In this document: positions 1-64,000 of the stretch, one piece after another
How positions within the stretch are numbered: the first letter of the stretch is position 1
How the letters are laid out: each line of letters opens with the position of its first letter
DNA from: Erythrobacter sp.
GTDB lineage: Bacteria > Pseudomonadota > Alphaproteobacteria > Sphingomonadales > Sphingomonadaceae
Length of the DNA: 64,000 nucleotides
Assembly: GCA_002695185.1 (NCBI GenBank)
Contig: NZOF01000163.1
Location: forward strand, 33,292-97,291
Reading direction: 5' to 3'
Notes under the pieces: generated by a model
What the model was told of the DNA's origin: nothing
Seen by the model: the letters and a program-made list of their open reading frames with translations, nothing else
Database searches by the model: none
Made by a program: the position numbers and the translations under genes

Positions 1-606
1 TACGTAAGGGTAGACCCAGTCGGGCGGCATGATCCCTTTGGCAGCGCGCTCTTTCGACTCTTCCACCAGCGTATCGATTGCCGGTCCCAGACCCTGGATG
101 CGGCTCAGATAGGCCGCTGCATCGGTACCGTCGGTCACCCGGTGAATGTTGATGAGGAATGCGGGCAACTGGCTCTGCGCGCCATTCATCTGATCGAAGA
201 TGTAACCGTATTCTCGGTAGGGAGAGAGGGCTGCGCTGCGCTTGGCCATCGCGTCGAAAAGCCGGAAGCTCAGCGCGTCTTCGCGCGAGAGCGTCTCGGG
301 ATCGAAGTTTGCGCGCATTCTTTCAGCTGTCGACTGGAGCAGCGCTTCGCTCCGCCGGTCGGCGGCGCTCGAAAGATCGCCCCACCGCGAATAGTCTTCA
401 TCGCGAATCCCGCGATAGGACTTTGACAGGGGCGACAAAGCGAGGGACGCCTGATCGTATTCTTCGAACAGATTTGCGAGCGCTTCGCTGTTCGAAGACT
501 GCGTGGTCTCGGCGGAAGCGACCGGCGTGGTATTCTCCATCGTTGCACAGGCAGGCAAGCTTAGGATCGATATTCCGGCGAGCCAGAAACGGACGGAATG
601 CATCAT
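1..606 (-). CDS. DUF885 family lipoprotein (3' end beyond window)
   Basis: The reverse strand is open from an ATG at 606 to the window edge (202 codons, no stop). It begins MMHSVRFWLAGISILSLPAC, a signal peptide ending in a lipobox (LPAC), so the product should be an envelope lipoprotein. The rest (for example SPLSKSYRGIRDEDYSRWGD and AYLSRIQGLGPAIDTLVEES) resembles the N-terminal part of DUF885 proteins, a helical, probably metallopeptidase-like family of about 600 residues whose catalytic motif would lie beyond the edge. GAGGGG sits about 8 nt before the ATG. Substrate unknown; the assignment rests on recalled family similarity. Confidence 0.75.
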   Translation of the reverse strand, partial: MMHSVRFWLAGISILSLPACATMENTTPVASAETTQSSNSEALANLFEEYDQASLALSPLSKSYRGIRDEDYSRWGDLSSAADRRSEALLQSTAERMRANFDPETLSREDALSFRLFDAMAKRSAALSPYREYGYIFDQMNGAQSQLPAFLINIHRVTDGTDAAAYLSRIQGLGPAIDTLVEESKERAAKGIMPPDWVYPYV

Positions 607-710
607 CTTGATTTTCCCCTCAGTGAACGAGAAGAGTGTCAAGCATGCTGGATCGCAACAGTAAACACCGCATCCGATGAGCACTTTAGTCAGTACCTAG
701 ACCGCCCCAG

Positions 711-737
711 AAAAAAGGGCGGCCCAATAGGCCGCCC
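711..737 (-). terminator. Intrinsic terminator, minus strand, without an annotated upstream gene
   Basis: GGGCGGCC (717-724) and GGCCGCCC (730-737) form an 8-bp GC stem with a 5-nt loop. On the minus strand it is followed by six U residues (plus-strand A tract 711-716). There is no U tract in the plus orientation. The nearest gene to its right, pyrD, is on the plus strand, so this terminator must serve a minus-strand transcript that starts between about 740 and 950. Confidence 0.8.
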
Positions 738-900
738 CTGAAAGGTGAGAGCTCTCTGCAGTTCCGCTTCGAGCCCTTCGGGTCGCAAAAATGTGGTTAC
801 TGAAACTTTGCCTGCAAGTATTGTAAGGACACGACATTCCATTGCGTGAGCAATCGTTTTGACGGAATTTTAGTGTGCAGTCGTGCCGCAAGGACCCGCA
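711..900 (-). ncRNA. Candidate small RNA upstream of pyrD (5' end not defined)
   Basis: This is inferred from the orphan minus-strand terminator at 711-737. The 332-bp gap at 607-938 has no convincing protein gene; the 64-codon minus frame at 697-891 runs through the terminator hairpin and looks like no known protein. A second hairpin, ATTGC-TCAC-GCAAT (841-854), could form near the 5' part of the transcript, and a GAGAGCTCTC palindrome lies just before the terminator. I could not identify a confident promoter or match a named RNA family. The 5' boundary is a guess. Confidence 0.35.
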
Positions 901-938
901 ACCTCGACACCCTTCGCGGCCTAAGCCATAGGCGTGAA

Positions 939-1967
939 ATGCTTTTCGACATAATCCGCCCCTTGCTCTTCAGGCTCGATCCGGAGCGCGCTCACCGTCT
1001 TACGATCAGGGCACTCAAAACCGTTCCGACACTCAGGCCAAGTTCTCCGAAGGAGCTTCGAACCGAAATTGCAGGGATAAGCTTTCCCAATCCTCTCGGG
1101 ATGGCGGCCGGGTTCGACAAGGATGGGGAAGTTCCGGACCAACTTCTGGGGCTGGGTTTCGGATTCGTCGAAGTGGGCTCCATCACGCCTAGGCCCCAGC
1201 TTGGCAATCCGCAGCCGCGGTTGTTTCGCCTTGTGGAAGATCGCGCGGTGATCAACCGGATGGGGTTCAACAATCACGGGGCGGAACGCGCGGCGGGACG
1301 GCTGTCTGCACGCTCGGCACGGCCCGGCGTGCTGGGGATCAACATCGGCGCCAACAAGGATAGCGATGACCGTATCGCCGATTACGCCGAGATGACTCGT
1401 ATCATGGCGCCTCTGGCAACCTATCTTGCGGTGAATATCTCGAGCCCCAACACGCCGGGGTTGCGTGCCCTCCAGGACGAAAGCGCCTTGATCGAACTCC
1501 TCGATGCCGTGTTCGCGGCGAGAAGCGAAGCAGGACCACCCATCTTCCTCAAGGTGGCTCCGGATCTTGAACCGGCCGATATCGATGCAATCGCGCGCAT
1601 TGCCGCTGACAAGAAGCTCGGCGCGCTGATCGTATCGAACACGACCACCGGGCGCCCGCCGCTGCAGTCGCGCCATGCTGCTGAAACGGGCGGACTTTCC
1701 GGTGCGCCGCTCAAAGATTTGGCGCTCCAGCGCATTCGCGACTTCCGGACAGCGACTGGCGGAACCATCCCGCTTATCGGTGTGGGTGGAATAGCGTCTG
1801 CGGAAGATGCATGGGCGCGGATACGGGCCGGGGCCAGCCTCGTTCAGCTATACAGCGCGATGGTGTATGCAGGTCCCGGCTTGCCGCGGCGGATCACGCA
1901 CGGCCTTCTGGAGCTTATGCGCCGCGATGGATTTTCATCGATTGCCGATGCGGTGGGAAGCGAATAA
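939..1967 (+). CDS. pyrD: Dihydroorotate dehydrogenase (quinone), class 2
   Basis: Oxidises dihydroorotate to orotate with FMN and passes electrons to membrane quinone in pyrimidine synthesis. The 342-residue product has the class 2 pattern: an N-terminal amphipathic segment (MLFDIIRPLLFRLDPERAHR), the FMN/substrate motif NPLGMAAGFDKDGE, the NISSPNTPGLR loop with the catalytic serine, SNTTT, and IPLIGVGGI for FMN phosphate. I chose the ATG at 939 because homologues begin with MLFDIIRPLLF; the frame is open further upstream to 846, but those residues are not family-like. It lies 9 bp upstream of ggt in the same direction. Confidence 0.96.
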   Translation: MLFDIIRPLLFRLDPERAHRLTIRALKTVPTLRPSSPKELRTEIAGISFPNPLGMAAGFDKDGEVPDQLLGLGFGFVEVGSITPRPQLGNPQPRLFRLVEDRAVINRMGFNNHGAERAAGRLSARSARPGVLGINIGANKDSDDRIADYAEMTRIMAPLATYLAVNISSPNTPGLRALQDESALIELLDAVFAARSEAGPPIFLKVAPDLEPADIDAIARIAADKKLGALIVSNTTTGRPPLQSRHAAETGGLSGAPLKDLALQRIRDFRTATGGTIPLIGVGGIASAEDAWARIRAGASLVQLYSAMVYAGPGLPRRITHGLLELMRRDGFSSIADAVGSE

Positions 1968-1976
1968 CCACGCAGC

Positions 1977-3692
1977 ATGTATCGTTTGCTTTCTTTACCG
2001 CTCGCAGCGCTGGCACTTTCGGCTTGCGCTACCTCACCTACCGATCTCGGACCGCCGCGCCTTGGCGATGAGCAAACCCAAGGCTGGGTAAGTGCAGCCG
2101 ACCCTCGCGCTCAGGCGGCGGGAGAGGTCATACTCGCCAAAGGCGGAAGTGCGACCGATGCGGCCATTGCGGTAATGCTGGCCCTGGGCGTGGTCGAACC
2201 GCAAAGCTCCGGCATCGGCGGGGGCGGTCTGATGGTTCGCGGCCAGGCCAATGGAAGCGTCACCACGTTTGATGGGCGTGAAACTGCGCCGTCGGGCGCC
2301 ACCCCCGAATGGTTTCTCGATACGGATGGAAACGTGCCGCCGTTCATGGATTCGGTCCTGAGCGGATTGAGCGTGGGCGTTCCGGGCAATATCGCTTTGG
2401 CCGCCGAAGCGCATAAGGCGCATGGGAAGCTGGAATGGGCGGCATTATTCCAACCCGCCATTGGCCTTGCCCGGGAAGGGTGGATCGTCAATCCCCGCCT
2501 TAACACCTCGCTGGCAACTTCGAAGGATCGTGCCGCCCATACCGAGGACGGCAAGGAACTGTTCTTCAATGCCGCAGGCGAGCCCCTGGCAGTTGGAACG
2601 CGGGTGAAGAACGAAGAACTTGCCCGCACACTGGAAGAGATCGCCGCCAGGGGCCCGGACGCCTTCTATACCGGGCAGAACGCGACCGCCTTGGCGACTA
2701 CCGTTGCCCGCCACACACCCAAACCGGGCGCCATGACCACTCAGGACATCGCGAATTACCAAGCGAAAGAGCGCGACGCGGTGTGCACGTCATACCGTTC
2801 CTATCGTATCTGCTCGATGGGTCCGCCGACTTCCGGCGGAGTTGCGGTTCAGCAGATCCTCGGTCAGCTGGAAAGGTTCGATCTCGCCGCCCTTGGTCGG
2901 GAGAACCCTGTAACCTGGCACCTATTCCTTGAATCGCAGCGGCTCGCCTATGCCGATCGCGAACTGTATCTCGCCGATAGCGATTTCGTTAACGTGCCCG
3001 TCTCCGGCCTGCTGGACCCGGTTTATTTGGCAAAGCGCAGCGCTCTTATCTCATCCGAAACGACACTTGGATTCGTCCAGCCCGGCAAGCCTGAGGGGGC
3101 ACCGCAAGCGCTTACCGATGGAGACGAGCCGACAGAGCACGGAACTTCCCATATCGCCGTGGTTGACCACGATGGTACCATGATCAGCTACACCTCGACT
3201 GTAGAAGGAGCTTTTGGTTCAGGCCTGATGACTGGCGGGTACTACCTCAACAACGAGCTCACCGATTTCAGTCGGACTCCCGAAGTCGATGGGCGCTTCG
3301 TGGCCAATCGTGTCGAGGGCGGGAAACGTCCGCGCAGTTCGATGTCGCCTACCATAGTCTTCGATCCGGAAGGACGACCATTCATGGCGGTCGGTGCAGC
3401 CGGAGGGAGCACAATTCCGGTGACCACTGCCCGTGCCATCATCGGTGCGATCGATTTCGGGTTAAACGCCCGAGACGCGCTCGCGCTGCCCTTCACGATG
3501 GCTTTCGGTGATCAAGTGCTGCTTGAAGAAGGAACCTGGTTGCAGACCCATGCCAAGGAATTCCGCAAGCTGGGACATGACGAGATCATGATCCGTGCGG
3601 CACCCATCAAAGGCGGCACGGTCCTGCGGCGGGCTGGGGGCTGGGAAAGCGCACGTGACCCCAGGCTGGACGGCCAGCTGGACCTCCCCTGA
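1977..3692 (+). CDS. ggt: Gamma-glutamyltransferase, lipoprotein form
   Basis: Cleaves the gamma-glutamyl bond of glutathione and transfers the glutamyl group to water or amino acids, outside the cytoplasm. The 571-residue product starts with a lipoprotein signal (LALSACA lipobox near residue 17). The autoprocessing site is EHGTSH: Thr390 is the predicted new N-terminal nucleophile, splitting the proenzyme into large and small subunits. The substrate motif PPTSGG (PPSSGG in many relatives) and a C-terminal MSPTIVF block are present. Length is normal for the family. It follows pyrD by 9 bp but has no obvious functional link to it. Confidence 0.94.
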   Translation: MYRLLSLPLAALALSACATSPTDLGPPRLGDEQTQGWVSAADPRAQAAGEVILAKGGSATDAAIAVMLALGVVEPQSSGIGGGGLMVRGQANGSVTTFDGRETAPSGATPEWFLDTDGNVPPFMDSVLSGLSVGVPGNIALAAEAHKAHGKLEWAALFQPAIGLAREGWIVNPRLNTSLATSKDRAAHTEDGKELFFNAAGEPLAVGTRVKNEELARTLEEIAARGPDAFYTGQNATALATTVARHTPKPGAMTTQDIANYQAKERDAVCTSYRSYRICSMGPPTSGGVAVQQILGQLERFDLAALGRENPVTWHLFLESQRLAYADRELYLADSDFVNVPVSGLLDPVYLAKRSALISSETTLGFVQPGKPEGAPQALTDGDEPTEHGTSHIAVVDHDGTMISYTSTVEGAFGSGLMTGGYYLNNELTDFSRTPEVDGRFVANRVEGGKRPRSSMSPTIVFDPEGRPFMAVGAAGGSTIPVTTARAIIGAIDFGLNARDALALPFTMAFGDQVLLEEGTWLQTHAKEFRKLGHDEIMIRAAPIKGGTVLRRAGGWESARDPRLDGQLDLP

Positions 3693-3789
3693 AACGCTTC
3701 TGGTCACCTTGCCGTAGCGGCGTGGGGAGCTTAAGCGCCGTCTCGTCGTTGGTCGCACAACAAAAGATAACTCTGTGAGGAGCCTGCCT

Positions 3790-5592
3790 GTGCTGTCGGA
3801 CATCGACTCCGCCAATAACCTTGTCGAACTATTCCTGAAACGTGCGGCCGAGCGGCCTGATCGCGCTTTTCTTGGCGCGAAACGCGACGGGGAATGGACG
3901 ACCATAAGCTGGAAGCAAGCCGCGGATCAGGTTTGTCTGCTGGCCGAAAGCTTGCGTGAGCTCGGTCTTAATCCGGGGGACCGGGTATGTCTGGTGTCCG
4001 AGAACCGGCCTGAATGGTGTATCGCGGATCTGGCGATCATGGCGGCAGGCTGCATCACAGTGCCGGCCTACGTAACCAATACCGAACGCGACCATGTCCA
4101 CATCCTCGACAATTCAGGAGCACGGGCGGTAATCGTATCCTCGCAGAAATTGCTTGGGCCGCTCCACGGTGCATTGCAGGTGACCGGAATCGCCGATCAT
4201 GTGATCGGGATCGAAGATTTGCATCGCCAACAGTCGGGAAGTTTCAGCTTTCACCAGTGGGATAAGCTGGTTCAGGGAGATGCGGAGGCGGCACGTGAGG
4301 CCGTCACATCCAGAATGGCAAATGTCGGTCGCGGAGACACGGCCTGCATTATTTATACAAGTGGCACCGGCGGTGCGCCTCGAGGGGTGATGCAGCATCA
4401 CGGTTCCATTCTATGCAATGTCGCGGGCGCTGCCGAAATTCTGATGGAAGATTTCGGAATCGACGATGAAGAACGCTTCCTTTCCTTTCTTCCCGCCAGT
4501 CACGCCTACGAGCATACCGGGGGCCAGTATCTTCCGATCGGCGTAGGCGCCCAAATTTACTATTCCGAAGGTCTGGAAAAGCTGGCCAGCAACATTGAAG
4601 AGACCCGCCCGACGATCATGGTCGTGGTTCCGCGGCTGTTCGAAGTGCTGCGCACCAGGATCATGAAGCAGGTCGCGAAACAGGGCGGCATGGCGGAAAA
4701 GCTCATGACCATGGCCCTCGAAGTCGGCGAGAGGCGGGCCGAGGGTAAACCGAGGTTCGGCGACGGGGCAAAGGATTTTCTCGTCGGGAAACTCCTAAAG
4801 CCCAAAATTCGCCAACGCTTTGGTGGCCGTATCAAAGCCATGGTTTCCGGTGGTGCGCCGCTCAATCCCGAAGTCGGCATTTTCTTTGAATCGATGGGTC
4901 TCACCATGCTTCAGGGTTACGGTCAGACCGAAGCAGGCCCTGTCGTCGCATGCAATCGGCCCAAAGCAGGCATCGCCATGCATTCGGTCGGCCCCGCCAT
5001 GCGCGGTGTCGAAGTGAAAATTGCCGAGGACGGAGAGATACTGTGCCGCGGCGAACTGGTGATGCATGGTTATTGGCAGAACGATGCCGAGACTGCGCGT
5101 ACGATCAAGGATGGCTGGCTTCATACGGGCGATATCGGGCACCTCGATGAAAAGGGGCGCATCGTTATCACCGATCGCAAGAAAGACATGATCGTCAATG
5201 ACAAGGGCGACAATATCGCGCCGCAGAAGCTTGAAGGCATGCTGACACTTCAGCCGGAAATCGGGCAGGCGATGGTTGCCGGAGACAAACGGCCCTACAT
5301 CGTTGGTCTGCTGGTGCCGGACGCCGAATGGGCGGTAGAATGGGCGGCCGAACAGGGGAAGAAATTCGACCTGAAAGCGTTGCAGGACGATCCGGAGTTT
5401 CGCGCGGCGCTACGCAAGGCGATCGATCGCGTGAACAAGGACCTGTCCGTGATCGAGAAAGTGCGCCAGTTCGAATTTGCCGACGAAGCGTTCAGCATCG
5501 AGAACGAGGAAATGACCCCCTCGATGAAGATACGTCGGCACAAAATCAAAGAGCGTTACGGTGATCGGTTGGCGAGCCTCTATCGGAGCTGA
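3790..5592 (+). CDS. AMP-forming long-chain acyl-CoA ligase (FadD/FAA1 type)
   Basis: Activates fatty acids to acyl-AMP and then acyl-CoA at the membrane. The product is 600 residues with the ANL-family order: P-loop YTSGTGGAPRGV, GYGQTEAGPV, the adenylate motif WLHTGDIG, and the C-terminal hinge TDRKKDMIVNDKGDNIAP. In the P-loop the usual TSGTTGxPKG is altered (T to G, K to R). I chose the GTG at 3790 because GAGGAG lies 7 nt upstream; the GTG at 3775 has no ribosome-binding site. Chain length is not determinable. It ends 2 bp from a convergent gene. Confidence 0.88.
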   Translation: MLSDIDSANNLVELFLKRAAERPDRAFLGAKRDGEWTTISWKQAADQVCLLAESLRELGLNPGDRVCLVSENRPEWCIADLAIMAAGCITVPAYVTNTERDHVHILDNSGARAVIVSSQKLLGPLHGALQVTGIADHVIGIEDLHRQQSGSFSFHQWDKLVQGDAEAAREAVTSRMANVGRGDTACIIYTSGTGGAPRGVMQHHGSILCNVAGAAEILMEDFGIDDEERFLSFLPASHAYEHTGGQYLPIGVGAQIYYSEGLEKLASNIEETRPTIMVVVPRLFEVLRTRIMKQVAKQGGMAEKLMTMALEVGERRAEGKPRFGDGAKDFLVGKLLKPKIRQRFGGRIKAMVSGGAPLNPEVGIFFESMGLTMLQGYGQTEAGPVVACNRPKAGIAMHSVGPAMRGVEVKIAEDGEILCRGELVMHGYWQNDAETARTIKDGWLHTGDIGHLDEKGRIVITDRKKDMIVNDKGDNIAPQKLEGMLTLQPEIGQAMVAGDKRPYIVGLLVPDAEWAVEWAAEQGKKFDLKALQDDPEFRAALRKAIDRVNKDLSVIEKVRQFEFADEAFSIENEEMTPSMKIRRHKIKERYGDRLASLYRS

Positions 5593-5593
5593 A

Positions 5594-6121
5594 TTAGGCC
5601 GGTACTTCCTCGATGAATTCGGGAAAGAAAGTGGGAGCTCGGTCGGACCAGCCCGGCGCGGTCGCGGCAGCTTCGCTTAGCGACTGCAACAGCATCTTGC
5701 GCCGTTCCGGTCGGATATGCGGCAGAGCGGCCGCCGCACAAAAAGCACTGGGCAACCAGGGGCGGGCTTCCGGGCCGAGCAGGCGCTCGTAAAGGAACCG
5801 GAAGGCTGAAAAACAGTCGATCCGCTCCTGTGCAAGATCGAAGGCTACGACCCGGGTGATCTTGCCGATAAAACTCTCGATCCCGTCGAAGCCGGATTGA
5901 TGAGGGATGGCACCACGAAGAGCCTTGAGCTCCTGATAGGCCACGTACTGACTACGTATTGCGGCCGTTTCCCCGTGGGTGCGCCCCCAGATCCGGAAAG
6001 CATCGTTACGGCTTAGCCCGATATCCAGACTGCGCCGAATGTATCGCTGCTCTGCAGCAGTGAAACCAGCGAATTCTCGCATCTCGGCAATTGTCAGCGA
6101 TGCAGCATTGGTAACGGCCAT
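5594..6121 (-). CDS. Hypothetical protein, 175 residues
   Basis: I do not recognise this family. The protein is soluble, has no signal peptide or membrane segment, and is mostly helical in appearance. Residues 8-50 (LTIAEMREFAGFTAAEQRYI then a SLDIGLSRNDAFRIWGR-like stretch) could form a small helix-turn-helix or adaptor fold. Residues 95-160 contain aromatic residues and several Cys/His, but no metal-binding spacing. It is convergent with the acyl-CoA ligase (1 bp apart) and lies 61 bp upstream of thiSG on the same strand, so it may be co-transcribed with thiSG. Codon use resembles the neighbours, so I treat it as real. Confidence 0.7.
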   Translation of the reverse strand: MAVTNAASLTIAEMREFAGFTAAEQRYIRRSLDIGLSRNDAFRIWGRTHGETAAIRSQYVAYQELKALRGAIPHQSGFDGIESFIGKITRVVAFDLAQERIDCFSAFRFLYERLLGPEARPWLPSAFCAAAALPHIRPERRKMLLQSLSEAAATAPGWSDRAPTFFPEFIEEVPA

Positions 6122-6182
6122 GATTCGACTCCTTCGTCGAATCGGAGTTTCCCCGAAGATGGTTAATTTTGTGTGCCGGGGC

Positions 6183-7154
6183 TTAGATCAGTCCGGCGAG
6201 AGGGCTGCTGGGATCCGCATATTTACGGCGCCCCATGCGTCCGGACAGGTAAGCCTCGCGGCCAGCCTGGACTGCCAGTTTCATCGCTCGTGCCATGCGG
6301 AGCGGGTCTTTTGCTTCGGCGATGGCTGTATTCATAAGTACTCCGTCGCAGCCCAATTCCATGGCTACGGCCGCATCTGACGCTGTGCCGACACCTGCAT
6401 CGACGAGCACGGGTACCTTCGCGCCTTCTACAATCAGACGGATCGTAACCTGGTTCTGTATCCCGAGTCCCGATCCGATGGGGGCGCCCAGCGGCATAAC
6501 CGCAACCGCGCCAGCTTCTTCCAGTTGTTTCGCTGCGATAGGATCGTCCACGCAATATACCATCGGGTGGAAGCCTTCCTTGGCGAGCACTTCGGTCGCC
6601 TTTAGCGTTTCGCGCATATCTGGATAAAGCGTCTTCGCCTCTCCAAGAACCTCCAGCTTGACGAGGTCCCAGCCACCAGCTTCCCGGGCAAGGCGGAGGG
6701 TGCGGATCGCTTCTTCCGCCGTAAAACAGCCCGCAGTGTTCGGAAGATAGGTTACCTTCTTGGGATCGATGAAGTCAGTCAGCATCGGCGCTTTCGGATC
6801 GCTTACGTTGACCCGACGTACGGCAACGGTAACGATTTCTGCGCCGCTCGCTTCCAAGGCCGCCGCGTTTTGCTCGAAATCCTTGTACTTTCCGGTGCCG
6901 ACTATCAGGCGGGAATTGAATGTGTGGCCAGCAACCGACCAGCTATCGTCGCCTTGCCCTCCGCCCACGAAATGGACGATTTCGAGTGAGTCCCCTTCGT
7001 CTACTGCGCGCGCCGAGAGTTCGCTGCGCGGTGCGATCGTACCGTTGTGCTCGACAGCAACTTTGGCTGGATCGAGATCGAGCTCCCGAACAAGCTCGGC
7101 AATGGTGTTGGCGGATGTGCGGCGGCTTTCGCCGTTTACGGTCAGGGAAATCAT
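6183..7154 (-). CDS. thiG: Fused sulfur carrier ThiS and thiazole synthase ThiG
   Basis: Makes the thiazole phosphate of thiamine from deoxyxylulose phosphate, dehydroglycine and ThiS thiocarboxylate. Residues 1-66 are a ubiquitin-fold ThiS (ISLTVNGE start, EIVHFVGGG end). Residues 70-323 are ThiG, a TIM barrel with the Schiff-base lysine in VKLEVLGE (Lys166) and phosphate-binding [11 protein letters not shown]. In stand-alone ThiS the chain ends at Gly-Gly, where the thiocarboxylate forms; here Gly-Gly-Gly (64-66) is internal and runs into ThiG. The fusion therefore needs cleavage or another sulfur route. The adjacent minus-strand gene upstream is the MerC-like gene, 9 bp away. No TPP riboswitch is visible. 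Confidence 0.92.
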
Positions 7155-7163
7155 GGGACCGAC

Positions 7164-7568
7164 TTAGTCTCCGCAGCGCTCCTTGCAAGCGGCGGAATGG
7201 CAGTGGCGCATATTCAGAATATGGCCAAGCGATACAAGCGCGACCCCGAGGATCGTCAGGACGGCTTCCTTGTAACCGTGCGGAACCGCAAGCGCTGCGC
7301 CCATAAAGCTAAGTCCCGTCATGGCGATCACAAATGGCATGGCCATGCGATGCCGCAGTGCGCCCCAGCCGATCGCCACGCCGGCGATCAAAGTCGCAAC
7401 CAGCAGGCCCCAACGGTGGATTTCAGGAGCAAGTAGAAACTCGCCGCCGATACCTAGGCCTGACACGAGTGCAATGCTGGCGATGCAATGCAATGCACAC
7501 AGTCCCGAAAGACCGATGCCGACACGGTCCAGCCGCCGGCGAATCGGGTTTAATGCACGTTGCAACAT
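7164..7568 (-). CDS. MerC-domain membrane protein
   Basis: A 134-residue inner-membrane protein with four predicted helices. Helix 1 carries the MerC signature GLCALHC, and a His/Cys-rich C-terminus (MRHCHSAACKERC) could bind metal. MerC proteins transport or bind soft metals such as mercury; chromosomal short forms like this one are often linked with zinc regulation, but the substrate here is unknown. It is 9 bp upstream of thiSG, so the two probably share a transcript. A possible operator lies upstream at 7582-7603. Confidence 0.82.
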   Translation of the reverse strand: MLQRALNPIRRRLDRVGIGLSGLCALHCIASIALVSGLGIGGEFLLAPEIHRWGLLVATLIAGVAIGWGALRHRMAMPFVIAMTGLSFMGAALAVPHGYKEAVLTILGVALVSLGHILNMRHCHSAACKERCGD

Positions 7569-7581
7569 GCCAGAGCAGATA

Positions 7582-7603
7582 TGTGATAGTGTCTCATCTT
7601 ACA
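7582..7603. promoter_or_regulatory. Imperfect inverted repeat between the merC-like gene and ctaA
   Basis: TGTGATA and TCTTACA are separated by 8 bp, with 5 of 7 positions complementary, 14 bp upstream of the MerC-like start codon and in the divergent gap before ctaA. The form is that of a dimeric repressor site. Which regulator binds, if any, cannot be told from the sequence. Confidence 0.3.
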
Positions 7604-7710
7604 AGAGCGAATTGTGGAATTGATCTGTAATCCGCCGTTTGACGTATCCGACATGCCGCTTGTTCCATTTGCACTTGCGAAACACGTCCCTGGAGGCGAA
7701 CAGGCTCCGC

Positions 7711-8748
7711 ATGAACACCCTTGCTTCCCGCAGCCGACCGATACTGCTGGCAAACTGGCTATTCTCCGTGGCTTTGCTGGTCATCATCATCGTCACTGTG
7801 GGCGGAATAACCCGATTGACCGAAAGCGGACTCTCGATCACCGAATGGAAGCCGTTCCTCGGCGCGCTGCCTCCGTTGAACGAGGCCGACTGGCAAGCCG
7901 AGTTTGAACTCTACCAGCGCATACCCGAGTACACCCAGATAAACGGCCCTGCGGGAATGGATCTGGAAGCATTCAAATCGATTTACTGGTGGGAGTGGAT
8001 ACACCGCCAGCTGGGCAGGCTGATTGGGCTGGCGCTGGTCATCCCACTCGCATTTTTTGCCGTTCGCCGGATGATTCCAGACGGCTATTTCTGGCGGCTG
8101 TTTGCATTGGCGGCCCTCGTGGCGCTGCAGGGTAGCTTCGGTTGGTGGATGGTCGCGTCCGGTCTCGAGACACGTACCGATGTCAGCCACTTCCGCTTGG
8201 CGATCCACCTTTGCACCGCACTGATCCTGTTGGCTGGCCTTGTCTGGACAGCGTTGGACCTGCGAAGGCTAGGCGTGGTCAACGCAAGGCCTGCGCGATT
8301 GACGAAGCTAGCGACTGCAACGGGTATCATCCTGTTTATTCAGCTTCTGCTGGGGGCCTGGGTCGCCGGGCTTGATGCAGGCCTGGCTTCCGACAGCTGG
8401 CCCCTGATGCAGGGACGCTTCATCCCCGAGTTCGACGGCACCCCAGGGATCTTCTGGGCGATGACCCATGATCCTTTTCTCATTCACTGGATGCACCGCT
8501 GGTGGGCATGGGTTGTCGTGGCAGCTCTGGTGATGATGGCCCGCAAGGTCAAAGCTGCTTCCAGAAAAGCATCAGTCGCTATTCACGCGGCGTTGGGGAC
8601 CCAGATCTTGCTCGGAATTGCGACTGTCATGAGCGGTGTCGACTTTCATCTGGCGGTGCTTCATCAGTTGGTTGGCGCACTGCTGGTAGCGTCGGTCGCA
8701 TGGGGTGCCCATGTGCTCGGACGCCAGACCGAACCTCTGTTGCGATAA
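7711..8748 (+). CDS. ctaA: Heme A synthase (CtaA/COX15)
   Basis: Oxidises the C8 methyl of heme O to the formyl group of heme A for aa3-type cytochrome oxidase. The 345-residue protein has eight membrane helices and the conserved heme-ligating histidines in WWEWIHRQLGRLIG, SHFRLAIHL, IHWMHRWWAW and LHQLVGALL. ITRLTESGLSITEWKP is the family N-terminal signature. I chose the ATG at 7711 (MNTLASRSRP), which fits the COX15 N-terminus; the upstream extension starts at a TTG and is not family-like. Its presence implies a heme-aa3 terminal oxidase. Confidence 0.94.
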   Translation: MNTLASRSRPILLANWLFSVALLVIIIVTVGGITRLTESGLSITEWKPFLGALPPLNEADWQAEFELYQRIPEYTQINGPAGMDLEAFKSIYWWEWIHRQLGRLIGLALVIPLAFFAVRRMIPDGYFWRLFALAALVALQGSFGWWMVASGLETRTDVSHFRLAIHLCTALILLAGLVWTALDLRRLGVVNARPARLTKLATATGIILFIQLLLGAWVAGLDAGLASDSWPLMQGRFIPEFDGTPGIFWAMTHDPFLIHWMHRWWAWVVVAALVMMARKVKAASRKASVAIHAALGTQILLGIATVMSGVDFHLAVLHQLVGALLVASVAWGAHVLGRQTEPLLR

Positions 8749-8805
8749 TCATCGATCTGTCAGGGTAAGCTCTAGCCCAGCAACTGAACATATACGCCGT
8801 TTGGA

Positions 8806-8835
8806 TTCACGTACATTCCGATGGCGTATTATTAT
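8806..8835 (+). promoter_or_regulatory. Possible promoter for rplM-rpsI
   Basis: TTCACG (8806-8811) and TATTAT (8830-8835) are 18 bp apart in the 232-bp gap between ctaA and rplM. Another -35-like TTGACG lies at 8862-8867, but no matching -10 is clear. The leader would be about 140 nt. Confidence 0.3.
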
Positions 8836-8980
8836 ACCCCACGCAAGACCCGCAGAATTGCTTGACGAATCGTCGCTAGGCGCCCATTTGGCGCGCGCTT
8901 AGCGGCTCCGTGATGGGCCGCGAAATCGTTTAGGGCCGTAAAGCACGGCGCGACAACTCGAGCAAACGGACATATCAGCC

Positions 8981-9460
8981 ATGAAGGCTCTCACCAAACT
9001 GACCAAGTCGGCCAAGCCGGCAGAGGTCGAAAAGGACTGGCATATCATCGACGCCGAAGATCTCGTCGTCGGTCGTCTTGCCGTCATCATCGCCAACCAC
9101 CTGCGCGGCAAGCACAAGCCCAGCTATACTCCGCACGTGGATTGCGGCGATCACGTCATCGTCATCAATGCCGACAAGGTGAAGTTCACCGGCAAGAAGA
9201 TGGACGACAAGATCTATTACAAGCACACCGGTCACCCGGGCGGCATCAAGGAAACGACCCCGAACAAGGTTCTGGGCGGACGTTTCCCCGAGCGTGTCCT
9301 CGAAAAGGCCGTGCAGCGCATGATCCCGCGTGGCCCGTTGGGCCGCGACCAGATGCGCGCGCTCCACCTCTACAACGGCACCGAGCATCCGCATGAGGGC
9401 CAGAAGCCCAAGACGCTCGACGTCGCTTCGATGAACCGCAAGAACAAGGCTGTTGCGTAA
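8981..9460 (+). CDS. rplM: 50S ribosomal protein L13
   Basis: A 159-residue large-subunit protein. Diagnostic stretches are [50 protein letters not shown] and [16 protein letters not shown]. Length is typical for alphaproteobacteria. Its stop codon overlaps the rpsI start (TAATG), the usual rplM-rpsI arrangement that couples translation of L13 and S9. Codon use is strongly biased to C/G in third positions, as expected for a highly expressed gene. Confidence 0.98.
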
Positions 9461-9984
9461 TGGCTGACGAAACCAAGAACGACACCGTCTCGGATCTCGC
9501 CGATCTGAAGGACATTGCCGCCGATGCACCTCAGGGCGACAGCGCGGAAATCGCTGCCAAGGCCGACGTTCCCCTGCGCGAGCAGGAGCTTGACGCTCAG
9601 GGCCGCGCTTACGCCACCGGTCGCCGTAAGGATGCTACCGCCCGCGTATGGCTGGTTCCCGGCAGCGGCAAGATCACCGTCAATGGCAAGGACCAGGAAG
9701 TGTATTTCGCACGTCCGACCCTGCGTCTCGTGATCGATCAGCCGTTCGCTATCACCGAGCGTCAGGAACAGTACGATGTGATCGCCACCGTCAAGGGCGG
9801 CGGCCTTTCTGGTCAGGCCGGTGCAGTCAAGCACGGCATCTCGCAGGCTCTCGCCAAGTACGAGCCGGCGCTGCGTTCGACGGTCAAGGCCGCCGGCTTC
9901 CTCACCCGCGACAGCCGCGTGGTCGAGCGTAAGAAGTACGGCCGTGCCAAGGCACGTCGTAGCTTCCAGTTCTCGAAGCGTTAA
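9460..9984 (+). CDS. rpsI: 30S ribosomal protein S9 with N-terminal extension
   Basis: A 174-residue small-subunit protein. The conserved S9 body begins near residue 50 ([21 protein letters not shown]) and ends in the Arg/Lys-rich tail FQFSKR that reaches the P-site tRNA. The first 45 or so residues are an acidic, Ala/Asp-rich extension missing from the 130-residue E. coli protein; such extensions occur in sphingomonads. The ATG overlaps the rplM stop by one base. A strong terminator follows 38 bp downstream. Confidence 0.97.
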
Positions 9985-10016
9985 TTCGCCTCCAGAGCCG
10001 GATCAACGGACAAACA

Positions 10017-10050
10017 GAAAAGGGCGGTTCCGCGAGGGACCGCCCTTTTT
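10017..10050 (+). terminator. Bidirectional intrinsic terminator after rpsI
   Basis: A 10-bp stem (GGGCGGTTCC 10022-10031 with GGGACCGCCC 10036-10045, one G-U pair) is capped by a GCGA tetraloop and followed by five T. The opposite strand also has a T tract (A run before the stem), so it can also end the minus-strand gene at 10070-10267. Confidence 0.92.
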
Positions 10051-10069
10051 CTTTACGTTTAGCGTCCGA

Positions 10070-10267
10070 TCACCGCTGAATAAGCATCAACGCCCATGCA
10101 AGCCCGGTGCCAGCGAAAAAAACCGGCCAGCTCCACCAGATGTCATATTGATAAATCTCGGCCTGGAACACCGCGAGGTGGCCGCCGTCCGAACCTTGGC
10201 TCCCAACAACCAGCGCTACGACACATGACAGAATAGCGCCGAGAGGCGCTGCTTTGAAGAATTCCAT
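10070..10267 (-). CDS. Small two-helix membrane protein, 65 residues
   Basis: Hypothetical. Two hydrophobic segments (about residues 7-23 and 44-63, the second rich in Trp/Phe: WWSWPVFFAGTGLAW) are joined by a short polar loop, suggesting a hairpin inner-membrane protein. GAGG lies about 9 nt before the ATG, and the bidirectional rpsI terminator sits just past its stop codon, which supports a real gene. I recognise no family. Confidence 0.6.
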   Translation of the reverse strand: MEFFKAAPLGAILSCVVALVVGSQGSDGGHLAVFQAEIYQYDIWWSWPVFFAGTGLAWALMLIQR

Positions 10268-10332
10268 GGCATTTCCTCGAACTCTGTCAGCATAATTGCA
10301 TGTCAGGGTTGAGAAATCGCAATGTCTTCTGG

Positions 10333-11193
10333 TTAATGCACAGGCGGGTCAACGCGCGGGACTTGGCGAACCGGTGCCACCGGATCATTTGGTTCACGCG
10401 GGGGCCTTGCATCTTCTGGCACGTCATCGATCTGCATGTCGCTGGTCTTAACGTCGCTAAGATTACGCACACAGACAGTCAGCTTGCTACCGTCCCATTC
10501 AATCTCATTAAAGCTTGGCGGTGTCGAACGGGTGCGCTTGGACAAGGTGCCAGCACCGATCATTCTCACCGGACCGTTATCGGTTTCTTCCATGATATCG
10601 AACGCGTCATGGACGTGGCCGGAAAGGACAGCCTGTACCGGTCTCCCCGCCAGTTCGCGCAGAGCCTTATCGCCATGGCGGGTAAGAGCCGTCCCTTGGG
10701 TTCCAACCTCACGCAGAGGATGATGGACGGTGACCAGCGCTTTCGTACCGCTGGGCAGCGCATCAATCGCGGCGAGACATTTTTCCAGCGCAGCCGAAGA
10801 AACCCAGCCTTTTGACCAATTCAGGCGCGGTTGCATGCGCACCGCTGTCTTGAGTGGAACGACGGCAAGCGACCCCAGATCAAGTTCCTTTTCGACCTTC
10901 TCTTCCATACCGTGAAAGCGTTTGTAGGGCGCGAAGAAACGCTCGATAGGATTGAAATAGGGCATGTCGTGGTTTCCGACCTCGACAGTGACCGGCGCGG
11001 GAAGCGAATTGATCCAATGCGTTGCGGCCTCGAACTCCCGATGGCGCGCCCTCATTGTCAGGTCTCCGGTGATCGCAACAGCATCGGGCTGTCGTTCGAC
11101 GATCTCCTGCTTGACCCAATCGAGAGCACGATTGTTTTCAAGGCCGAAGTGGATATCGGAAAGGTGGAATATGCGCCGGAATTCAGAAGCCAT
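10333..11193 (-). CDS. Calcineurin-like metallophosphoesterase
   Basis: A 286-residue cytosolic phosphoesterase with a complete dinuclear-metal motif set: LSDIHFG (D-x-H), ITGDL (GD), GNHD, VHH and GHVH. This arrangement belongs to the class III phosphodiesterase (CpdA-like) group, so cyclic-nucleotide or phospholipid-type substrates are possible, but none can be assigned. The C-terminal 40 residues are proline-rich and probably disordered. It overlaps the upstream lipid-kinase gene by 11 bp, which suggests coupled translation and related substrates. Confidence 0.88.
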   Translation of the reverse strand: MASEFRRIFHLSDIHFGLENNRALDWVKQEIVERQPDAVAITGDLTMRARHREFEAATHWINSLPAPVTVEVGNHDMPYFNPIERFFAPYKRFHGMEEKVEKELDLGSLAVVPLKTAVRMQPRLNWSKGWVSSAALEKCLAAIDALPSGTKALVTVHHPLREVGTQGTALTRHGDKALRELAGRPVQAVLSGHVHDAFDIMEETDNGPVRMIGAGTLSKRTRSTPPSFNEIEWDGSKLTVCVRNLSDVKTSDMQIDDVPEDARPPREPNDPVAPVRQVPRVDPPVH

Positions 11194-12040
11194 GATGCGT
11201 CGCTAGCAGATCGACCTCGCACGGTGCTACCGCGAACTCGGCCTTGGGGGAAAGGGTGGCCGGCTCGCCATCGATCAGTACCTCCACAGGGGCACCGTCG
11301 CAGGTTTCCAAAGTAATCCGGTCCACTAGCCCCAGTCGAGTGTGCGGCCCATCGCGAAAGCTCCGCCGCAACAATGCCCAGCTTTGAGCGAGCAATTCGC
11401 CCGCGCCTTCGGCATGAAACGCGTCGAGTTGCATGCCGCGATGGCTTGGCGTGAATTCGATGAGAGGGTAACCTTCTCTCTTGCCCAGTTCGGGATCACT
11501 GCAGCGCACCATCGATCCCCCGGTCGTTTCCGACAGCGCTTCGCTTGTCCCGCCGGCCATCGCGGGTATGTCGAAATCCCGCATGGCTTCGCGCACGCTT
11601 GCCCAGGAAGTGCCTGGCCCTACGAGAAGGCCGGCCAGAGCATCGCCTTTTTCGCAACGGGCCATCAACGGTCGTACCGCCCGCACCGCGCCGCTTGCAT
11701 GTCGTTCGATGATCGTTTCGAGATCTGCATCCGGGCCGTGAAGGCGCTTGCTCAAGAGGTTCATCGTGCCACCGGGCAGGACCATGACCGATCCGCCCCA
11801 ACCTTGTAGTTTGGCGATAGCCGCATTCAGGGAGCCATCCCCGGTGAAGATCGCGAGACAACGGATGCCCTCGGCAACGAGTTCTTCGCGAGTGGGTAGA
11901 TCCTCATCCGGAAACCCAATCTTGCGAGAAATGGCAAAGCCTTTGTCTTTGCAATGGCTTTCGAGCATCTCGATGGCCTGATCGGTATTGCTGCCTGACC
12001 TTGAATTCGTGAGCAGCCAGATAGGATTATCACTCTCCAT
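11183..12040 (-). CDS. Diacylglycerol kinase-family lipid kinase
   Basis: A 285-residue protein of the DAGK-catalytic (YegS/BmrU-like) family, which phosphorylates lipid hydroxyls with ATP. Visible motifs are NSRSGSN near the N-terminus, FTGDGSLNAA (nucleotide-binding GDG) and LPGGTMNLL (GGTxN). The C-terminal half is the beta-sandwich that holds the lipid site. The substrate could be diacylglycerol, a sphingoid base or undecaprenol; sphingomonads make sphingolipids, but the sequence alone does not decide. It overlaps the downstream phosphoesterase gene. Confidence 0.85.
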   Translation of the reverse strand: MESDNPIWLLTNSRSGSNTDQAIEMLESHCKDKGFAISRKIGFPDEDLPTREELVAEGIRCLAIFTGDGSLNAAIAKLQGWGGSVMVLPGGTMNLLSKRLHGPDADLETIIERHASGAVRAVRPLMARCEKGDALAGLLVGPGTSWASVREAMRDFDIPAMAGGTSEALSETTGGSMVRCSDPELGKREGYPLIEFTPSHRGMQLDAFHAEGAGELLAQSWALLRRSFRDGPHTRLGLVDRITLETCDGAPVEVLIDGEPATLSPKAEFAVAPCEVDLLATHHGF

Positions 12041-12079
12041 GCAGCATTAGCGCCCCATGCGGACGGCGGTTCCCTCCGC

Positions 12080-12346
12080 TCAAACTTTGCCCGTCAAGAT
12101 CATCCAGGCCGTCCCGAAATTCAGCAGACTATATATGCCGTAGGCCCACGCCATGCCCGTCCAGCCATTACCGGCCAGCAACATGGCGGCGAGAAGGATG
12201 AAGAATTCGAACCACAGCGAAAAGCGCCCTCCGCCGGTGCGATAAAAGCTCGGCAATGCATCGAGCATCGGATGCCCGCTTTCAAGCACCGCCTTGTGCG
12301 CGGCGAAGTTGCCGATGCCGAGGAGGAATACGATCAGAATGACCAT
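12080..12346 (-). CDS. Small membrane protein, 88 residues
   Basis: Hypothetical. Three hydrophobic segments are visible (residues 1-17, 43-60, 64-84), with a conserved-looking charged/aromatic loop (LPSFYRTGGGRFSLWFEF) between the first two. It lies 39 bp upstream of the lipid kinase on the same strand and 52 bp downstream of the LytTR regulator, so it could belong to either unit. No family recognised. Confidence 0.6.
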   Translation of the reverse strand: MVILIVFLLGIGNFAAHKAVLESGHPMLDALPSFYRTGGGRFSLWFEFFILLAAMLLAGNGWTGMAWAYGIYSLLNFGTAWMILTGKV

Positions 12347-12398
12347 CCTGTCAGGATAGGCATGATGTCAGCCGATTGCCAATCCTAGAGGCTCGGGA

Positions 12399-13136
12399 TC
12401 AGCGGCCAGCCATAGCCTTTACCTTGGGCAAATAGGTGCGACCAATCCGGAGCGCTTCCCCGTCTTCCAGTTCTGCGGACCAGACACCCAAGCCATCGTG
12501 GCGCAGGCCTTTTATCCGGTCCTTGCGCAAAATGGTGGAGCGATGGATGCGAATGAATTTGGCCGGATCGAGCCGCTTCTCGAGCCCGGCGATGGTCTGC
12601 AGCAGGAGATAGCTGCGATCGTCGGCATGGAGGCGGACGTAATCCCGCTCTGCATCGATCCGCGAAACTTCATCCGTATCGATTCGGATCAGCTCGCTAC
12701 GATGAGGGATCCACAGTTCGTCCAGCCATTTGCTTTCCTGTCCGCTGGTCTCGCCGCGCCGAGCCAGAGCGCGCTGGATAGCGCGTTCGAGCCGTTCAGG
12801 TTTAACCGGCTTCAGGACATAGTCGACCGCATCGAGATCGAAGGCCTCGACTGCGTAGTTGTCGTGGGCTGTGACGAAGACCACCGCGGGCCGATCATCC
12901 TGCTTGGCCAGCGCACGAGCAACCGAAAGCCCATCGACCTCGGGCATAGTCATATCGAGCAAAATGAGGTCAGGGTCCTGCGCCTCGATCATTTCCAGGG
13001 CCTCGGCGCCATCGGCCGCTGTCCCCACGACCTCGATATGGGAGAGCTTGTTGCAGATAACGTGCATCCGCTCCAACGCCAGCGGCTCGTCATCGACGAT
13101 GAGAGTTCGCAGTTTGCCTTGTATGTCTTCAGCCAT
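12399..13136 (-). CDS. LytTR-family response regulator
   Basis: A 245-residue DNA-binding response regulator. Residues 9-125 are a receiver domain with the acidic pocket VDDEP, phospho-acceptor Asp61 (LILLDMTMP) and the lysine of YVLKPVKP. Residues 140-245 are a LytTR domain (RDYVRLHADDRSYLLLQTI, then KFIRIHRSTILRKDRI). It overlaps the sensor-kinase gene by 8 bp (translational coupling), forming a LytS/LytR-like pair. Target genes are unknown. Confidence 0.95.
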   Translation of the reverse strand: MAEDIQGKLRTLIVDDEPLALERMHVICNKLSHIEVVGTAADGAEALEMIEAQDPDLILLDMTMPEVDGLSVARALAKQDDRPAVVFVTAHDNYAVEAFDLDAVDYVLKPVKPERLERAIQRALARRGETSGQESKWLDELWIPHRSELIRIDTDEVSRIDAERDYVRLHADDRSYLLLQTIAGLEKRLDPAKFIRIHRSTILRKDRIKGLRHDGLGVWSAELEDGEALRIGRTYLPKVKAMAGR

Positions 13137-14364
13137 GCTTCACCATCGGCAGCTTCAGTTCGGTTTCGTATCCGTCGGGCGTCTGGCCTGAATTGATCGA
13201 TGCTTCGCGACCGAAACGTGCCTCCAGCCGGTCCCGCACATTGGCCAGACCGATACCGAATCCTCCGGTGTGACCAGAAGGCAGCCCCGGCCCATTGTCT
13301 CCTACGCGCAGGACCAACCACCCACCTTCCTCGCGCGCCACGATTGAAATGGTTACCGGGCGATTGCTTGCCGAGACGCCGTATTTTACCGAGTTTTCGA
13401 CCAGCGGCTGAAGGATCATACCGGGCACCTTCAACTGTGCCAGTTCATCGGGCAGATCGACCCGCGTCTTGAGCCTCTTGGGGAAACGGACCGCCTCGAT
13501 CTCAAGGTAATGTTCCTGCAGATCGATCTCGTCTTCGAGGCTTACGTCGCCAGTCGAATCGTCGGCCAGCGAATGGCGGTAGAAACGCGAGATCGACTGA
13601 ATCATCTCCTCGGCCCGGTCTTCCTTACCAGTCATCACGAGGGCCGAGAGAGAATTCAGCGTGTTGAAGAGAAAATGAGGATTCACTTGATACCGCAGCG
13701 AACGCAATTCTGCGGCCTTGGCGGCGCTCCGAAAGCGTTCACCGCGGCGTTCGGCCGCCTGCACTCGCGCGCCGGCGAGCAACGCAAAATAAAGCGCTGC
13801 CCAAGCTAGCAAAAGGAAATAGCGGTCGAGCCCCATTTCGATGAGTTGAAGCCAGCGATCCATTTCGCGGCCGTCCGGCAGGACGACTTGTGCCGTATTA
13901 TTATCAGGAGTAGCCGTGCCCAATGGCTCGCCTATCTTGGGTTCAGCAGGCACCGGACCTTCGATAATCAGATTACCATTGTCATCCCGGCGGAGCGAGA
14001 TACCTCGGTCTTGCGCGATCTTGGCTTCGTAACGCTCCTGGATAGAGGCGAAGAGCCATTGCTGCGATTGGGCGATAAGCAGGGCTGCAGGCAAAGCGAA
14101 GATCAAGGCTCCGCAAATCTGCAACGCCGAAGAGCGATTGTCGAACAGGCGGATGATCAGCCAAAGGATGAAGGTCACACCCATTGCGGCGACCGTCACT
14201 GCCACTCGGCGCGATACGAGATCGAACTCGAAGTCGAGTCCGATCAGCCAGCCGCGGGCGCTGATCAACAGGAAATAGGCTGACCACACGCACACGATCG
14301 ACACGAGAACCGTGCGGATCGAGACGTTTCCGGTCTCGGGACTTGGCGTTCGTTCGGCGGTCAA
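13129..14364 (-). CDS. Membrane sensor histidine kinase (LytS/His_kinase family)
   Basis: A 411-residue partner of the LytTR regulator. Four membrane helices (about residues 17-38, 53-72, 80-100 and 180-198) flank a roughly 80-residue extracytoplasmic loop (100-178). The phosphorylation motif is YQVNPHFLFNTLNSL with His230, typical of PF06580 kinases. The ATPase domain has LVENSVKYG (N box), GDNGPGLP (G1) and GGFGIGLANVRDRL (G2). No known sensor domain is visible in the loop, so the signal is unknown. The last 8 bp overlap the regulator. Confidence 0.93.
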   Translation of the reverse strand: MTAERTPSPETGNVSIRTVLVSIVCVWSAYFLLISARGWLIGLDFEFDLVSRRVAVTVAAMGVTFILWLIIRLFDNRSSALQICGALIFALPAALLIAQSQQWLFASIQERYEAKIAQDRGISLRRDDNGNLIIEGPVPAEPKIGEPLGTATPDNNTAQVVLPDGREMDRWLQLIEMGLDRYFLLLAWAALYFALLAGARVQAAERRGERFRSAAKAAELRSLRYQVNPHFLFNTLNSLSALVMTGKEDRAEEMIQSISRFYRHSLADDSTGDVSLEDEIDLQEHYLEIEAVRFPKRLKTRVDLPDELAQLKVPGMILQPLVENSVKYGVSASNRPVTISIVAREEGGWLVLRVGDNGPGLPSGHTGGFGIGLANVRDRLEARFGREASINSGQTPDGYETELKLPMVKHG

Positions 14365-14391
14365 AGCCAGGTTTCTTTGCCCGCTAGACTT

Positions 14392-14429
14392 ACCGCAGGG
14401 AAGTCCGGCGGTCGGACTTCCCGTGCGGT
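14392..14429 (-). terminator. Strong hairpin after fumarase, no U tract
   Basis: GGGAAGTCCG (14398-14407) pairs perfectly with CGGACTTCCC (14413-14422), and ACCGCA/TGCGGT extends the stem to 16 bp with a single bulged base. It lies between the fumarase stop and the kinase start. It would block read-through or stabilise the 3' end, but no T run follows in either direction. Confidence 0.5.
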
Positions 14430-14448
14430 TTGTCGATCAGCTAAGATC

Positions 14449-15975
14449 CTATCCGACGGGCTCGACCTCGCCGCTCGCGATCTTTTCGCGCCACTTCGCC
14501 GGAGCGAGTGTGTGTACATTGTTGCCTTGGGCATCGACCGCCACCGTGACCGGCATGTCCTGCACTTCGAATTCGTAGATCGCTTCCATCCCCAGATCCT
14601 CGAACCCGACGACTTTCGCGCCCTTAATGGCCCGGCTCACAAGGTAGGCAGCTCCGCCGGTAGCCATGAGATAGGCCACTTTGAAGCGGCTGATGACCTT
14701 GACCGCATCGTGGCCGCGCTCGGCCTTTCCGATCATGGCAAGCAGGCCGAGATCGAGCATCATTTCAGTAAACTTATCCATACGCGTGGCCGTCGTGGGG
14801 CCCGCGGGTCCGACAACCTCGCCCATCACCGGATCGACCGGGCCGACATAATAGATGGCCCGCCCCTTGAATTCGACCGGGAGATTTTCTCCCTTTTCCA
14901 GCATGTCGTGAATGCGCTTGTGGGCGGCATCGCGGCCGGTGAGCATCTTGCCGGAAAGGAGCAGGCGATCGCCATGTTCCCAGCTTTCGACTTCTTCTGG
15001 CGTCAGATTATCGAGGTCGACTTGCTTGGCCGCTCTGTCGGGTTGCCAGGTAACCTGCGGGTAATCGTCGAGCTTGGGCGGTTCGAGATAAGCTGGCCCG
15101 GAGCCATTAAGCGTAAAATGCGCATGGCGCGTAGCCGCGCAGTTCGGGATCATGGCCACCGGCTTACCAGCTGCATGGCAGGGGGCATCCAAGATCTTCA
15201 CGTCGAGCACGGTGGAAAGGCCGCCGAGTCCCTGAGCCCCGATCCCCTGAGCATTCACCGCATCGAAAATGTCGATCCGCAATTGCTCGATATCGGTCTT
15301 CGCACCGCGTTGCTTGAGTTGACCCATATCGATCGGGTCCATCAGGCTGAGCTTGGCCAGCTTCATGCAATGTTCGGCTGTGCCGCCGATGCCGATGCCC
15401 AACATCCCCGGAGGGCACCAGCCGGCCCCCATGCTGGGCAGCTGTTCCACGACCCAGTCGACGATATTGTCGCTGGGGTTCATCATCTTGAACTTCGACT
15501 TGTTCTCGCTGCCACCGCCCTTGGCCGCAACGTCGATATCGATGGTATTGCCGGGGACCATCTCGACGGAGAGCACGCTGGGAGTGTTATCGCGCGTATT
15601 ACGGCGAGTGAACGCCGGATCCGCCAGAATTGAGGCGCGCAGCTTGTTATCGGGATGGGTGTAAGCCTGCCGCACGCCCTCATCGACCACTTCCTGAAGA
15701 CTGCGCTGGCTGTCGAGTCTGCAATTCATGCCCCATTTCACGAAGACATTGACGATGCCGGTATCCTGGCAAATCGGACGGTGCCCTTCGGCACACATGC
15801 GGCTGTTGGTGAGGATTTGCGCGATGGCATCCTTGGCTGCCGGACCCTGCTCTGCCTCATAGGCATCGCCGAGGGCACGGATGTAATCCATCGGGTGATA
15901 GTAAGAGATATACTGGAGGGCGTCCTTAACGCTCTCGATCAAATCCTCTTCCTTGATAATCGTCATGTCGCTCAT
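14449..15975 (-). CDS. fumA: Class I fumarate hydratase (iron-sulfur)
   Basis: Converts fumarate to L-malate in the TCA cycle with a [4Fe-4S] cluster. The 508-residue product carries both class I halves in one chain. The N-terminal half has HRPICQDTG, GMLGIGIGGTAEHC and PNCAATRH, which supply the likely cluster cysteines. The C-terminal half has GRAIYYVGPVDPVMGEVVGP and TTATRMDKF. I chose the ATG at 15975 (MSDMTIIKEEDL), which fits the family start; the frame is open 19 codons upstream without family similarity. The 158-bp gap to the divergent gene probably holds its promoter. Confidence 0.93.
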   Translation of the reverse strand: MSDMTIIKEEDLIESVKDALQYISYYHPMDYIRALGDAYEAEQGPAAKDAIAQILTNSRMCAEGHRPICQDTGIVNVFVKWGMNCRLDSQRSLQEVVDEGVRQAYTHPDNKLRASILADPAFTRRNTRDNTPSVLSVEMVPGNTIDIDVAAKGGGSENKSKFKMMNPSDNIVDWVVEQLPSMGAGWCPPGMLGIGIGGTAEHCMKLAKLSLMDPIDMGQLKQRGAKTDIEQLRIDIFDAVNAQGIGAQGLGGLSTVLDVKILDAPCHAAGKPVAMIPNCAATRHAHFTLNGSGPAYLEPPKLDDYPQVTWQPDRAAKQVDLDNLTPEEVESWEHGDRLLLSGKMLTGRDAAHKRIHDMLEKGENLPVEFKGRAIYYVGPVDPVMGEVVGPAGPTTATRMDKFTEMMLDLGLLAMIGKAERGHDAVKVISRFKVAYLMATGGAAYLVSRAIKGAKVVGFEDLGMEAIYEFEVQDMPVTVAVDAQGNNVHTLAPAKWREKIASGEVEPVG

Positions 15976-16133
15976 CGCGGCGCGTTCCCATGTTGCAGAT
16001 TTGCGCACCCCGATAGGCGCGTTCCCCGCCATCGGTCAAAGCGCTTGGAAGCAAAGTGTCTTGCGCCTAAGGCAACGCCTCGTCGCAACAGCGCGCTTGA
16101 AATGCCGTGTTATTGATGTAATACAGCCCTCGG

Positions 16134-16733
16134 ATGACTATGACCACGACCACAGCCCGCCCCGATTACGCCGCCGCCCGCAAGGCTATGCTCGACAGCC
16201 AGCTGCGCACCAGCGGCGTCAACGAAGCCTTCGTTCTCGAACGCATGGGCACTGTCCCGCGTGAGGACTTCGTACCGGAGAATGCCAAAGGTACGGCCTA
16301 TATGGACCGTGCCATCCGGCTTGCCGATGGCGGTTTTCTGCCAGCACCGCTATTCCATGGTTCGATGCTGTCCGAAGCTCGGCCGACAACGCAAGACAAG
16401 GTCCTCGTCATCGAGGGCGGCAGTGGATATCTCGCAACGCTTGTCGATCCGCTGGTCTCTTCGGTCACTTCGATCAGCCCGGCAGAGGCGCTGGAGGCGA
16501 AGAAAGGCAAGTACTCGCTGATACTTGTAGACGGCGCGATCGAGCACGTGCCCGATAACATTGCCAAAATGCTGGATGCAGACGGCCGGATCGTTACCGG
16601 CCTCGTCGAACGCGGCGTGACGCGGCTCGCGACCGGGAGGAAAACCGGCAAAACAGTGGCTCTACTGCGACTCGCAGAGATGGGTATCCCGCGCATGGGC
16701 GAGTTCGACAAGCCAGCCAGCTGGAGCTTCTGA
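16134..16733 (+). CDS. Degenerate protein-L-isoaspartate O-methyltransferase-like protein
   Basis: A 199-residue protein of the PCMT fold. The N-terminal part matches well (ARKAMLDSQLRTSGVNEAFVLERMGTVPREDFVP, seen in two blocks). The SAM-binding loop, usually VGTGSGYQ, is EGGSGYLA here, and the segment that normally follows is shortened (SPAEALEAKKGKYSLILVDGAIEHVP). It may not methylate isoaspartate and could have a regulatory or different methyl-acceptor role. It ends 2 bp before tolC on the same strand, which implies co-expression with an outer-membrane channel. Confidence 0.8.
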   Translation: MTMTTTTARPDYAAARKAMLDSQLRTSGVNEAFVLERMGTVPREDFVPENAKGTAYMDRAIRLADGGFLPAPLFHGSMLSEARPTTQDKVLVIEGGSGYLATLVDPLVSSVTSISPAEALEAKKGKYSLILVDGAIEHVPDNIAKMLDADGRIVTGLVERGVTRLATGRKTGKTVALLRLAEMGIPRMGEFDKPASWSF

Positions 16734-16735
16734 AC

Positions 16736-18244
16736 ATGAGCAAGGGCAGGGCAATCGGGCAGTTCGCAATCACCGCAAGCATTGCCGCCCTGACACTGGG
16801 GGCAAGTTCGGCGCACGCCGATACGCTTCAAGAAGCCCTGACAGAAGCCTATTTCAACAATCCGACGCTGGAAGCAGCACGGGCCGGTCAGCGGGCCACC
16901 GACGAGACGGTTCAAATCGAGCGAGCCGATGGTCTTCCTTCTGCCGAAGCAACTGCTTCCGTAACCGAATTCCTCAAGCAGAGCTCGACGAGCTTCTTCA
17001 CGCCTGACCGAGCCCTGACGGCCGGTGTCGATCTGGGCGTACCCATCTATTCGGGCGGTGCGGTAAAGAATTCCGTACGCGCAGCCAAAGAGCGTGTCGC
17101 CGCCGGCCGAGCCGATCTGCGCGGTACGGAAAGCGCGATCTTCACGCAGGTCGTGGCCGCTTACATGGATGTGCTGAGAGGCCAGGCGCTGGTTTCGCTT
17201 TCACTCAATCAGGTCGATGTGCTGTCCGTGAATACGCAGGCAACCAGCGACCGCTTCGAGATCGGCGATCTGACGCGCACCGATGTTGCCCAGTCCCAGG
17301 CCCGTCTGGCGTTGGCACAGGGCGATCTGCGGAGCGCGCAGGCAAATCTGATAGCCGCGCGTGAAGACTATATCGCCCTGGTCGGCGAAGCGCCGGATAA
17401 CCTGCAGGCGCCACCACCGCTCGCCGGCCTACCGGCCGATGTCGAGACAGCCGTGGACGTAGCGCTCGAAAACAATCCCGACCTTATCGCAGCGAAGGAA
17501 CGTGCCCAGGCATCGCGCTACGATATTAATGTCGCCGGTTCGAGCAGGCTACCCCGGGTTTCGGTCTTCGCAGGATATGACTACCAGAATTTCCTCGGCA
17601 GCGTAGCGGACGCGCCGCTCGATCCGACCGATCCGGTCGGCCCCACGGTCGCCAGCCCGCAGACCACCACTGCGGCGCAGGCCGGCGTATCGCTTCGATT
17701 GCCGCTCTTCCAGGGTGGGCGCCCCGCAGCGCTTCAGCGCCAGGCCACCGCGCGTGCGAGTGCCGCACTGGAGCAAGTGATTGCGGCGGAACGCGATGTG
17801 ATTGCGCAGGTGCGCTCCGCCTATTCGAGCTGGCAGGCATCGCTCGCCATCATCGAAAGTTCGCAAACAGCTGTTTCCGCTGCTGAGCTCAGTCTGGAAG
17901 GCGTGCGGGCCGAGAACTCGATCGGCAACCGCACTATACTCGACGTGTTGAATGCCGAACAGGAACTGCTGCAATCGCGCGTGGAGTTGGTCACGGCGCG
18001 CCGCAATGCTTACGTGGCGGGATTCTCGCTTCTTGCGGCCATGGGTCGGGCCGAAGCGCGTGATCTTGGCCTTGCCGAAGAAGGCGTCCTTTACGATCCT
18101 GTTGCCAATTACGACAGCGTGAGTGGACGGATCTGGGATTGGGAAAGCGTTCCCGAACCCGAAGCTATCACCACCACCACCCGCGACATTCCCGCACCGA
18201 CCTCAGAAATTCCCGAGGTTGCCGATCCGCGCGACAGGCCGTAG
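16736..18244 (+). CDS. tolC: TolC-family outer-membrane channel
   Basis: A 502-residue outer-membrane efflux/type I secretion channel. It has a cleavable signal peptide (cleavage after about residue 28, SAHA-D), then the duplicated coiled-coil OEP repeats: one from LQEALTEAYFNNPTLEAA and the second from VDVALENNPDLIAAKERAQA. The segment ENSIGNRTILDVLNAEQELL is a hallmark of TolC. The C-terminal 60 residues are Pro/Thr-rich and probably periplasmic. The inner-membrane partner is not in this window. Confidence 0.93.
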   Translation: MSKGRAIGQFAITASIAALTLGASSAHADTLQEALTEAYFNNPTLEAARAGQRATDETVQIERADGLPSAEATASVTEFLKQSSTSFFTPDRALTAGVDLGVPIYSGGAVKNSVRAAKERVAAGRADLRGTESAIFTQVVAAYMDVLRGQALVSLSLNQVDVLSVNTQATSDRFEIGDLTRTDVAQSQARLALAQGDLRSAQANLIAAREDYIALVGEAPDNLQAPPPLAGLPADVETAVDVALENNPDLIAAKERAQASRYDINVAGSSRLPRVSVFAGYDYQNFLGSVADAPLDPTDPVGPTVASPQTTTAAQAGVSLRLPLFQGGRPAALQRQATARASAALEQVIAAERDVIAQVRSAYSSWQASLAIIESSQTAVSAAELSLEGVRAENSIGNRTILDVLNAEQELLQSRVELVTARRNAYVAGFSLLAAMGRAEARDLGLAEEGVLYDPVANYDSVSGRIWDWESVPEPEAITTTTRDIPAPTSEIPEVADPRDRP

Positions 18245-18295
18245 CGTAAGGCACGATCCACAATCGATACAGGCACAGCGGGGCAGACGCGGATT

Positions 18296-18793
18296 ATGAA
18301 AATCAACGGTGAACCCTCGGTCGAAGAAATTCTCAATTCGATCAAGAAAGTGATCGCGCGCGATAGCGAAGGCAAGGTCGAGACACCGCAACGGCGCCGC
18401 GGCCTGATTGCTGGCGGCGCGGAACCGGCCGATGCGGAAGAAGCAGAGGACGTACTGGAACTGGGATCGGGCTTGGGCGAAGAGCTTCTCATTCAGGACA
18501 ATGCAGACCTCGACGCGATATACGGCGAGGAAGCGGGCGAAGACGATTACGAAGAAAGCCTGATCGCCGATGCTACGCGCAGTGCGATGCAGCAGAATTT
18601 CGCAGCGCTGACCATGCTTTCGAAGCCGGGCAAGCAACCTCATGTCGTTCGCCAAGGCGAAACATCGCTCGAAGGCCTTGTCCGGGAAATGCTGCGTCCG
18701 ATGCTTTCCCAATGGCTCGATGATAATCTGCCCGGCATGGTCGAAGACATGGTGAAGGCCGAGATTTCCCGCATAGCTGGCAAGAAGCGCTAA
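18296..18793 (+). CDS. popZ: Polar organizing protein PopZ (DUF2497)
   Basis: In Caulobacter, PopZ forms a polar matrix that captures the ParB-parS complex. This 165-residue protein has the same plan: a short N-terminal helix (EPSVEEILNSIKKVIARDSE), an acidic, low-complexity linker (residues 50-95, rich in Glu/Asp/Ala) and a C-terminal helical oligomerisation region (LEGLVREMLRPMLSQWLDDN). The parS sites and parAB lie 17-25 kb away in the same window, so all parts of the anchoring system are close together. It follows tolC by 51 bp. Confidence 0.9.
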   Translation: MKINGEPSVEEILNSIKKVIARDSEGKVETPQRRRGLIAGGAEPADAEEAEDVLELGSGLGEELLIQDNADLDAIYGEEAGEDDYEESLIADATRSAMQQNFAALTMLSKPGKQPHVVRQGETSLEGLVREMLRPMLSQWLDDNLPGMVEDMVKAEISRIAGKKR

Positions 18794-18835
18794 AGCTCTA
18801 CCCTTCCGCCTGCGGTCGCGCTACATCGCGCAACC

Positions 18836-20944
18836 ATGACATTCCGCAACAGGGTCGCATTCCCGCTCGCCAGCGCATTTGCGCTTTTCGCCTATCCGCT
18901 TCTGGCGCAGACAGCGCCGGAACCAATGCAGGCGAGCGACCTCGTCACGATGCCGCGTCTCGGCAGCCCCACCGTATCACCCGACGGAACAATCGCCGTC
19001 TATTCGGTAACGACCACCGACCCGGAGGAGTTTGCGCGAGACAGCCAGCTCTATATGCGGTCGCTCGACAATTTGAACGCCACTCCCGTCGCTCTCGACT
19101 TGAAGGGTAGTGGGGCAAGCTTCGGCGGCGACGGTTGGCTCTACTATATGGCTAACGGTGCCGAGAATGACAGCACACAGGTGTGGCGGGCCATGGTTTC
19201 CGCTACCGGCACAGTAACGCAGAAAACGCAGGTCATCAGCATCGCACGCGGGGTTAACGGCTATTCCGTTGCCAAGGACGGCAGCAAGATCGCGATCTGG
19301 ACGGATATCGCCCGGAGCTGCACCGATATCGCATGCGATGACGGCGCCAAGTCCTATGCCCCGGGTCCTGGCGATGGCCGCCTCTATGAAGGCGATGGCG
19401 GTTTTTACCGGCATTGGGACAGTTGGGAAACGCCGGGCACCTACAGCCGGGTTTTCGCCTTCCCGCTGCGCAATGGTCGGGTATCCGGGGAGGGCATAGC
19501 CGTCGACGGGCCTCTCGGCGCTGGCGGTCCGGTTGGCGATACCCCCACCATGCCCTTCGGTGGTGGAGAGGACCTAGCCTGGCCGCCTGACGGTTCAGGA
19601 ATCTACTTCGCCGCTCGCAAGGCGGATGCTCAAGAACCGTATAGCGTGAACTTCGATATCTGGTGGAGCGATTTATCGGGCGCGGCGCCGACCAATCTGA
19701 CTGCTGCGAACACTGCATTGGACATGCTGCCGACGCCTTCGCCGGACGGGCAGTATCTTGCCTATGTAGCCATGGCTCGTCCCGGCTATGAAGCAGATCG
19801 CCAAGTAGTCATGCTCCGCGATCTCAAGAGCGGTGTGACCACCGCACTTACGGGCGATTTCGACCGTAGCTTCAGCTCGCTCGCCTGGACGCCGGATTCC
19901 CGTTGGATCGTCGGTACCGCACAGGATGTGCTGGACACACCCGCCTTCCGGATCGATCCGCGGACCGGCGCTGTAGAACGGCTCGATCTGATGGCCGGGA
20001 ATGAAGCGCATATCGGCAATGTCGTCCCCCTGCACGGAGGTGATTTGCTGTTTACCAGAGACTCGATTGGTGCGCCGGCAGAACTCTTCCTGTCGCAGGA
20101 TTGGGATCAGGCCGAACCGTTGACGCAAGTGGCAACGGAAACGATCGGCAAGATGGCGCCCGTCGTGGTCGAGCGTTTCAGCTTTACCGGTGCGGGGGGC
20201 GACAAGGTCTGGGGCCAGATCACCAAGCTTGAAGGTCAGCAAGGACCGATGCCGGCGATCCTTTATGTTCACGGGGGACCGCAAGGGTCGTTTAACGACG
20301 GGTGGTCCAGCCGCTGGAACCCGAGAGTCGTCGCAAGCCAGGGTTACGCTGTTATCTCGGTCGATTTTCACGGGTCCACCGGATACGGACAGACCTTTAC
20401 CGACAGCATCAATCGCGACTGGGGAGGCAAGCCGCTCGAAGACCTCCAGCTGGGCCTTGCGGCGGCACTGAAGCAGGATCCCCAGATCGACGGCAACCGG
20501 GCATGCGCGATGGGTGCCAGCTATGGCGGTTACATGATGAACTGGATAGCGGGGAAATGGCCCGATCAGTTCGACTGCCTGGTGCAGCATGACGGCCTCT
20601 TCGACATGCGCAGCTTCTATTACACCACCGAAGAGCTGTGGTTTCCCAAGTGGGACTTCGGCGGAAGCTATGCCGACAACAAGCAGCTCTACGAACGCTG
20701 GAATCCGGTCAATCACGTCGAAAACTGGAAGACCCCAATGCTCGTGGTGACCGGGGAAAAGGATTTTCGCGTTCCCTACACACAGGGTCTGGCGGCCTTC
20801 ACCGTGTTGCAGGAACGTGAAATTCCCAGCCAGCTTCTCGTCTTCCCGGAAGAGAACCACTGGGTGCTCGATCCGAAGAACTCGCTGCAGTGGCACAACA
20901 CCGTGTTTGCATGGCTGGACCGTTGGCTGAAGCCGGATGAGTAA
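18836..20944 (+). CDS. Exported S9-family prolyl oligopeptidase-like peptidase
   Basis: A 702-residue serine peptidase with an N-terminal signal peptide (cleavage near LLAQT). Residues 30-430 are a beta-propeller (repeats such as [15 protein letters not shown] and [15 protein letters not shown]). The C-terminal alpha/beta hydrolase has the triad Ser562 (GASYGGYM), Asp643 (GEKDFRVPY) and His675 (ENHWV), as in dipeptidyl/acylaminoacyl peptidases. It is probably periplasmic and degrades short peptides. It overlaps the next gene by 8 bp. Confidence 0.92.
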
Positions 20945-21311
20945 GAAGGGCCTCGAAAAAGCACAGAAGGCGCTCGGCAAGATCGGCGGTGAGACTGCCG
21001 AGCGTCAGATCTTCCTATGCGCGATCAGCGAAAAGCAGAAATGCTGTTCGCGCGAGGAAGGTAAGGTCGCGTGGAGCTATCTGAAGAAACGTTTGAAGGA
21101 ATTGAACCTCGTGGGGCGGGCAGGGACCGTTCAGCGAACCAAGGCTGATTGCCTGCAGGTTTGCGCCCACGGGCCTATCGCCGTCGTCTGGCCGGAAAAC
21201 ATCTGGTACCATTCCTGCACCGAAGATGTTCTGGAAGCCATTATCCAGCGCCACCTGATTGGCGGCGTACCGGTCGAGGAATACCGGCTGCGTTCGCCAA
21301 AGGACGCCTAG
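20937..21311 (+). CDS. Thioredoxin-like [2Fe-2S] ferredoxin
   Basis: A 124-residue protein of the (2Fe-2S) ferredoxin domain family with thioredoxin fold. Candidate cluster ligands are Cys28 and Cys36 or 37 ([12 protein letters not shown]) and Cys72/Cys76 ([10 protein letters not shown]). The C-terminal part has the typical [16 protein letters not shown] segment. The electron partner is unknown. Its start overlaps the peptidase stop by 8 bp, and its end overlaps a convergent small membrane gene by 4 bp. Confidence 0.85.
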
Positions 21312-21604
21312 TCTTCGTCGATCTTGTTGTCGGGTAGACTATTGTCAACCGACTCGTCGTGACCCGTGCCTGACGAGAGGAACATCAGTCCCATCAGCGC
21401 GCCCGCCAACAGCATGGTGAAAGCGATGCCGAGCGCAGTGGCAATGTAGAAATGGACCGACACGTCCTCGAATTTCCATAGCAGCGCCATGGCGATCGCC
21501 ACGATTCCCGCCGTCATCAGGAAAAGAAAGCGCATGATTCGCCGGAAGCGTGCCCACGCGTAAGCCGCAGCTTCAGGGTCGTCGAGGGGGGATTTTCCAG
21601 CCAT
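21308..21604 (-). CDS. Small two-helix membrane protein, 98 residues
   Basis: Hypothetical. The N-terminus is cytosolic-looking ([20 protein letters not shown]), followed by two membrane helices (about residues 25-44 and 52-74) and an acidic tail ([15 protein letters not shown]). Similar short proteins are common in sphingomonads, but no function is known to me. It converges on the ferredoxin gene with a 4-bp overlap. Confidence 0.7.
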
Positions 21605-21721
21605 GCCTCAGCTCAATGCCCCGATGCGCCGCGGCTTTCAACGGCGGTTTGAGTTCGATTCGCCAATTGTTGGGAAAAGTGGCATCTTCTCCTCCGGATA
21701 ATTTGTGGAGGAGGAGCAGGC

Positions 21722-22153
21722 ATGAACGTTGGCAAGCTTATCGAGGACCGGGCAAGTTCGGACATTATCTCCGTCAGCGTCGATCAACCGGTACGCGAAG
21801 CAGTGGCGGTTCTCGCATCGAAGCGAATCGGCGCGCTCCCGGTAATGCAGGGCGGCGCAGTTGCCGGAATCTTTTCCGAACGCGATGTAATCTACCGGCT
21901 TGCCGATGAGGGGCAGTCCTGTCTCGATCGCCCGGTCGGTGAGGTAATGACTGCTCCTGCCATTACGATCGATCGAGATACCGATATTCTCGATGCGCTG
22001 GGACTGATGAGCAAGCGCCGAATCCGCCATTTGCCGGTCTTGGAGGGGCAGACCATGTGCGGCTTCATCTCGATCGGCGATCTGGTGCAGGGGAGGCTGG
22101 ACGAAATCCAGCGAGAAGCCTCTGCAATGCGCGCCTACATCCAGACGGCTTGA
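21722..22153 (+). CDS. Tandem CBS-domain protein
   Basis: A 143-residue protein made of two CBS motifs only: residues 10-60 (ISVSVDQPVREAVAVLASKR...GALPVMQGGAVAGIFSERDV) and 75-130 (ITIDRDTDILDALGLMSKRR...HLPVLEGQTMCGFISIGDLV). Paired CBS domains bind adenosyl ligands such as AMP, ATP or NADH and act as energy sensors. No effector domain is attached, so it must act in trans. A strong ribosome-binding site (GGAGGAGGAG) precedes the ATG. Confidence 0.9.
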   Translation: MNVGKLIEDRASSDIISVSVDQPVREAVAVLASKRIGALPVMQGGAVAGIFSERDVIYRLADEGQSCLDRPVGEVMTAPAITIDRDTDILDALGLMSKRRIRHLPVLEGQTMCGFISIGDLVQGRLDEIQREASAMRAYIQTA

Positions 22154-22184
22154 GTGCAAGCCATGCGCTCCCTACATCGCTAGC

Positions 22185-22514
22185 ATGGCCGAAATGCTCA
22201 CCCTTACACCCGCTGCTGCCAAGCGCGTCGCCACTATTGCCGACAAGCAGGCGAAACCGGCGATTCTGCGACTTTCTGTCGAGGGCGGAGGCTGTTCCGG
22301 TTTCCAGTACAAATTCGACTTGGCGGATGAGCAGGCAGAGGATGATTCCGTAAGCGATACGGATGGCGTTCGCTTGGTCGTTGACCCCATCAGTCTCGAT
22401 CTTGTCGCTGGCAGCGTGGTGGATTTCGTCGAATCCCTGGGCGGAGCGGCATTCCGGGTGGAAAATCCGAATGCTGCTGCAGGCTGCGGTTGCGGCTCTA
22501 GTTTCGGCATTTAG
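22185..22514 (+). CDS. erpA: HesB/IscA-type iron-sulfur cluster insertion protein
   Basis: A 109-residue A-type carrier that passes Fe-S clusters to apo-proteins. The three conserved cysteines are in VEGGGCSGFQY and the C-terminal GCGCGSSF. DGVRLVVDPISLDLVAGSVVDFVESLGGA-type text (seen in two parts) fits ErpA/IscA. ErpA and IscA cannot be separated with certainty. Possible clients in this window include class I fumarase and the ferredoxins. It lies 31 bp downstream of the CBS gene. Confidence 0.9.
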   Translation: MAEMLTLTPAAAKRVATIADKQAKPAILRLSVEGGGCSGFQYKFDLADEQAEDDSVSDTDGVRLVVDPISLDLVAGSVVDFVESLGGAAFRVENPNAAAGCGCGSSFGI

Positions 22515-22552
22515 GTTAGACCCACGCCGCAGCTTCAGGCATGGACGGGTCC

Positions 22553-23338
22553 ATGCGTATAGCGACTTTCAACATCAACGGAATCAAGGCGCGCCTGCCG
22601 CGTCTGCTGGAATGGCTGGAGGAAACCCAGCCTGACGTCGCCTGCTTACAGGAAATCAAGACGATGGATGACGGCTTTCCAGCAGAGGATTTCATGAAGA
22701 TCGGTTATGAAGCGATCTGGCACGGTCAGAAGAGCTTCAACGGCGTCGCCATTCTCGCCAAGGGTACGAAACCAATCGAAATCCAGCGCGGGCTGGGAAT
22801 TGACGGGCCGAAAGAGGGCGAGGGCGAACAGGCCCGTTATCTTGAGGCAGACGTACGCGGTGTTCGCATCTGCAATCTCTACTTGCCCAACGGCAATCCG
22901 CACCCGGGGCCAAAGTTCGATTACAAGCTTTCCTGGATGGAAAAGCTGCGTGCCAGGATGAAATCGATCTGGGACGAGGAAGTGCCGGCCATCGTGCTGG
23001 GCGACTTCAACGTCATTCCCGAAGACAAGGACGTTTGGTCACCGAAGGCCATGGCCAGTGATGCCCTCATGCAGCCGGAAAGCCGTGATGCGTACCAGCG
23101 CATGCTTGCCGACGGCTGGACCGATGCGATTGACACTCTCAATCCACGTGGTGGCGTATGGACCTTCTGGGATTACCAAGCAGGTGCATGGCAACGCGAT
23201 CATGGCTTCCGGATCGATCACCTCCTGCTTTCGCCGGAACTGGCCGATCGCATGGCTGCAGCGGGTGTCGATAAGGAATATCGCGGCCGAGAGAAATCGA
23301 GCGATCACACTCCGGTGTGGGTCGAAATCCGCGACTGA
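22553..23338 (+). CDS. xth: Exodeoxyribonuclease III
   Basis: AP endonuclease and 3'-exonuclease of base-excision repair. The 261-residue product has the family order MRIATFNINGIKARLP, CLQEIKT (metal-binding Glu), YLPNGNP, GDFNVIPEDKDVW, VWTFWDYQAGAWQRDHGFRI (in part) and the terminal SDHTPVWVE. I chose the ATG at 22553 because homologues begin with M-(R/K)-I-A-(T/S)-F-N-I-N; the ATG four codons earlier is possible. A hairpin follows the stop. Confidence 0.95.
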   Translation: MRIATFNINGIKARLPRLLEWLEETQPDVACLQEIKTMDDGFPAEDFMKIGYEAIWHGQKSFNGVAILAKGTKPIEIQRGLGIDGPKEGEGEQARYLEADVRGVRICNLYLPNGNPHPGPKFDYKLSWMEKLRARMKSIWDEEVPAIVLGDFNVIPEDKDVWSPKAMASDALMQPESRDAYQRMLADGWTDAIDTLNPRGGVWTFWDYQAGAWQRDHGFRIDHLLLSPELADRMAAAGVDKEYRGREKSSDHTPVWVEIRD

Positions 23339-23344
23339 TATGTC

Positions 23345-23377
23345 GGAGGACCACTTCCCCTAAGAAAGCGGTCCTCC
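23345..23377. terminator. Hairpin between convergent xth and the SleB-type gene
   Basis: GGAGGACC (23345-23352) and GGTCCTCC (23370-23377) form an 8-bp perfect stem with a 17-nt loop, right after xth and before the end of the convergent gene. No T run follows on either strand, so it may be a weak bidirectional terminator or an mRNA 3'-end structure. Confidence 0.45.
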
Positions 23378-23395
23378 AAATCAGCGTTTCAAATA

Positions 23396-24037
23396 TCAGC
23401 GGTAAAAGATGTGGGTGTCGATCGTCGCGCGGGCAATCTTTTTACGCGCCCAGCTCGGCTTTACATACTTCGCGTGGAAATAGAGCGCGTCGTGTGCTTC
23501 GCTGTCCCACAGACCCTGGTGAGCGATGCGTGCGATAGCCTTGGCGCGCTTCCAAGCGGTGGAACCGGTCTTGATGCGTGGCATTGCGCCGCCACGTACG
23601 AAACTGAACTGCGAGCGCTGATAGACTACACCGCAATAGCTAGAGGGGAACTGGCGAGATTCGCTGCGGTTCACAATGACCTGCGCAACAGCCAGTTGGC
23701 CATCAAGCGGCTCGCCGCGCGATTCGAAATAGACAGCGCCGGCAAGGCAGCGCATTTCGTCCGAGAGGTTCTCTGTCGCTGGCATTTCAGCGACCAGTTC
23801 ACGGAGGCTGGCAGCCTCGGAAAATTCATCGGTGGATTCTTGTGCAGCTTCTTCGGGAAGCTCCTGAACCACTTCTTCGCTCACGAAGACCGGAACGACT
23901 TCGGTCGTAAGGGCGGTATCTTCAGCAGTGGTTTCTGCAGTCGCCTGAGCGGCCTGCGCGCCGGTTTCTTCCGCACCGGCAAACGTTGCAACCATAGTTG
24001 CGGCCGCAGCCGCCATACCAAACAGATATTTACGCAT
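23396..24037 (-). CDS. SleB-type cell-wall hydrolase
   Basis: A 213-residue exported protein with a signal peptide (cleavage near FAGA-E), an acidic Ala/Thr/Glu-rich linker (residues 25-90) and a C-terminal Hydrolase_2 domain (from LSDEMRCLAGAVYFESRGEP to the end). This family covers SleB/CwlJ-like peptidoglycan lytic enzymes; the likely catalytic Glu is in YFESRGEP. In non-sporulating alphaproteobacteria the role is probably wall remodelling. A 199-bp gap upstream (24038-24236) shows no other feature. Confidence 0.88.
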   Translation of the reverse strand: MRKYLFGMAAAAATMVATFAGAEETGAQAAQATAETTAEDTALTTEVVPVFVSEEVVQELPEEAAQESTDEFSEAASLRELVAEMPATENLSDEMRCLAGAVYFESRGEPLDGQLAVAQVIVNRSESRQFPSSYCGVVYQRSQFSFVRGGAMPRIKTGSTAWKRAKAIARIAHQGLWDSEAHDALYFHAKYVKPSWARKKIARATIDTHIFYR

Positions 24038-24236
24038 GATCCCGCTTATCTTGGCGGTGAGTAGCAGTCGCAGGCTGGGATCCTTTGCGCATTTCGTGCG
24101 TCTAAAAGGTTGGATCCGTCAACGGGCCTGCCGCTTTCTCCCCGTCTGCGTGCTAGTCTGCTGACACCATTGCCAACGCGACCGCCTGCGCATCGAAGCT
24201 GGCGGGCCAAATAGTGTCATCCGCAACCATGTCAAG

Positions 24237-24578
24237 TTAACGGGCCGTGGGATCGATCAACCGTTCCACATCCGGGCCGTCCAGTTCAATAAACCAGCAA
24301 TCAGGATCCTGTGTCTGCCTTCGAGCGACATATTCATCAAATTCTTGCGGTTTATCAGGATCTTGTGTCTTGCTAGGCACGAAATGGCGTGTCCCATCCA
24401 TCTGGGGCATGCGTTCCCAAAGGCGGGTATTTTTGCCACTATTCGTGGTTAATATCACGAGAGTACCAGCGTCGCGCTCTCCCTTCTGCAACACCATACC
24501 AAATCCGCCGAGGGCCTGAGTCAGCTTAAGCAAGCCGGAAACTTCCAGATGGGCCGGAAGTCTGTCATCGCCCATCAT
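24237..24578 (-). CDS. DUF1491 family protein
   Basis: A 113-residue soluble protein that matches my memory of the alphaproteobacterial DUF1491 family: LPAHLEVSGLLKLTQALGGF, then VLQKGERDAGTLVIL, and a C-terminal DPDCWFIELDGPDVERLID. Function is not known. Its start overlaps the stop of the thioesterase gene (ATGA), so the two are probably translated together. Confidence 0.85.
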   Translation of the reverse strand: MMGDDRLPAHLEVSGLLKLTQALGGFGMVLQKGERDAGTLVILTTNSGKNTRLWERMPQMDGTRHFVPSKTQDPDKPQEFDEYVARRQTQDPDCWFIELDGPDVERLIDPTAR

Positions 24579-25039
24579 CGGGCGTAACCCGGCAGCCCGG
24601 AGAGCGCGATACGCGATTTCATGAAGGTGCCGGTTCCACGGCCGATCTCGTCCCCTTCGGCATCGACCAGACGTGCCTCGGCAACGAATACGCGCCTTTT
24701 CCCGCTTACCCAGCGCCCTTCCGCCACTACTGTGCCTTCACGCACCGGCTTGGTGAAATGGAGGTTGAACGATGTGGTGAGAAGGAACCGGTCGGTGACC
24801 AGCGTATTGGCCGCGTAGAAGGCCGCATCATCCAGCATCTTGAAATAGAGAGTTCCATGAGCAGCCCCTGCGGCATGGAACACGTCTTCACTTATGTCGA
24901 AGGTTATCCTGGCTGAGCCTTCCCCCGTTACTTCGAGGGAGGAGGCGAACTTCGCATTCACGGGCGCCGATGCGTACAGGCGCTCCAATGCTCGCCAGTG
25001 CCGCTCGGCCCCGCTGCTCGCCTCCTCGTTCATGCTCAT
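24575..25039 (-). CDS. PaaI-family hotdog thioesterase
   Basis: A 154-residue hotdog-fold protein (PaaI/4HBT group) that probably hydrolyses acyl- or aryl-CoA. The central helix motif is AAGAAHGTLYFKMLDDAAFY, with the catalytic acid likely among the Asp pair. The strands FLLTTSFNLHFTKPV and GTVVAEGRWVSGKRRVFVAE are typical. Substrate unknown. It is 17 bp downstream of hpf and overlaps DUF1491 by 4 bp. Confidence 0.87.
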   Translation of the reverse strand: MSMNEEASSGAERHWRALERLYASAPVNAKFASSLEVTGEGSARITFDISEDVFHAAGAAHGTLYFKMLDDAAFYAANTLVTDRFLLTTSFNLHFTKPVREGTVVAEGRWVSGKRRVFVAEARLVDAEGDEIGRGTGTFMKSRIALSGLPGYAR

Positions 25040-25056
25040 CTCTGTTTGTCGAACCC

Positions 25057-25629
25057 TTAATTACGCGGTTCGACCCAGCCTATCGAGCCGTCCGCACGGC
25101 GATAGACCATATTGTGTTTTTCTGTGGCCCCGTTCTTGAAAAGAAGGGCATTGGTATTCTGCAGATCTAGCATCATCACTGCATCGGCCACCGAACATTC
25201 AGGGATCATGGCACTCGTTTCGGCGATGATCGGCGGACTGTCGTGTTCGATTTCAGCCTCGCTCTCCGGTTCCGGCGCGGCGAAGATCGTATAGGCAGCT
25301 TCCTGTTCGCGCATCGCGTGATCGGCCTGCTCATGGCGGTCCTTGATCCGGCGCTTATAGCGGCGCAACTGCTTCTCGATCTTCGCTGCAGCGACATCGA
25401 ATGCCTGATGAACATCGTGGGCTTCGGCATGCCCTTTTAGAATGAGGCCCTGCATTACATGGGTCACGATGTCGGCCGAAAACGCGCCGCCTGCCGCCTT
25501 GCCGAAAGTGACATGACTGGAGATGGCGCGATTGAAGTATTTCTCCACTATGCCCTGCAATCGGTCCTCGACATGGGTCTGCAAGGCTGCGCCGGTGTCG
25601 ATCTGGTGGCCCGAAACACGGATATCCAT
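25057..25629 (-). CDS. hpf: Long ribosome hibernation promoting factor
   Basis: Dimerises and silences 70S ribosomes in stationary phase. The 190-residue product has the N-terminal S30AE domain (MDIRVSGHQIDTGAALQTHV through about residue 100), an acidic linker (about 115-140) and the C-terminal dimerisation domain (MLDLQNTNALLFKNGATEKH and MVYRRADGSIGWVEP). I chose the ATG at 25629: AGGAG lies about 10 nt upstream of it but directly abuts the ATG at 25638. Confidence 0.94.
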   Translation of the reverse strand: MDIRVSGHQIDTGAALQTHVEDRLQGIVEKYFNRAISSHVTFGKAAGGAFSADIVTHVMQGLILKGHAEAHDVHQAFDVAAAKIEKQLRRYKRRIKDRHEQADHAMREQEAAYTIFAAPEPESEAEIEHDSPPIIAETSAMIPECSVADAVMMLDLQNTNALLFKNGATEKHNMVYRRADGSIGWVEPRN

Positions 25630-25704
25630 AAGCGTCATTCTCCTTTTTATCGCGCCCTGCCGATCCCTCCGGCCCCGTCCGACCGGAACACATGCGCCGG
25701 GGAC

Positions 25705-26394
25705 TTACCCCCAGAGAGGGTTTTCGATCCCGGTCATGAACTCTCTGTGCCGTGCCAGTTCTTCTGGTGTCGGCGAATGGGGCCGTGGTTCGCGGCGCGG
25801 CCCGTCGGGCGCCCTGCGCACAGCAACGAATTCCGGAGCAGGCACGGCTTTCGCCTGCTCTGCGGCAAGCTCCAGGCCGATCTGACGGCCACCTTTAAGT
25901 TCGACATATACTTGGGCAAGCAACTCGGCATCAAGCAATGCCCCGTGCTTGACACGGTGGCTGCGATCGATGCCATATCGGCTACAAAGGGCGTCGAGCG
26001 ATAGTTTGGCGCCAGGGTGGCGCTTCTTTGCCAGTTGCACCGTATCCACCATGCGCGTCATGCACACGGGTTCGCACCGGCACAGCGCCAGTTCCGCATT
26101 CAGAAAACCAAAGTCGAACCCGGCATTATGCGCAATCAGCGGGGAGTCCGCGATGAATTCGAGGAGGTCCTGGAACGTGTCCCGAAAAAATGGCTTGTCC
26201 GCCAGGAATGCCGCCGAAAGCCCATGCACGGCTTCCGCGCCAGCGGGCATATCTCGCTCGGGATTGTAATAGGCGTGGAAGGTATTTCCCGTGGGCACCA
26301 GATTGACCATCTCGACGCAGCCGATTTCCACCATCCGATCGCCCGTCTTGGGGTCGAGGCCGGTGGTTTCGGTATCGAAAACTATTTCACGCAT
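25705..26394 (-). CDS. dnaQ: DNA polymerase III epsilon subunit (3'-5' proofreading)
   Basis: A 229-residue DEDDh exonuclease. Motif I is VFDTETTGLDP, motif II HNAGFDFGFLNAEL, and motif III HRVKHGALLDAELLAQVY with the catalytic His. The C-terminal 40 residues are proline-rich and would bind the alpha subunit. It lies 30 bp downstream of coaE, the last gene of a leftward run that starts at the proposed origin. This dnaQ-coaE-aroE-maf order is, as I recall, shared with Caulobacter. Confidence 0.94.
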   Translation of the reverse strand: MREIVFDTETTGLDPKTGDRMVEIGCVEMVNLVPTGNTFHAYYNPERDMPAGAEAVHGLSAAFLADKPFFRDTFQDLLEFIADSPLIAHNAGFDFGFLNAELALCRCEPVCMTRMVDTVQLAKKRHPGAKLSLDALCSRYGIDRSHRVKHGALLDAELLAQVYVELKGGRQIGLELAAEQAKAVPAPEFVAVRRAPDGPRREPRPHSPTPEELARHREFMTGIENPLWG

Positions 26395-26424
26395 TGGGTA
26401 TGCTATCGGACTCGGAAGCGCAGA

Positions 26425-27039
26425 TTACAAGGGGTCACGGCGCTTTGCAGCGTCACGCAACGAGCGAGTCAGCGTAACAACCTCTTCTTCGGTTGCCGCC
26501 AGCGATTGTCCGGTATCGATAATGTGATCGGCCCGCGCGCGCTTTTCTGAATCGGGCATTTGCAGTGATAGAATCTGGGCAAACTTCTCAGGAGTCATAT
26601 CCTGCCGGGCGAGAACGCGCTGTCGTTGAATCTCGGAAGGTGCTGAGACGACCACGACACGATCCACAGACGCCTCTCCGCCTTTTTCGTAGAGCAAGGG
26701 AATGTCGAAGATCACGAATGGGACGTCACCGTGCTTTTCGAGAAATGCCTTCCGCTTTCGTGCAACTGCAGGATGAACGAGCGCCTCGAGCCTCGCAAGC
26801 GCCGCTTTGTCGCCGAAGACTTGCTTACCAAGCTTGTCACGCAATACGCCTGCCGCATCGGTGCTGCCGGGAAACTCCGCTTCGATAGCTTCGACCAATT
26901 CGCCGCCGCGACCCTGCATAGCGCGCACTTCGGCGTCGGCATCGAAAACCGGTATGCCCTCCGCAGCGAACATTGCCGCAACGGTCGATTTCCCCATACC
27001 TATGGAGCCAGTAAGCCCGATAACGAGCGGCCGTTTCAC
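26425..27039 (-). CDS. coaE: Dephospho-CoA kinase
   Basis: Last step of coenzyme A synthesis (phosphorylation of the ribose 3'-OH). The 204-residue product has the P-loop GLTGSIGMGKSTVA, the substrate segment FDADAEVRAMQGRGG, and VFDIPLLYEKG followed by DRVVVVSAPSEIQRQR. The start is GTG at 27039 and overlaps the aroE stop (GTGA). Confidence 0.95.
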   Translation of the reverse strand: MKRPLVIGLTGSIGMGKSTVAAMFAAEGIPVFDADAEVRAMQGRGGELVEAIEAEFPGSTDAAGVLRDKLGKQVFGDKAALARLEALVHPAVARKRKAFLEKHGDVPFVIFDIPLLYEKGGEASVDRVVVVSAPSEIQRQRVLARQDMTPEKFAQILSLQMPDSEKRARADHIIDTGQSLAATEEEVVTLTRSLRDAAKRRDPL

Positions 27040-27887
27040 GCTATCAACCGATGACGAAGTTGCGCATCGGTATCCCGTGGCGGTTCATGCTCAAAGAAAT
27101 AGGTGAATGCTGCCGCCGCCTGACCGATCAGCATGGACAGCCCGTCGATAGTCTCGAAGCCAGCCTCTCGGGCGCCCCTTAAAAAATCGGTTTCCACCGG
27201 ATCGGTAACGATGTCGTAAGCGATTGAACCCGGAGGTGCATGGCTCCAGTCGAAGGGAAGGGCCGGCTGGCCGCGCATGCCCAGAGGGCTGGCGTTGATG
27301 ACGAGATCGCAGCAACCTTGCCGATCATCGAAAGCAAAATCGGTTGCGCTGGCAAAATGATCGAGCGGCGCTACATGATGCTCGCCATCCACCAGACTAT
27401 CCAACAAGGCGCGGGCCTTTCCCGGATCGCGCCCGGCGAGGACCAAGGTAAAACCCTCTGCTGCAAGTCCCGCTACGATCGCCCTTGCAGCACCACCGGT
27501 GCCCAAGACGCGGGCCATGCGGAAATAGTGCTGGCCCACAAGCCGCGCTCGGAGCGGTTCGAGAAACCCGCCGACATCGGTATTGCGGCCGACCAACGCC
27601 CCGTCCTTTGCGCGGTGGATCGTGTTGACGGCACCCACGCGTTTCGCCAGCGGTTCCAGCCTGTCTACCAGCGGCAGAACCGCCTGTTTGTGCGGCATCG
27701 TGACGTTGCATCCGCGCCATAGAGGATCGGTACGACGTGCTGCTAGATAGCTTTCCAGCTCGTCAGAACGGACATGGTGGGCACGATAGGCGGCATCGAG
27801 CCCAAGCCTTTCGATCCAGTACCCGTGAATGGCAGGGGACTTGGATTGCGAAATGGGATCCCCGATAACCTCTGCATATTGGGTCAC
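27036..27887 (-). CDS. aroE: Shikimate dehydrogenase
   Basis: Reduces 3-dehydroshikimate to shikimate with NADPH. The 283-residue product begins [20 protein letters not shown] (shikimate-binding SKS). It has the catalytic Lys/Asp in [10 protein letters not shown] and GAVNTI...GRNTDVGGF, and a nucleotide loop [16 protein letters not shown], where the usual G-A-G-G is G-T-G-G. I chose the GTG at 27887 because it overlaps the maf stop (GTGA) and gives the family N-terminus; the open frame upstream, inside maf, is a shadow. Confidence 0.94.
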
Positions 27888-28480
27888 GAGGGTAGAACGC
27901 CTTCCTCGCGCAAGGCATCCAGCACCTGGAGGAGGGGCATACCCAGAACGGTAAACTGGTCGCCCATGATGCTCTCGAATAGCTGAACGCCGGGGCCTTC
28001 GATGCGGAACACGCCCACGCAATAGGAGACGGCGGGCCATTCGGCGGCGAGATAGGCGGCGATGAAATCTTCGCTAAGGTCTCTCATACGGAGGCGGGCG
28101 AATTCGGAGCCGACCCAGATGATCTGGCCGTCCTTGGCGAGGGCGGCGGCGCTGTGGAGGGTCATCACCTTGCCCGAGAAGAACCGCAGGTGTTCCGCGG
28201 CCTGTTCGCGGCTTTCCGGCTTGTCGAAGCGGCGCCCGTCGACCTCTACCAGCGAATCGCTGCCGAGCACGAGGCGGGTGTCCGATATGGCCGCGGCCTT
28301 GGCGGCTGCCAGCGCCTGCGCCACCTCGGCGGGGTCGGCGCCCTCCATCTCGGCCTCGAGCGCGCGCTCGTCCACCTCGGCGGAGCGCGCCTCGAAGGCC
28401 ACACCGGCAGCCTCCAGCATCGCCTTGCGCGAGGCGGAATTCGACGCGAGCACGATGCCGCTGCCCGAGATACCGCTCAT
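27884..28480 (-). CDS. maf: Maf-family nucleoside triphosphate pyrophosphatase
   Basis: A 198-residue house-cleaning enzyme that hydrolyses non-canonical or selected NTPs. The signature is [20 protein letters not shown], followed by [23 protein letters not shown] (catalytic Asp region) and the C-terminal [20 protein letters not shown]. Both ends overlap neighbours by 4 bp (ppsR upstream, aroE downstream), so ppsR-maf-aroE-coaE form one translationally coupled unit. Confidence 0.94.
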
Positions 28481-29388
28481 ATCGCCTTCACTCCTTCGAA
28501 ATCGCCGCCTTCGCGCTGGCTGCGCTCGCCATAGAGGCGGATGATGGCGGCTGCCGTCTCCTCGATCGAGCGGCGGGTGACATCGATCACCGGCCAGCCG
28601 TTATCGGCAAACATGCGCCGGGCAAAGGCCACTTCGCTCTTCACCTTCTCATTGTCGACATAGGCGGTTTCCGACTGTTCGTTGAGCGTCAGCAGCCGGT
28701 TGCGCCGGATCTGGACCAGCCGTTCGGGCGCGGTGGTGAGCCCCACCACCATGGGATTCTTCAGCTCGAACAACTTGGGCGGCGGCGGGCTTTCCACCAC
28801 CAGCGGGATATTGGCGACCTTGTATCCGCGATTGGCGAGATAGATGCTGGTCGGCGTCTTGGAACTGCGCGAGACGCCGGCCAGCAGGATATCCGCCTCT
28901 TCCCATTCATCCCACAGGATGCCGTCATCATGGGCGATGGTGAACTGGATCGCCTCCACCCGGTCGAAATAGGCCTTGTCCATCTGGTGCTGCTTGCCCG
29001 GCCGGCCATGTGCTTCCTGCCCCAGCGCCTTTTCCAGCGCGGCAGTCACCCGGTCGAGGATGGGCACGGCAGGCAGGCCATGCGCCCTGCATACATCTTC
29101 CAACCGCGCCCGCGCATCGGCATTCACCAGCGTGAACAGCACTAGGCCCGGATTGGCCTTGAGCTCGGGCACGATCCGGTCGAGATGCTGGCGGCTCCTG
29201 ACCATGGGCCAGAAATGGCGCACCACATTGGCATCGTCGAACTGCGCGAGCGCCGCTTTTGCCAGCATTTCCAGCGTTTCGCCGGTGCTGTCGGAAAGCA
29301 GGTGAAGGTGGATACGGTCGGAGATAGGATCCTCGCTGGGGGCCTGTGGACAGGCGTGGGATAAACCACGGGACAGCTCTGCCGACAA
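28477..29388 (-). CDS. ppsR: PPDK/PEP synthase regulatory kinase-phosphorylase (DUF299)
   Basis: A bifunctional ADP-dependent kinase/Pi-dependent phosphorylase that switches pyruvate phosphate dikinase or PEP synthase off and on. The 303-residue ORF has [20 protein letters not shown] near the N-terminus and the P-loop [14 protein letters not shown]. The only start codon in frame is TTG at 29388, with no visible Shine-Dalgarno; the first 24 residues are not family-like, and family similarity begins at RIHLHLL. The true start may be nearer 29325 and non-canonical. It is the first leftward gene next to the proposed origin. Confidence 0.9.
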
Positions 29389-29642
29389 GTTCGGGGATGA
29401 AAACGCTCCCCACTACGAGTCAGGCAAGGGGGTGATTCCCGCACACCAAGCGGCGACTTTTGCGCAGGCTGGGAACAGTGGGGACAAATTTGACTCGACT
29501 CAAGCAAGGGCACGAGTCGCATGATCGGATCGAACCCTTCCCACGGCGGGAGAAATAGGGCAGGGGCCACTTGTGCCCGATATCCACAGGGCCAACAGAC
29601 TCCATCAATCCTTATAATAACTAGGTATTATTGGACTCCTGA
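29389..29642. other. oriC: Proposed chromosomal replication origin (oriC)
   Basis: This 254-bp gap separates divergent ppsR and hemE; on both sides genes point away from it over several kilobases. It contains seven GANTC sites (29417, 29434, 29492, 29497, 29514, 29598, 29634), where about one is expected by chance. It also has DnaA-box-like 9-mers: ATATCCACA (29580-29588, one mismatch to TTATCCACA) and TTGTCCCCA on the minus strand (29479-29487, two mismatches); another two-mismatch site lies just left at 29345-29353. An AT-rich stretch occupies 29611-29632. In Caulobacter and Rickettsia the origin lies beside hemE in the same gene order. No perfect DnaA box is present, so this remains an inference. 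Confidence 0.7.
29614..29631. promoter_or_regulatory. Near-perfect 18-bp palindrome just upstream of hemE
   Basis: ATAATAACTAGGTATTAT matches its own reverse complement at 16 of 18 positions, and ends 11 bp before the hemE start codon. It is the most AT-rich patch of the gap. It could be a repressor site or -10 region for hemE, or part of the origin unwinding element. Confidence 0.4.
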
Positions 29643-30668
29643 ATGCCCGGTCCCCTTCTCGATACACTCAACGGTTCTCCCACTGGCACGGTCCCGCTCT
29701 GGCTCATGCGCCAGGCCGGCCGGTATCTCCCCGAATATCGCGAATTGCGCGCCGAAAAGGGCGGATTCCTGGCGATGGCCTACGATAGCGAGGCGGCCTG
29801 CGAGATCACCCTGCAGCCGATCGACCGCTTCGGTTTCGACGGCGCGATCCTGTTTTCCGATATCCTGATCGTGCCCCACGCGCTGGGCCAGCACCTGGAG
29901 TTTCTGGCGGGCGAGGGGCCCAAGCTGTCGCCCCGGTTGGTCGATGCGGCACTGGCCGATCTGACCCGCGATCCTTCGCGCTACGAACCGATCTACCAGA
30001 CGGTGCGCCTGTGCCGTCAGCGCCTGCCCCAAGGCGTGACCATGCTCGGCTTTGCGGGCAGCCCGTGGACCGTGGCGACCTACATGGTCGCTGGCGAGGG
30101 GAGCCGCGATCAGCACGAGGCCCGCGCGCTCGCCTATCGCGATCCGGCAGCCCTGCAGGAGATCGTGGATGCTATTGCCGAGCAGACGATTACCTATCTT
30201 TCCGGCCAGATCGAAGCCGGCGCAGAGGCGGTGCAGCTGTTCGACAGCTGGGCGGGAAGTCTGGCGCCCGACGAATTCGAACGCTGGGTCATCGCGCCCA
30301 ATGCGCGGATCGTGGCGGCGCTGGCAGAGCGGCATCCGACCACGCCGGTCATCGGTTTTCCGAAAGGCGCGGGCGAAAAGCTGCCCGCCTATGCCCGCGA
30401 AACGGGCGTGAAGGCGGTGGGCGTGGACGAAACGCTCGATCCGGTTTGGGTGGCGCGCGAACTTCCTGACGGCATGCCGGTTCAGGGTAATCTCGATCCG
30501 CTGCTGCTGCTTGCCGGTTCGGACCGGCTCGAAGAGCGCGTAAATACCATTCTCGATGCGTTCGCTGGGCGACCGCATGTCTTCAATCTGGGGCACGGAA
30601 TCGACCGGCGCACCCCCATCGCCCATGTCGAGCGACTGATTGCGGCAGTGCGTGGATGGAAGGGGTGA
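29643..30668 (+). CDS. hemE: Uroporphyrinogen decarboxylase
   Basis: Decarboxylates uroporphyrinogen III to coproporphyrinogen III in heme synthesis. The 341-residue product has the N-terminal signature PLWLMRQAGRYLPEYRELRA, the catalytic Asp region FDGAILFSDILIVPHALG, GFAGSPWTVATYMVAGEGS, QLFDSWAGSLAP and the C-terminal HVFNLGHGIDRRTPIAHV. It is the first rightward gene from the proposed origin, and hemJ follows 31 bp later. Confidence 0.97.
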   Translation: MPGPLLDTLNGSPTGTVPLWLMRQAGRYLPEYRELRAEKGGFLAMAYDSEAACEITLQPIDRFGFDGAILFSDILIVPHALGQHLEFLAGEGPKLSPRLVDAALADLTRDPSRYEPIYQTVRLCRQRLPQGVTMLGFAGSPWTVATYMVAGEGSRDQHEARALAYRDPAALQEIVDAIAEQTITYLSGQIEAGAEAVQLFDSWAGSLAPDEFERWVIAPNARIVAALAERHPTTPVIGFPKGAGEKLPAYARETGVKAVGVDETLDPVWVARELPDGMPVQGNLDPLLLLAGSDRLEERVNTILDAFAGRPHVFNLGHGIDRRTPIAHVERLIAAVRGWKG

Positions 30669-30699
30669 AATCCTTGGCGCCACACGCTACATCGGCCCC

Positions 30700-31143
30700 A
30701 TGCAGGACGTGCTTTCGATGACTTATCTCTGGCTCAAGGCCGGCCATATCATCTTCATGGTGTTCTGGCTGGCAGGTCTGTTCATGCTGCCGCGGCAGAT
30801 GATCTACCTGCATCCGGCAACGCCGGATTCGGCGGAATCGGAACTGTGGGGCAAGCGTATGGGCCTGCTGCGCAAGATCATCCTCACCCCCAGCATCGTC
30901 GTAGTGTGGATTTTAGGCCTGCTGCTTGCTCAAACGCTGTCCGCATGGGGTGAGGGATGGCTGCATGCCAAATTGTTGCTGGTGCTGCTTCTCAGCGGCT
31001 TCCACGGCTATCTGGTGGTGCAGTCGAAGAAGATGGCCGCGGGCGAGCGGCCGCTGACCGAGAAACAGCTGCGGATGCTGGGCGAAGTACCCGGTATCTT
31101 GCTGGCGTTGATCGTGGTCCTGGTGGTCGTCAAACCTTTCTGA
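30700..31143 (+). CDS. hemJ: Protoporphyrinogen IX oxidase, HemJ type
   Basis: Oxidises protoporphyrinogen IX to protoporphyrin IX in the membrane; HemJ replaces HemG/HemY in most alphaproteobacteria. The 147-residue protein has four helices, the conserved His16 in YLWLKAGHIIFMVFWLAGLF, and MGLLRKIILTPSIVVVWILG. I chose the ATG at 30700 (MQDVLSMTYLW); the frame extends back into hemE without similarity, and the ATG at 30718 is an alternative. Confidence 0.92.
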   Translation: MQDVLSMTYLWLKAGHIIFMVFWLAGLFMLPRQMIYLHPATPDSAESELWGKRMGLLRKIILTPSIVVVWILGLLLAQTLSAWGEGWLHAKLLLVLLLSGFHGYLVVQSKKMAAGERPLTEKQLRMLGEVPGILLALIVVLVVVKPF

Positions 31144-31215
31144 GGGCGCGGCTTGTCGCTTTGGCGATTGACGGGGCGGGCAAGCGAATTTATCTGAAGC
31201 TTTCTGACGGCTAGA

Positions 31216-31237
31216 GGCCTCGCGTTCAGACGAGGCC
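31216..31237 (+). promoter_or_regulatory. Hairpin in the rho leader
   Basis: GGCCTCG (31216-31222) and CGAGGCC (31231-31237) form a 7-bp stem with an 8-nt loop in the 159-bp hemJ-rho gap, 65 bp before the rho start. No T run follows, so it is not a clear terminator. rho genes are commonly autoregulated in the leader. Confidence 0.35.
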
Positions 31238-31302
31238 GGGTCCGCTTTCTCCAAGCCCTTACCGACCTGCCGGCACACCCAATCGGAATTTCGAGAAAAC
31301 CT

Positions 31303-32568
31303 ATGCATCTCAAAGACTTAAAAGCAAAAGCGCCGGCCGATCTGGTGGCCATGGCCGAAGAACTGGGCGTCGAGGCCGCGGGCACCATGCGCCGCCAGGA
31401 CCTGATGTTCTGCATCCTGCGCGAACTGGCGGACGATGAAGAATATAACGAAGAAATCATGGGCATCGGCACGATTGAGGTTCTGCAGGACGGTTTCGGC
31501 TTCCTGCGCAGCCCCGAGGCAAACTATCTCGCCGGTCCGGACGATATCTATGTCTCGCCCAACCAGATCCGCAAATGGGGTCTGCGCACCGGCGATACGG
31601 TGGAAGGCCAGATCCGCGCGCCGCAGGAAGGTGAGCGGTATTTTGCGCTGACCGGTCTGACTGCGGTCAATTACGAGGATCCGGAAAATGTTCGGACCCG
31701 GACCAATTTCGACAATCTCACGCCGCTCTATCCGGAAGAGAAGCTCAATCTCGACACGCTCGACCCGACCGTGAAAGACAAGTCGGCGCGCGTGATCGAC
31801 ATCATCTCGCCGCAGGGCAAGGGCCAGCGCGCGCTGATCGTGGCGCCGCCGCGGACCGGTAAGACCGTGCTTTTGCAGAACATCGCCAAGGCAATCACCG
31901 ACAATCACCCGGAAGTCTTCCTGCTGGTCCTGCTGGTGGACGAACGTCCTGAAGAAGTCACCGACATGCAGCGCAGCGTGAACGGCGAAGTCATCTCATC
32001 GACCTTCGACGAACCCGCCAACCGCCACGTGCAGGTTGCCGAAATGGTGATCGAAAAGGCCAAGCGCCTGGTCGAGCACAAGAAGGATGTCGTCATCCTG
32101 CTCGATTCAATCACCCGCCTGGGCCGCGCCTACAACACCGTGGTGCCCAGCTCGGGCAAGGTGCTGACCGGCGGTGTCGATGCCAATGCACTGCAGCGTC
32201 CCAAGCGCTTCTTCGGGGCCGCGCGTAACATCGAGGAAGGCGGTTCGCTGTCGATCATCGCCACCGCGCTGATCGATACCGGCAGCCGCATGGACGAGGT
32301 CATCTTCGAAGAATTCAAGGGCACGGGTAACAGCGAAATCGTGCTCGACCGCAAGGTTGCCGACAAGCGCATCTTCCCGGCGCTGGATGTCGGCAAGTCC
32401 GGCACCCGCAAGGAAGAGCTGCTGGTCGAGAAGGACAAGCTTTCGAAGATGTGGGTGCTGCGCCGTATCCTCATGCAGATGGGCACGATTGATGCGATGG
32501 AATTCTTGCTCGACAAGATGAAGGATTCCAAGACCAACGAGGACTTCTTCGCGACCATGAACCAGTAG
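31303..32568 (+). CDS. rho: Transcription termination factor Rho
   Basis: A hexameric RNA translocase that ends transcripts. The 421-residue product has the N-terminal Rho domain ([20 protein letters not shown]), the cold-shock-like RNA-binding domain ([20 protein letters not shown]) and the ATPase core: Walker A APPRTGKT, Walker [16 protein letters not shown], the Q loop [20 protein letters not shown] (residues near 295) and R loop GTGNSEI. Length matches the E. coli protein (419). It is 159 bp downstream of hemJ and 18 bp upstream of the BLUF gene. Confidence 0.98.
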
Positions 32569-32586
32569 GGTTCGGGAGTCGGACGA

Positions 32587-32985
32587 GTGAGTCTTTCACG
32601 CGTTCTCTATGAAAGTGTCGCCGCCGGAGAGACCCCGGCGCGCGACACCTTCGATATTATCGAAGTCTCCGAGCGGAAGAATGCCGCGCGGGTCGTGACC
32701 GGATTCCTGTTGAATGATGGGAACCGGTATCTGCAGTATCTCGAAGGCGCACCCATCGTCGTCGAAGCCCTGATGGGCACCATACGCGCGGATGAGCGGC
32801 ACCACAGTCTTACTGTTTTGGCGAGAGAGAGTAGCTCCGATCGTCTGTTTCTGGACTGGTCGATGAAGCCCCTCATCAGTTTCGACGGTCCGCCGGCGAT
32901 CGATGAGCTTTCTGCGCTGCTTTCTGGCAGGCAGGATGATTTTGGTCTGGTAGAGCGGGCAAGGGCGTTTCTGGCTCGCGGATAA
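32587..32985 (+). CDS. Short BLUF blue-light photoreceptor
   Basis: A stand-alone 132-residue FAD-binding BLUF protein. The photochemically needed residues are all visible: Tyr8 (LYES), Asn32 (SERKNAARVVTGFLL), Gln50 (YLQYLEG), plus Trp91 and Met93 (LDWSMKP) in the strand that carries Trp104/Met106 in AppA. No output domain is attached, so it must signal by protein-protein contact. The GTG start at 32587 is 18 bp after rho, in the same direction and without a visible terminator between, so read-through transcription is likely. Confidence 0.9.
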   Translation: MSLSRVLYESVAAGETPARDTFDIIEVSERKNAARVVTGFLLNDGNRYLQYLEGAPIVVEALMGTIRADERHHSLTVLARESSSDRLFLDWSMKPLISFDGPPAIDELSALLSGRQDDFGLVERARAFLARG

Positions 32986-32988
32986 GGA

Positions 32989-33390
32989 TCACCGCTGGCC
33001 GTTTGCTTCCAGTTCGGCAGCCATCATGTCCCAGACCTTGTTGACCGCCTTGAGAGGCCGGATCATCACCTTGAAATCGACGATGAGGCCATCTGCATCG
33101 AACTGGATAAGATCGATCCCGTTCACGTGGATCCCATCCATATCGGTCGTAAACTCGAGCATGGCATTGGGTCCGTCGACCAGTTCCCGTACATAAGTGA
33201 AACTGTCATTGCCGAGGGTCTGACCTGCGGCGGCCAGGTATTTCACCACCAGATCACGGCCGCGCTGCGGTGAATGGACGACAGGGGAGTGGAAGACAGC
33301 GCCCTCGTGGATGATCTTTTCAAGGTCTTCGGGGCGATTGCCCGACTTCATCGTGCGGTGCCACTGCTCGAGGCCTTTTCGCGCTGACAT
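32989..33390 (-). CDS. NTF2/SnoaL-like domain protein
   Basis: A 133-residue cone-shaped alpha/beta-barrel protein. Recognisable elements are KIIHEGAVFHSPVVHSPQRG, LVVKYLAAAGQTLGNDSFTY and LEFTTDMDGIHVNGIDLIQF, followed by DGLIVDFKVMIRPLKAV. This fold serves many enzymes and binding proteins (isomerases, hydrolases), so no reaction can be given. It converges on the BLUF gene with a 3-bp gap. Confidence 0.8.
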   Translation of the reverse strand: MSARKGLEQWHRTMKSGNRPEDLEKIIHEGAVFHSPVVHSPQRGRDLVVKYLAAAGQTLGNDSFTYVRELVDGPNAMLEFTTDMDGIHVNGIDLIQFDADGLIVDFKVMIRPLKAVNKVWDMMAAELEANGQR

Positions 33391-33459
33391 TTGCCCTCAC
33401 TCCCACTGATGACGTTTGCGCCTAGGATCTACACACGTCCCAACGCTTGAGTTGTATCT

Positions 33460-33489
33460 GCGCGAGACTTCCCGTGGGAAGCCTCGCGC
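33460..33489. terminator. Long hairpin between the DLH and NTF2-like genes
   Basis: GCGCGAG-A-CTTCCC (33460-33473) pairs with GGGAAG-C-CTCGCGC (33476-33489), giving 13 paired positions around one A-C mismatch. It lies just after the stop of the minus-strand hydrolase gene. No T run follows, so it may act as a weak terminator or an RNA-stability element. Confidence 0.45.
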
Positions 33490-33502
33490 ACGTTCATAGT
33501 CG

Positions 33503-34198
33503 TCAGGCGAGGTGGGTCTTGAAGAAATCCGCCGTGCGCTTGTCGGCCAGATTGGCAGCGTCTTCGCTCCGCCGCTCGCCGAATTCGGTGGCAAAACCGT
33601 GATCCAGGCCCTCGTAATCGTGCAGCGTGACTTTGGGGTGATCGTCGAGCCCGTCATGCATGGCCTGCTGCGTTTCCTTGTCGACGAAGCCGTCTTCGGT
33701 GGGAATATGGAGCATCAGGGGGTTTGCGATGGCGTCTTTTTCGCGCAGAAGATTGTCCACGCCGACGGCGTAGTAACCGACAGTCGCATCGCTATCGGTC
33801 CGTGCTGCGGTCATATAGGCGAGGCGGCCGCCCAGGCAGTATCCGACCGCACCGACTTTGCCGCAACCTTGGGTACGGGCCCATTTGATCGCAGCTTCGA
33901 TATCGCGGACGCCTTGGTCCTGGTCGAACTTGCCGAACAGATCGAGAGCCTTCTGCATTTCTGGCTCGATATCGGGATCGAGTTCGATGCCGGGTTCGAA
34001 TTGCCAGAAGAGATCGGGGGCGATCGCAAGGTAGCCTTCCTCTGCCAGTTTGTCGCACTTACGGCGGATGCCGGCATTGATGCCGAAGATTTCCTGGATG
34101 ACGACAATGGCTGCTTTCGGCTTATCGGCAGGCGTTGCGACATAGGCGGGGAAGCTGTCGGCGCCATCCAGTGTCTGAAGCGTGGTCATTTCGGTCAT
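33503..34198 (-). CDS. Dienelactone hydrolase-family protein
   Basis: A 231-residue alpha/beta hydrolase of the DLH family. The nucleophile is a cysteine in VGYCLGGRLAY. The oxyanion region is VIQEIFGINAGIR, and the triad Asp and His are likely in TEDGFVD and LDHGFA. DLH enzymes open lactone rings in chloro-aromatic degradation, but many chromosomal copies have unknown esterase roles; no pathway genes surround it. GGAGG precedes the ATG. Confidence 0.9.
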   Translation of the reverse strand: MTEMTTLQTLDGADSFPAYVATPADKPKAAIVVIQEIFGINAGIRRKCDKLAEEGYLAIAPDLFWQFEPGIELDPDIEPEMQKALDLFGKFDQDQGVRDIEAAIKWARTQGCGKVGAVGYCLGGRLAYMTAARTDSDATVGYYAVGVDNLLREKDAIANPLMLHIPTEDGFVDKETQQAMHDGLDDHPKVTLHDYEGLDHGFATEFGERRSEDAANLADKRTADFFKTHLA

Positions 34199-34298
34199 TC
34201 GTCGTTCCTCCGATGCTCGGTGACGGGTCTAGCCCTTGTGGAGTTTTGTTGGCAAACCCAGATGATAGGTCTCAGTGAGGCTCAACGGAGAAATAGCC

Positions 34299-34553
34299 AT
34301 GAAGGTCCATGTAGAAATTGATTGTACGCCGGAAGAGGCACGGAGCTTCATGGGTTTGCCCGATGTAGGCAAAGCCAATGATGTATATGTCGAGATGATG
34401 TCGAACGCGATGAAGGGCGTCTCGAACACGGAACAGCTACAGGAATACGCCCGGCAGTTGGCTCCGATGGGGCAGGCGGGTTTCAAGCTGTTCCAGAGCT
34501 TCATGGAAGGCGCGAACGCGGCCAAGGGCGCCGGTAAGAAGCCGGATAAGTAA
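34299..34553 (+). CDS. DUF6489 family protein
   Basis: An 84-residue soluble protein that fits what I recall of DUF6489: MKVHVEIDCTPEEARSFMGL, DVYVEMMSNAM, and a helical C-terminus ending Gly/Lys-rich. Function unknown. I chose the ATG at 34299, with GGAG 8 nt upstream; the frame is open from 34275 but has no ribosome-binding site there. It precedes mnmE by 26 bp. Confidence 0.78.
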   Translation: MKVHVEIDCTPEEARSFMGLPDVGKANDVYVEMMSNAMKGVSNTEQLQEYARQLAPMGQAGFKLFQSFMEGANAAKGAGKKPDK

Positions 34554-34579
34554 GCCAACTTTCGGACTGAACTCTAGTC

Positions 34580-35854
34580 ATGACTGACACGATCTTCGCG
34601 CTGTCGAGCGGCGCGCCTCCTGCTGCGATTGGGATCATCCGGCTGAGTGGCCCCCAAGCCAAGGCAGCGGCTGAACGGATGGCTGGCTCGCTCCCGGAAG
34701 AACGAAAGGCGTCCCTGCGAGAGTTGCGAGATGCCGAAGGTCAGGTCTTGGATCGCTGCCTGATGCTCTGGTTCGCCGGCCCCAACACGGCGACCGGCGA
34801 AGATCTCGTTGAATTCCATTGCCATGGGGGCAGAGCCGTCATTGCTGCGGTTGAAAACGAACTGGCGACATTCCCAAGATTGCGGCGAGCATTGCCGGGA
34901 GAATTCACGCGCCGCGCTTTCGCAAGTGGCGTGCTGGACCTGGCTGAGGCGGAAGGCTTGGGGGACCTCCTGCGTGCTGAGACGGAGCTTCAACGTAGGG
35001 CGGCGCAGGAAATTGCCGGTGGGGGATTAACGAGGAGAGTCGAAGGGTGGCGCGATCGGCTACTTGCGCTTTCAGCATTGGTAGAGGCACAGCTCGACTT
35101 TTCCGATGAAGATGATGTGGCGGAATTGCCTGAAGCGTTTCACGTGGAACTTTTAGGTCTGGTTGATGAGTGGGGGCAAGAACTTGCCAAACCGAAGATG
35201 GAGCGCCTACGCGACGGAATTCGGGTTGTCCTCGCTGGCCCACCCAATGCAGGCAAGTCCTCGCTGTTTAATGCGATATTGCGGGAAGGGGCGGCGATCG
35301 TATCTGCGGAGGCCGGTACCACCAGGGACGTGATCGAGCGACCCATTGCGCTCGAAGGCGTTCCGTTCGTTTTGATTGATACTGCGGGGTTGAGGGAAAC
35401 CGATGCGGGTGAGATCGAAAGAATCGGCATCGAGCGCGCGCGTTCGCAACTCGCCGGGGCCGATTTAGTACTTTGGCTTGGCCCTGAAGAAGCGGGGCCC
35501 CCCGGGTCAATCGAGGTAGCATCCTTTGGTGATCTTCAAGCCGCAAGAAAGAACAAGCCTGATTTTGTAGTTTCATCTGTAACTGGGCACGGAGTGGATG
35601 ATCTCATCGAGGCTCTAGTTTTGAGGGCGCGCAGTCTCCTGCCCAAGCCGGGATCGCCCACTCTGAATCAGCGACAGCACCATGCACTGGCCGAAGCCCA
35701 TTCCTCGCTTTCTGACATGAGTACTCTCGGTGACCCGTTGATGATCGGAGAACATTTACGAATGGCAAGAGTCAGTCTTGACCGACTTCTCGGCCGTCAA
35801 TCCACCGAGGATATGCTGGATTCGCTCTTCGGTAAGTTTTGCATAGGAAAATAA
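34580..35854 (+). CDS. mnmE: tRNA modification GTPase MnmE
   Basis: With MnmG, it adds the carboxymethylaminomethyl group to U34 of certain tRNAs. The 424-residue product has the N-terminal folate-binding domain ([20 protein letters not shown]), a helical middle, the inserted G domain (P-loop [36 protein letters not shown]) and the conserved C-terminal FCIGK cysteine motif. A one-mismatch parS site lies inside the gene at 35137-35150. The region is less GC-rich than its surroundings. Confidence 0.96.
35137..35150. promoter_or_regulatory. parS: parS site, one mismatch, inside mnmE
   Basis: GTTTCACGTGGAAC differs from the consensus core GTTTCACGTGAAAC at one position. In the mnmE frame it encodes part of AFHVELL. 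Confidence 0.65.
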
Positions 35855-35863
35855 ACTTGCCAG

Positions 35864-35879
35864 TGTTTCACGTGAAACA
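35864..35879. promoter_or_regulatory. parS: parS site, perfect 16-mer, between mnmE and mnmG
   Basis: TGTTTCACGTGAAACA is an exact match to the canonical 16-bp palindrome bound by ParB. It starts 9 bp after the mnmE stop and is the only parS in this window that lies between genes. Confidence 0.95.
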
Positions 35880-35927
35880 TGGATTGCGCTTTGTAAGGTC
35901 ACGTCTTTTAGGCTAGTCGGCTCCTCC

Positions 35928-37781
35928 ATGCAGAACTTCGATGTCATTGTTGTCGGCGGAGGCCATGCCGGGGTCGAGGCAGCTTGTGCAAGTGCCCGCC
36001 TTGGCGCGCGGACAGGTTTGGTCAGCTTCAATCTGAATAAAATCGGTGCGATGAGCTGCAATCCGGCAATCGGTGGTTTGGGGAAAGGCCACCTTGTTCG
36101 CGAGGTCGATGCTCTTGATGGTGTGATGGCGAAGGCAGCTGATGCAGGCGCTATCCACTATCGTATGCTGAACCGCTCCAAAGGCAGTGCCGTCTGGGGG
36201 CCTCGCGTTCAGGCTGATCGAAATCTGTTCGGAGCCAGGGTTCGGGAGATTGTAGAAGGGCAGGCCAACCTCACTTTAATTAAAGGTGAAGTCGCTGCGC
36301 TGCGGCAGGCCGGTGGGGCGGTGAGTGGCATACAGTTGGCTGACGGGTCCTCAATCGAAGCTAAGGCGGTTGTACTGTGTACGGGTACCTTCTTGGGCGG
36401 CAGGCTGTTCAGGGGGGAAGAACGTCTTGATGGGGGGCGGATCGGCGAGGACGCCGCACATGTCCTTGCTTCACAGTTGCGTGACGCCAACTTACCTATG
36501 GCGAGGTTGAAAACCGGGACGCCGCCCAGGTTGGACGGGCGGACAATCAACTGGGCCGTTCTGGAAGAGCAGCCTTCCGATGGGGAGGTGTGGACGATGT
36601 CGTCTCTCACCAAAGGTCGGAGCAATCCCGAGATCCCTTGTGCGATTACCCGAACGAATGCCAAATCTCATGATGTCATTCGCGCGAATCTCGATCGCTC
36701 TCCTTTGTTCTCCGGCGCGATCGGCGCAGCGGGGCCGCGTTACTGCCCTTCAATCGAGGACAAGATCCATCGGTTTGGTGACCGCGACGGGCATCAGATA
36801 TTTCTCGAGCCCGAAGGGCTAGCCACGCACCTCGTTTACCCCAACGGGATAAGCACCTCACTTCCGACTGATGTGCAGCACGATATGCTCCGCTGCATGG
36901 CCGGCCTGGAACGAGTGGAGATGGTAGTTCCAGGTTATGCAGTCGAATATGATCATATCGATCCGCGAGCGCTGACCAGGCAGTTGGAGCTTCGGGCCAT
37001 TCCCGGTTTGTATTGCGCGGGGCAAATAAACGGTACGACCGGCTATGAGGAGGCAGCTGCACAAGGGCTTATTGCTGGGGCAAGCGCGGGCGCGAAGGTT
37101 CTGGGGATTGAGCCAGTGCAGCTGGATCGCTCGGATTCGTATATTGCCGTCATGCTGGACGATCTGACGTTGCACGGAGTGAGCGAACCGTACCGCATGC
37201 TCACGGCCCGAGCCGAATATCGCCTTCGCCTCCGCGCCGCCAATGCTGATTCCCGGCTGACCGGAAAGGGGATAGCTGCAGGGTTAGTAGGCGCCGAGCG
37301 GTCGGAATGGTACGAGCGTAGAGTTAGCCGTAGAGGCGTCGTCGACGCTATCTTCGATCTTAATATCGAGGCCGAAGTTTTGACAGAAGCGGGGCTACCC
37401 GTGAAGGCAGACCGAGGCACGCTGCCGATACGCACTTGGCTGAGCGGCGGACAAATCCAGCTCGATAAATTGGCGGATCTAGCTGATGGTCTTGATCCGC
37501 TAGACCCGCTTACCGTCGAGATGGCAGAAGATATCATCTACGCGCCCTATCTCGCTCGTCAGGAGGCGGAATTGCGCGATCTGAAAAGCGGCGAGCAGGT
37601 TACGCTGTCCGCAGACTTTCCCTATGAGACTGTTCCGGGCCTATCCAACGAAATGGTGGAGCGGCTGAAGACGGCATGTCCGGATACTCTAGCCGCTGCG
37701 GGGCGTGTTCCTGGTGTAACTCCCGCAGCAATGGCGGCGCTTCTCGTTTATGCGCGTCGACAGGAGGACCGCGCAGCATGA
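35928..37781 (+). CDS. mnmG: tRNA uridine-5-carboxymethylaminomethyl synthase MnmG
   Basis: FAD-dependent partner of MnmE. The 617-residue product has the dinucleotide motif [19 protein letters not shown], the [18 protein letters not shown] signature, the FAD/NADH segments [16 protein letters not shown] and [20 protein letters not shown], and the C-terminal helical tRNA-binding domain. Length is normal. GC content looks lower than in flanking genes. It overlaps rsmG by 4 bp. Confidence 0.97.
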
Positions 37782-38419
37782 TCGCCACTGAGACTGAGGC
37801 GCGTGAGTTTATCGGTAATTTAGCCGAAGCCGATGAGCAGGGCGTCACGGCTAAGTTGGAAACTCTGGCTCTAGCCTTGAACAACGAGAATGGACGACAA
37901 AATCTCGTATCCAAATCCTCTCTCGAGGATATCTGGGTTCGCCATTTTGCCGACTCTGCGCAGTTACTTAATCACGTTTCACGTGAAACTACTGGAACGT
38001 GGGTTGACCTTGGGAGTGGGGCGGGGTTCCCAGGCTTGGTCGTCTCTATTCTTAAGCCCAACGAAAAACTGATACTGATCGAGTCGCGTCGGAAGAGAGT
38101 TGAATGGCTACAGACCATGGTCGACACTCTCCAACTTCCTAATTGCGAGGTTATCGGTTCGAGACTGGAACTAGTCGAGAATTTTCCGGCAAAGGTTATT
38201 TCCGCACGCGCCTTCGCGCCTTTGCCAAAACTCCTCAGGTTATCCGCACGCTTCTCCACAGGAGCTACGACTTGGGTCTTGCCCAAGGGCCGCTCTGCAA
38301 CCCAAGAAGTTGAAGAACTTTCCCCCAAACTGAAATCAATGTTTCACGTGCAACAATCAGTGACTGACGCGGATGCGGGAATCGTCGTTGGGCATGGCAA
38401 GATAGGGACGGGAAAATGA
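37778..38419 (+). CDS. rsmG: 16S rRNA (guanine527-N7) methyltransferase
   Basis: Methylates G527 of 16S rRNA (formerly gidB). The 213-residue product has [18 protein letters not shown] (SAM loop), [16 protein letters not shown] and [15 protein letters not shown] chose the ATG at 37778: it overlaps the mnmG stop (ATGA) and has AGGAGG upstream. Two parS sites lie inside it, one in the frame of HVSRET and one in MFHVQQ. Its stop overlaps the parA start. Confidence 0.95.
37976..37989. promoter_or_regulatory. parS: parS core inside rsmG
   Basis: GTTTCACGTGAAAC is an exact 14-bp parS core; the outer bases are C and T instead of T and A. Confidence 0.88.
38340..38355. promoter_or_regulatory. parS: parS site, one mismatch, near the end of rsmG
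   Basis: TGTTTCACGTGCAACA differs at one base from the canonical 16-mer and lies 61 bp before the parA start codon. Confidence 0.65.
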
Positions 38420-39204
38420 TTACAATTGCGATCGCTAATCAGAAAGGTGGCGTCGGTAAGACTACCAGCGCAATCAATATAGCTACAGCAATGGCGGCGT
38501 CTGGGTGGCGGACGCTGTTGATCGATCTCGATCCACAGGGGAACGCATCGACCGGGCTGGGCATTGAAAACTCAGCGCGTGAATATACGAGCTATGATCT
38601 TCTTATGGGGGAAGCAACGCTTTCCCAAGCGGCCCAGAAGTCGGAAATCCCCTCCTTGGATGTCGTGCCCGCTACGCAGGACCTGTCTGGAGCCGAAGTG
38701 GAACTGGTTGCCGTAGAGGACCGCACGCACCGCCTCCGGAAGGCTCTCGGTGCGCAGGATTCCGGCTCGGCTTCATATGATGTCGTCTTTATCGACTGCC
38801 CACCTTCCTTGGGTCTGCTGACGCTCAATGCTCTTTGCGCCTCGAACACCTTACTTGTGCCGCTGCAGTGTGAATTCTTTGCTCTCGAAGGTCTTAGTCA
38901 GCTCCTTCAGACGGTCGAACGCGTGCAACAGCGCTTCAATCCCGACCTCGACATAGTTGGTATCGCCTTGACGATGTTCGACCGTCGTAATCGTCTTACG
39001 GATCAGGTGGCTGATGACGTGAGAGATTGCCTTGGTAATCTTGTTTTCGAAAACGTCATCCCACGTAATGTCAGATTATCGGAAGCGCCCAGTCATGGGA
39101 TGCCCGCCTTGATTTACGATCACAATTGTTCGGGCAGCAGGGCCTATATCGGCCTGGCCAGAGAGCTGATTGGTCGTCTCCCCGAAAAAAGGAAAGCCGC
39201 ATGA
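38416..39204 (+). CDS. parA: Chromosome-partitioning ATPase ParA
   Basis: A 262-residue Walker-type ATPase that moves ParB-parS complexes. The deviant Walker A is NQKGGVGKTTSAINIA, with LLIDLDPQGNASTGLG and the Walker B-like VVFIDCPPSLGLLT after it. Length and N-terminus are those of chromosomal (type Ib-like) ParA, without a DNA-binding extension. It overlaps rsmG and parB by 4 bp each, so rsmG-parA-parB are translationally coupled. Confidence 0.96.
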   Translation: MITIAIANQKGGVGKTTSAINIATAMAASGWRTLLIDLDPQGNASTGLGIENSAREYTSYDLLMGEATLSQAAQKSEIPSLDVVPATQDLSGAEVELVAVEDRTHRLRKALGAQDSGSASYDVVFIDCPPSLGLLTLNALCASNTLLVPLQCEFFALEGLSQLLQTVERVQQRFNPDLDIVGIALTMFDRRNRLTDQVADDVRDCLGNLVFENVIPRNVRLSEAPSHGMPALIYDHNCSGSRAYIGLARELIGRLPEKRKAA

Positions 39205-40142
39205 GCGCCGCAGTCGACCGCAAGAAGAAACTCGGCCGGGGACTTGGAGCCCTGATGGGGGAAATCCAGCGCGAAGAGCCGCTTGCGCCGAAAACCGGTA
39301 ACAACGGTAATGAGATGGCTGCGGGGCAGACGCCGAATGCTTCCGGTCTGGCGGATATCCCTGTTGCCGATATCAGCCCGTTGCCCGGTCAGCCGCGCAC
39401 GCGCTTCGATGACGAGGCGCTCGACCAGCTGGCAGCCTCCATAGCTCAACGCGGCGTCATCCAGCCAATTATTGTCACGACCAAGGGGCAGGGAAGGTAC
39501 CAGCTCGTAGCGGGGGAACGACGCTGGAGGGCCGCCCAACGCGCGCGTCTGCATACTATTCCAGCCATCGTCAGGGCGTTGGACCAGCGCGAGATCATGG
39601 CTCTGGCTCTCATCGAGAACCTCCAGCGCGAAGACCTGAATCCGCTGGAAGAAGCTCGGGCCTATCAGAAACTGTCCGAAGATGAGGGGATGACCCAGGC
39701 CGAGATTGCCAAACTCGTCGATAAATCGCGCAGCCATGTAGCCAATTTTCAGCGCCTTCTAGCTCTGCCGGATGACGTTCTGGACATGTTGGCGGACGGC
39801 CGGCTTTCGATGGGACATGCACGCCCGCTGATTGGCAACGAAGAGGCTTCCGAACTCGCCAACCGCGCAGTTAACGACAACCTCTCCGTTCGTGAGGTGG
39901 AAAAACTAGCACGCGGCGAAAAGCCGAAGAAAAACGCTCAGACGAAAAAGCCGAATGCGGCGGGTGAGGGCGCGGACGATCCGGATATTGCCGCGGTCCA
40001 GGGCCACCTGGAGGAATTTCTGGGCCTGGCGGTGCGGATCAAGCCTGAAGGCGCGCCCGGCAATGGCACCGTGACGATAAGTTATCGCACCCTCGACCAG
40101 CTCGACCTGATTTGTCAGCGCCTGACAGGGGGCGATATCTAG
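39201..40142 (+). CDS. parB: Chromosome-partitioning protein ParB
   Basis: A parS-binding CTPase clamp. The 313-residue product has the N-terminal ParA-activating motif KLGRGLGALMGE, the CTP-binding boxes QPRTRFDDEALDQLAASIAQ and VAGERRWRAAQRARL, the helix-turn-helix MTQAEIAKLVDKSRSHVANF, and a C-terminal dimerisation domain after a Lys/Ala/Gly-rich linker (about 225-255). I chose the ATG at 39201 overlapping the parA stop. Its target sites are present at five positions nearby. Confidence 0.96.
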   Translation: MSAAVDRKKKLGRGLGALMGEIQREEPLAPKTGNNGNEMAAGQTPNASGLADIPVADISPLPGQPRTRFDDEALDQLAASIAQRGVIQPIIVTTKGQGRYQLVAGERRWRAAQRARLHTIPAIVRALDQREIMALALIENLQREDLNPLEEARAYQKLSEDEGMTQAEIAKLVDKSRSHVANFQRLLALPDDVLDMLADGRLSMGHARPLIGNEEASELANRAVNDNLSVREVEKLARGEKPKKNAQTKKPNAAGEGADDPDIAAVQGHLEEFLGLAVRIKPEGAPGNGTVTISYRTLDQLDLICQRLTGGDI

Positions 40143-40145
40143 AGA

Positions 40146-40628
40146 TTAGATACGCTCCGAGATAATCTCGGCAAGCTTTTCAATTCCCTCGCGATCTTCG
40201 TCATCGAAGCGCGCAAGGGATGGGCTGTCGAGATCGATCACCGCTACCACGACGCCATCCCGCACTACCGGGACAACAAGCTCCGAATTCGTTTCCGAAT
40301 CGCACGCGATGTGGCCGGGAAAGGCATGAACATCTTCGACCAACTGGGTCTCGGCATCGGCCGCAGCGGTTCCGCAAACTCCTTTGCCGAATGGAATGCG
40401 GATGCATGCCGGACGTCCGACGAACGGGCCGAGCACCAATTCGCCGTCAACTACGCGATAGAAACCGGCCCAGTTCAAATCTGGCAAGAAGTCCCCCAAC
40501 AGGGCCGCGACATTGGCCATGTTGGCAACCGCGTCCGGCTCACCCTCGGTAAGCGCAGCGGCAGCTTGCTGCAGCTGACGATAGGTTTCGGGTTTGGGGC
40601 AATCGGCATCGGGTTTGAAATCGAACAT
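40146..40628 (-). CDS. msrC: Free methionine-(R)-sulfoxide reductase (GAF domain)
   Basis: Reduces free Met-R-sulfoxide. The 160-residue GAF protein has three cysteines, Cys75, Cys85 and Cys109 (GRPACIRIPFGKGVCG and GHIACDSETNSELVVPV), with the same spacing as Cys84/94/118 of the E. coli enzyme. I chose the ATG at 40628 (MFDFKPDADCP); a GTG at 40679 is possible. It converges on parB (3-bp gap) and is divergent from the next gene. Confidence 0.9.
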   Translation of the reverse strand: MFDFKPDADCPKPETYRQLQQAAAALTEGEPDAVANMANVAALLGDFLPDLNWAGFYRVVDGELVLGPFVGRPACIRIPFGKGVCGTAAADAETQLVEDVHAFPGHIACDSETNSELVVPVVRDGVVVAVIDLDSPSLARFDDEDREGIEKLAEIISERI

Positions 40629-40704
40629 GGAGAGGCACTTAACTTGTCGCGTGGCTAGTTCAAGAGCCGTTGCCGCCACGCAAGGGCTCGCCTATCCTGC
40701 CGCC

Positions 40705-42156
40705 ATGAGCATTCTAAAGAAGCTGGGCATTGGCCTTGTCGTCCTGATAGCGATCATCGCGATCTTCATCTTTTTTGTTACGCGCGGCGATACCGCCACC
40801 CTGTCCATGGACGAAGTGACGGGCGATGACCCCGTTCTCGACGAACCCGACGCAGAAACCTTTCCCACCGTGGCAATCGCCGATCCGGTAGGGTGGGAAG
40901 AGGGCGAAACGCCAGTCGCTGCCGAAGGTTTGACGGTGGAGCGGTTCGCGGTAGGTCTCGATCATCCGCGCACACTGTATACGCTTCCCAATGGTGATGT
41001 GCTCGTATCCCTGACCCGTTCACCGAACCAAGAATCGGGGGGCGTTCTCTCTTGGATCACGAACACGCTGATGAACAAGGCGGGCGCGACCGGATCCTCG
41101 GCAAATGAAGTCGTCCTGCTGCGGGACGCTGATGGTGACGGCAATGCCGAAACCCGCCGAGTGCTGATAGACGGCCTCGATTCACCTTCGGGACTGGCTT
41201 ACGCCGACGGGATATTTTACGTTGCAAATCACGACCAAGTCCTTGCTTTCCCTTACGAACTTGGCTCTGATCGCGTGACGGCAAAGCCGCGCAAAGTCAT
41301 CGACCTCGCAGGCGGCGGGGGTCACTGGATGCGCAACCTGAAACTTCATCCCGACGGTGACCGGCTCTATATTGCCGTCGGCTCGGATACCAATATCGGC
41401 GACAAGGGAATGGAGGCGGAGGAAGGCCGCGCCCTGATCTGGGAGGTCGACTTGGAAACGGGCAGCCGGCGCCAGTTCGCCGGCGGCTTGCGCAACCCCA
41501 ATGGTCTGGACTTCAGCCCGTGGTCGGGCGAGCTGTGGACCACTGTGAACGAGCGCGACATGCTCGGATCCGACCTTGTACCCGATTACCTGACCAACGT
41601 ACCGGTCGGGGCGCAATACGGCTGGCCATGGGTCTATTGGGGCGACAATTACGATCGTCGTGTCGAGGCACCGGCTCCCGCCTATATCAATTATGTGCGG
41701 CGCCCCGAATATTCGCTCGGACCGCACGTCGCCGCGTTAGGATTCGTCTTCAGCAAAGAAGGCGCCGCGATGGGCGAGAACTTCTCCAATGGCGCTTTCA
41801 TCGCTCGGCATGGATCGTGGAACCGCAAGCCGCCGTCAGGCTACGATGTCGTCTACGTCGCTTTCGACGAGCGTGGTAATCCGCTCGGAAAACCCATTCC
41901 CGTCCTGACAGGATTTCTCAAATCGAACGGTGATACGCGCGGGCGTCCGACATGGGTCGAATGGGCTCAGGATGGGTCCCTGCTCGTAAGCGATGACACT
42001 GCAGGAATTATCTGGCGTGTCAGTTCACCAGGTGCATCCCCACAGGGCGCAATCGAACGGGTAACCGGCAATCGCCTTCCCCCGCAGCGGGAATTACGCG
42101 GTCAGAATGCAACATTTGCAGAGGATTACGCCCGGATCGTCACCGAAGATCAGTGA
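40705..42156 (+). CDS. PQQ-type sugar (sorbosone) dehydrogenase-like beta-propeller protein
   Basis: A 483-residue membrane-anchored protein. Residues 5-25 form one N-terminal helix (signal-anchor), followed by a six-bladed propeller of the glucose/sorbosone dehydrogenase family: GLDHPRTLYTLPNGDVLVS, LKLHPDGDRLYIAVGSDTN, GLRNPNGLDFSPWSGELWTT and NGAFIARHGSWNRKPPSGYD. These enzymes oxidise aldoses in the periplasm using PQQ. PQQ synthesis genes are not in this window, so an unrelated ligand is possible. Its end overlaps the convergent dehydrogenase gene by 7 bp. Confidence 0.85.
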   Translation: MSILKKLGIGLVVLIAIIAIFIFFVTRGDTATLSMDEVTGDDPVLDEPDAETFPTVAIADPVGWEEGETPVAAEGLTVERFAVGLDHPRTLYTLPNGDVLVSLTRSPNQESGGVLSWITNTLMNKAGATGSSANEVVLLRDADGDGNAETRRVLIDGLDSPSGLAYADGIFYVANHDQVLAFPYELGSDRVTAKPRKVIDLAGGGGHWMRNLKLHPDGDRLYIAVGSDTNIGDKGMEAEEGRALIWEVDLETGSRRQFAGGLRNPNGLDFSPWSGELWTTVNERDMLGSDLVPDYLTNVPVGAQYGWPWVYWGDNYDRRVEAPAPAYINYVRRPEYSLGPHVAALGFVFSKEGAAMGENFSNGAFIARHGSWNRKPPSGYDVVYVAFDERGNPLGKPIPVLTGFLKSNGDTRGRPTWVEWAQDGSLLVSDDTAGIIWRVSSPGASPQGAIERVTGNRLPPQRELRGQNATFAEDYARIVTEDQ

Positions 42157-43883
42157 AGCAAGGCTTCGGTGGGGATGTCGTACAAGGCATCTCCACCGGC
42201 AGTCGCCGACGCTTTTAACCCTGACGCCTCTGGTACGATGCGATCGAGGAAGAATCGGACGGTTGCGTGTTTGGCCTTGGCGCGGTCGGTACCCTCTTCG
42301 ATCCCCTTCAATTGGCGACTGAGCTGCCACCCGGCAGTAGCTACGGCCAACATGGTGCAGAACGGCACGCTTCCGGCCAATCGATCGTCGAGACTGGCGT
42401 CTTCCCGCATCCATTTGGCGATGGCGGCACAATCTCCTGCTAGAGCGAAAAGCATCGGTTCATCGGCACACTCTCGGGCAATGTCCTCGACAAGAGATAT
42501 CAGCGCCTCGCCATTCTCCAGTGCCAGTTTACGCGTGACGAGATCGGCGGCCTGAATACCGTTGGTTCCTTCGTAGATCGGCGCGATGCGCGAATCGCGC
42601 CAGTGCTGCGCCGCACCCGTTTCTTCTACGAATCCCATGCCGCCGTGAACCTGGATGCCGAGACTGGCTATCTCGATGCCGACATCGGTACCCCAAGCCT
42701 TGATCAACGGCGTCAAAACTTCGCCCCGCGCCTTGGCAGCCTGAAATCCTAGAACACCGCGATCCACCTGACCTGCCGTGTAATAGAGGAGGGCGCGCGA
42801 AGCTTCCGTCAAAGCCTTCATCCGTAAAATCATCCGCCTGACATCCGGATGCTCTATGATCGAGACCGGAGCTTTCTCTGCCGAACCTGCGCGGGCTGAC
42901 TGGATGCGCTCCTTTGCGTAATCTGTAGCCTGTTGCAGTGCACGTTCACCGATCTGCACCCCCTGATTCCCGACATTTATGCGGGCGTTATTCATCATGG
43001 TGAACATGGCAGCCAAACCGCGATTCTCCGCTCCCACGAGCTCGCCAATACACTCATCATTGTCGCCATAGCTCATTACACAGGTCGGCGAGGCGTTGAT
43101 GCCCAGCTTGTGCTCAAGGCTCACGCAGCGAAGATCGTTTCTCGGCCCGAGCGATCCATCCGGTTTCACGTGAAACTTCGGCACGATGAAGAGCGAAATT
43201 CCTCTGCTTCCTTCCGGAGCGTCGGGCAGACGCGCCAGCACCAGATGAATGATATTCTCGGCGAGCTCGTGCTCCCCCCAAGTGATATAGATTTTCTGGC
43301 CCTTAATCCGGTATTTACCGGCATTATCTCCATCTTCGATCAACTGGGCTGTGGTGCGCAGTGCGCCTACATCCGAACCGGCCTGCGGCTCGGTCAAATT
43401 CATCGTACCCGACCATTTACCGCTTACTAGGTCTGGAAGATATTTCTGCTGAAGCAGGTTCGAGCCATGATGTTCGAGAGCCTCGATCGCACCCACGCTC
43501 AGCATCGGGAGAAGGTTGAAGGCCATATTCGCCGTGCCCAGATTCTCCAGCACATTGCAGGCAAGGGTAAAAGGAAGCCCCTGACCTCCGAATTCTTCCG
43601 GAGAAGAAATCGCGTTCCAGCCCTGCTCAACATAGTGCGCATAAGCCTCTTCAAAGCCGTCGGGCAGGCGTACCACCCCATTTTCCAGCTTCGCCCCCTC
43701 CAGATCTCCGATCCGGTTCAGCGGCGCAAATTCTCCTGCCGCGAATTGCCCGACACCTTCCACGATCGCTTCAACCATATCCGGTTCCGCAGCGGCAAAT
43801 TTCTCCGACTTGGCAAGCTCTTCGATGCCCGCGTTAACACGGATTGCGAGCAGTTGGTCCTTGGTGGCGGGGCGATAAGTCAC
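42150..43883 (-). CDS. Acyl-CoA dehydrogenase, DmdC-like with C-terminal extension
   Basis: A 577-residue flavoprotein of the long acyl-CoA dehydrogenase group. FAD/substrate segments include MNLTEPQAGSDVGALRTTAQ and KIYITWGEHE. The catalytic Glu is in APIYEGTNGIQAADL, and an ACDH C-terminal domain follows (about 460-577). The group includes 3-methylmercaptopropionyl-CoA dehydrogenase, but the chain or side-group specificity here is undetermined. An exact parS core (43163-43176) lies in the coding sequence and encodes FHVK near residue 238. Confidence 0.92.
   Translation of the reverse strand: MTYRPATKDQLLAIRVNAGIEELAKSEKFAAAEPDMVEAIVEGVGQFAAGEFAPLNRIGDLEGAKLENGVVRLPDGFEEAYAHYVEQGWNAISSPEEFGGQGLPFTLACNVLENLGTANMAFNLLPMLSVGAIEALEHHGSNLLQQKYLPDLVSGKWSGTMNLTEPQAGSDVGALRTTAQLIEDGDNAGKYRIKGQKIYITWGEHELAENIIHLVLARLPDAPEGSRGISLFIVPKFHVKPDGSLGPRNDLRCVSLEHKLGINASPTCVMSYGDNDECIGELVGAENRGLAAMFTMMNNARINVGNQGVQIGERALQQATDYAKERIQSARAGSAEKAPVSIIEHPDVRRMILRMKALTEASRALLYYTAGQVDRGVLGFQAAKARGEVLTPLIKAWGTDVGIEIASLGIQVHGGMGFVEETGAAQHWRDSRIAPIYEGTNGIQAADLVTRKLALENGEALISLVEDIARECADEPMLFALAGDCAAIAKWMREDASLDDRLAGSVPFCTMLAVATAGWQLSRQLKGIEEGTDRAKAKHATVRFFLDRIVPEASGLKASATAGGDALYDIPTEALLH
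43163..43176. promoter_or_regulatory. parS: parS core inside the acyl-CoA dehydrogenase gene
   Basis: GTTTCACGTGAAAC, exact 14-bp core, with G on each flank in place of T/A. It lies about 3 kb past parB and 13.5 kb from the proposed origin, away from the main cluster. Confidence 0.82.
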
Positions 43884-43930
43884 AGGGTAATCCTCTTGGC
43901 TTTGTGCGGCATCAGATATAGCGCGCGAGC

Positions 43931-44866
43931 ATGAGCGGCAAATACGTTACGGAAACGCTTGGAGCGGAAGAAAGTGGCCTTCGCCGTGCTGCGGCGATCC
44001 TGGCATCTGGTGGCTTGGTGGCCGTGCCAACGGAAACGGTTTACGGATTGGCCGCTAGGGCCGACGACGAAGCCGCAGTAGCCCGCATTTATGAGGCTAA
44101 GGGCAGACCCAGCTTCAATCCGCTCATCGTTCACGTATCATCGATGGAAATGGCGCGCGCGTTGGCGACTTTCTCAGCCACTGCCGAGCGCCTCGCAAAA
44201 GCGCATTGGCCGGGTCCACTGACACTTGTGCTTCCGCGGAAACAGGATGCGCGGCTGGCTGTTGCCGTTACGGCTGGCCTCGACACAGTCGCGATTCGTA
44301 TACCCCGCCATCCGGTGATGCGCGGCTTGCTGAACAAGGCGGAATTGCCTTTGGCCGCTCCATCTGCGAATCGCAGCGGCTATGTCAGTCCGACGTCTGC
44401 AAGCCATGTCCTGGCAACGCTGGATGGGCGGATCGATGCAGTCATCGATGGGGGGGACTGCGACGCCGGTTTGGAATCAACCATTATCGCCGTCAGGCAG
44501 GATGGATCGTTACAGCAATTGCGGCCCGGTCCGGTCCGCCTCAATGGTGTTGGACCTGCTGCGCATACCGCCGACCAGGTTGAAGCGCCGGGACAGCTCG
44601 CCAGCCATTATGCGCCTGGAAAGCCATTGCGGCTCGACGTCATCCGACATGTCGAGGACGAATTTCTCATTGGATTTGGGGAGGTTGGAAGCGACTGTTC
44701 ACTGTCGCCCACCGGCGATCTTCAAGAAGCGGCGGCACGGCTTTACGCCTGCCTGCACCAAGCGGCCGAGTCCGATCTGCCCCGCATAGCGGTGGCTCCC
44801 GTGCCAGATACAGGTGTGGGCCAAGCCATCAATGACCGCCTCCGCAGGGCGGCAACTCCAGCTTAA
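43931..44866 (+). CDS. tsaC: L-threonylcarbamoyladenylate synthase, Sua5 type
   Basis: Makes threonylcarbamoyl-AMP for the t6A37 modification of ANN-decoding tRNAs. The 311-residue product is the long form: a YrdC domain (VAVPTETVYGLAARADDEAA, KGRPSFNPLIVHV, PGPLTLVLPRK, LPLAAPSANRSGYVSPT) followed by a linker and the C-terminal Sua5 domain (APGQLASHYAPGKPLRLDV to the end). The 47-bp gap to the divergent dehydrogenase gene probably holds both promoters. Confidence 0.94.
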   Translation: MSGKYVTETLGAEESGLRRAAAILASGGLVAVPTETVYGLAARADDEAAVARIYEAKGRPSFNPLIVHVSSMEMARALATFSATAERLAKAHWPGPLTLVLPRKQDARLAVAVTAGLDTVAIRIPRHPVMRGLLNKAELPLAAPSANRSGYVSPTSASHVLATLDGRIDAVIDGGDCDAGLESTIIAVRQDGSLQQLRPGPVRLNGVGPAAHTADQVEAPGQLASHYAPGKPLRLDVIRHVEDEFLIGFGEVGSDCSLSPTGDLQEAAARLYACLHQAAESDLPRIAVAPVPDTGVGQAINDRLRRAATPA

Positions 44867-45189
44867 TCTTCAGGTTCGACCGGGATCGTAGGAAGGATCT
44901 GCTGCATTTCGGCATAGGTGGCGGTGGCCTTTTCGCACGCTCTGCGATCACCATCGTTACAATCGTCGAGTTCCTTGGCGTATTGGCGGTCGAGCTTCGC
45001 CAGTCGCTCTTCCCGCCGCCGGATCTCCCGACCGCGCTTTTCGTCGGCTTCAGACTGGCTGGTGGTCGCCAGATCGACGGCTTTTCCGGCAACCTTTACC
45101 GGTGCCGTGACTACGTCGGCCACGGTGCCGAGGCATCCGGCAAGCAGGCCACTGGCGGAGACAAGTATCATGAGAGCAGGGCGGTACAT
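44863..45189 (-). CDS. Small envelope lipoprotein
   Basis: A 108-residue protein with a lipoprotein signal (lipobox LLAGC, acylated Cys near residue 19). The mature part is a single charged helix (SQSEADEKRGREIRRREERL, then LAKLDRQYAKELDDC) that could form a coiled coil, with two more Cys in a DDCNDGDRRAC motif that may form a disulfide. No known function. It converges on tsaC with a 4-bp overlap. Confidence 0.75.
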   Translation of the reverse strand: MYRPALMILVSASGLLAGCLGTVADVVTAPVKVAGKAVDLATTSQSEADEKRGREIRRREERLAKLDRQYAKELDDCNDGDRRACEKATATYAEMQQILPTIPVEPED

Positions 45190-45262
45190 CGATCAGTCCT
45201 TTCGATGCACCGTCCTACCCCCTTCTTTTCAATAGTTCGAACGAATAGCTTCGATCGTGCGA

Positions 45263-46012
45263 TTATTCCGCTTCCGCAGTACCTGCGCTGCAACGTAGTT
45301 TGCCAGAACCCATCGCGCTGACGGTGCAGGTTGCGCGCCCAGTGACCGTAACGTCTCCCGAACCGACAATACTGGCGTCTACAGTTCCGTCGGAAGCGAA
45401 GGCGACATCTCCCGAACCCGCAATAGTGACGTCTGCTTCATCAACTTGCAGTCCGGCCATATCGGCCGATCCCGATCCAGCGATGGTCATGTCGAGTTTA
45501 GATGCGGACCCTGACGTTTCAAAATCGCCTGAGCCGGCAATTGTCATTTCCAAGGAATTGACTGCCAATTTTTCCACCTTGGCAGTTCCGGATCCAGCGA
45601 TGGTAACCTCCGCATCGTTTTCCATCGATTGTGCTTCCATAGAGCCCGAACCTGCGAGGACGATCGCTTTGAGGCTGGGAACGGTTACACGTACAGTGGC
45701 CGTGCCGATATTCTTCTCGCTATCCTTGTCTCGCGAGATCGCTAGCGAACTGTCGTCCAGTTCGAAGCGCAAGGCATCTCGCGCACGCGTGTCGCCGGAG
45801 ACATCGATTTCAAAGTCGCTGCCATTTTCGATAATGACGGTGTCGGGCCCTGCCAGGACTACCCCAGTCGGCGCTTCCCCGCTGCGATCGAGTTCGGCCA
45901 ACGGCACACCGTCTCCGCTACCCACGTGCATATCGACGTTGCACCCAGACAGGGTCACGCCGGCAACCATGGCTGCAACCGGACCTACGCGTTTGATCAA
46001 CTTCCTTAACAT
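45263..46012 (-). CDS. GIN-domain (DUF2807) lipoprotein with GSG repeats
   Basis: A 249-residue lipoprotein (lipobox TLSGC near residue 24). The mature part is a head-GIN/DUF2807 beta-helix: seven copies of an x-x-GSG turn (LAGSGS, IAGSGT, IAGSGD, IAGSGS, IAGSGD, IVGSGD, AMGSGK) spaced 14-23 residues apart. Such domains are exposed adhesin-like or auto-transport folds with no defined activity. I chose the ATG at 46012, with GAGGAG upstream; the open frame to 46093 is not needed. Confidence 0.87.
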   Translation of the reverse strand: MLRKLIKRVGPVAAMVAGVTLSGCNVDMHVGSGDGVPLAELDRSGEAPTGVVLAGPDTVIIENGSDFEIDVSGDTRARDALRFELDDSSLAISRDKDSEKNIGTATVRVTVPSLKAIVLAGSGSMEAQSMENDAEVTIAGSGTAKVEKLAVNSLEMTIAGSGDFETSGSASKLDMTIAGSGSADMAGLQVDEADVTIAGSGDVAFASDGTVDASIVGSGDVTVTGRATCTVSAMGSGKLRCSAGTAEAE

Positions 46013-46094
46013 CCGCCGCTCCTCTGCTTCGCATATATAAGCTATTACCGTATTACACGTATAATACACACTGGCTTGCATTTCAAGCGACAAG

Positions 46095-46123
46095 AAAAAG
46101 GGCCGCTCCTTTCGAAGCGGCCC
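46095..46123 (-). terminator. Intrinsic terminator after carD
   Basis: AGCGGCCC/GGGCCGCT stem of 8 bp (46100-46107 with 46116-46123) with an 8-nt loop, followed on the minus strand by five T (A run 46095-46099). It lies 30 bp beyond the carD stop and 83 bp before the GIN-gene start, so it separates the two units. Confidence 0.88.
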
Positions 46124-46152
46124 TTTGAACTTTAGAGAGTATCACCTGTCGA

Positions 46153-46689
46153 TCAGGCGTCCTCTTCCTCATTGTTGTAGTACTGAGGAGCATGTTCGCG
46201 CAGCACGTCGAGGATCTTCTCGAGGGCGGTTGGCTCGTCGGTCTTTTCCATCGCGGCAAGTTCACGAGCCAGACGGCTGGAAGCGGCTTCGAAGATTTGC
46301 CGTTCGGAATAGCTCTGCTCCGGCTGATCGTCGGGGCGGAAGAGATCGCGCGTAACTTCTGCGATCAGGACGATTTCGCCCGAATTGATCTTCGCTTCGT
46401 ATTCCTGGGCGCGGCGGCTCCACATGGTGCGCTTGACCTTGGGTTTGCCCTTCAGTGTCTCCATCGCTTCCTTAAGCGTCTTGTCGGAAGACAGTTTGCG
46501 CATTCCGATCGATTCGACCTTATTGACCGGAACACGAAGGGTCATGCGTTCCTTTTCGAACCGGAGAACATAAAGGTCGAGCTGCATTCCAGCGATTTCC
46601 TCGCTCTGCAGTTCGATGACACGGCCCACACCGTGCTTGGGGTAGACAACGTAATCGCCAACGTCGAAGGCGTCTGCCTTGCTCGCCAT
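46153..46689 (-). CDS. carD: CarD family transcriptional regulator
   Basis: Binds RNA polymerase beta and stabilises the open promoter complex, especially at rRNA promoters. The 178-residue product has the N-terminal RNAP-interaction domain (FDVGDYVVYPKHGVGRVIEL, LYVLRFEKERMTLRVPVNKV) and the helical DNA-binding domain (TMWSRRAQEYEAKINSGEIV through EQSYSERQIFEAASSRLARE). The acidic C-terminal tail ends NNEEEDA. It has its own terminator and a roughly 200-bp upstream gap, so it is probably monocistronic. Confidence 0.94.
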   Translation of the reverse strand: MASKADAFDVGDYVVYPKHGVGRVIELQSEEIAGMQLDLYVLRFEKERMTLRVPVNKVESIGMRKLSSDKTLKEAMETLKGKPKVKRTMWSRRAQEYEAKINSGEIVLIAEVTRDLFRPDDQPEQSYSERQIFEAASSRLARELAAMEKTDEPTALEKILDVLREHAPQYYNNEEEDA

Positions 46690-46847
46690 GCATCAATCCT
46701 TTCATCGGAGCCGCGCGGGGGGAAGGGCAGCGCCACGAAGCCGGTTCACCGCGATCCATTTCAGGTTCGCGGCGGCGTTCTTCAGATGACGTTGCGGGTG
46801 AGCGGCCCTTTCAACTCTTATTTCTGCCCGGGCCAACCGGTACAGTT

Positions 46848-46867
46848 GTTGCATTATATAGCACAAC
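46848..46867 (-). promoter_or_regulatory. Dyad with embedded TATAAT upstream of carD
   Basis: Within the 204-bp gap before carD, GTTG and CAAC arms flank a TATATA centre in an imperfect 20-bp dyad. On the minus strand it contains TATAAT (46853-46858), a -10 match; no good -35 is seen at 16-18 bp. The leader would be about 155 nt. Confidence 0.3.
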
Positions 46868-46893
46868 AAACCGAATATTGCGAGTCTGTGTCG

Positions 46894-47817
46894 CTATCCC
46901 CGTTCGGGTTTGGCGATGCTTGCCTTAAGGGCGGTCAGCTCGCCGCCAAGCAGGAGCATAAGCGCGCTGACGTAGAACCAAGTGATAAGAACGACGACAG
47001 CTCCAAGCGAACCGTAGGTTGCGTTGTAGCTCCCGAAATTCGCTGCATAAAAGGCGAAACCAGCCGTGGCAGCGATCCAGCCGACAGCAAAAACAACGCC
47101 ACCGGCAAGAGCTGCCCGCCAATCCGGGGCGGGCTGGTTGGGTGCGTACCGGTAGAGCACCGCCGCGGACAGAATGGCAGACCCTGCCAGAAAACAGAAA
47201 CTGGCAAGAGCGCCCAGCGGCCCGGAAATAAGGGCCAAAGCAGCCGATGCGCCGCCGATAATGACGAGGCCTCCGATGCCCCCCGCCGTAATGGCGAGCG
47301 CTACGAAGTTGGCGCGAAGAAAACCCCGCATCTCATCCGCATGGAAGGCTATGTTCAGGCCGGTCATCAACGCGCGTGCGGCATTCCGCGCGCCGAAGAT
47401 TGCGACTGCCAATGATGCGACCAGGCCGAGCCCTTTCGCCCCCGTCGCACCTTCGCTCACGTTGCGAAGTTGATCGCCGATAATCTCAGCCGCAGCCGCT
47501 GGCAGATTGTCCGACAGCAGCTGTATGTGTCTGGCTACTGTCTGGGGATCGGCAAAGACACCATAGGCGAGAACGAGTGCCCCGAGCGCTGGCACCAGCG
47601 CCAAAAGAGCGTAATGCGCAATCCCGGCAGCGATGAGCGAGATATTGTCCTTGCTCCCCGCCGCCCAGGCTGCCCTGAGGTCCGAAAAATTGCCGATGAT
47701 GGGGCTTAGTCCCCTTCGCCCGGTTCTGGCGAAAAGTACTTGTCGAATTTCCCTTCTTCGCCCTTGTGTTCGTCGGCGTCGGCAGGCGGCTCCTTCTGAC
47801 CGGTGATATTCGGCCAT
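46894..47817 (-). CDS. YihY/BrkB family membrane protein (start uncertain)
   Basis: An inner-membrane protein of the YihY family with six helices, from [20 protein letters not shown] to [16 protein letters not shown]. Function is unclear (once misnamed RNase BN). Between the fdxA stop (47706) and the first conserved helix there is no ATG, GTG or TTG in frame. The given end is the nearest in-frame ATG, which lies 112 bp inside fdxA and would add an Arg-rich, unlikely N-terminus. The natural start is probably near 47697-47700 (two ATC codons, AAGGGGA 9-11 nt upstream), coupled to fdxA termination. Confidence 0.8.
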
Positions 47818-48044
47818 TCGGCGCTGAACTTGGTATTCAACTCGAGCCATTTCTCGAGGTTGTCTTCGGTGTCAGGCAGGATGGCTTCAGCCGGGCATTC
47901 CGGTTCGCACACACCGCAATCGATGCATTCCGACGGATTGATGACGAGCATGTTCTCGCCTTCATAGAAGCAATCGACCGGGCAGACCTCGACGCAGTCT
48001 GTGTATTTGCATTTGATACAGGCGTCGGTGACGACATAGGTCAT
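47706..48044 (-). CDS. fdxA: Seven-iron ferredoxin FdxA
   Basis: A 112-residue [3Fe-4S][4Fe-4S] ferredoxin. Cluster ligands are in [20 protein letters not shown] and [17 protein letters not shown], the classic pattern of Azotobacter ferredoxin I-like proteins. The C-terminal 40 residues are acidic and include the conserved [16 protein letters not shown]. It is an electron carrier with unknown partners. In alphaproteobacteria it is commonly next to carD, as here with yihY in between. Confidence 0.95.
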
Positions 48045-48093
48045 GGGGTGCGTTTTCCCTGTGAGTAGTGTGTGTGAGCGCTGCTATGGCTAT

Positions 48094-48351
48094 TCATGCG
48101 CCGGGGTCAAGTTCCCGATAACATTCCTGCGCGTCTCGCGGGGGGCCGCGGCGCTCGGGAAGGGCGAGCACTTCGACCAGACGCACCGCTTTCCCCAGTG
48201 GCAGGGTAAGGACATCGCCAACGGCTACATCCCGGCTTCCGCGCACCACCCGTTCGCCATTCAGGCGGATATGCCCTTCCTCTACGAGTTTCTGGGCCGC
48301 GCTGCGCGTGCGCGAAAAGCGCAACATGCAAAGCAGGCGGTCGATCCGCAA
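48094..48351 (-). CDS. S4-domain RNA-binding protein (Hsp15/HslR-like)
   Basis: An 85-residue protein that is almost only an S4 domain: RIDRLLCMLRFSRTRSAAQK, LVEEGHIRLNGERVVRGSRD, then VAVGDVLTLPLGKAVRLVEV. The E. coli homologue rescues stalled 50S subunits carrying peptidyl-tRNA. It lies 3 bp after the helicase gene on the same strand, which suggests a shared transcript and a common RNA role. Confidence 0.87.
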   Translation of the reverse strand: MRIDRLLCMLRFSRTRSAAQKLVEEGHIRLNGERVVRGSRDVAVGDVLTLPLGKAVRLVEVLALPERRGPPRDAQECYRELDPGA

Positions 48352-48354
48352 ACG

Positions 48355-51003
48355 TCAGCCTTGCTTCATCAGTTCGGCGAGGCCCGCAAAAGCGCTCCCC
48401 TCGCGGGCAGGCTGGCTTCGCGCAGGACCGCGCTGAACCTGCTTACGCCGGGAGGGTCGCCATTCCCAGATCGCTGGCCTGGGTGGGCCAAAAGCGCCCT
48501 CTTCAAGAGGTTTCGAGCGTTGTACGCGGAATCCAGCCTGCCCCAGTAAGCGTTCGGCATTCTTCTCTTCCAACCCGATGGAAATGGGAAGGGACAGATC
48601 GAAACGGAACTTGCGATTCTTGTCTGCTTTGGCGCGCGCTTCGTGAGCGGCACGAAATATCTTTTCGGCAAGATCAAGACGGATGGCCTGGCTGCCTGCG
48701 TGACGGTAGCCCGAGGGAAGCTTCTTCTGGTCGGGGATTACCGGCAGCATTGCTTCTTGGAGCGGACGACGATCAACTCCCAGTGCGCTGAGGAGCTGCC
48801 GTGGTGCAGGTTTCAAAAGCGGCGGTGCGAAAATGTCGAGAGCACCGAACGTCACGCCGATCTTCCGCAGGAAGGGCCGCATTTCTTTGGGCAGATGTTC
48901 GATACCTGCCTTCTCGCGGGTGACGAATCCATGTCCCGAAACGAGGTTCAGCAAGAGAGCACGCGCCTGCGACCCGGCCTCTGGATTCGCGGAGGCGATA
49001 TGCATGCGGCGGAGCGGTTCGAGCGGTTCGAGCTTCTTGTCGAGCCATGCATCAATGGCCTCGAGCAGCATCTTGCGCGGACCTTCGGGAAGGGTCGCGA
49101 CTTCGCGGGATGGCTCCAGCGCAGGTTTCACCTGCCCGTCACGAGGTTCGAGCCTAGCCAGGAGCTGACCGTTCCACCGGATCGCGCCGCGGGCCAGCTC
49201 GAGCTGTTCCATGTCCGAGGTCGCCAGCGCCTGTGCTCGCTCACCCAGGATCCGCGGGAGACCTTTTTCGGCAGCCGACAACAGCATCTTGCGATCCGCG
49301 TGGTTCGCAGATGGATCGACCGTGAAGCGAAACCCTTCGACCTTGCCGAGAGCTTCGTCTTCCACCAGCAAAGTGCCATCCTCGGCGAGCGTTATCGGGA
49401 GCATGGAAGCGTCCTGTCCCAGGGATTTCATCAAGATTGCAGTCCTTCGATTAACGAATCGTTCGGTCAGACGAGCGTGGAGCGCATCCGACAGTTTGGC
49501 TTCGACCCCGCGAGCGCGCGCCGCCATTTCATCGCGTGCAAGCACCCAATCCGGCCTCTGGCAAATATAGGCCCAGCTGCGGATCGCCGCGATCCGCCCC
49601 TGCAGAGTATCGATGTCGCCGCTCGTATTGTCGAGTTCGGAGATTCTGGCGGCAACATAATCGGCCCCGATATAGCCCTGGGCCAAGTCCTGCCAGAGCC
49701 GAGCTACGAAGCGAGCGTGGACATCCGGCCCTCGCGCACGGAAATCTGGCAGGGAGCAAGCCTCCCAGAAGCGCCTCACCTGTCCCGCGCCCCGAACCGA
49801 AGCAGCGATGGGTTCTTCGGATAATCGCTTGAGTGTCGCCAGGTCGATCGCTTCTGGGGCAAGACGCAATGCCTCATGTTCGGGTGGCGATTCGAGATCA
49901 GCAATAAGCGCCCCAATCGAATCGAAGCGGGGTTCCGGCTCGCGCCAGAAGAGCTTCGTGATCGGCGCGAAACGATGTTCCTCGATCGCATAGATTTCTT
50001 CATCGGTGAATTCGGGCGAGGGGCCCGTCTTACCCCCTGCGCCCGCTAGCGTGCCGAAGGTCCCGTCGCGCTGATGACGTCCGGCGCGACCGGCAATCTG
50101 CGCCATCTCGGCTGGGTGAAGCCGCCGCATGCGGAGCCCATCGAATTTGGTGAGACCCGCGAATGCCACATGGGTCACATCGAGATTGAGCCCCATCCCG
50201 ATGGCATCGGTGGCAACGATATAATCAACCTCTCCGTTTTGGAATAGTTCGACCTGCTTGTTGCGCGTCTCGGGCGACAGGGCCCCCATGACCACGGCGG
50301 CCCCTCCACGGAAGCGGCGAAGCATTTCGGCCACCGCGTAAACCTGTTCCGCACTGAAGGCGACGATCGCACTGCGAGGTGGAAGCCGGGAGAGTTTGCG
50401 CGGACCGATATGAGACAGGGTCGAGAATCGCGGCCGTTCGGAGATTTCAGCCCGCGGAATCAGTGCGTGGATCATCGGGGCAAGCGTGGCCGCCCCCAAC
50501 AGCATCGTCTCCTCTCGTCCGCGCGTATTCAGGAGACGGTCGGTGAATACATGTCCTCGCTCACGATTGGCAGATAATTGCGCTTCATCCAATGCGACGA
50601 ACGCGCTTTCGTTGGCTGTCCGCGGCATGGCCTCTACCGTACAGCACAGGTAGCGAGCATCAGGTGGTTCGATACGCTGTTCGCCGGTGATAAGGGCGAC
50701 CTGCTTCTCGCCCTTGATGGCAACCACCCGGTCATAGACTTCGCGCGCCAGCAGGCGCAGCGGAAAACCCATGGCGCCGCTCGAATGCGCGCACATGCGC
50801 TCGATGGCGAGGTGGGTCTTGCCGGTATTGGTGGGTCCGAGGACCGCCTTGATGGAGGCGTCTGTCACTGCCCCTAAGTGGCAGTCTCGGATTTCCTGCG
50901 CAACCGGCGGCGGAATTTTGGCTTCGATTGGTCGCTTGCGAGACTCGGTCTGCCGAAAGTTAGCGAGAAATTCACTTTGTTTCGATATGAGGGCGCCTGT
51001 CAC
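48355..51003 (-). CDS. Suv3-like DEAD/DEAH-type RNA helicase
   Basis: An 882-residue superfamily 2 helicase of the SUV3/alphaproteobacterial helicase-related group. Walker A is VLGPTNTGKTHLAIERM, motif II FVALDEAQ, motif III LLGAATLA, motif VI QIAGRAGRHQRDGTFGT. The C-terminal half has a Suv3 C-terminal-like region (DATLKRLS-type helices), then a basic, Arg/Pro-rich tail. It probably unwinds structured RNA. I give the GTG at 51003; a GTG at 50868 (start MTDASIKAVLGPTN) with AGGGG upstream is a good alternative. Confidence 0.88.
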   Translation of the reverse strand: MTGALISKQSEFLANFRQTESRKRPIEAKIPPPVAQEIRDCHLGAVTDASIKAVLGPTNTGKTHLAIERMCAHSSGAMGFPLRLLAREVYDRVVAIKGEKQVALITGEQRIEPPDARYLCCTVEAMPRTANESAFVALDEAQLSANRERGHVFTDRLLNTRGREETMLLGAATLAPMIHALIPRAEISERPRFSTLSHIGPRKLSRLPPRSAIVAFSAEQVYAVAEMLRRFRGGAAVVMGALSPETRNKQVELFQNGEVDYIVATDAIGMGLNLDVTHVAFAGLTKFDGLRMRRLHPAEMAQIAGRAGRHQRDGTFGTLAGAGGKTGPSPEFTDEEIYAIEEHRFAPITKLFWREPEPRFDSIGALIADLESPPEHEALRLAPEAIDLATLKRLSEEPIAASVRGAGQVRRFWEACSLPDFRARGPDVHARFVARLWQDLAQGYIGADYVAARISELDNTSGDIDTLQGRIAAIRSWAYICQRPDWVLARDEMAARARGVEAKLSDALHARLTERFVNRRTAILMKSLGQDASMLPITLAEDGTLLVEDEALGKVEGFRFTVDPSANHADRKMLLSAAEKGLPRILGERAQALATSDMEQLELARGAIRWNGQLLARLEPRDGQVKPALEPSREVATLPEGPRKMLLEAIDAWLDKKLEPLEPLRRMHIASANPEAGSQARALLLNLVSGHGFVTREKAGIEHLPKEMRPFLRKIGVTFGALDIFAPPLLKPAPRQLLSALGVDRRPLQEAMLPVIPDQKKLPSGYRHAGSQAIRLDLAEKIFRAAHEARAKADKNRKFRFDLSLPISIGLEEKNAERLLGQAGFRVQRSKPLEEGAFGPPRPAIWEWRPSRRKQVQRGPARSQPAREGSAFAGLAELMKQG

Positions 51004-51059
51004 CAATGGTCAGATGCGGTGGGTCAAAGCAAAGACGGCCAACTGGACGAGGGGTAAGG

Positions 51060-52631
51060 GTGAACCTTTCCGCGAATGAAAATCTCGCAGGTGAAGCTGC
51101 TACTGAGATCTCTGCGGCCAGAGGGGAAGCCGCGCGTCCTTCAGGAAAGCAGTCACTTCGACAGAAAGTCTATTCGCGTATCGAAAGCTTCGATATCGCA
51201 CCCGATCTGGGTGCGGATATTGGATCACGCCGCTGGTTCCGGGGTCTTGGAACACTTGTCGGGCTATCGGTTGTTGCCTTGGCATTCTGGCCGGATTTCG
51301 CACCCTTGGAGGCAGCATCACCCCTGCCAAACGACGCAGCGATACGCAGCGAATATCGCAGCCAAGTGATCATGCCCCTGGCGCTCGGTGCGGATACGGG
51401 GCGAAAGATGGGTCCCACTGCGCTGGTCCGCCCGCTGGCTGAAGCTCCCGAACGCCCGCAGATGCAGATGCTGGCCACGCTTGGCCGAGGCGATAGCTTG
51501 GACAGAATGCTCCGCCGTGCCGGGCTTGGGGGTGACGAGGCAGATAATGTTGCATCGTTGATCGGCAGGGCAGTACCGCTCGAAGAACTTGAGCCGGGTA
51601 CCCAGATCGATATTACCCTGGGGCGTCGTCCAGAACCGGGCGCGCAACGGCCCTTGGAGAAGCTGAGCTTCAGGGCCCGCTTCGACCTCGAACTGAAGGT
51701 CGACCGATTGCAACCGGGCGGCGCACTCAACCTCACTCGCCGCACGATCAGAGTAGACGAAACGCCGCTGCGAATCCGCGGAACCGTGGGAGACAGTCTC
51801 TATCGGTCCGCACGCGCTGCGGGAGCCCCCGCCAGCGCTGTTCAGGCTTATCTCAAGGCTCTGGGCAGCCAGGTCGATGTCCAGCGTGAAGTGCAGGCTT
51901 CGGATACTTTCGACATGATTGTTTCCCACCGCCGGGCGGCCACCGGCGAACGGCAGGCCGGACAATTGCTCTTCGCCGGGCTGGAACGCAGCGGACGGGG
52001 AAGCTTGCAGCTGATGCGGTGGGGCGCGGACGGCGATTTTTACGATGCCAAGGGTGTCGGCGAGGAGAAGGGCGGTCTTGTGGCGCCGGTGCCAGGCCGG
52101 ATGAGCTCGAGCTTCGGCATGCGCCGGCATCCCATCTTGGGATACAAGCGAATGCATTCAGGCGTCGATTTCAAGGCGCGGCATGGCACGCCTATTGTGG
52201 CGGTTACGGATGGCCGCATTATCGGTGCTGGCCGAATGGGTGGCTGCGGCAATGCTGTCCGCATTCGCCATGCCAATGGTATAGACACGCGCTATTGTCA
52301 TATGAGCCGCATCGCGGTGAACCGCGGGGCCTCGGTACGGCGTGGTCAGGTCATAGGCTATGTCGGGTCGACTGGCCTCTCCACCGGACCGCATCTTCAT
52401 TACGAAATGTATCAGGGTGGCCGTGCCATCAACCCCGCGTCGGTCAGCTTTGTAACGCGCAAACAGCTTTCCGGTCCGGAGCTGGAACGCTTCAGGAGCG
52501 CGTTGGGCATCCTGCAAGAAGTGGAAGAAGGAGCGGCCCTGGCCGATCTGGCGCCTACCGCGGAAGAGTCTGCCGCCGAAGCACCTGCTCGAGAAATCGA
52601 CAAGCTCGACCGCCCGCGTGAGATAGGCTGA
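51060..52631 (+). CDS. M23-family peptidoglycan DD-endopeptidase
   Basis: A 523-residue membrane-anchored peptidase. One N-terminal helix (about residues 58-75, LGTLVGLSVVALAFWP) anchors it. A LysM/OapA-like middle region follows (GRGDSLDRMLRRAGLGGDEA), then the M23 domain with zinc ligands in MHSGVDFKARHGTPI (H-x3-D) and STGLSTGPHLHYEMY (H-x-H). It cuts cross-links during wall growth. The GTG start at 51060 has GAGGGG about 6 nt upstream and lies 56 bp from the divergent helicase start. Confidence 0.92.
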   Translation: MNLSANENLAGEAATEISAARGEAARPSGKQSLRQKVYSRIESFDIAPDLGADIGSRRWFRGLGTLVGLSVVALAFWPDFAPLEAASPLPNDAAIRSEYRSQVIMPLALGADTGRKMGPTALVRPLAEAPERPQMQMLATLGRGDSLDRMLRRAGLGGDEADNVASLIGRAVPLEELEPGTQIDITLGRRPEPGAQRPLEKLSFRARFDLELKVDRLQPGGALNLTRRTIRVDETPLRIRGTVGDSLYRSARAAGAPASAVQAYLKALGSQVDVQREVQASDTFDMIVSHRRAATGERQAGQLLFAGLERSGRGSLQLMRWGADGDFYDAKGVGEEKGGLVAPVPGRMSSSFGMRRHPILGYKRMHSGVDFKARHGTPIVAVTDGRIIGAGRMGGCGNAVRIRHANGIDTRYCHMSRIAVNRGASVRRGQVIGYVGSTGLSTGPHLHYEMYQGGRAINPASVSFVTRKQLSGPELERFRSALGILQEVEEGAALADLAPTAEESAAEAPAREIDKLDRPREIG

Positions 52632-52668
52632 CAGACCCGCGGATTGCGTAGATCGCCGCTTTACGGCA

Positions 52669-53679
52669 ATGCCTCGCTGCATGATCAATGCAGCTTATCC
52701 CGCCACCCGTTTGCGCCGTAGCCGAGCCCATAGTTGGAGCAGGGCGATGGTTCGAGAGACCATTCTGACCCCGGCAGATCTGATCTGGCCGCTTTTCGTT
52801 ACTGGCGGAAATGACATAGAAGAACCGGTAACCAGCCTGCCTGGCGTATCGCGCTGGTCGGTCAATGGCATCGCCAAGCGGGCTCGCGAGGCTGTGGAGC
52901 TGGGCATTCCATGCGTCGCGCTTTTCCCCAATACACCTGCGGAAAAGCGCAGCGACCGCGGGGATGAAGCTCTCAACCCTGACAATCTGATGTGTCGTGC
53001 CATCCGGGCTATCCGTGACGCCTGCGGAAACGATATCGGCATTCTCACGGATGTCGCGCTCGATCCCTATACCAGCCACGGTCAGGACGGGCTCATCGAT
53101 GACAACGGGTATGTACTGAACGACGACACGGTGGCAATTCTGGTCGATCAGGCAGTCACGCAGGCCGAAGCGGGGGCCGACATCGTTGCCCCATCAGACA
53201 TGATGGACGGCCGCGTGAAGGCAATCCGCATGGCTCTCGAGATGAACGGCAAGCCGAATGTTCAAATCATGGCTTATGCGGCGAAATACGCGTCCGCGTT
53301 CTACGGGCCTTTCCGCGATGCGGTCGGCTCGAGCGGACTACTAAAGGCCGACAAGAAGAGTTATCAGATGGACGCGGCGAACGGCGACGAAGCGCTTCGT
53401 GAAATCGCGATGGACATTGCCGAGGGGGCCGACAGTGTGATGGTGAAGCCCGGGCTTGCTTATCTGGACGTGATCTGGCGCGCGAAAGAAACATTCGGCG
53501 TGCCGGTCTACGCCTATCAGGTCAGCGGCGAATACGCCTTGATCGAAGCCGGCGCGGCCGCCGGGATTGCGGATCGCGAGGCGCTTCTCATGGAAAAGCT
53601 GATCGCATTCAAGCGTGCCGGATGCTCGGGAATTCTCAGTTACCATGCTCCGCTTGCCGCGCGGCTCCTCAATGGCTGA
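52669..53679 (+). CDS. hemB: Porphobilinogen synthase (delta-aminolevulinate dehydratase)
   Basis: Condenses two aminolevulinate molecules into porphobilinogen. The 336-residue product has the Schiff-base lysines in QIMAYAAKYASAFYGP and DSVMVKPGLAYLDV. The metal site is DVALDPYTSHGQDG: the three zinc-binding cysteines of other forms are replaced by Ala/Asp, so this is the magnesium-type enzyme. The N-terminus (YPATRLRRSRAHSWSRAMVR) is typical. It lies 37 bp after the M23 gene and overlaps the first GNAT gene by 8 bp. Confidence 0.96.
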   Translation: MPRCMINAAYPATRLRRSRAHSWSRAMVRETILTPADLIWPLFVTGGNDIEEPVTSLPGVSRWSVNGIAKRAREAVELGIPCVALFPNTPAEKRSDRGDEALNPDNLMCRAIRAIRDACGNDIGILTDVALDPYTSHGQDGLIDDNGYVLNDDTVAILVDQAVTQAEAGADIVAPSDMMDGRVKAIRMALEMNGKPNVQIMAYAAKYASAFYGPFRDAVGSSGLLKADKKSYQMDAANGDEALREIAMDIAEGADSVMVKPGLAYLDVIWRAKETFGVPVYAYQVSGEYALIEAGAAAGIADREALLMEKLIAFKRAGCSGILSYHAPLAARLLNG

Positions 53680-54223
53680 ATTCCGTTACGAAACTGATCG
53701 CCTTTTGCTGCGCGACTGGCAGGACAGCGACTGGGAACCGTTCTGGCAGGCAACCAATACGCCTGCCGTCATGGAATGGCTCGGCGGTGTTTGCGATGAC
53801 GCCAAGCGTTCGGCCGCACAGCAGAGACTGCTGACTTATCAGCAAGATCACGGACATACTTTCTGGGCTGTCGAGCGCAGGGACGATGGCGTCATCCTCG
53901 GATTCTGTGGCCTGAAAAGGTCTAACCAGCAGGGCGGACCTTTGGGTGAAATGGAGGTCGGCTGGCGCCTTCGCGAAGATGCTTGGGGCCATGGCTATGC
54001 TAAGGAAGCTGCCGCCGCGGCTCTCGACATTGCATTTAAACGCTTCGAAGTCGATCAAGTAATTGCGCTTACAGTCGCTCCAAACAGCGCGAGTTGGGGG
54101 CTGATGAAGCGACTTGGAATGACGCGGCGCGAGGATCTAGATTTCCCCAATTCGGATTTTGGAGATGATACGATCATCGTATATTCTATCGCACGCGAAG
54201 CGTGGCGAGGGCTCGATGCCTGA
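53672..54223 (+). CDS. GNAT acetyltransferase (RimJ/RimL type), copy 1
   Basis: A 183-residue N-acetyltransferase. It starts MAEFRYETDRLLLRDWQDSD, has the acetyl-CoA loop region GWRLREDAWGHGYAKEAAAA, and ends with VAPNSASWGLMKRLGMTRRE, the RimJ/L pattern that often acetylates protein N-termini or antibiotics. Substrate unknown. I chose the ATG at 53672, overlapping the hemB stop. It is a clear paralogue of the next gene: both share LGMTRREDLDF. Confidence 0.88.
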   Translation: MAEFRYETDRLLLRDWQDSDWEPFWQATNTPAVMEWLGGVCDDAKRSAAQQRLLTYQQDHGHTFWAVERRDDGVILGFCGLKRSNQQGGPLGEMEVGWRLREDAWGHGYAKEAAAAALDIAFKRFEVDQVIALTVAPNSASWGLMKRLGMTRREDLDFPNSDFGDDTIIVYSIAREAWRGLDA

Positions 54224-54773
54224 CATCATCGCTGAAACCGAGCGGCTAGTCCTGCGAACGATCGGGGAAGGCGATGCAGAACTTCAGTATCAACTGCTCA
54301 ATAGCCCTGCGGTTATGGAGAGATTGGGCGGGCCGAAGGAACTGCACGAGATCGAAGCGAAGCACGCGAAGAGCATGCAGCTTCAGGCGCGTTACGGCTT
54401 CAGCTTTCTTTTTCTAATCGAAAAGGAAAGCGGCGAATTCGTCGGCCATGCGGGAATGAAACTGGTCGATAATGAACTGGCTAAAAACGTGGGCGATCAC
54501 GAGATCGGCTGGCTGATCCGCGAAGATCGCTGGCGTCGTGGCTATGCCGAAGAAGCCGTGCGGGCGATCCTTGAATGGGCGTTCCTCAGAGTAGGGGCCC
54601 CACACGTTGTCGCACTGACCAGCACATCCAACGAACCTAGTTGGAGGCTGATGGAAAAGCTTGGCATGACCCGTAGGGAAGACCTCGATTTCGACGATCC
54701 TGCCTTTCCTCCGGCTGATCGCCGCACCATCCTCTATAGTCTGACGAAACAGCAATGGGAGAGTCAGCCATGA
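54216..54773 (+). CDS. GNAT acetyltransferase (RimJ/RimL type), copy 2
   Basis: A 185-residue paralogue of the preceding gene, overlapping it by 8 bp. Matching parts are IAETERLVLRTIGEGDAELQ, the loop GWLIREDRWRRGYAEEAVRA and STSNEPSWRLMEKLGMTRRE. The tandem copies have diverged well apart in the substrate half (residues 40-85), which suggests different acceptors. The stop overlaps the next start (ATGA). Confidence 0.88.
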   Translation: MPDIIAETERLVLRTIGEGDAELQYQLLNSPAVMERLGGPKELHEIEAKHAKSMQLQARYGFSFLFLIEKESGEFVGHAGMKLVDNELAKNVGDHEIGWLIREDRWRRGYAEEAVRAILEWAFLRVGAPHVVALTSTSNEPSWRLMEKLGMTRREDLDFDDPAFPPADRRTILYSLTKQQWESQP

Positions 54774-55339
54774 AGAGCCATCCCGGCGTCAATATCATTC
54801 CGATCAACGGCAAGTCACCGGTAATCCACGAGAGCGCCTTTATCGCGCCTGGCTGCACCATCATTGGGGACGTTTCCATCGGGGCAGGCAGTTCCATCTG
54901 GTACAACTGCGTCCTTCGCGCAGACGTCAGCCGCATCATCATCGGTGAACGGACCAATGTTCAGGATGGCAGCGTGCTCCATTGCGATCCGGAACGTCCC
55001 GGCGATCCTGACGGCAGCCCGCTGATCATTGGTGACGATGTCCTCATCGGACATATGGCCATGATCCACGGGTGTCGGATCGAAAACCGCGGCTTCGTCG
55101 GCCTCGGCGCGATAGCGATGAATAAAGCCGTGATCGCAAGCGATGCGATGCTGGCCGCGGGTGCGATGCTGACCGAAGGTAAGGTCATGGGAGAAAGGGA
55201 GCTCTGGGCGGGCCGGCCGGCGAAAAAGCTGAAAGACCTGACCGAGGCCGCTATCGAGGGCATGCGTATGGGCGTGGCACACTACGCCGAAAACGCGAAA
55301 TTGCATTCGAGTGCCGTCGATGAAGCGCTCCGTAGCTGA
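54770..55339 (+). CDS. Gamma-carbonic anhydrase-like hexapeptide-repeat protein
   Basis: A 189-residue left-handed beta-helix protein of the PaaY/YrdA/gamma-CA group. Hexapeptide repeats run from VIHESAFIAPGCTIIGDVSI through IIIGERTNVQDGSVLHCD to LIIGDDVLIGHMAMIHGCRI. Metal-ligand histidines are likely in VLHCD and the GHMAMIHG pair, the three-His zinc site of the family. Whether it hydrates CO2 is untested. Coupled by ATGA to the GNAT gene; it overlaps DUF167 by 20 bp. Confidence 0.9.
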   Translation: MKSHPGVNIIPINGKSPVIHESAFIAPGCTIIGDVSIGAGSSIWYNCVLRADVSRIIIGERTNVQDGSVLHCDPERPGDPDGSPLIIGDDVLIGHMAMIHGCRIENRGFVGLGAIAMNKAVIASDAMLAAGAMLTEGKVMGERELWAGRPAKKLKDLTEAAIEGMRMGVAHYAENAKLHSSAVDEALRS

Positions 55340-55601
55340 GTTTCCCGATCGTGCCGAATTGCACGCACTTCTCGATGCAGAGGGGCGTGTCCGGGTAAAG
55401 GCAACGCCCGGAGCGCGGCAGGATGCAATGAAGGTCGAAGAAGGCCGACTGGTAATAAAGACACGCGCCAAGCCTCAGGACGGGGCAGCCAACCGTGCGC
55501 TCTGCGAAATGCTCGCGTTAGCCTATGGGGTCGCGAAATCGCGCTGTCGGCTCATACGGGGCGACGCCGCTCGCGATAAGTCGTTCAGGATAGATATCTA
55601 G
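55320..55601 (+). CDS. DUF167 (YggU-like) protein
   Basis: A 93-residue small protein of the DUF167 family: VRVKATPGARQDAMKVEEGR, then VIKTRAKPQDGAANRALCEM and a C-terminal SRCRLIRGDAARDKSFRIDI. Structure known in relatives, function unknown. I chose the ATG at 55320, inside the end of the previous gene. It is the last gene of the hemB operon. Confidence 0.87.
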   Translation: MKRSVAEFPDRAELHALLDAEGRVRVKATPGARQDAMKVEEGRLVIKTRAKPQDGAANRALCEMLALAYGVAKSRCRLIRGDAARDKSFRIDI

Positions 55602-55638
55602 GTTGGCGCACAGCCGGTCAATCTGCTGACTAATGAAC

Positions 55639-57231
55639 TCAATCGGCGATTAACGCCCTCAAGGACTCTATTCGGTCAGCCTCATGCGGGGGCTTATCCC
55701 ACCGGATACGGTGAATACGCGGGAAGCGCATTGCCAACCCCGATTTGTGCCGCTTGCTTTCATGAACGCTGTCGAAGGCTACCTCGAATACTAGAGTCTT
55801 CTCGGTCTCGCGCACGGGGCCAAAACGATTGATGGTGTTCTGGCGCACATGCTTATCCAATTTCTTGAGCTCTTCGTCGGTGAAGCCCGAATAGGCTTTG
55901 CCTACCGGCAACAGATCGGCGCCTCCATCGGGATCGCCGTCCCAGCAGCCGAAGGTGTAGTCCGAAAAGAAGCTCGACCGCTTGCCGCTGCCCCGCTGCG
56001 CATACATGAGCACACAATCGATCAGCAGTGGATCGCGTTTCCATTTATACCAGTATCCGACGCGCCGCCCGGCGATATAAGGGCTGTCCTTGCGTTTGAG
56101 CATCAGACCTTCGATGGCGTCTTCGCGACTGCTCTCTCGAATCCGTGAAAGGTCATCGAAATCAGTGGCTTCCACAACAGAACTCAAGTCGAAATGAGTA
56201 TCGGGAAGGCGTGACGCCAGAGCTTCAAGCCGAGCGCGCCGCGCTGCCCACGGAAGGGCGCGCACATCTTCACCGTCGATCAGCAGGGCATCATAGAGCC
56301 GTATGAATGCAGGATATTCCTGCAGCATCTTTTTCGAAACGGTCTTGCGGCCCAGTCTCTGCTGAAGCGCGTTGAAGCTGGCCGCTCCCCCGACATCGCC
56401 ACCCTGTGTGTTGCCGCGAACAAGTAACTCACCGTCGAGGACGGCATTCATGGGCAAAGCATCCAGGAATTCCGGAAACGTCCCGGAAATATCGTCGCCT
56501 GAACGTGAGAACAGTCGGGTCTCTCCACCGGCTCTCACAAGCTGCACGCGTATCCCGTCCCACTTCCATTCCGCCGCGTAGTCCTGGAGGTCGACAATTG
56601 TCTCCTCTAACGGATGAGCGAGCATGAATGGCCGGAAGGTCGGCAAGTTTTCGATATCGGGCGGGGCGGATCCGTCCGCGGCCCATGAAAAGAGATCGGC
56701 GTAGGGCGGGGAGAGTCCGTGCCAATATTCCTCGACCTCATCTACGGACACTTCAAAAGCCTGGGCGAATGCAGTCTTCGCAAGACGCGAGGATACGCCG
56801 ATCCGCATTCCCCCTGTCGCAAGTTTGAGCAGGGCATAGCGCCCCGAAGGATCCAGGCGGTCGAGCAGCTTCGGCAATTCCCCGAGGACCGACTTTCGAT
56901 TCATGGCCGAAAGCAACTCGATCGTCTCGCTCACCGTCGGGGGCGATGGAGGGTGATCCGGTGCTGGCCAGAGCAGGCTGGCAGTTTCGGCCGTATCGCC
57001 GACGAAGTCCCTGCTCAGCGTCCAGAGAACGGGATCGATCCGATCCTTCAGAAGATTGCGGATGGTGGAGCTTTTTACAGCTGGGAAATCCAGACCGTCG
57101 GACAGAGCGGCTAGGGCCCACCCTCGATCCGGATCGGGCGTTTGTTGAAGATATTCCGCGATCAGGCGCAGCTTTTCGTTGCGCGAGCGCGTGTAGACGA
57201 GGGCGTCGATCAGGCGGGCGAACTCTTCCAC
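55639..57231 (-). CDS. ATP-dependent DNA ligase of the ligase-associated damage response
   Basis: A 530-residue ATP-dependent ligase (the cisplatin damage response type). The nucleotidyl-transfer lysine is Lys223 in YAAEWKWDGIRVQLVR. Later motifs are VLDGELLV, EGLMLKRKDSPYIAGRR and GYWYKWKRDPL. An N-terminal helical DNA-binding domain (1-200) precedes the catalytic core. These ligases are usually encoded with an MBL exonuclease (present, 3 bp upstream), an Lhr-type helicase and the PdeM phosphoesterase; the last two are not here. Confidence 0.93.
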   Translation of the reverse strand: MEEFARLIDALVYTRSRNEKLRLIAEYLQQTPDPDRGWALAALSDGLDFPAVKSSTIRNLLKDRIDPVLWTLSRDFVGDTAETASLLWPAPDHPPSPPTVSETIELLSAMNRKSVLGELPKLLDRLDPSGRYALLKLATGGMRIGVSSRLAKTAFAQAFEVSVDEVEEYWHGLSPPYADLFSWAADGSAPPDIENLPTFRPFMLAHPLEETIVDLQDYAAEWKWDGIRVQLVRAGGETRLFSRSGDDISGTFPEFLDALPMNAVLDGELLVRGNTQGGDVGGAASFNALQQRLGRKTVSKKMLQEYPAFIRLYDALLIDGEDVRALPWAARRARLEALASRLPDTHFDLSSVVEATDFDDLSRIRESSREDAIEGLMLKRKDSPYIAGRRVGYWYKWKRDPLLIDCVLMYAQRGSGKRSSFFSDYTFGCWDGDPDGGADLLPVGKAYSGFTDEELKKLDKHVRQNTINRFGPVRETEKTLVFEVAFDSVHESKRHKSGLAMRFPRIHRIRWDKPPHEADRIESLRALIAD

Positions 57232-57234
57232 CGG

Positions 57235-58266
57235 CTAATCGTCCTCGTCCTCATACCCCACCATCGCGAGGGCGCGTGCTTTACGCTGATGAAGCTGGCA
57301 CCACCGCAGCAAAGCATCCTCGCGCCCGTGGGTTATCCAGTTCTCCTGCGCACCCACCTCCTTGATGGTGCGAGTCAATTCACCCCAATCCGCGTGGTCA
57401 GAGATGACCAGCGGCAGCTCGACATTGCGTTGCCGGGCCCGCTGGCGAACACGCATCCAGCCGCTGGCCATGGCAGTGATAGGGTCGGGCAAGCGCCGGC
57501 TCCAGCGATCATTGAGCGCGGAAGGCGGAGAAATGACGATATGACCGCGGATATCATCCTTCGTATAGTCAGCTACCAATCGTAGCTCACCAAGGGTTAC
57601 CCCGTGATCTTCATACAGCCTGCACATCTTTTCCATCGCGCCATGGAGATAGATGGGCTGATGATGTCCTGCCCCGCGAAGTTCAGCTATAACGCGCTGC
57701 GCCTTGCCGAGCGCATAGGCGCCAACAAGCACGCAGCGATCGGGATAAGCCGATAGGCGCTCGAGGAGCTTCTCCATCTCTTCTTCGATGGGGGGATGGC
57801 AAAAAACAGGCAGGCCGAAAGTTGCCTCGGTGATGAAGACATCGCAGGAAGTAACTTCGAAAGGAGGACAGGTCGGATCTTCGCGGCGCTTGTAATCGCC
57901 CGTAATAATCACTCGCTCGCCGCTATGTTCGAGCAATATCTGTGCGCTGCCGAGAACATGGCCAGCGGGAATATAGGTAGCGTCGACGCCGCCTTTTAAT
58001 CGTATTGTCTCGCCATATTGAACCGGAACGGCGCGGTGGGGAATTTCCCCGGCTTCATCCTGCGCCCCTGTTCGATAACGCAACTCCATGATCGCGAGCG
58101 TCTCGGGCGTGGCGACCGTTTCTCCATGCCCTCCGCGAGCGTGATCCGCATGTCCGTGAGTGACAAGGGCCCGGTCCACTGCTCGCGACGGATCGACCCA
58201 GCAATCTGCCGGGGAGATATAAATCCCGTGCGGTTCGGGTCTGATCCAGGAAAAGGGCGCGGGCAT
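57235..58266 (-). CDS. Ligase-associated MBL-fold exonuclease
   Basis: A 343-residue metallo-beta-lactamase/beta-CASP nuclease. The zinc motif is VTHGHADHARGGHG, followed by IPAGHVLGSAQILLEHSGER and VIITGDYKRREDPTCPPFEV. The beta-CASP part has VLVGAYALGKAQRVIAELRG and, near the C-terminus, ISDHADWGELTRTIKEV. It trims DNA ends for the partner ligase encoded 3 bp downstream. The likely start is ATG at 58266. Confidence 0.92.
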   Translation of the reverse strand: MPAPFSWIRPEPHGIYISPADCWVDPSRAVDRALVTHGHADHARGGHGETVATPETLAIMELRYRTGAQDEAGEIPHRAVPVQYGETIRLKGGVDATYIPAGHVLGSAQILLEHSGERVIITGDYKRREDPTCPPFEVTSCDVFITEATFGLPVFCHPPIEEEMEKLLERLSAYPDRCVLVGAYALGKAQRVIAELRGAGHHQPIYLHGAMEKMCRLYEDHGVTLGELRLVADYTKDDIRGHIVISPPSALNDRWSRRLPDPITAMASGWMRVRQRARQRNVELPLVISDHADWGELTRTIKEVGAQENWITHGREDALLRWCQLHQRKARALAMVGYEDEDD

Positions 58267-58319
58267 GACTTCCCCTTAAAGTCTTGCCATGCTCGCCTTG
58301 TTCCTGGTTATTCAGGCTT

Positions 58320-60053
58320 CTATTTCGCTTGCTTCTTCTGTCGATCGGCCGCTTCCTGACTCCGCCAGGCCCCGATAGCTTCATTCTCGCGCAAAACCTT
58401 GGAGTAAGGATCGATCGTTACGTGGGCATCGACGAATGGAAGCGTGACGGTCGCGTGTCCTTCGGGCATTGCGACGGTTTGAACATCTCCCTCGATACGA
58501 ATCTCGACAGGCATCGCGAAAGTGTCTTCGGACACGGTCTCCCACACCAAGCTTAAACGAGAACCGCTGCGCGTGACGCTCAACTTTGGCAATTCAGCTT
58601 CGCGGAGGTAGGTATTGAAGAACCAATCCAACTCGCTACCGTATTCTTCTTCTACAATTCGCTGGAAATCATCCGTGCTGGCGACTTGATGTCCAAAATT
58701 TCCAGGCTTCGGAGTGGCGCGCCCATAAACTAGCCGCGTGAGTGACCTGAAGAACGCTTCATCTCCAACTAGATACCTAAGGGTGTGAGCGATCCACGCG
58801 CCCTTATAGTAAATATCCCCACCCCAGCCTTTTTCTCTATCGTCGTAAAGCGTGCTCTGCACCTCTACCGCGGGAGCAACGGGGACCTTTGAAACGATGC
58901 GTTTTCTAAGGTCCGACATCTTTGCGTTGTAGGCCATGCGGCCATCTTTCCAGTCGAGGTAGAGCGGCTGCATGTAGGTTCCCAGCCCTTCATGCAGCCA
59001 AAGGTCTGCCACTCGTTTTCCCGTTAGCTGATTCGCGAAATACTCATGACTGAATTCATGTTGCATGAGCTCGTCATATCCTTCGGCAGAAAGGACGAAT
59101 TTGTTGCCGTAGGCATTAATCGTCTGGTGCTCCATGCCCTTATGGGGTGTCTCCGCTACCCCTACCTTTTCGTCGCCGAAGGGATAGGGTCCGATCTTGC
59201 TTTCGAAGAAATCGAGATAATCTTCCATTTCGCCTACAAGGCGAGTGGCTTGGTCATGATGACCCGGCAAGTGCCAGAACGTGATGGGATAGGAATTGCC
59301 ATGTCGACTCTTGTAGTCAGTGCGGACTGTTTCGTATGGACCGATTTGCAAGGACACACCATAATCGTTGGGGTATTTGGCCTGCCAGCGATAAGTCGAC
59401 CACTCTCCATTATGCTCCACACCTGACAGCCTGCCGTTTGCGGCCACTACCAAGGGGGCCGGTACGGTTACGGAAAGATCGAGCATGCCTACGCGCTTGG
59501 TTGGATGATCGAGGCAGGGCCAAAAAAGGTCGCAGCCTGTACCCTGTACCGCAGTGGCTACCCAATCTTGTCCGGCTGGGGTTTTTGCCCATACGAAGCC
59601 ACCATCCCATGGCGCATTAGGAGCGATCCGGGGCTGCCCTCCATAAGCGATTTGGACATCGACATAATCTGCTTTGCCAACCGCATAAGGTAGGTCGATT
59701 ATCAGCTTACCGCCATCGTTCCTCCATTCGCTTAATCCCAGCTCGACACCATCGATTGAGATGGAAGTAATTTTGAAACGCGGATCGAGGTCGAATTCGA
59801 CTGCGTTCAACTCGGACAGAGCCTGAACAGTATACCGTGCAATTCCGGCAATAGATTTGCTTTTTGGATCCACTCGCAGAGACAAGCCAAGATGGGTTGT
59901 CTCCATGGCTTGCTTGATCGCATCCATAGGGGCACCCGAAAGTGCAGTGTAGGGAGCGATGTCCGAATTGGTTGGATCCGTGAAAGCGCCGGCTGGCGCA
60001 ACCATCAGAGCTGAAAGTCCGGTCATCAGTACGATTGCGCGTAGTTTTCTCAT
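58320..60053 (-). CDS. Exported M1-family metallopeptidase
   Basis: A 577-residue zinc aminopeptidase-like protein with a signal peptide (cleavage near APAGA-F). The zinc motif is HEFSHEYF, with the third ligand Glu in DLWLHEGLGTYM exactly 18 residues after HEFSH, the M1 spacing. The exopeptidase motif, usually GAMEN, is KGMEHQT, so cleavage specificity may differ from classic aminopeptidases. I chose the ATG at 60053 (GAGG 8 nt upstream). The DNA looks less GC-rich than the genes around it. Confidence 0.9.
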   Translation of the reverse strand: MRKLRAIVLMTGLSALMVAPAGAFTDPTNSDIAPYTALSGAPMDAIKQAMETTHLGLSLRVDPKSKSIAGIARYTVQALSELNAVEFDLDPRFKITSISIDGVELGLSEWRNDGGKLIIDLPYAVGKADYVDVQIAYGGQPRIAPNAPWDGGFVWAKTPAGQDWVATAVQGTGCDLFWPCLDHPTKRVGMLDLSVTVPAPLVVAANGRLSGVEHNGEWSTYRWQAKYPNDYGVSLQIGPYETVRTDYKSRHGNSYPITFWHLPGHHDQATRLVGEMEDYLDFFESKIGPYPFGDEKVGVAETPHKGMEHQTINAYGNKFVLSAEGYDELMQHEFSHEYFANQLTGKRVADLWLHEGLGTYMQPLYLDWKDGRMAYNAKMSDLRKRIVSKVPVAPAVEVQSTLYDDREKGWGGDIYYKGAWIAHTLRYLVGDEAFFRSLTRLVYGRATPKPGNFGHQVASTDDFQRIVEEEYGSELDWFFNTYLREAELPKLSVTRSGSRLSLVWETVSEDTFAMPVEIRIEGDVQTVAMPEGHATVTLPFVDAHVTIDPYSKVLRENEAIGAWRSQEAADRQKKQAK

Positions 60054-60182
60054 AGTATCCTCAGTGGAGCTGGAGCCTGTGCAAGAGGATCTGACATGAT
60101 ATTCACCAGCTTCTTGCCTGATGAACGGTCCTGGCACGCTCCAACGCAGCAGTTTAGATCGATTCGCCTAATGGCATGCTTC

Positions 60183-61670
60183 TCATTCCGGTTTCGCAGT
60201 GAACCGCTCCAGGATACGCTTCAATGTCGGCTTCTGCCCGGTCGCAAGGAGGCTCGCCCGGAACAGCCGCCCCAAGAAAACGAGCTCGATCACAATCGAG
60301 ATGGCGAGCAATAACCCGCTTCCCAGCAGAACCCATGTCTCGACCCCCATGCCCAGGCGGGCGAGAATGGCAAACGGCGTCCACAACGGGACCCAGGTGA
60401 GAATCTGGACTAGAAGCCCATCCTGCCCGGCGATAATGGCCTGCAGCAGGAATGTGATGGGCAACAGAATGGCGAGCAGGACGGGCATGAGATAGCCCTG
60501 TGCTTCGCTCATCGAATCTACCATCGCTCCGATGGCAACGAAAATAACCGAAATGCCAATGTAGCCGGCGATAAAGAAATAGACGATCGCCAAGATGATG
60601 CCGGGAGATGCGATTGGCTCGAGCGCGGGGCGGATCAAATCGGCAATCACCCCCTGAGTGGCATAAGCGGCCACAGCTGCGCATCCGGCCCAGACCAGCA
60701 GCATGAGCAGACCGACACTCAGCCCACCAAGAAGCTTTCCGTACATGAGTTCTTCCGGTCGGATACAAGCCAGCAAAGATTCCAAGAGCTTGTTTGATCG
60801 TTCCTCGACGCTTCCCTGCAACATCCAGCTACCTGAGAGCATGAGGCTCATCATCAGGATATAGGCCAAGGCGAGTGGCACGATGGAACGTACCAAGAGC
60901 GATTCCCGGGCTCCGCCGCCGGGGGGCGGGGTACTGACCGCAATCGCTGGCGCGGCGGATTGAATCGCCACCGCGTCGTTTGCGGATATTCCCCGCTGGA
61001 TGAGCAGGCGGGTCCGCAGATCGCCGGTAAGGGTCTCCTGAACTGCCGTTACGAAGCTCGCATTGGGCTGGTTGGCCGAGAACAGCCCTATCTGCGGGTC
61101 AGCAGGATAGTTCTCACCAACGAGCACGACTATTTCTGGCGCCTCGTCGCTATCGCTTTCGAAAAGCGCCTGGGCTTCATTGGCAAACTCCTGGCCTTCT
61201 TTGTCCATGAGACTTCGAGGCGTCGGCTGGAATTCATAATCCGCCGTGGCGGGTTCGAATTCCGGCACTCCTTCGGGACGGATCCGATCCAGTTGAGCCA
61301 CCGCGCCTTCAACGCCTCCCGCATCGCGGAAGGAAGCGATATCCTCGCTTGTGTACCATCTATCGTGCTGGAGCCAGGGCGCCGGTTGGTCGGCGGGCTG
61401 GAGGTCATAACGTTGGACATAGCGGGACAGGCTGCGCAACTGGTTGCGATCGGCATCTTCGGTAAAGCGAGCCTCCAGCGCCTCGGCTGCAGCCCCTCCG
61501 GAACGATCGACGACTGTTACGCGGGTCGGTTCACGATCAGTCAGGCTTTCTCCCAGCAATGGGCCCAGTGCCAGAGCTACTGGAAGGATCAGCAGGGTTA
61601 ACCAGAAGCTTTTCATGGAAAGGATCTGGCGGATCTCGCGGCGGGCAACGAGAAAAACATTGTTGATCAT
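60183..61670 (-). CDS. ABC exporter permease (NatB/ABC-2 type)
   Basis: A 495-residue permease. One N-terminal helix (SFWLTLLILPVALALGPLLG) is followed by a roughly 230-residue extracytoplasmic domain and five more helices from LLVRSIVPLALAYILMMSLM to the C-terminus. The pattern is that of NatB-like Na+/unknown-substrate exporters. It overlaps the ATPase gene by 4 bp. Substrate unknown. Confidence 0.88.
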   Translation of the reverse strand: MINNVFLVARREIRQILSMKSFWLTLLILPVALALGPLLGESLTDREPTRVTVVDRSGGAAAEALEARFTEDADRNQLRSLSRYVQRYDLQPADQPAPWLQHDRWYTSEDIASFRDAGGVEGAVAQLDRIRPEGVPEFEPATADYEFQPTPRSLMDKEGQEFANEAQALFESDSDEAPEIVVLVGENYPADPQIGLFSANQPNASFVTAVQETLTGDLRTRLLIQRGISANDAVAIQSAAPAIAVSTPPPGGGARESLLVRSIVPLALAYILMMSLMLSGSWMLQGSVEERSNKLLESLLACIRPEELMYGKLLGGLSVGLLMLLVWAGCAAVAAYATQGVIADLIRPALEPIASPGIILAIVYFFIAGYIGISVIFVAIGAMVDSMSEAQGYLMPVLLAILLPITFLLQAIIAGQDGLLVQILTWVPLWTPFAILARLGMGVETWVLLGSGLLLAISIVIELVFLGRLFRASLLATGQKPTLKRILERFTAKPE

Positions 61671-62584
61671 GCCTGAACTCCCTCATCGCCAACGAGCTGG
61701 ACGAAAATATCGTGAAGGCTCGCGCTGCGTTCATCCCAGCGGCGCAGGGCAATGCCGTTAGCGGAGCAGTGTTCGAGGACGTTGCCTGCGGGCACACCCT
61801 GATTGAGTGCGACCCGCCATTCAGGCCATCCGTCGTCATCCAACCCGACCTGTTTTGCAGAGGCCACGCCGGGTAGAGATCCGAGGTCGACTTTCGCCAC
61901 GGCCTTGATGGTGGCGGGCAATTGCGCGCGAGCTTCGGACAGGGTTCCTTCGAAGCGCTTGCTGCCCTTCCGCAGGAGCAGCAGGCGATCGCACAGGCGT
62001 TCGGCATGCTGCATCACGTGGGTCGAGAATATGACTGCTGCGCCGCGGTTTGAGGCTTCCAGAATTTCATTCTCGAGAAGTCCCTGGTTAACCGGATCAA
62101 GACCAGAGAAGGGCTCGTCCAGCATGAGAAGGTCGGGATCGTTTACCAGCGCAGTCGCGAGTTGGACCTTCTGTGCCATGCCCTTCGACATGTCGCCGAT
62201 ATCGCTCTTCGCACGCTCACCGAGGTCAAATCGATCAAGCAAAGCCATTCCCCGCGCGCGCGCAGCGCCGGGGCTCATCCCCTTCAGGCGGCCGAAATAG
62301 ATGATGGTGTCGATTGCGCTCATGCCGGAATAGAGGCCGCGTTCTTCGGGCAGGAATCCTATGGCATTAGCTTGGCGTCGGTCGGGAGCCCCTCCAAGAA
62401 CGGTAATCTTCCCAGACGTTGGACGGATAATGTCCAGAACCATGCGAAGCGTCGTGGTTTTTCCAGCACCATTGCCGCCGAGAAAACCGAATATCTCTCC
62501 CGACGATACCGAGAATGACAAGTCATCAACCGCCAGCACGTTGTCGAACTGCTTGACGAGGTTGCGAACTTCCAGAACCGACAT
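61667..62584 (-). CDS. ABC exporter ATP-binding protein (NatA type)
   Basis: A 305-residue ATPase for the adjacent permease. Walker A is GFLGGNGAGKTTTLRM (GGN in place of the usual GPN), the signature DMSKGMAQKVQLA, Walker B LLMLDEPFSGLDPVNQGLLE and the switch His in IFSTHVMQHAERL. A roughly 75-residue C-terminal domain follows, as in NatA and drug-exporting relatives. I chose the ATG at 62584, with AGGGGG upstream. Confidence 0.93.
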   Translation of the reverse strand: MSVLEVRNLVKQFDNVLAVDDLSFSVSSGEIFGFLGGNGAGKTTTLRMVLDIIRPTSGKITVLGGAPDRRQANAIGFLPEERGLYSGMSAIDTIIYFGRLKGMSPGAARARGMALLDRFDLGERAKSDIGDMSKGMAQKVQLATALVNDPDLLMLDEPFSGLDPVNQGLLENEILEASNRGAAVIFSTHVMQHAERLCDRLLLLRKGSKRFEGTLSEARAQLPATIKAVAKVDLGSLPGVASAKQVGLDDDGWPEWRVALNQGVPAGNVLEHCSANGIALRRWDERSASLHDIFVQLVGDEGVQA

Positions 62585-62665
62585 GAGACCCCCTACCCTG
62601 TAGTAAGGCAAGCCTATGGATTATCAGAGGCGGCAGCAAGACAAAGGCTGATTTTACAGTACGAA

Positions 62666-62698
62666 ATACAAAGAGGGGCCGACGAATGTCGACCCCTC
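62666..62698 (-). terminator. Terminator after clpA
   Basis: GAGGGGTCGAC and GTCGGCCCCTC (minus-strand reading; 62688-62698 with 62673-62683) form an 11-bp stem with one G-T pair and an ATTC loop, then a T-rich TTTGTATTT stretch. It lies 21 bp past the clpA stop. Confidence 0.82.
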
Positions 62699-62719
62699 GG
62701 ATAAATGGTTGTCGGACGC

Positions 62720-64000
62720 TTAGCTTTCGCCGTCGTCCGATTCCTCGCTTTCGCTCGCATCGGCACCGGGCCTTTCGCTGCTAGCCGCCTTTTTCTTGGG
62801 TTTTGACTTGGGCGGCGCCGGCGTGAGTTCGAAAGCGGGCTTTCCGTCCTTCATCGTCACCGCGACCTCGCCTCCGTCGGCCAGTTTGCCGAACAACAGC
62901 TCCTCGGCCAGGGGTTGCTTGATCTTCTCCTGGATCAGGCGGCCCATCGGGCGTGCGCCGTAAAGCCTGTCGTACCCCTTGTCGGCGAGCCAAGCGCGGC
63001 TTTCCTTGTCGAACTGAATGTCGACATTCTGTTCCGCCAGTTGCAGTTCGAGCTGAAGAATGAACTTGTCGACCACGCGTGCGACGGTGTTTTTGCCGAG
63101 GTAAGCAAAGGGGACGATCGCATCGAGACGGTTGCGGAATTCGGGGGTGAACATGCGCTTCACCGCTTCCTCGCTCGCATCTTCCCTGGATACGTCGCCA
63201 AAGCCGATACCCTGTTTTGCCATGTCCGATGCGCCGGCATTGGTGGTCATGATGAGCACCACATTGCGGAAATCGACCGTTTTGCCGTGATGATCGGTCA
63301 GTCGACCGTTATCCATCACTTGCAGCAGGATGTTGAACAGGTCCGGATGTGCCTTCTCGATTTCATCTAGGAGAAGCACGCAGTGCGGGTTCTGGTCGAT
63401 GGCATCGGTGAGAAGTCCGCCCTGATCATAGCCGACATAGCCGGGAGGCGCACCGATCAGCCGGGAAACGCTGTGGCGTTCCATATATTCGGACATGTCG
63501 AAACGCTTCAGCTCGATGCCCATGATGCTGGCGAGCTGACTCGCCACTTCGGTTTTACCGACCCCAGTCGGGCCCGAGAACAGGAACGACCCGATCGGCT
63601 TGTCCGGATCGCGTAGGCCTGCGCGGCTCAGTTTCATCGCAGTCGCCAGCTTATCGACCGCTGCATCCTGTCCGAACACGACGTGCTTGAGATCGCGATC
63701 GAGGTTTTGGAGCGCCTTCTTATCGTCGGTGGATACAGATTTCGGCGGGATGCGAGCCATGGTCGCGATGACTGCTTCGATTTCCTTCGAGGTAATCTTC
63801 TTTTTCCGGCGGCTGGGCGGAACCAGCATCTGCATGGCGCCGACTTCGTCGATCACATCGATCGCCTTGTCTGGCAGCTTGCGGTCGTTGATGTAACGCG
63901 CAGACAGTTCGACGGCAGTCTTGATCGCATCGGACGTATATTTGACCTTGTGATGATCCTCGAAGGCGCTGCGCAAACCCTTGAGGATAGCAACAGTATC
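62720..64000 (-). CDS. clpA: ATP-dependent Clp protease ATP-binding subunit ClpA (5' end beyond window)
   Basis: The C-terminal 426 residues of ClpA, which feeds N-degron and SsrA-tagged proteins to ClpP. Visible are the end of AAA-1 (DTVAILKGLRSAFEDHHKVK at the edge, LPDKAIDVIDEVGA) and AAA-2: Walker A FSGPTGVGKTEVA, Walker B HCVLLLDEIEKAHPD, sensor ARPMGRLIQEKIKQPLAEEL. The C-terminal 45 residues are Lys/Glu/Ser-rich and extend beyond E. coli ClpA. The start is off the window. clpS is expected upstream but cannot be seen. Confidence 0.95.
   Translation of the reverse strand, partial: DTVAILKGLRSAFEDHHKVKYTSDAIKTAVELSARYINDRKLPDKAIDVIDEVGAMQMLVPPSRRKKKITSKEIEAVIATMARIPPKSVSTDDKKALQNLDRDLKHVVFGQDAAVDKLATAMKLSRAGLRDPDKPIGSFLFSGPTGVGKTEVASQLASIMGIELKRFDMSEYMERHSVSRLIGAPPGYVGYDQGGLLTDAIDQNPHCVLLLDEIEKAHPDLFNILLQVMDNGRLTDHHGKTVDFRNVVLIMTTNAGASDMAKQGIGFGDVSREDASEEAVKRMFTPEFRNRLDAIVPFAYLGKNTVARVVDKFILQLELQLAEQNVDIQFDKESRAWLADKGYDRLYGARPMGRLIQEKIKQPLAEELLFGKLADGGEVAVTMKDGKPAFELTPAPPKSKPKKKAASSERPGADASESEESDDGES

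Follow-up and report, generated by a model that had tools for sequence, protein, structure and literature searches.

The gap between the PPSR gene and hemE

The window, which is the whole stretch of 64,000 nucleotides that was analysed, contains a 254-bp gap between two genes, PPSR (COG1806) and hemE. Its nearest named relative is Qipengyuania aestuarii (97.7% identity in PPSR and 96.2% in hemE), and judged by sequence the window belongs to Qipengyuania or a close relative. A family set of 80 loci was fetched by PPSR, and 80 sequences including the window were aligned. The features of the locus are given below, with the retention of each GANTC site in the 33 nearest loci and in the 46 other relatives. 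DnaA boxes were scored against TTATCCACA, which we take to be the consensus, and parS-like sites against the parS consensus.

28477..29388, minus strand: PPSR gene (COG1806, PF03618), left boundary gene; Pfam PF03618 E 7.7e-95, NCBIfam PRK05339 above cut-off
29345..29353, minus strand: DnaA-box-like CTGTCCACA, two mismatches to the consensus; TGTGGA block kept in the family alignment
29360..29374, unstranded: near-invariant block GATAAACCACGGGAC (family consensus) at the PPSR end of the gap
29417..29421, unstranded: GANTC site 1 (GAGTC); kept in 30/33 nearest, 13/46 others
29434..29438, unstranded: GANTC site 2 (GATTC); 30/33 nearest, 1/46 others
29479..29487, minus strand: weak DnaA-box-like TTGTCCCCA, two mismatches to the consensus
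29492..29496, unstranded: GANTC site 3 (GACTC); 32/33 nearest, 9/46 others
29496..29519: inverted repeat CGACTC-N12-GAGTCG, containing GANTC sites 4 and 5
29497: GANTC site 4; 33/33 nearest, 22/46 others
29514: GANTC site 5; 33/33 nearest, 46/46 others
29580..29588, plus strand: DnaA box ATATCCACA adjoining the unwinding element, one mismatch to the consensus
29589..29611, plus strand: GGGCC spacer and G-poor tract at the place of a DnaA-trio array
29598: GANTC site 6, inside the preceding tract; 31/33 nearest, 28/46 others
29612..29633, unstranded: AT-rich tract, putative DNA unwinding element; anchored from the closest relative's copy (L096), AT-rich in aligned relatives
29634..29638, unstranded: GANTC site 7 (GACTC), between the unwinding element and hemE; counted in 11/33 nearest, 1/46 others
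29643..30668, plus strand: hemE (uroporphyrinogen decarboxylase), right boundary gene; PF01208 E 3.5e-109
35864..35879, unstranded: parS-like site, exact match to the consensus
37975, 38340 and 43162: three further parS-like sites, one to two mismatches
38416-39204, plus strand: parA-like ORF, AAA_31/CbiA (ParA-type ATPase) E 1.4e-60
39126-40142, plus strand: parB ORF, ParB_N E 1e-33, with HTH_ParB and ParB_C

The longest PPSR ORF opens with TTG at 29388, and many relatives align only from about residue 12-25. The true start of PPSR may be downstream of this TTG, and the non-coding gap may therefore exceed 254 bp. Conservation over the first 20 or so PPSR codons looks like that of a DNA motif rather than of a protein. 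A sequence related to GATAAACCACGGGAC, namely GATAAATCAAGG, occurs in some other Sphingomonadales gaps.

The locus holds one DnaA box with one mismatch and two with two mismatches, together with an AT-rich element. The TCCACAGGGCCAACA columns of the box at 29580 are near-invariant across the 80 sequences, as is GGGCCAACA directly after it. Positions 29589-29611 were aligned to the trio-like CCACTACAACTACAATC tracts of other origins via the copy in L096, which is identical here; in our reading the trio tract of the window is a degenerate one, AACAGACTCCATCAATCC. A scan with consensus motifs found no TTAA-N7-TTAA, TTAACC or IHF site in the gap, and an Rfam search of 28900-30200 found nothing.

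A replication origin had been proposed here from the letters alone, partly on the grounds that leftward and rightward gene runs diverge and that the gene order resembles that at the Caulobacter and Rickettsia origins. The gap separates PPSR on the minus strand from hemE on the plus strand, and the same genes bound the two known origins, since Caulobacter Cori and the Rickettsia prowazekii origin both lie between hemE and COG1806 (PMC1914354, in excerpt). Among relatives of the window, hemE and PPSR flank the gap in 79/80 loci, the 80th being a contig end without hemE, and a divergent hemE adjoins PPSR in 150 of 158 wider alphaproteobacterial loci.

The same reading named GC skew as a check. 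Skew was sampled in three relatives, in 20 stretches of 20 kb each, and the expected change of sign at the gap was seen in two. In Erythrobacter rubeus the skew is -0.005 at 2.64 Mb and +0.010 at 2.676 Mb, the gap lying at about 2.677 Mb. The reverse change falls at 1.02-1.18 Mb, on roughly the opposite side of the chromosome, and one stretch is discordant (2.36 Mb, +0.003). In the relative G046, whose PPSR is 83% identical and whose gap holds seven GANTC, it is -0.010 immediately left and +0.017 immediately right of the gap, with some far-side stretches near zero. The sampled skew of Q. citrea was noisy and a flip at the gap is not clear. Genes for a ParA-type ATPase and ParB and the four parS-like sites are also close by, 6-14 kb from the gap on the hemE side; a scan for parS-like sites gave these four matches in the window and none in 100 shuffles.

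We regard the gap as very probably the oriC of a Qipengyuania-like bacterium because of the hemE/COG1806 synteny, the skew flips in two of the three relatives, the nearby parABS genes and sites, and the unit of DnaA box and AT-rich tract on the hemE side. The origin proposed by the sequence-only reading is thus backed by several lines of comparison.

GANTC sites in the window and its relatives

GANTC is the target of CcrM, and such sites are present at the putative origin at a density above chance. Direct motif counting gives seven starts in the gap (29417, 29434, 29492, 29497, 29514, 29598 and 29634), every one exactly where the sequence-only reading had placed it. That reading had expected about one by chance in such a length, in agreement with dinucleotide shuffles of the gap, which have a mean of 1.19 and reach seven in none of 20,000 runs. 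For seven sites the Poisson tail, computed with the GANTC rate of the window itself, is 1.8e-6, or about 5e-4 after correction for 252 bins. The gap is the GANTC-richest 254-bp stretch of the window: 33 of 63,747 sliding 254-bp windows hold seven sites, every one of them covering the gap. GANTC also tops the 16 XYNY'X' palindromes within the gap, with seven occurrences against three for the runner-up.

In the window as a whole GANTC is generally avoided, since 140 sites are observed against 337 +/- 18 in dinucleotide shuffles. The count of about one site in each flank given by the sequence-only reading was correct for hemE up to 30.3 kb, which has one (29764), and incorrect for 28.8-29.388 kb, which has none; the nearest GANTC on the PPSR side is at 28755. 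The density in the gap is 2.76 per 100 bp, against 0.86 for the second-densest of the window's 12 intergenic stretches. It is also higher than in any of 295 intergenic stretches sampled in three relatives, where the densest reach 1.57, 0.83 and 1.39 per 100 bp (among 104, 90 and 101), a comparison made with a home-made approximate gene caller and with the origin gaps of G046 and Q. citrea outside the sampled stretches. It had been suggested that many bins of 250 bp with six or more sites elsewhere would speak against the proposal; as far as the sampling goes there are none such, since in each of three relatives 0 of 1,560 non-overlapping 254-bp bins reach six. With sliding windows, two relatives have one six-GANTC cluster each outside the gap (G002 C1 67768-67991; G046 C1 2521933-2522171).

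The second-densest place in the window, with six GANTC at 26409-26632 (sliding windows 26379-26662), lies in the 3' end of coaE and the upstream region of dnaQ. It was considered as a second site of interest and dropped, as the matching place has one GANTC in Q. aestuarii and 0-3 in 77 relatives.

Alignment of the gap across related genera, another check that had been suggested, shows that the cluster is kept. The gap is present in 79/80 relatives, with 1-9 GANTC each. All 33 of the nearest loci hold 4-8 sites (mean 6.9), and the other 46 relatives hold 1-9 (mean 3.8; E. rubeus has 2). Among the flanking 254-bp bins of the 80 family loci, 1 in 4,890 has five or more. Site 29514 reads GA[G/T]TC in 80/80 sequences including the window, with N being G in 51 and T in 29, and the spacing from the GAC at 29497 to the GANTCG at 29514 is fixed at 14 in 70/80. 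Site 29634 is undercounted because the AT-rich tail aligns badly; by eye, GACTC stands immediately before hemE in 18 of 20 viewed rows of the 33 nearest loci.

It is very probable, from these comparisons of sequence, that the GANTC cluster is kept by selection at fixed places. The 33 nearest loci all hold 4-8 sites against a single flanking bin in 4,890 with five or more, and 29514 is invariant though its N varies. The cluster at 26409-26632 is not conserved, and the density of the gap is far above that of other sampled intergenic DNA, which argues for selection in the same way.

Blocks like GAGTCAAGCTGTTGGCA were seen by eye to recur in remoter Sphingomonadales-like gaps (L102, L112, L117, L170, L176 and L183). 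They run opposite to the TTGACTC of Erythrobacteraceae, and the copy in L170 is without a full GANTC.

Placement of GANTC in alphaproteobacterial origins

A survey of 79 genomes of the order and 153 of the class gave 158 PPSR loci that were read. The reading covered all except 8 of 78 PPSR genomes in the order survey and 14 of 105 in the class survey, one of these 14 (G205) being added later, without a hemE match. A 389-genome survey contributed 24 new CcrM-negative genomes, chosen by eye from two lists, and 40 new CcrM-positive ones. Loci without a hemE match number 8/158 in the first set and 8/65 in the added set, and some of the 80 named loci recur among the genomes drawn (e.g. L096 is the genome of L001).

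The observed/expected ratio (O/E) of GANTC is 1.77 in 150 gaps and 0.40 in the flanks. The resulting gap/flank ratio of 4.4 is the highest of the 16 palindromes, and the runner-up reaches 2.1. The cluster is widespread without being universal, since 25 of the 150 gaps have no GANTC at all. Anchoring the gaps on their AT-rich tract shows a common unit of DnaA box, G-poor trio-like tract (e.g. CCACTACAACTACAATC) and AT-rich element. A further 57 gaps brought the total to 207, of which 184 were anchored, and the 23 with an anchor score below 5 lie outside the zone counts.

Across these 184 origins, GANTC exceeds the best other of the 16 classes of equal composition in four zones: the PPSR side (332 against 248), the box (47 against 26.5), the trio tract (25 against 7) and, most steeply, the unwinding element (63 against 13). 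Between the unwinding element and hemE there are 29 sites, rank 11 of 16. By composition, O/E in the first 138 anchored gaps is lowest on the PPSR side (1.6), higher in the box (3.7) and trio (3.9) zones and highest in the unwinding zone (11.2); in the trio zone of these 138 gaps GGNCC exceeds expectation more than GANTC does. The 63 sites in the unwinding zone compare with a mean of 6.9 and a maximum of 15 in 1,000 within-zone letter shuffles, and after thinning to 141 unlike gaps 49 sites compare with 5.6 in shuffles. GANTC ranks first of 88 two-G/C patterns in this zone, where other palindromes of equal composition are fewer (AGNCT 13, CTNAG 9) and N is T in 36, A in 11, G in 9 and C in 7. 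In the box zone GANTC often reads GATTCACA, and N is T in 26/47.

In the interval that begins 50 before the start of the AT tract and ends 25 beyond it, 98/184 origins have at least one GANTC and 86/184 have none. Sites in the unwinding zone itself are found in 56/184, and this trait is not one inherited accident, because it changes at least 33 times on a FastTree tree. The unwinding unit is not the sole place where GANTC accumulates, since the PPSR side is enriched too (332 observed against 195 expected, 1.7x, less steep than the unwinding zone) and holds five of the window's seven sites. Of the other two, 29598 belongs to the trio tract and 29634 sits where the AT tract ends towards hemE.

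GANTC has been described as rising strongly around the origin in four alphaproteobacterial orders, in a data set that includes Sphingomonadales (PMC9836097, in excerpt), and enrichment of this kind is hence not new. The density of GANTC in three relatives agrees with that published rise (PMC9836097, in excerpt), falling with distance from the origin with rho of -0.42, -0.63 and -0.55 (p 0.06, 0.003 and 0.01). In G002, G003 and G046 GANTC shows the steepest such fall of the 16 palindromes, with no trend in G+C. No report of GANTC placed on the unit of DnaA box, trios and unwinding element was found in searches of an open-access library, mostly at the level of listings.

Methylation and the function of the sites

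A candidate for the cognate solitary methyltransferase is found among the relatives, as a CcrM homologue in the closest one. The homologue of Q. aestuarii carries N6_N4_Mtase and RAMA domains and, among NCBIfam models, matches CcrM (Caulobacter type) best, at 594.8 bits and so below the cut-off of 830. Similarly strong N6_N4_Mtase-family matches occur in 4/4 near relatives, and GcrA in 4/5. The GANTC sites are likely to be methylated in the organism of the window. That their methylation affects initiation is possible, and here we lean slightly to the negative.

Searches with the Q. aestuarii homologue at E 1e-20 gave matches in 51/60, 74/78 and 19/20 surveyed genomes, G080 and G175 being scored positive on partial or weak matches. 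Loss of GANTC enrichment where CcrM is absent was looked for in these origins and the contrast is flat, with only four independent pairs on supported branches, too few for a decision. GANTC in the unwinding zone is found in 7/21 origins without a CcrM match and in 49/163 with one, which is the same share, and box-zone GANTC is found in 8/21 of the former. A recheck at E 1e-3 of all 30 CcrM-negative genomes that have a gap gave weak or partial matches in 16 (none better than 5e-18) and no match in 14. The absence of CcrM from those assemblies stands at this level, though contigs may be missing or another GANTC enzyme may be present. The dependence of the sites on CcrM is not established, because 7/21 CcrM-negative origins keep unwinding-zone GANTC; the flat contrast could stem from missing contigs, from a recent loss of the enzyme, from a different enzyme or from a function of the sequence as such.

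The sequence-only reading had gone further, proposing that a cluster at the origin would let one enzyme couple replication to the cell cycle. The evidence stops short of this: the sites persist in genomes without a CcrM match, and Caulobacter lacking ccrM has a normal DNA content profile and initiates normally, while overproduction of CcrM leads to extra chromosomes and Cori contains GANTC (PMC3973325, in excerpt).

On balance we favour the view that the gap is an oriC with GANTC sites selected as CcrM targets, their methylation state most likely tuning the binding of DnaA or the opening of the strands. DnaA would bind boxes ending in ATATCCACA at 29580, would then pass through the GGGCC and trio-like tract, and would open the AT-rich tract at 29612-29633. 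The GANTC sites, which selection would maintain for CcrM to act on, would be fully methylated before firing and hemimethylated once the fork leaves, and this state would last until CcrM is synthesised late in the cycle. In Caulobacter, CcrM is made late in the cell cycle and the origin is hemimethylated until then. Methylation at the junction of box, trios and unwinding element would most likely tune DnaA binding or strand opening, and a just-fired origin would thereby be distinguishable from an unfired one. Between box and opening these steps are those of the established DnaA scheme, and the tuning by methylation is what we infer. More tentatively, alphaproteobacteria might have repeatedly set CcrM sites on the unit at which DnaA melts the origin (last DnaA box, trio tract and AT-rich element), as a second, independently evolved methylation gate on strand opening, parallel to GATC in E. 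coli; at least 33 changes of the unwinding-zone trait among 184 origins would then mean many gains and losses of this arrangement.

The gap could instead be an origin in which GANTC serves transcription, with CcrM and GcrA timing the divergent hemE and PPSR promoters and any effect on replication being indirect or nil. We consider this unlikely, although several observations fit it. GANTC is enriched in alphaproteobacterial intergenic DNA and GcrA reads it at promoters (PMC3973325, PMC8116508, both in excerpt), and GcrA is present in most of the near relatives (4/5). A -35-like TTGAC stands at 29490-29494 in the window and at 29495-29499 in 33/80 sequences, the 29497-to-29514 spacing is fixed (14 in 70/80), the PPSR side, itself enriched class-wide, accounts for five of the seven sites, and initiation in Caulobacter is normal after loss of CcrM (PMC3973325, in excerpt). 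Against these stands the density of the gap, 2.76 GANTC per 100 bp, when divergent intergenic stretches sampled in three relatives have 0.12-0.24. The steepest excess across the class is on the unit of DnaA box, trios and unwinding element. The interval from that unit to hemE, a possible place for a hemE promoter, shows no excess (29 sites, rank 11 of 16).

A role of the sequence rather than of its methylation, with GATTCACA doubling as a DnaA box and AAGANTCTT acting as a breakpoint or hairpin that aids opening, would fit the frequent GATTCACA among box-zone sites (N is T in 26/47) and the origins without a CcrM match that keep sites in the unwinding zone (7/21) and box zone (8/21). It seems rather improbable, as GA-TC is constant in the unwinding zone amid changing neighbours and a changing N, N varies at 29514 too, other palindromes of equal composition are much scarcer in that zone (AGNCT 13 and CTNAG 9 against 63), and the absence of CcrM may reflect an assembly gap in some genomes. 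Coding DNA is known to avoid GANTC (PMC3973325, in excerpt), and overall avoidance is seen in the window, so long non-coding gaps could look rich by chance or passive tolerance. This last explanation is already largely refuted and barely credible: the gaps exceed the expectation from composition and not merely the flanks (O/E 1.77, 150 gaps), the gap of the window is about ten times or more denser than other sampled intergenic DNA of relatives, and one GANTC site is invariant.

Read from sequence, the gap of the window appears to be an origin of an ordinary kind whose GANTC set is unusually strong and in part invariant. The origin call and the selection are firm, and the role of methylation in timing is a fair hypothesis set against the Caulobacter counter-evidence and the flat CcrM contrast. 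Published evidence for an influence of GANTC methylation on DnaA-dependent initiation in alphaproteobacteria points both ways, as an excess of CcrM gives extra chromosomes and its loss in Caulobacter leaves initiation normal (PMC3973325, in excerpt). The positions of the sites name the bases to change in a test, since many are kept, one is invariant in 80/80 and one lies inside the trio tract. If the favoured explanation is true, methylation marks at origins evolved twice, with different enzymes acting on the same mechanical step; if it is not, strong conserved clustering of a motif at an origin need not mean control of replication.

The oriC of E. coli has GATC sites for Dam, some of them at the unwinding element, and is sequestered by SeqA. 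The gap is like it in its dense set of methylation targets, a few of which fall at the unwinding element, and unlike it in enzyme and motif; Caulobacter without CcrM initiates normally (PMC3973325, in excerpt). Cori of Caulobacter crescentus shares with the gap the hemE/COG1806 flanks, DnaA boxes and an AT-rich tract (PMC1914354, in excerpt), and, with its close relatives, several GANTC motifs (PMC3973325, in excerpt). It differs in having five CtrA sites and an IHF site (PMC1914354, in excerpt), of which a scan with consensus motifs found none in the window gap; we take these sites to be a trait of Cori and not as required of the whole hemE/COG1806 class.

Agrobacterium ori2 (repABC) is likewise GANTC-rich. 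It is often delayed in hypomethylated cells and over-initiates in hypermethylated cells, and its authors suggest that hemimethylation may prevent re-firing (PMC11514494, in excerpt); it is a RepC-dependent secondary origin, unlike the DnaA-dependent hemE/COG1806 origin here. The hemE side of the gap has the order of DnaA box, GC spacer and DnaA-trios known from the unwinding units of B. subtilis and H. pylori (PMC8235120, in excerpt), and differs from these in that its trio tract, in our reading, is degenerate (AACAGACTCCATCAATCC) and contains a GANTC.
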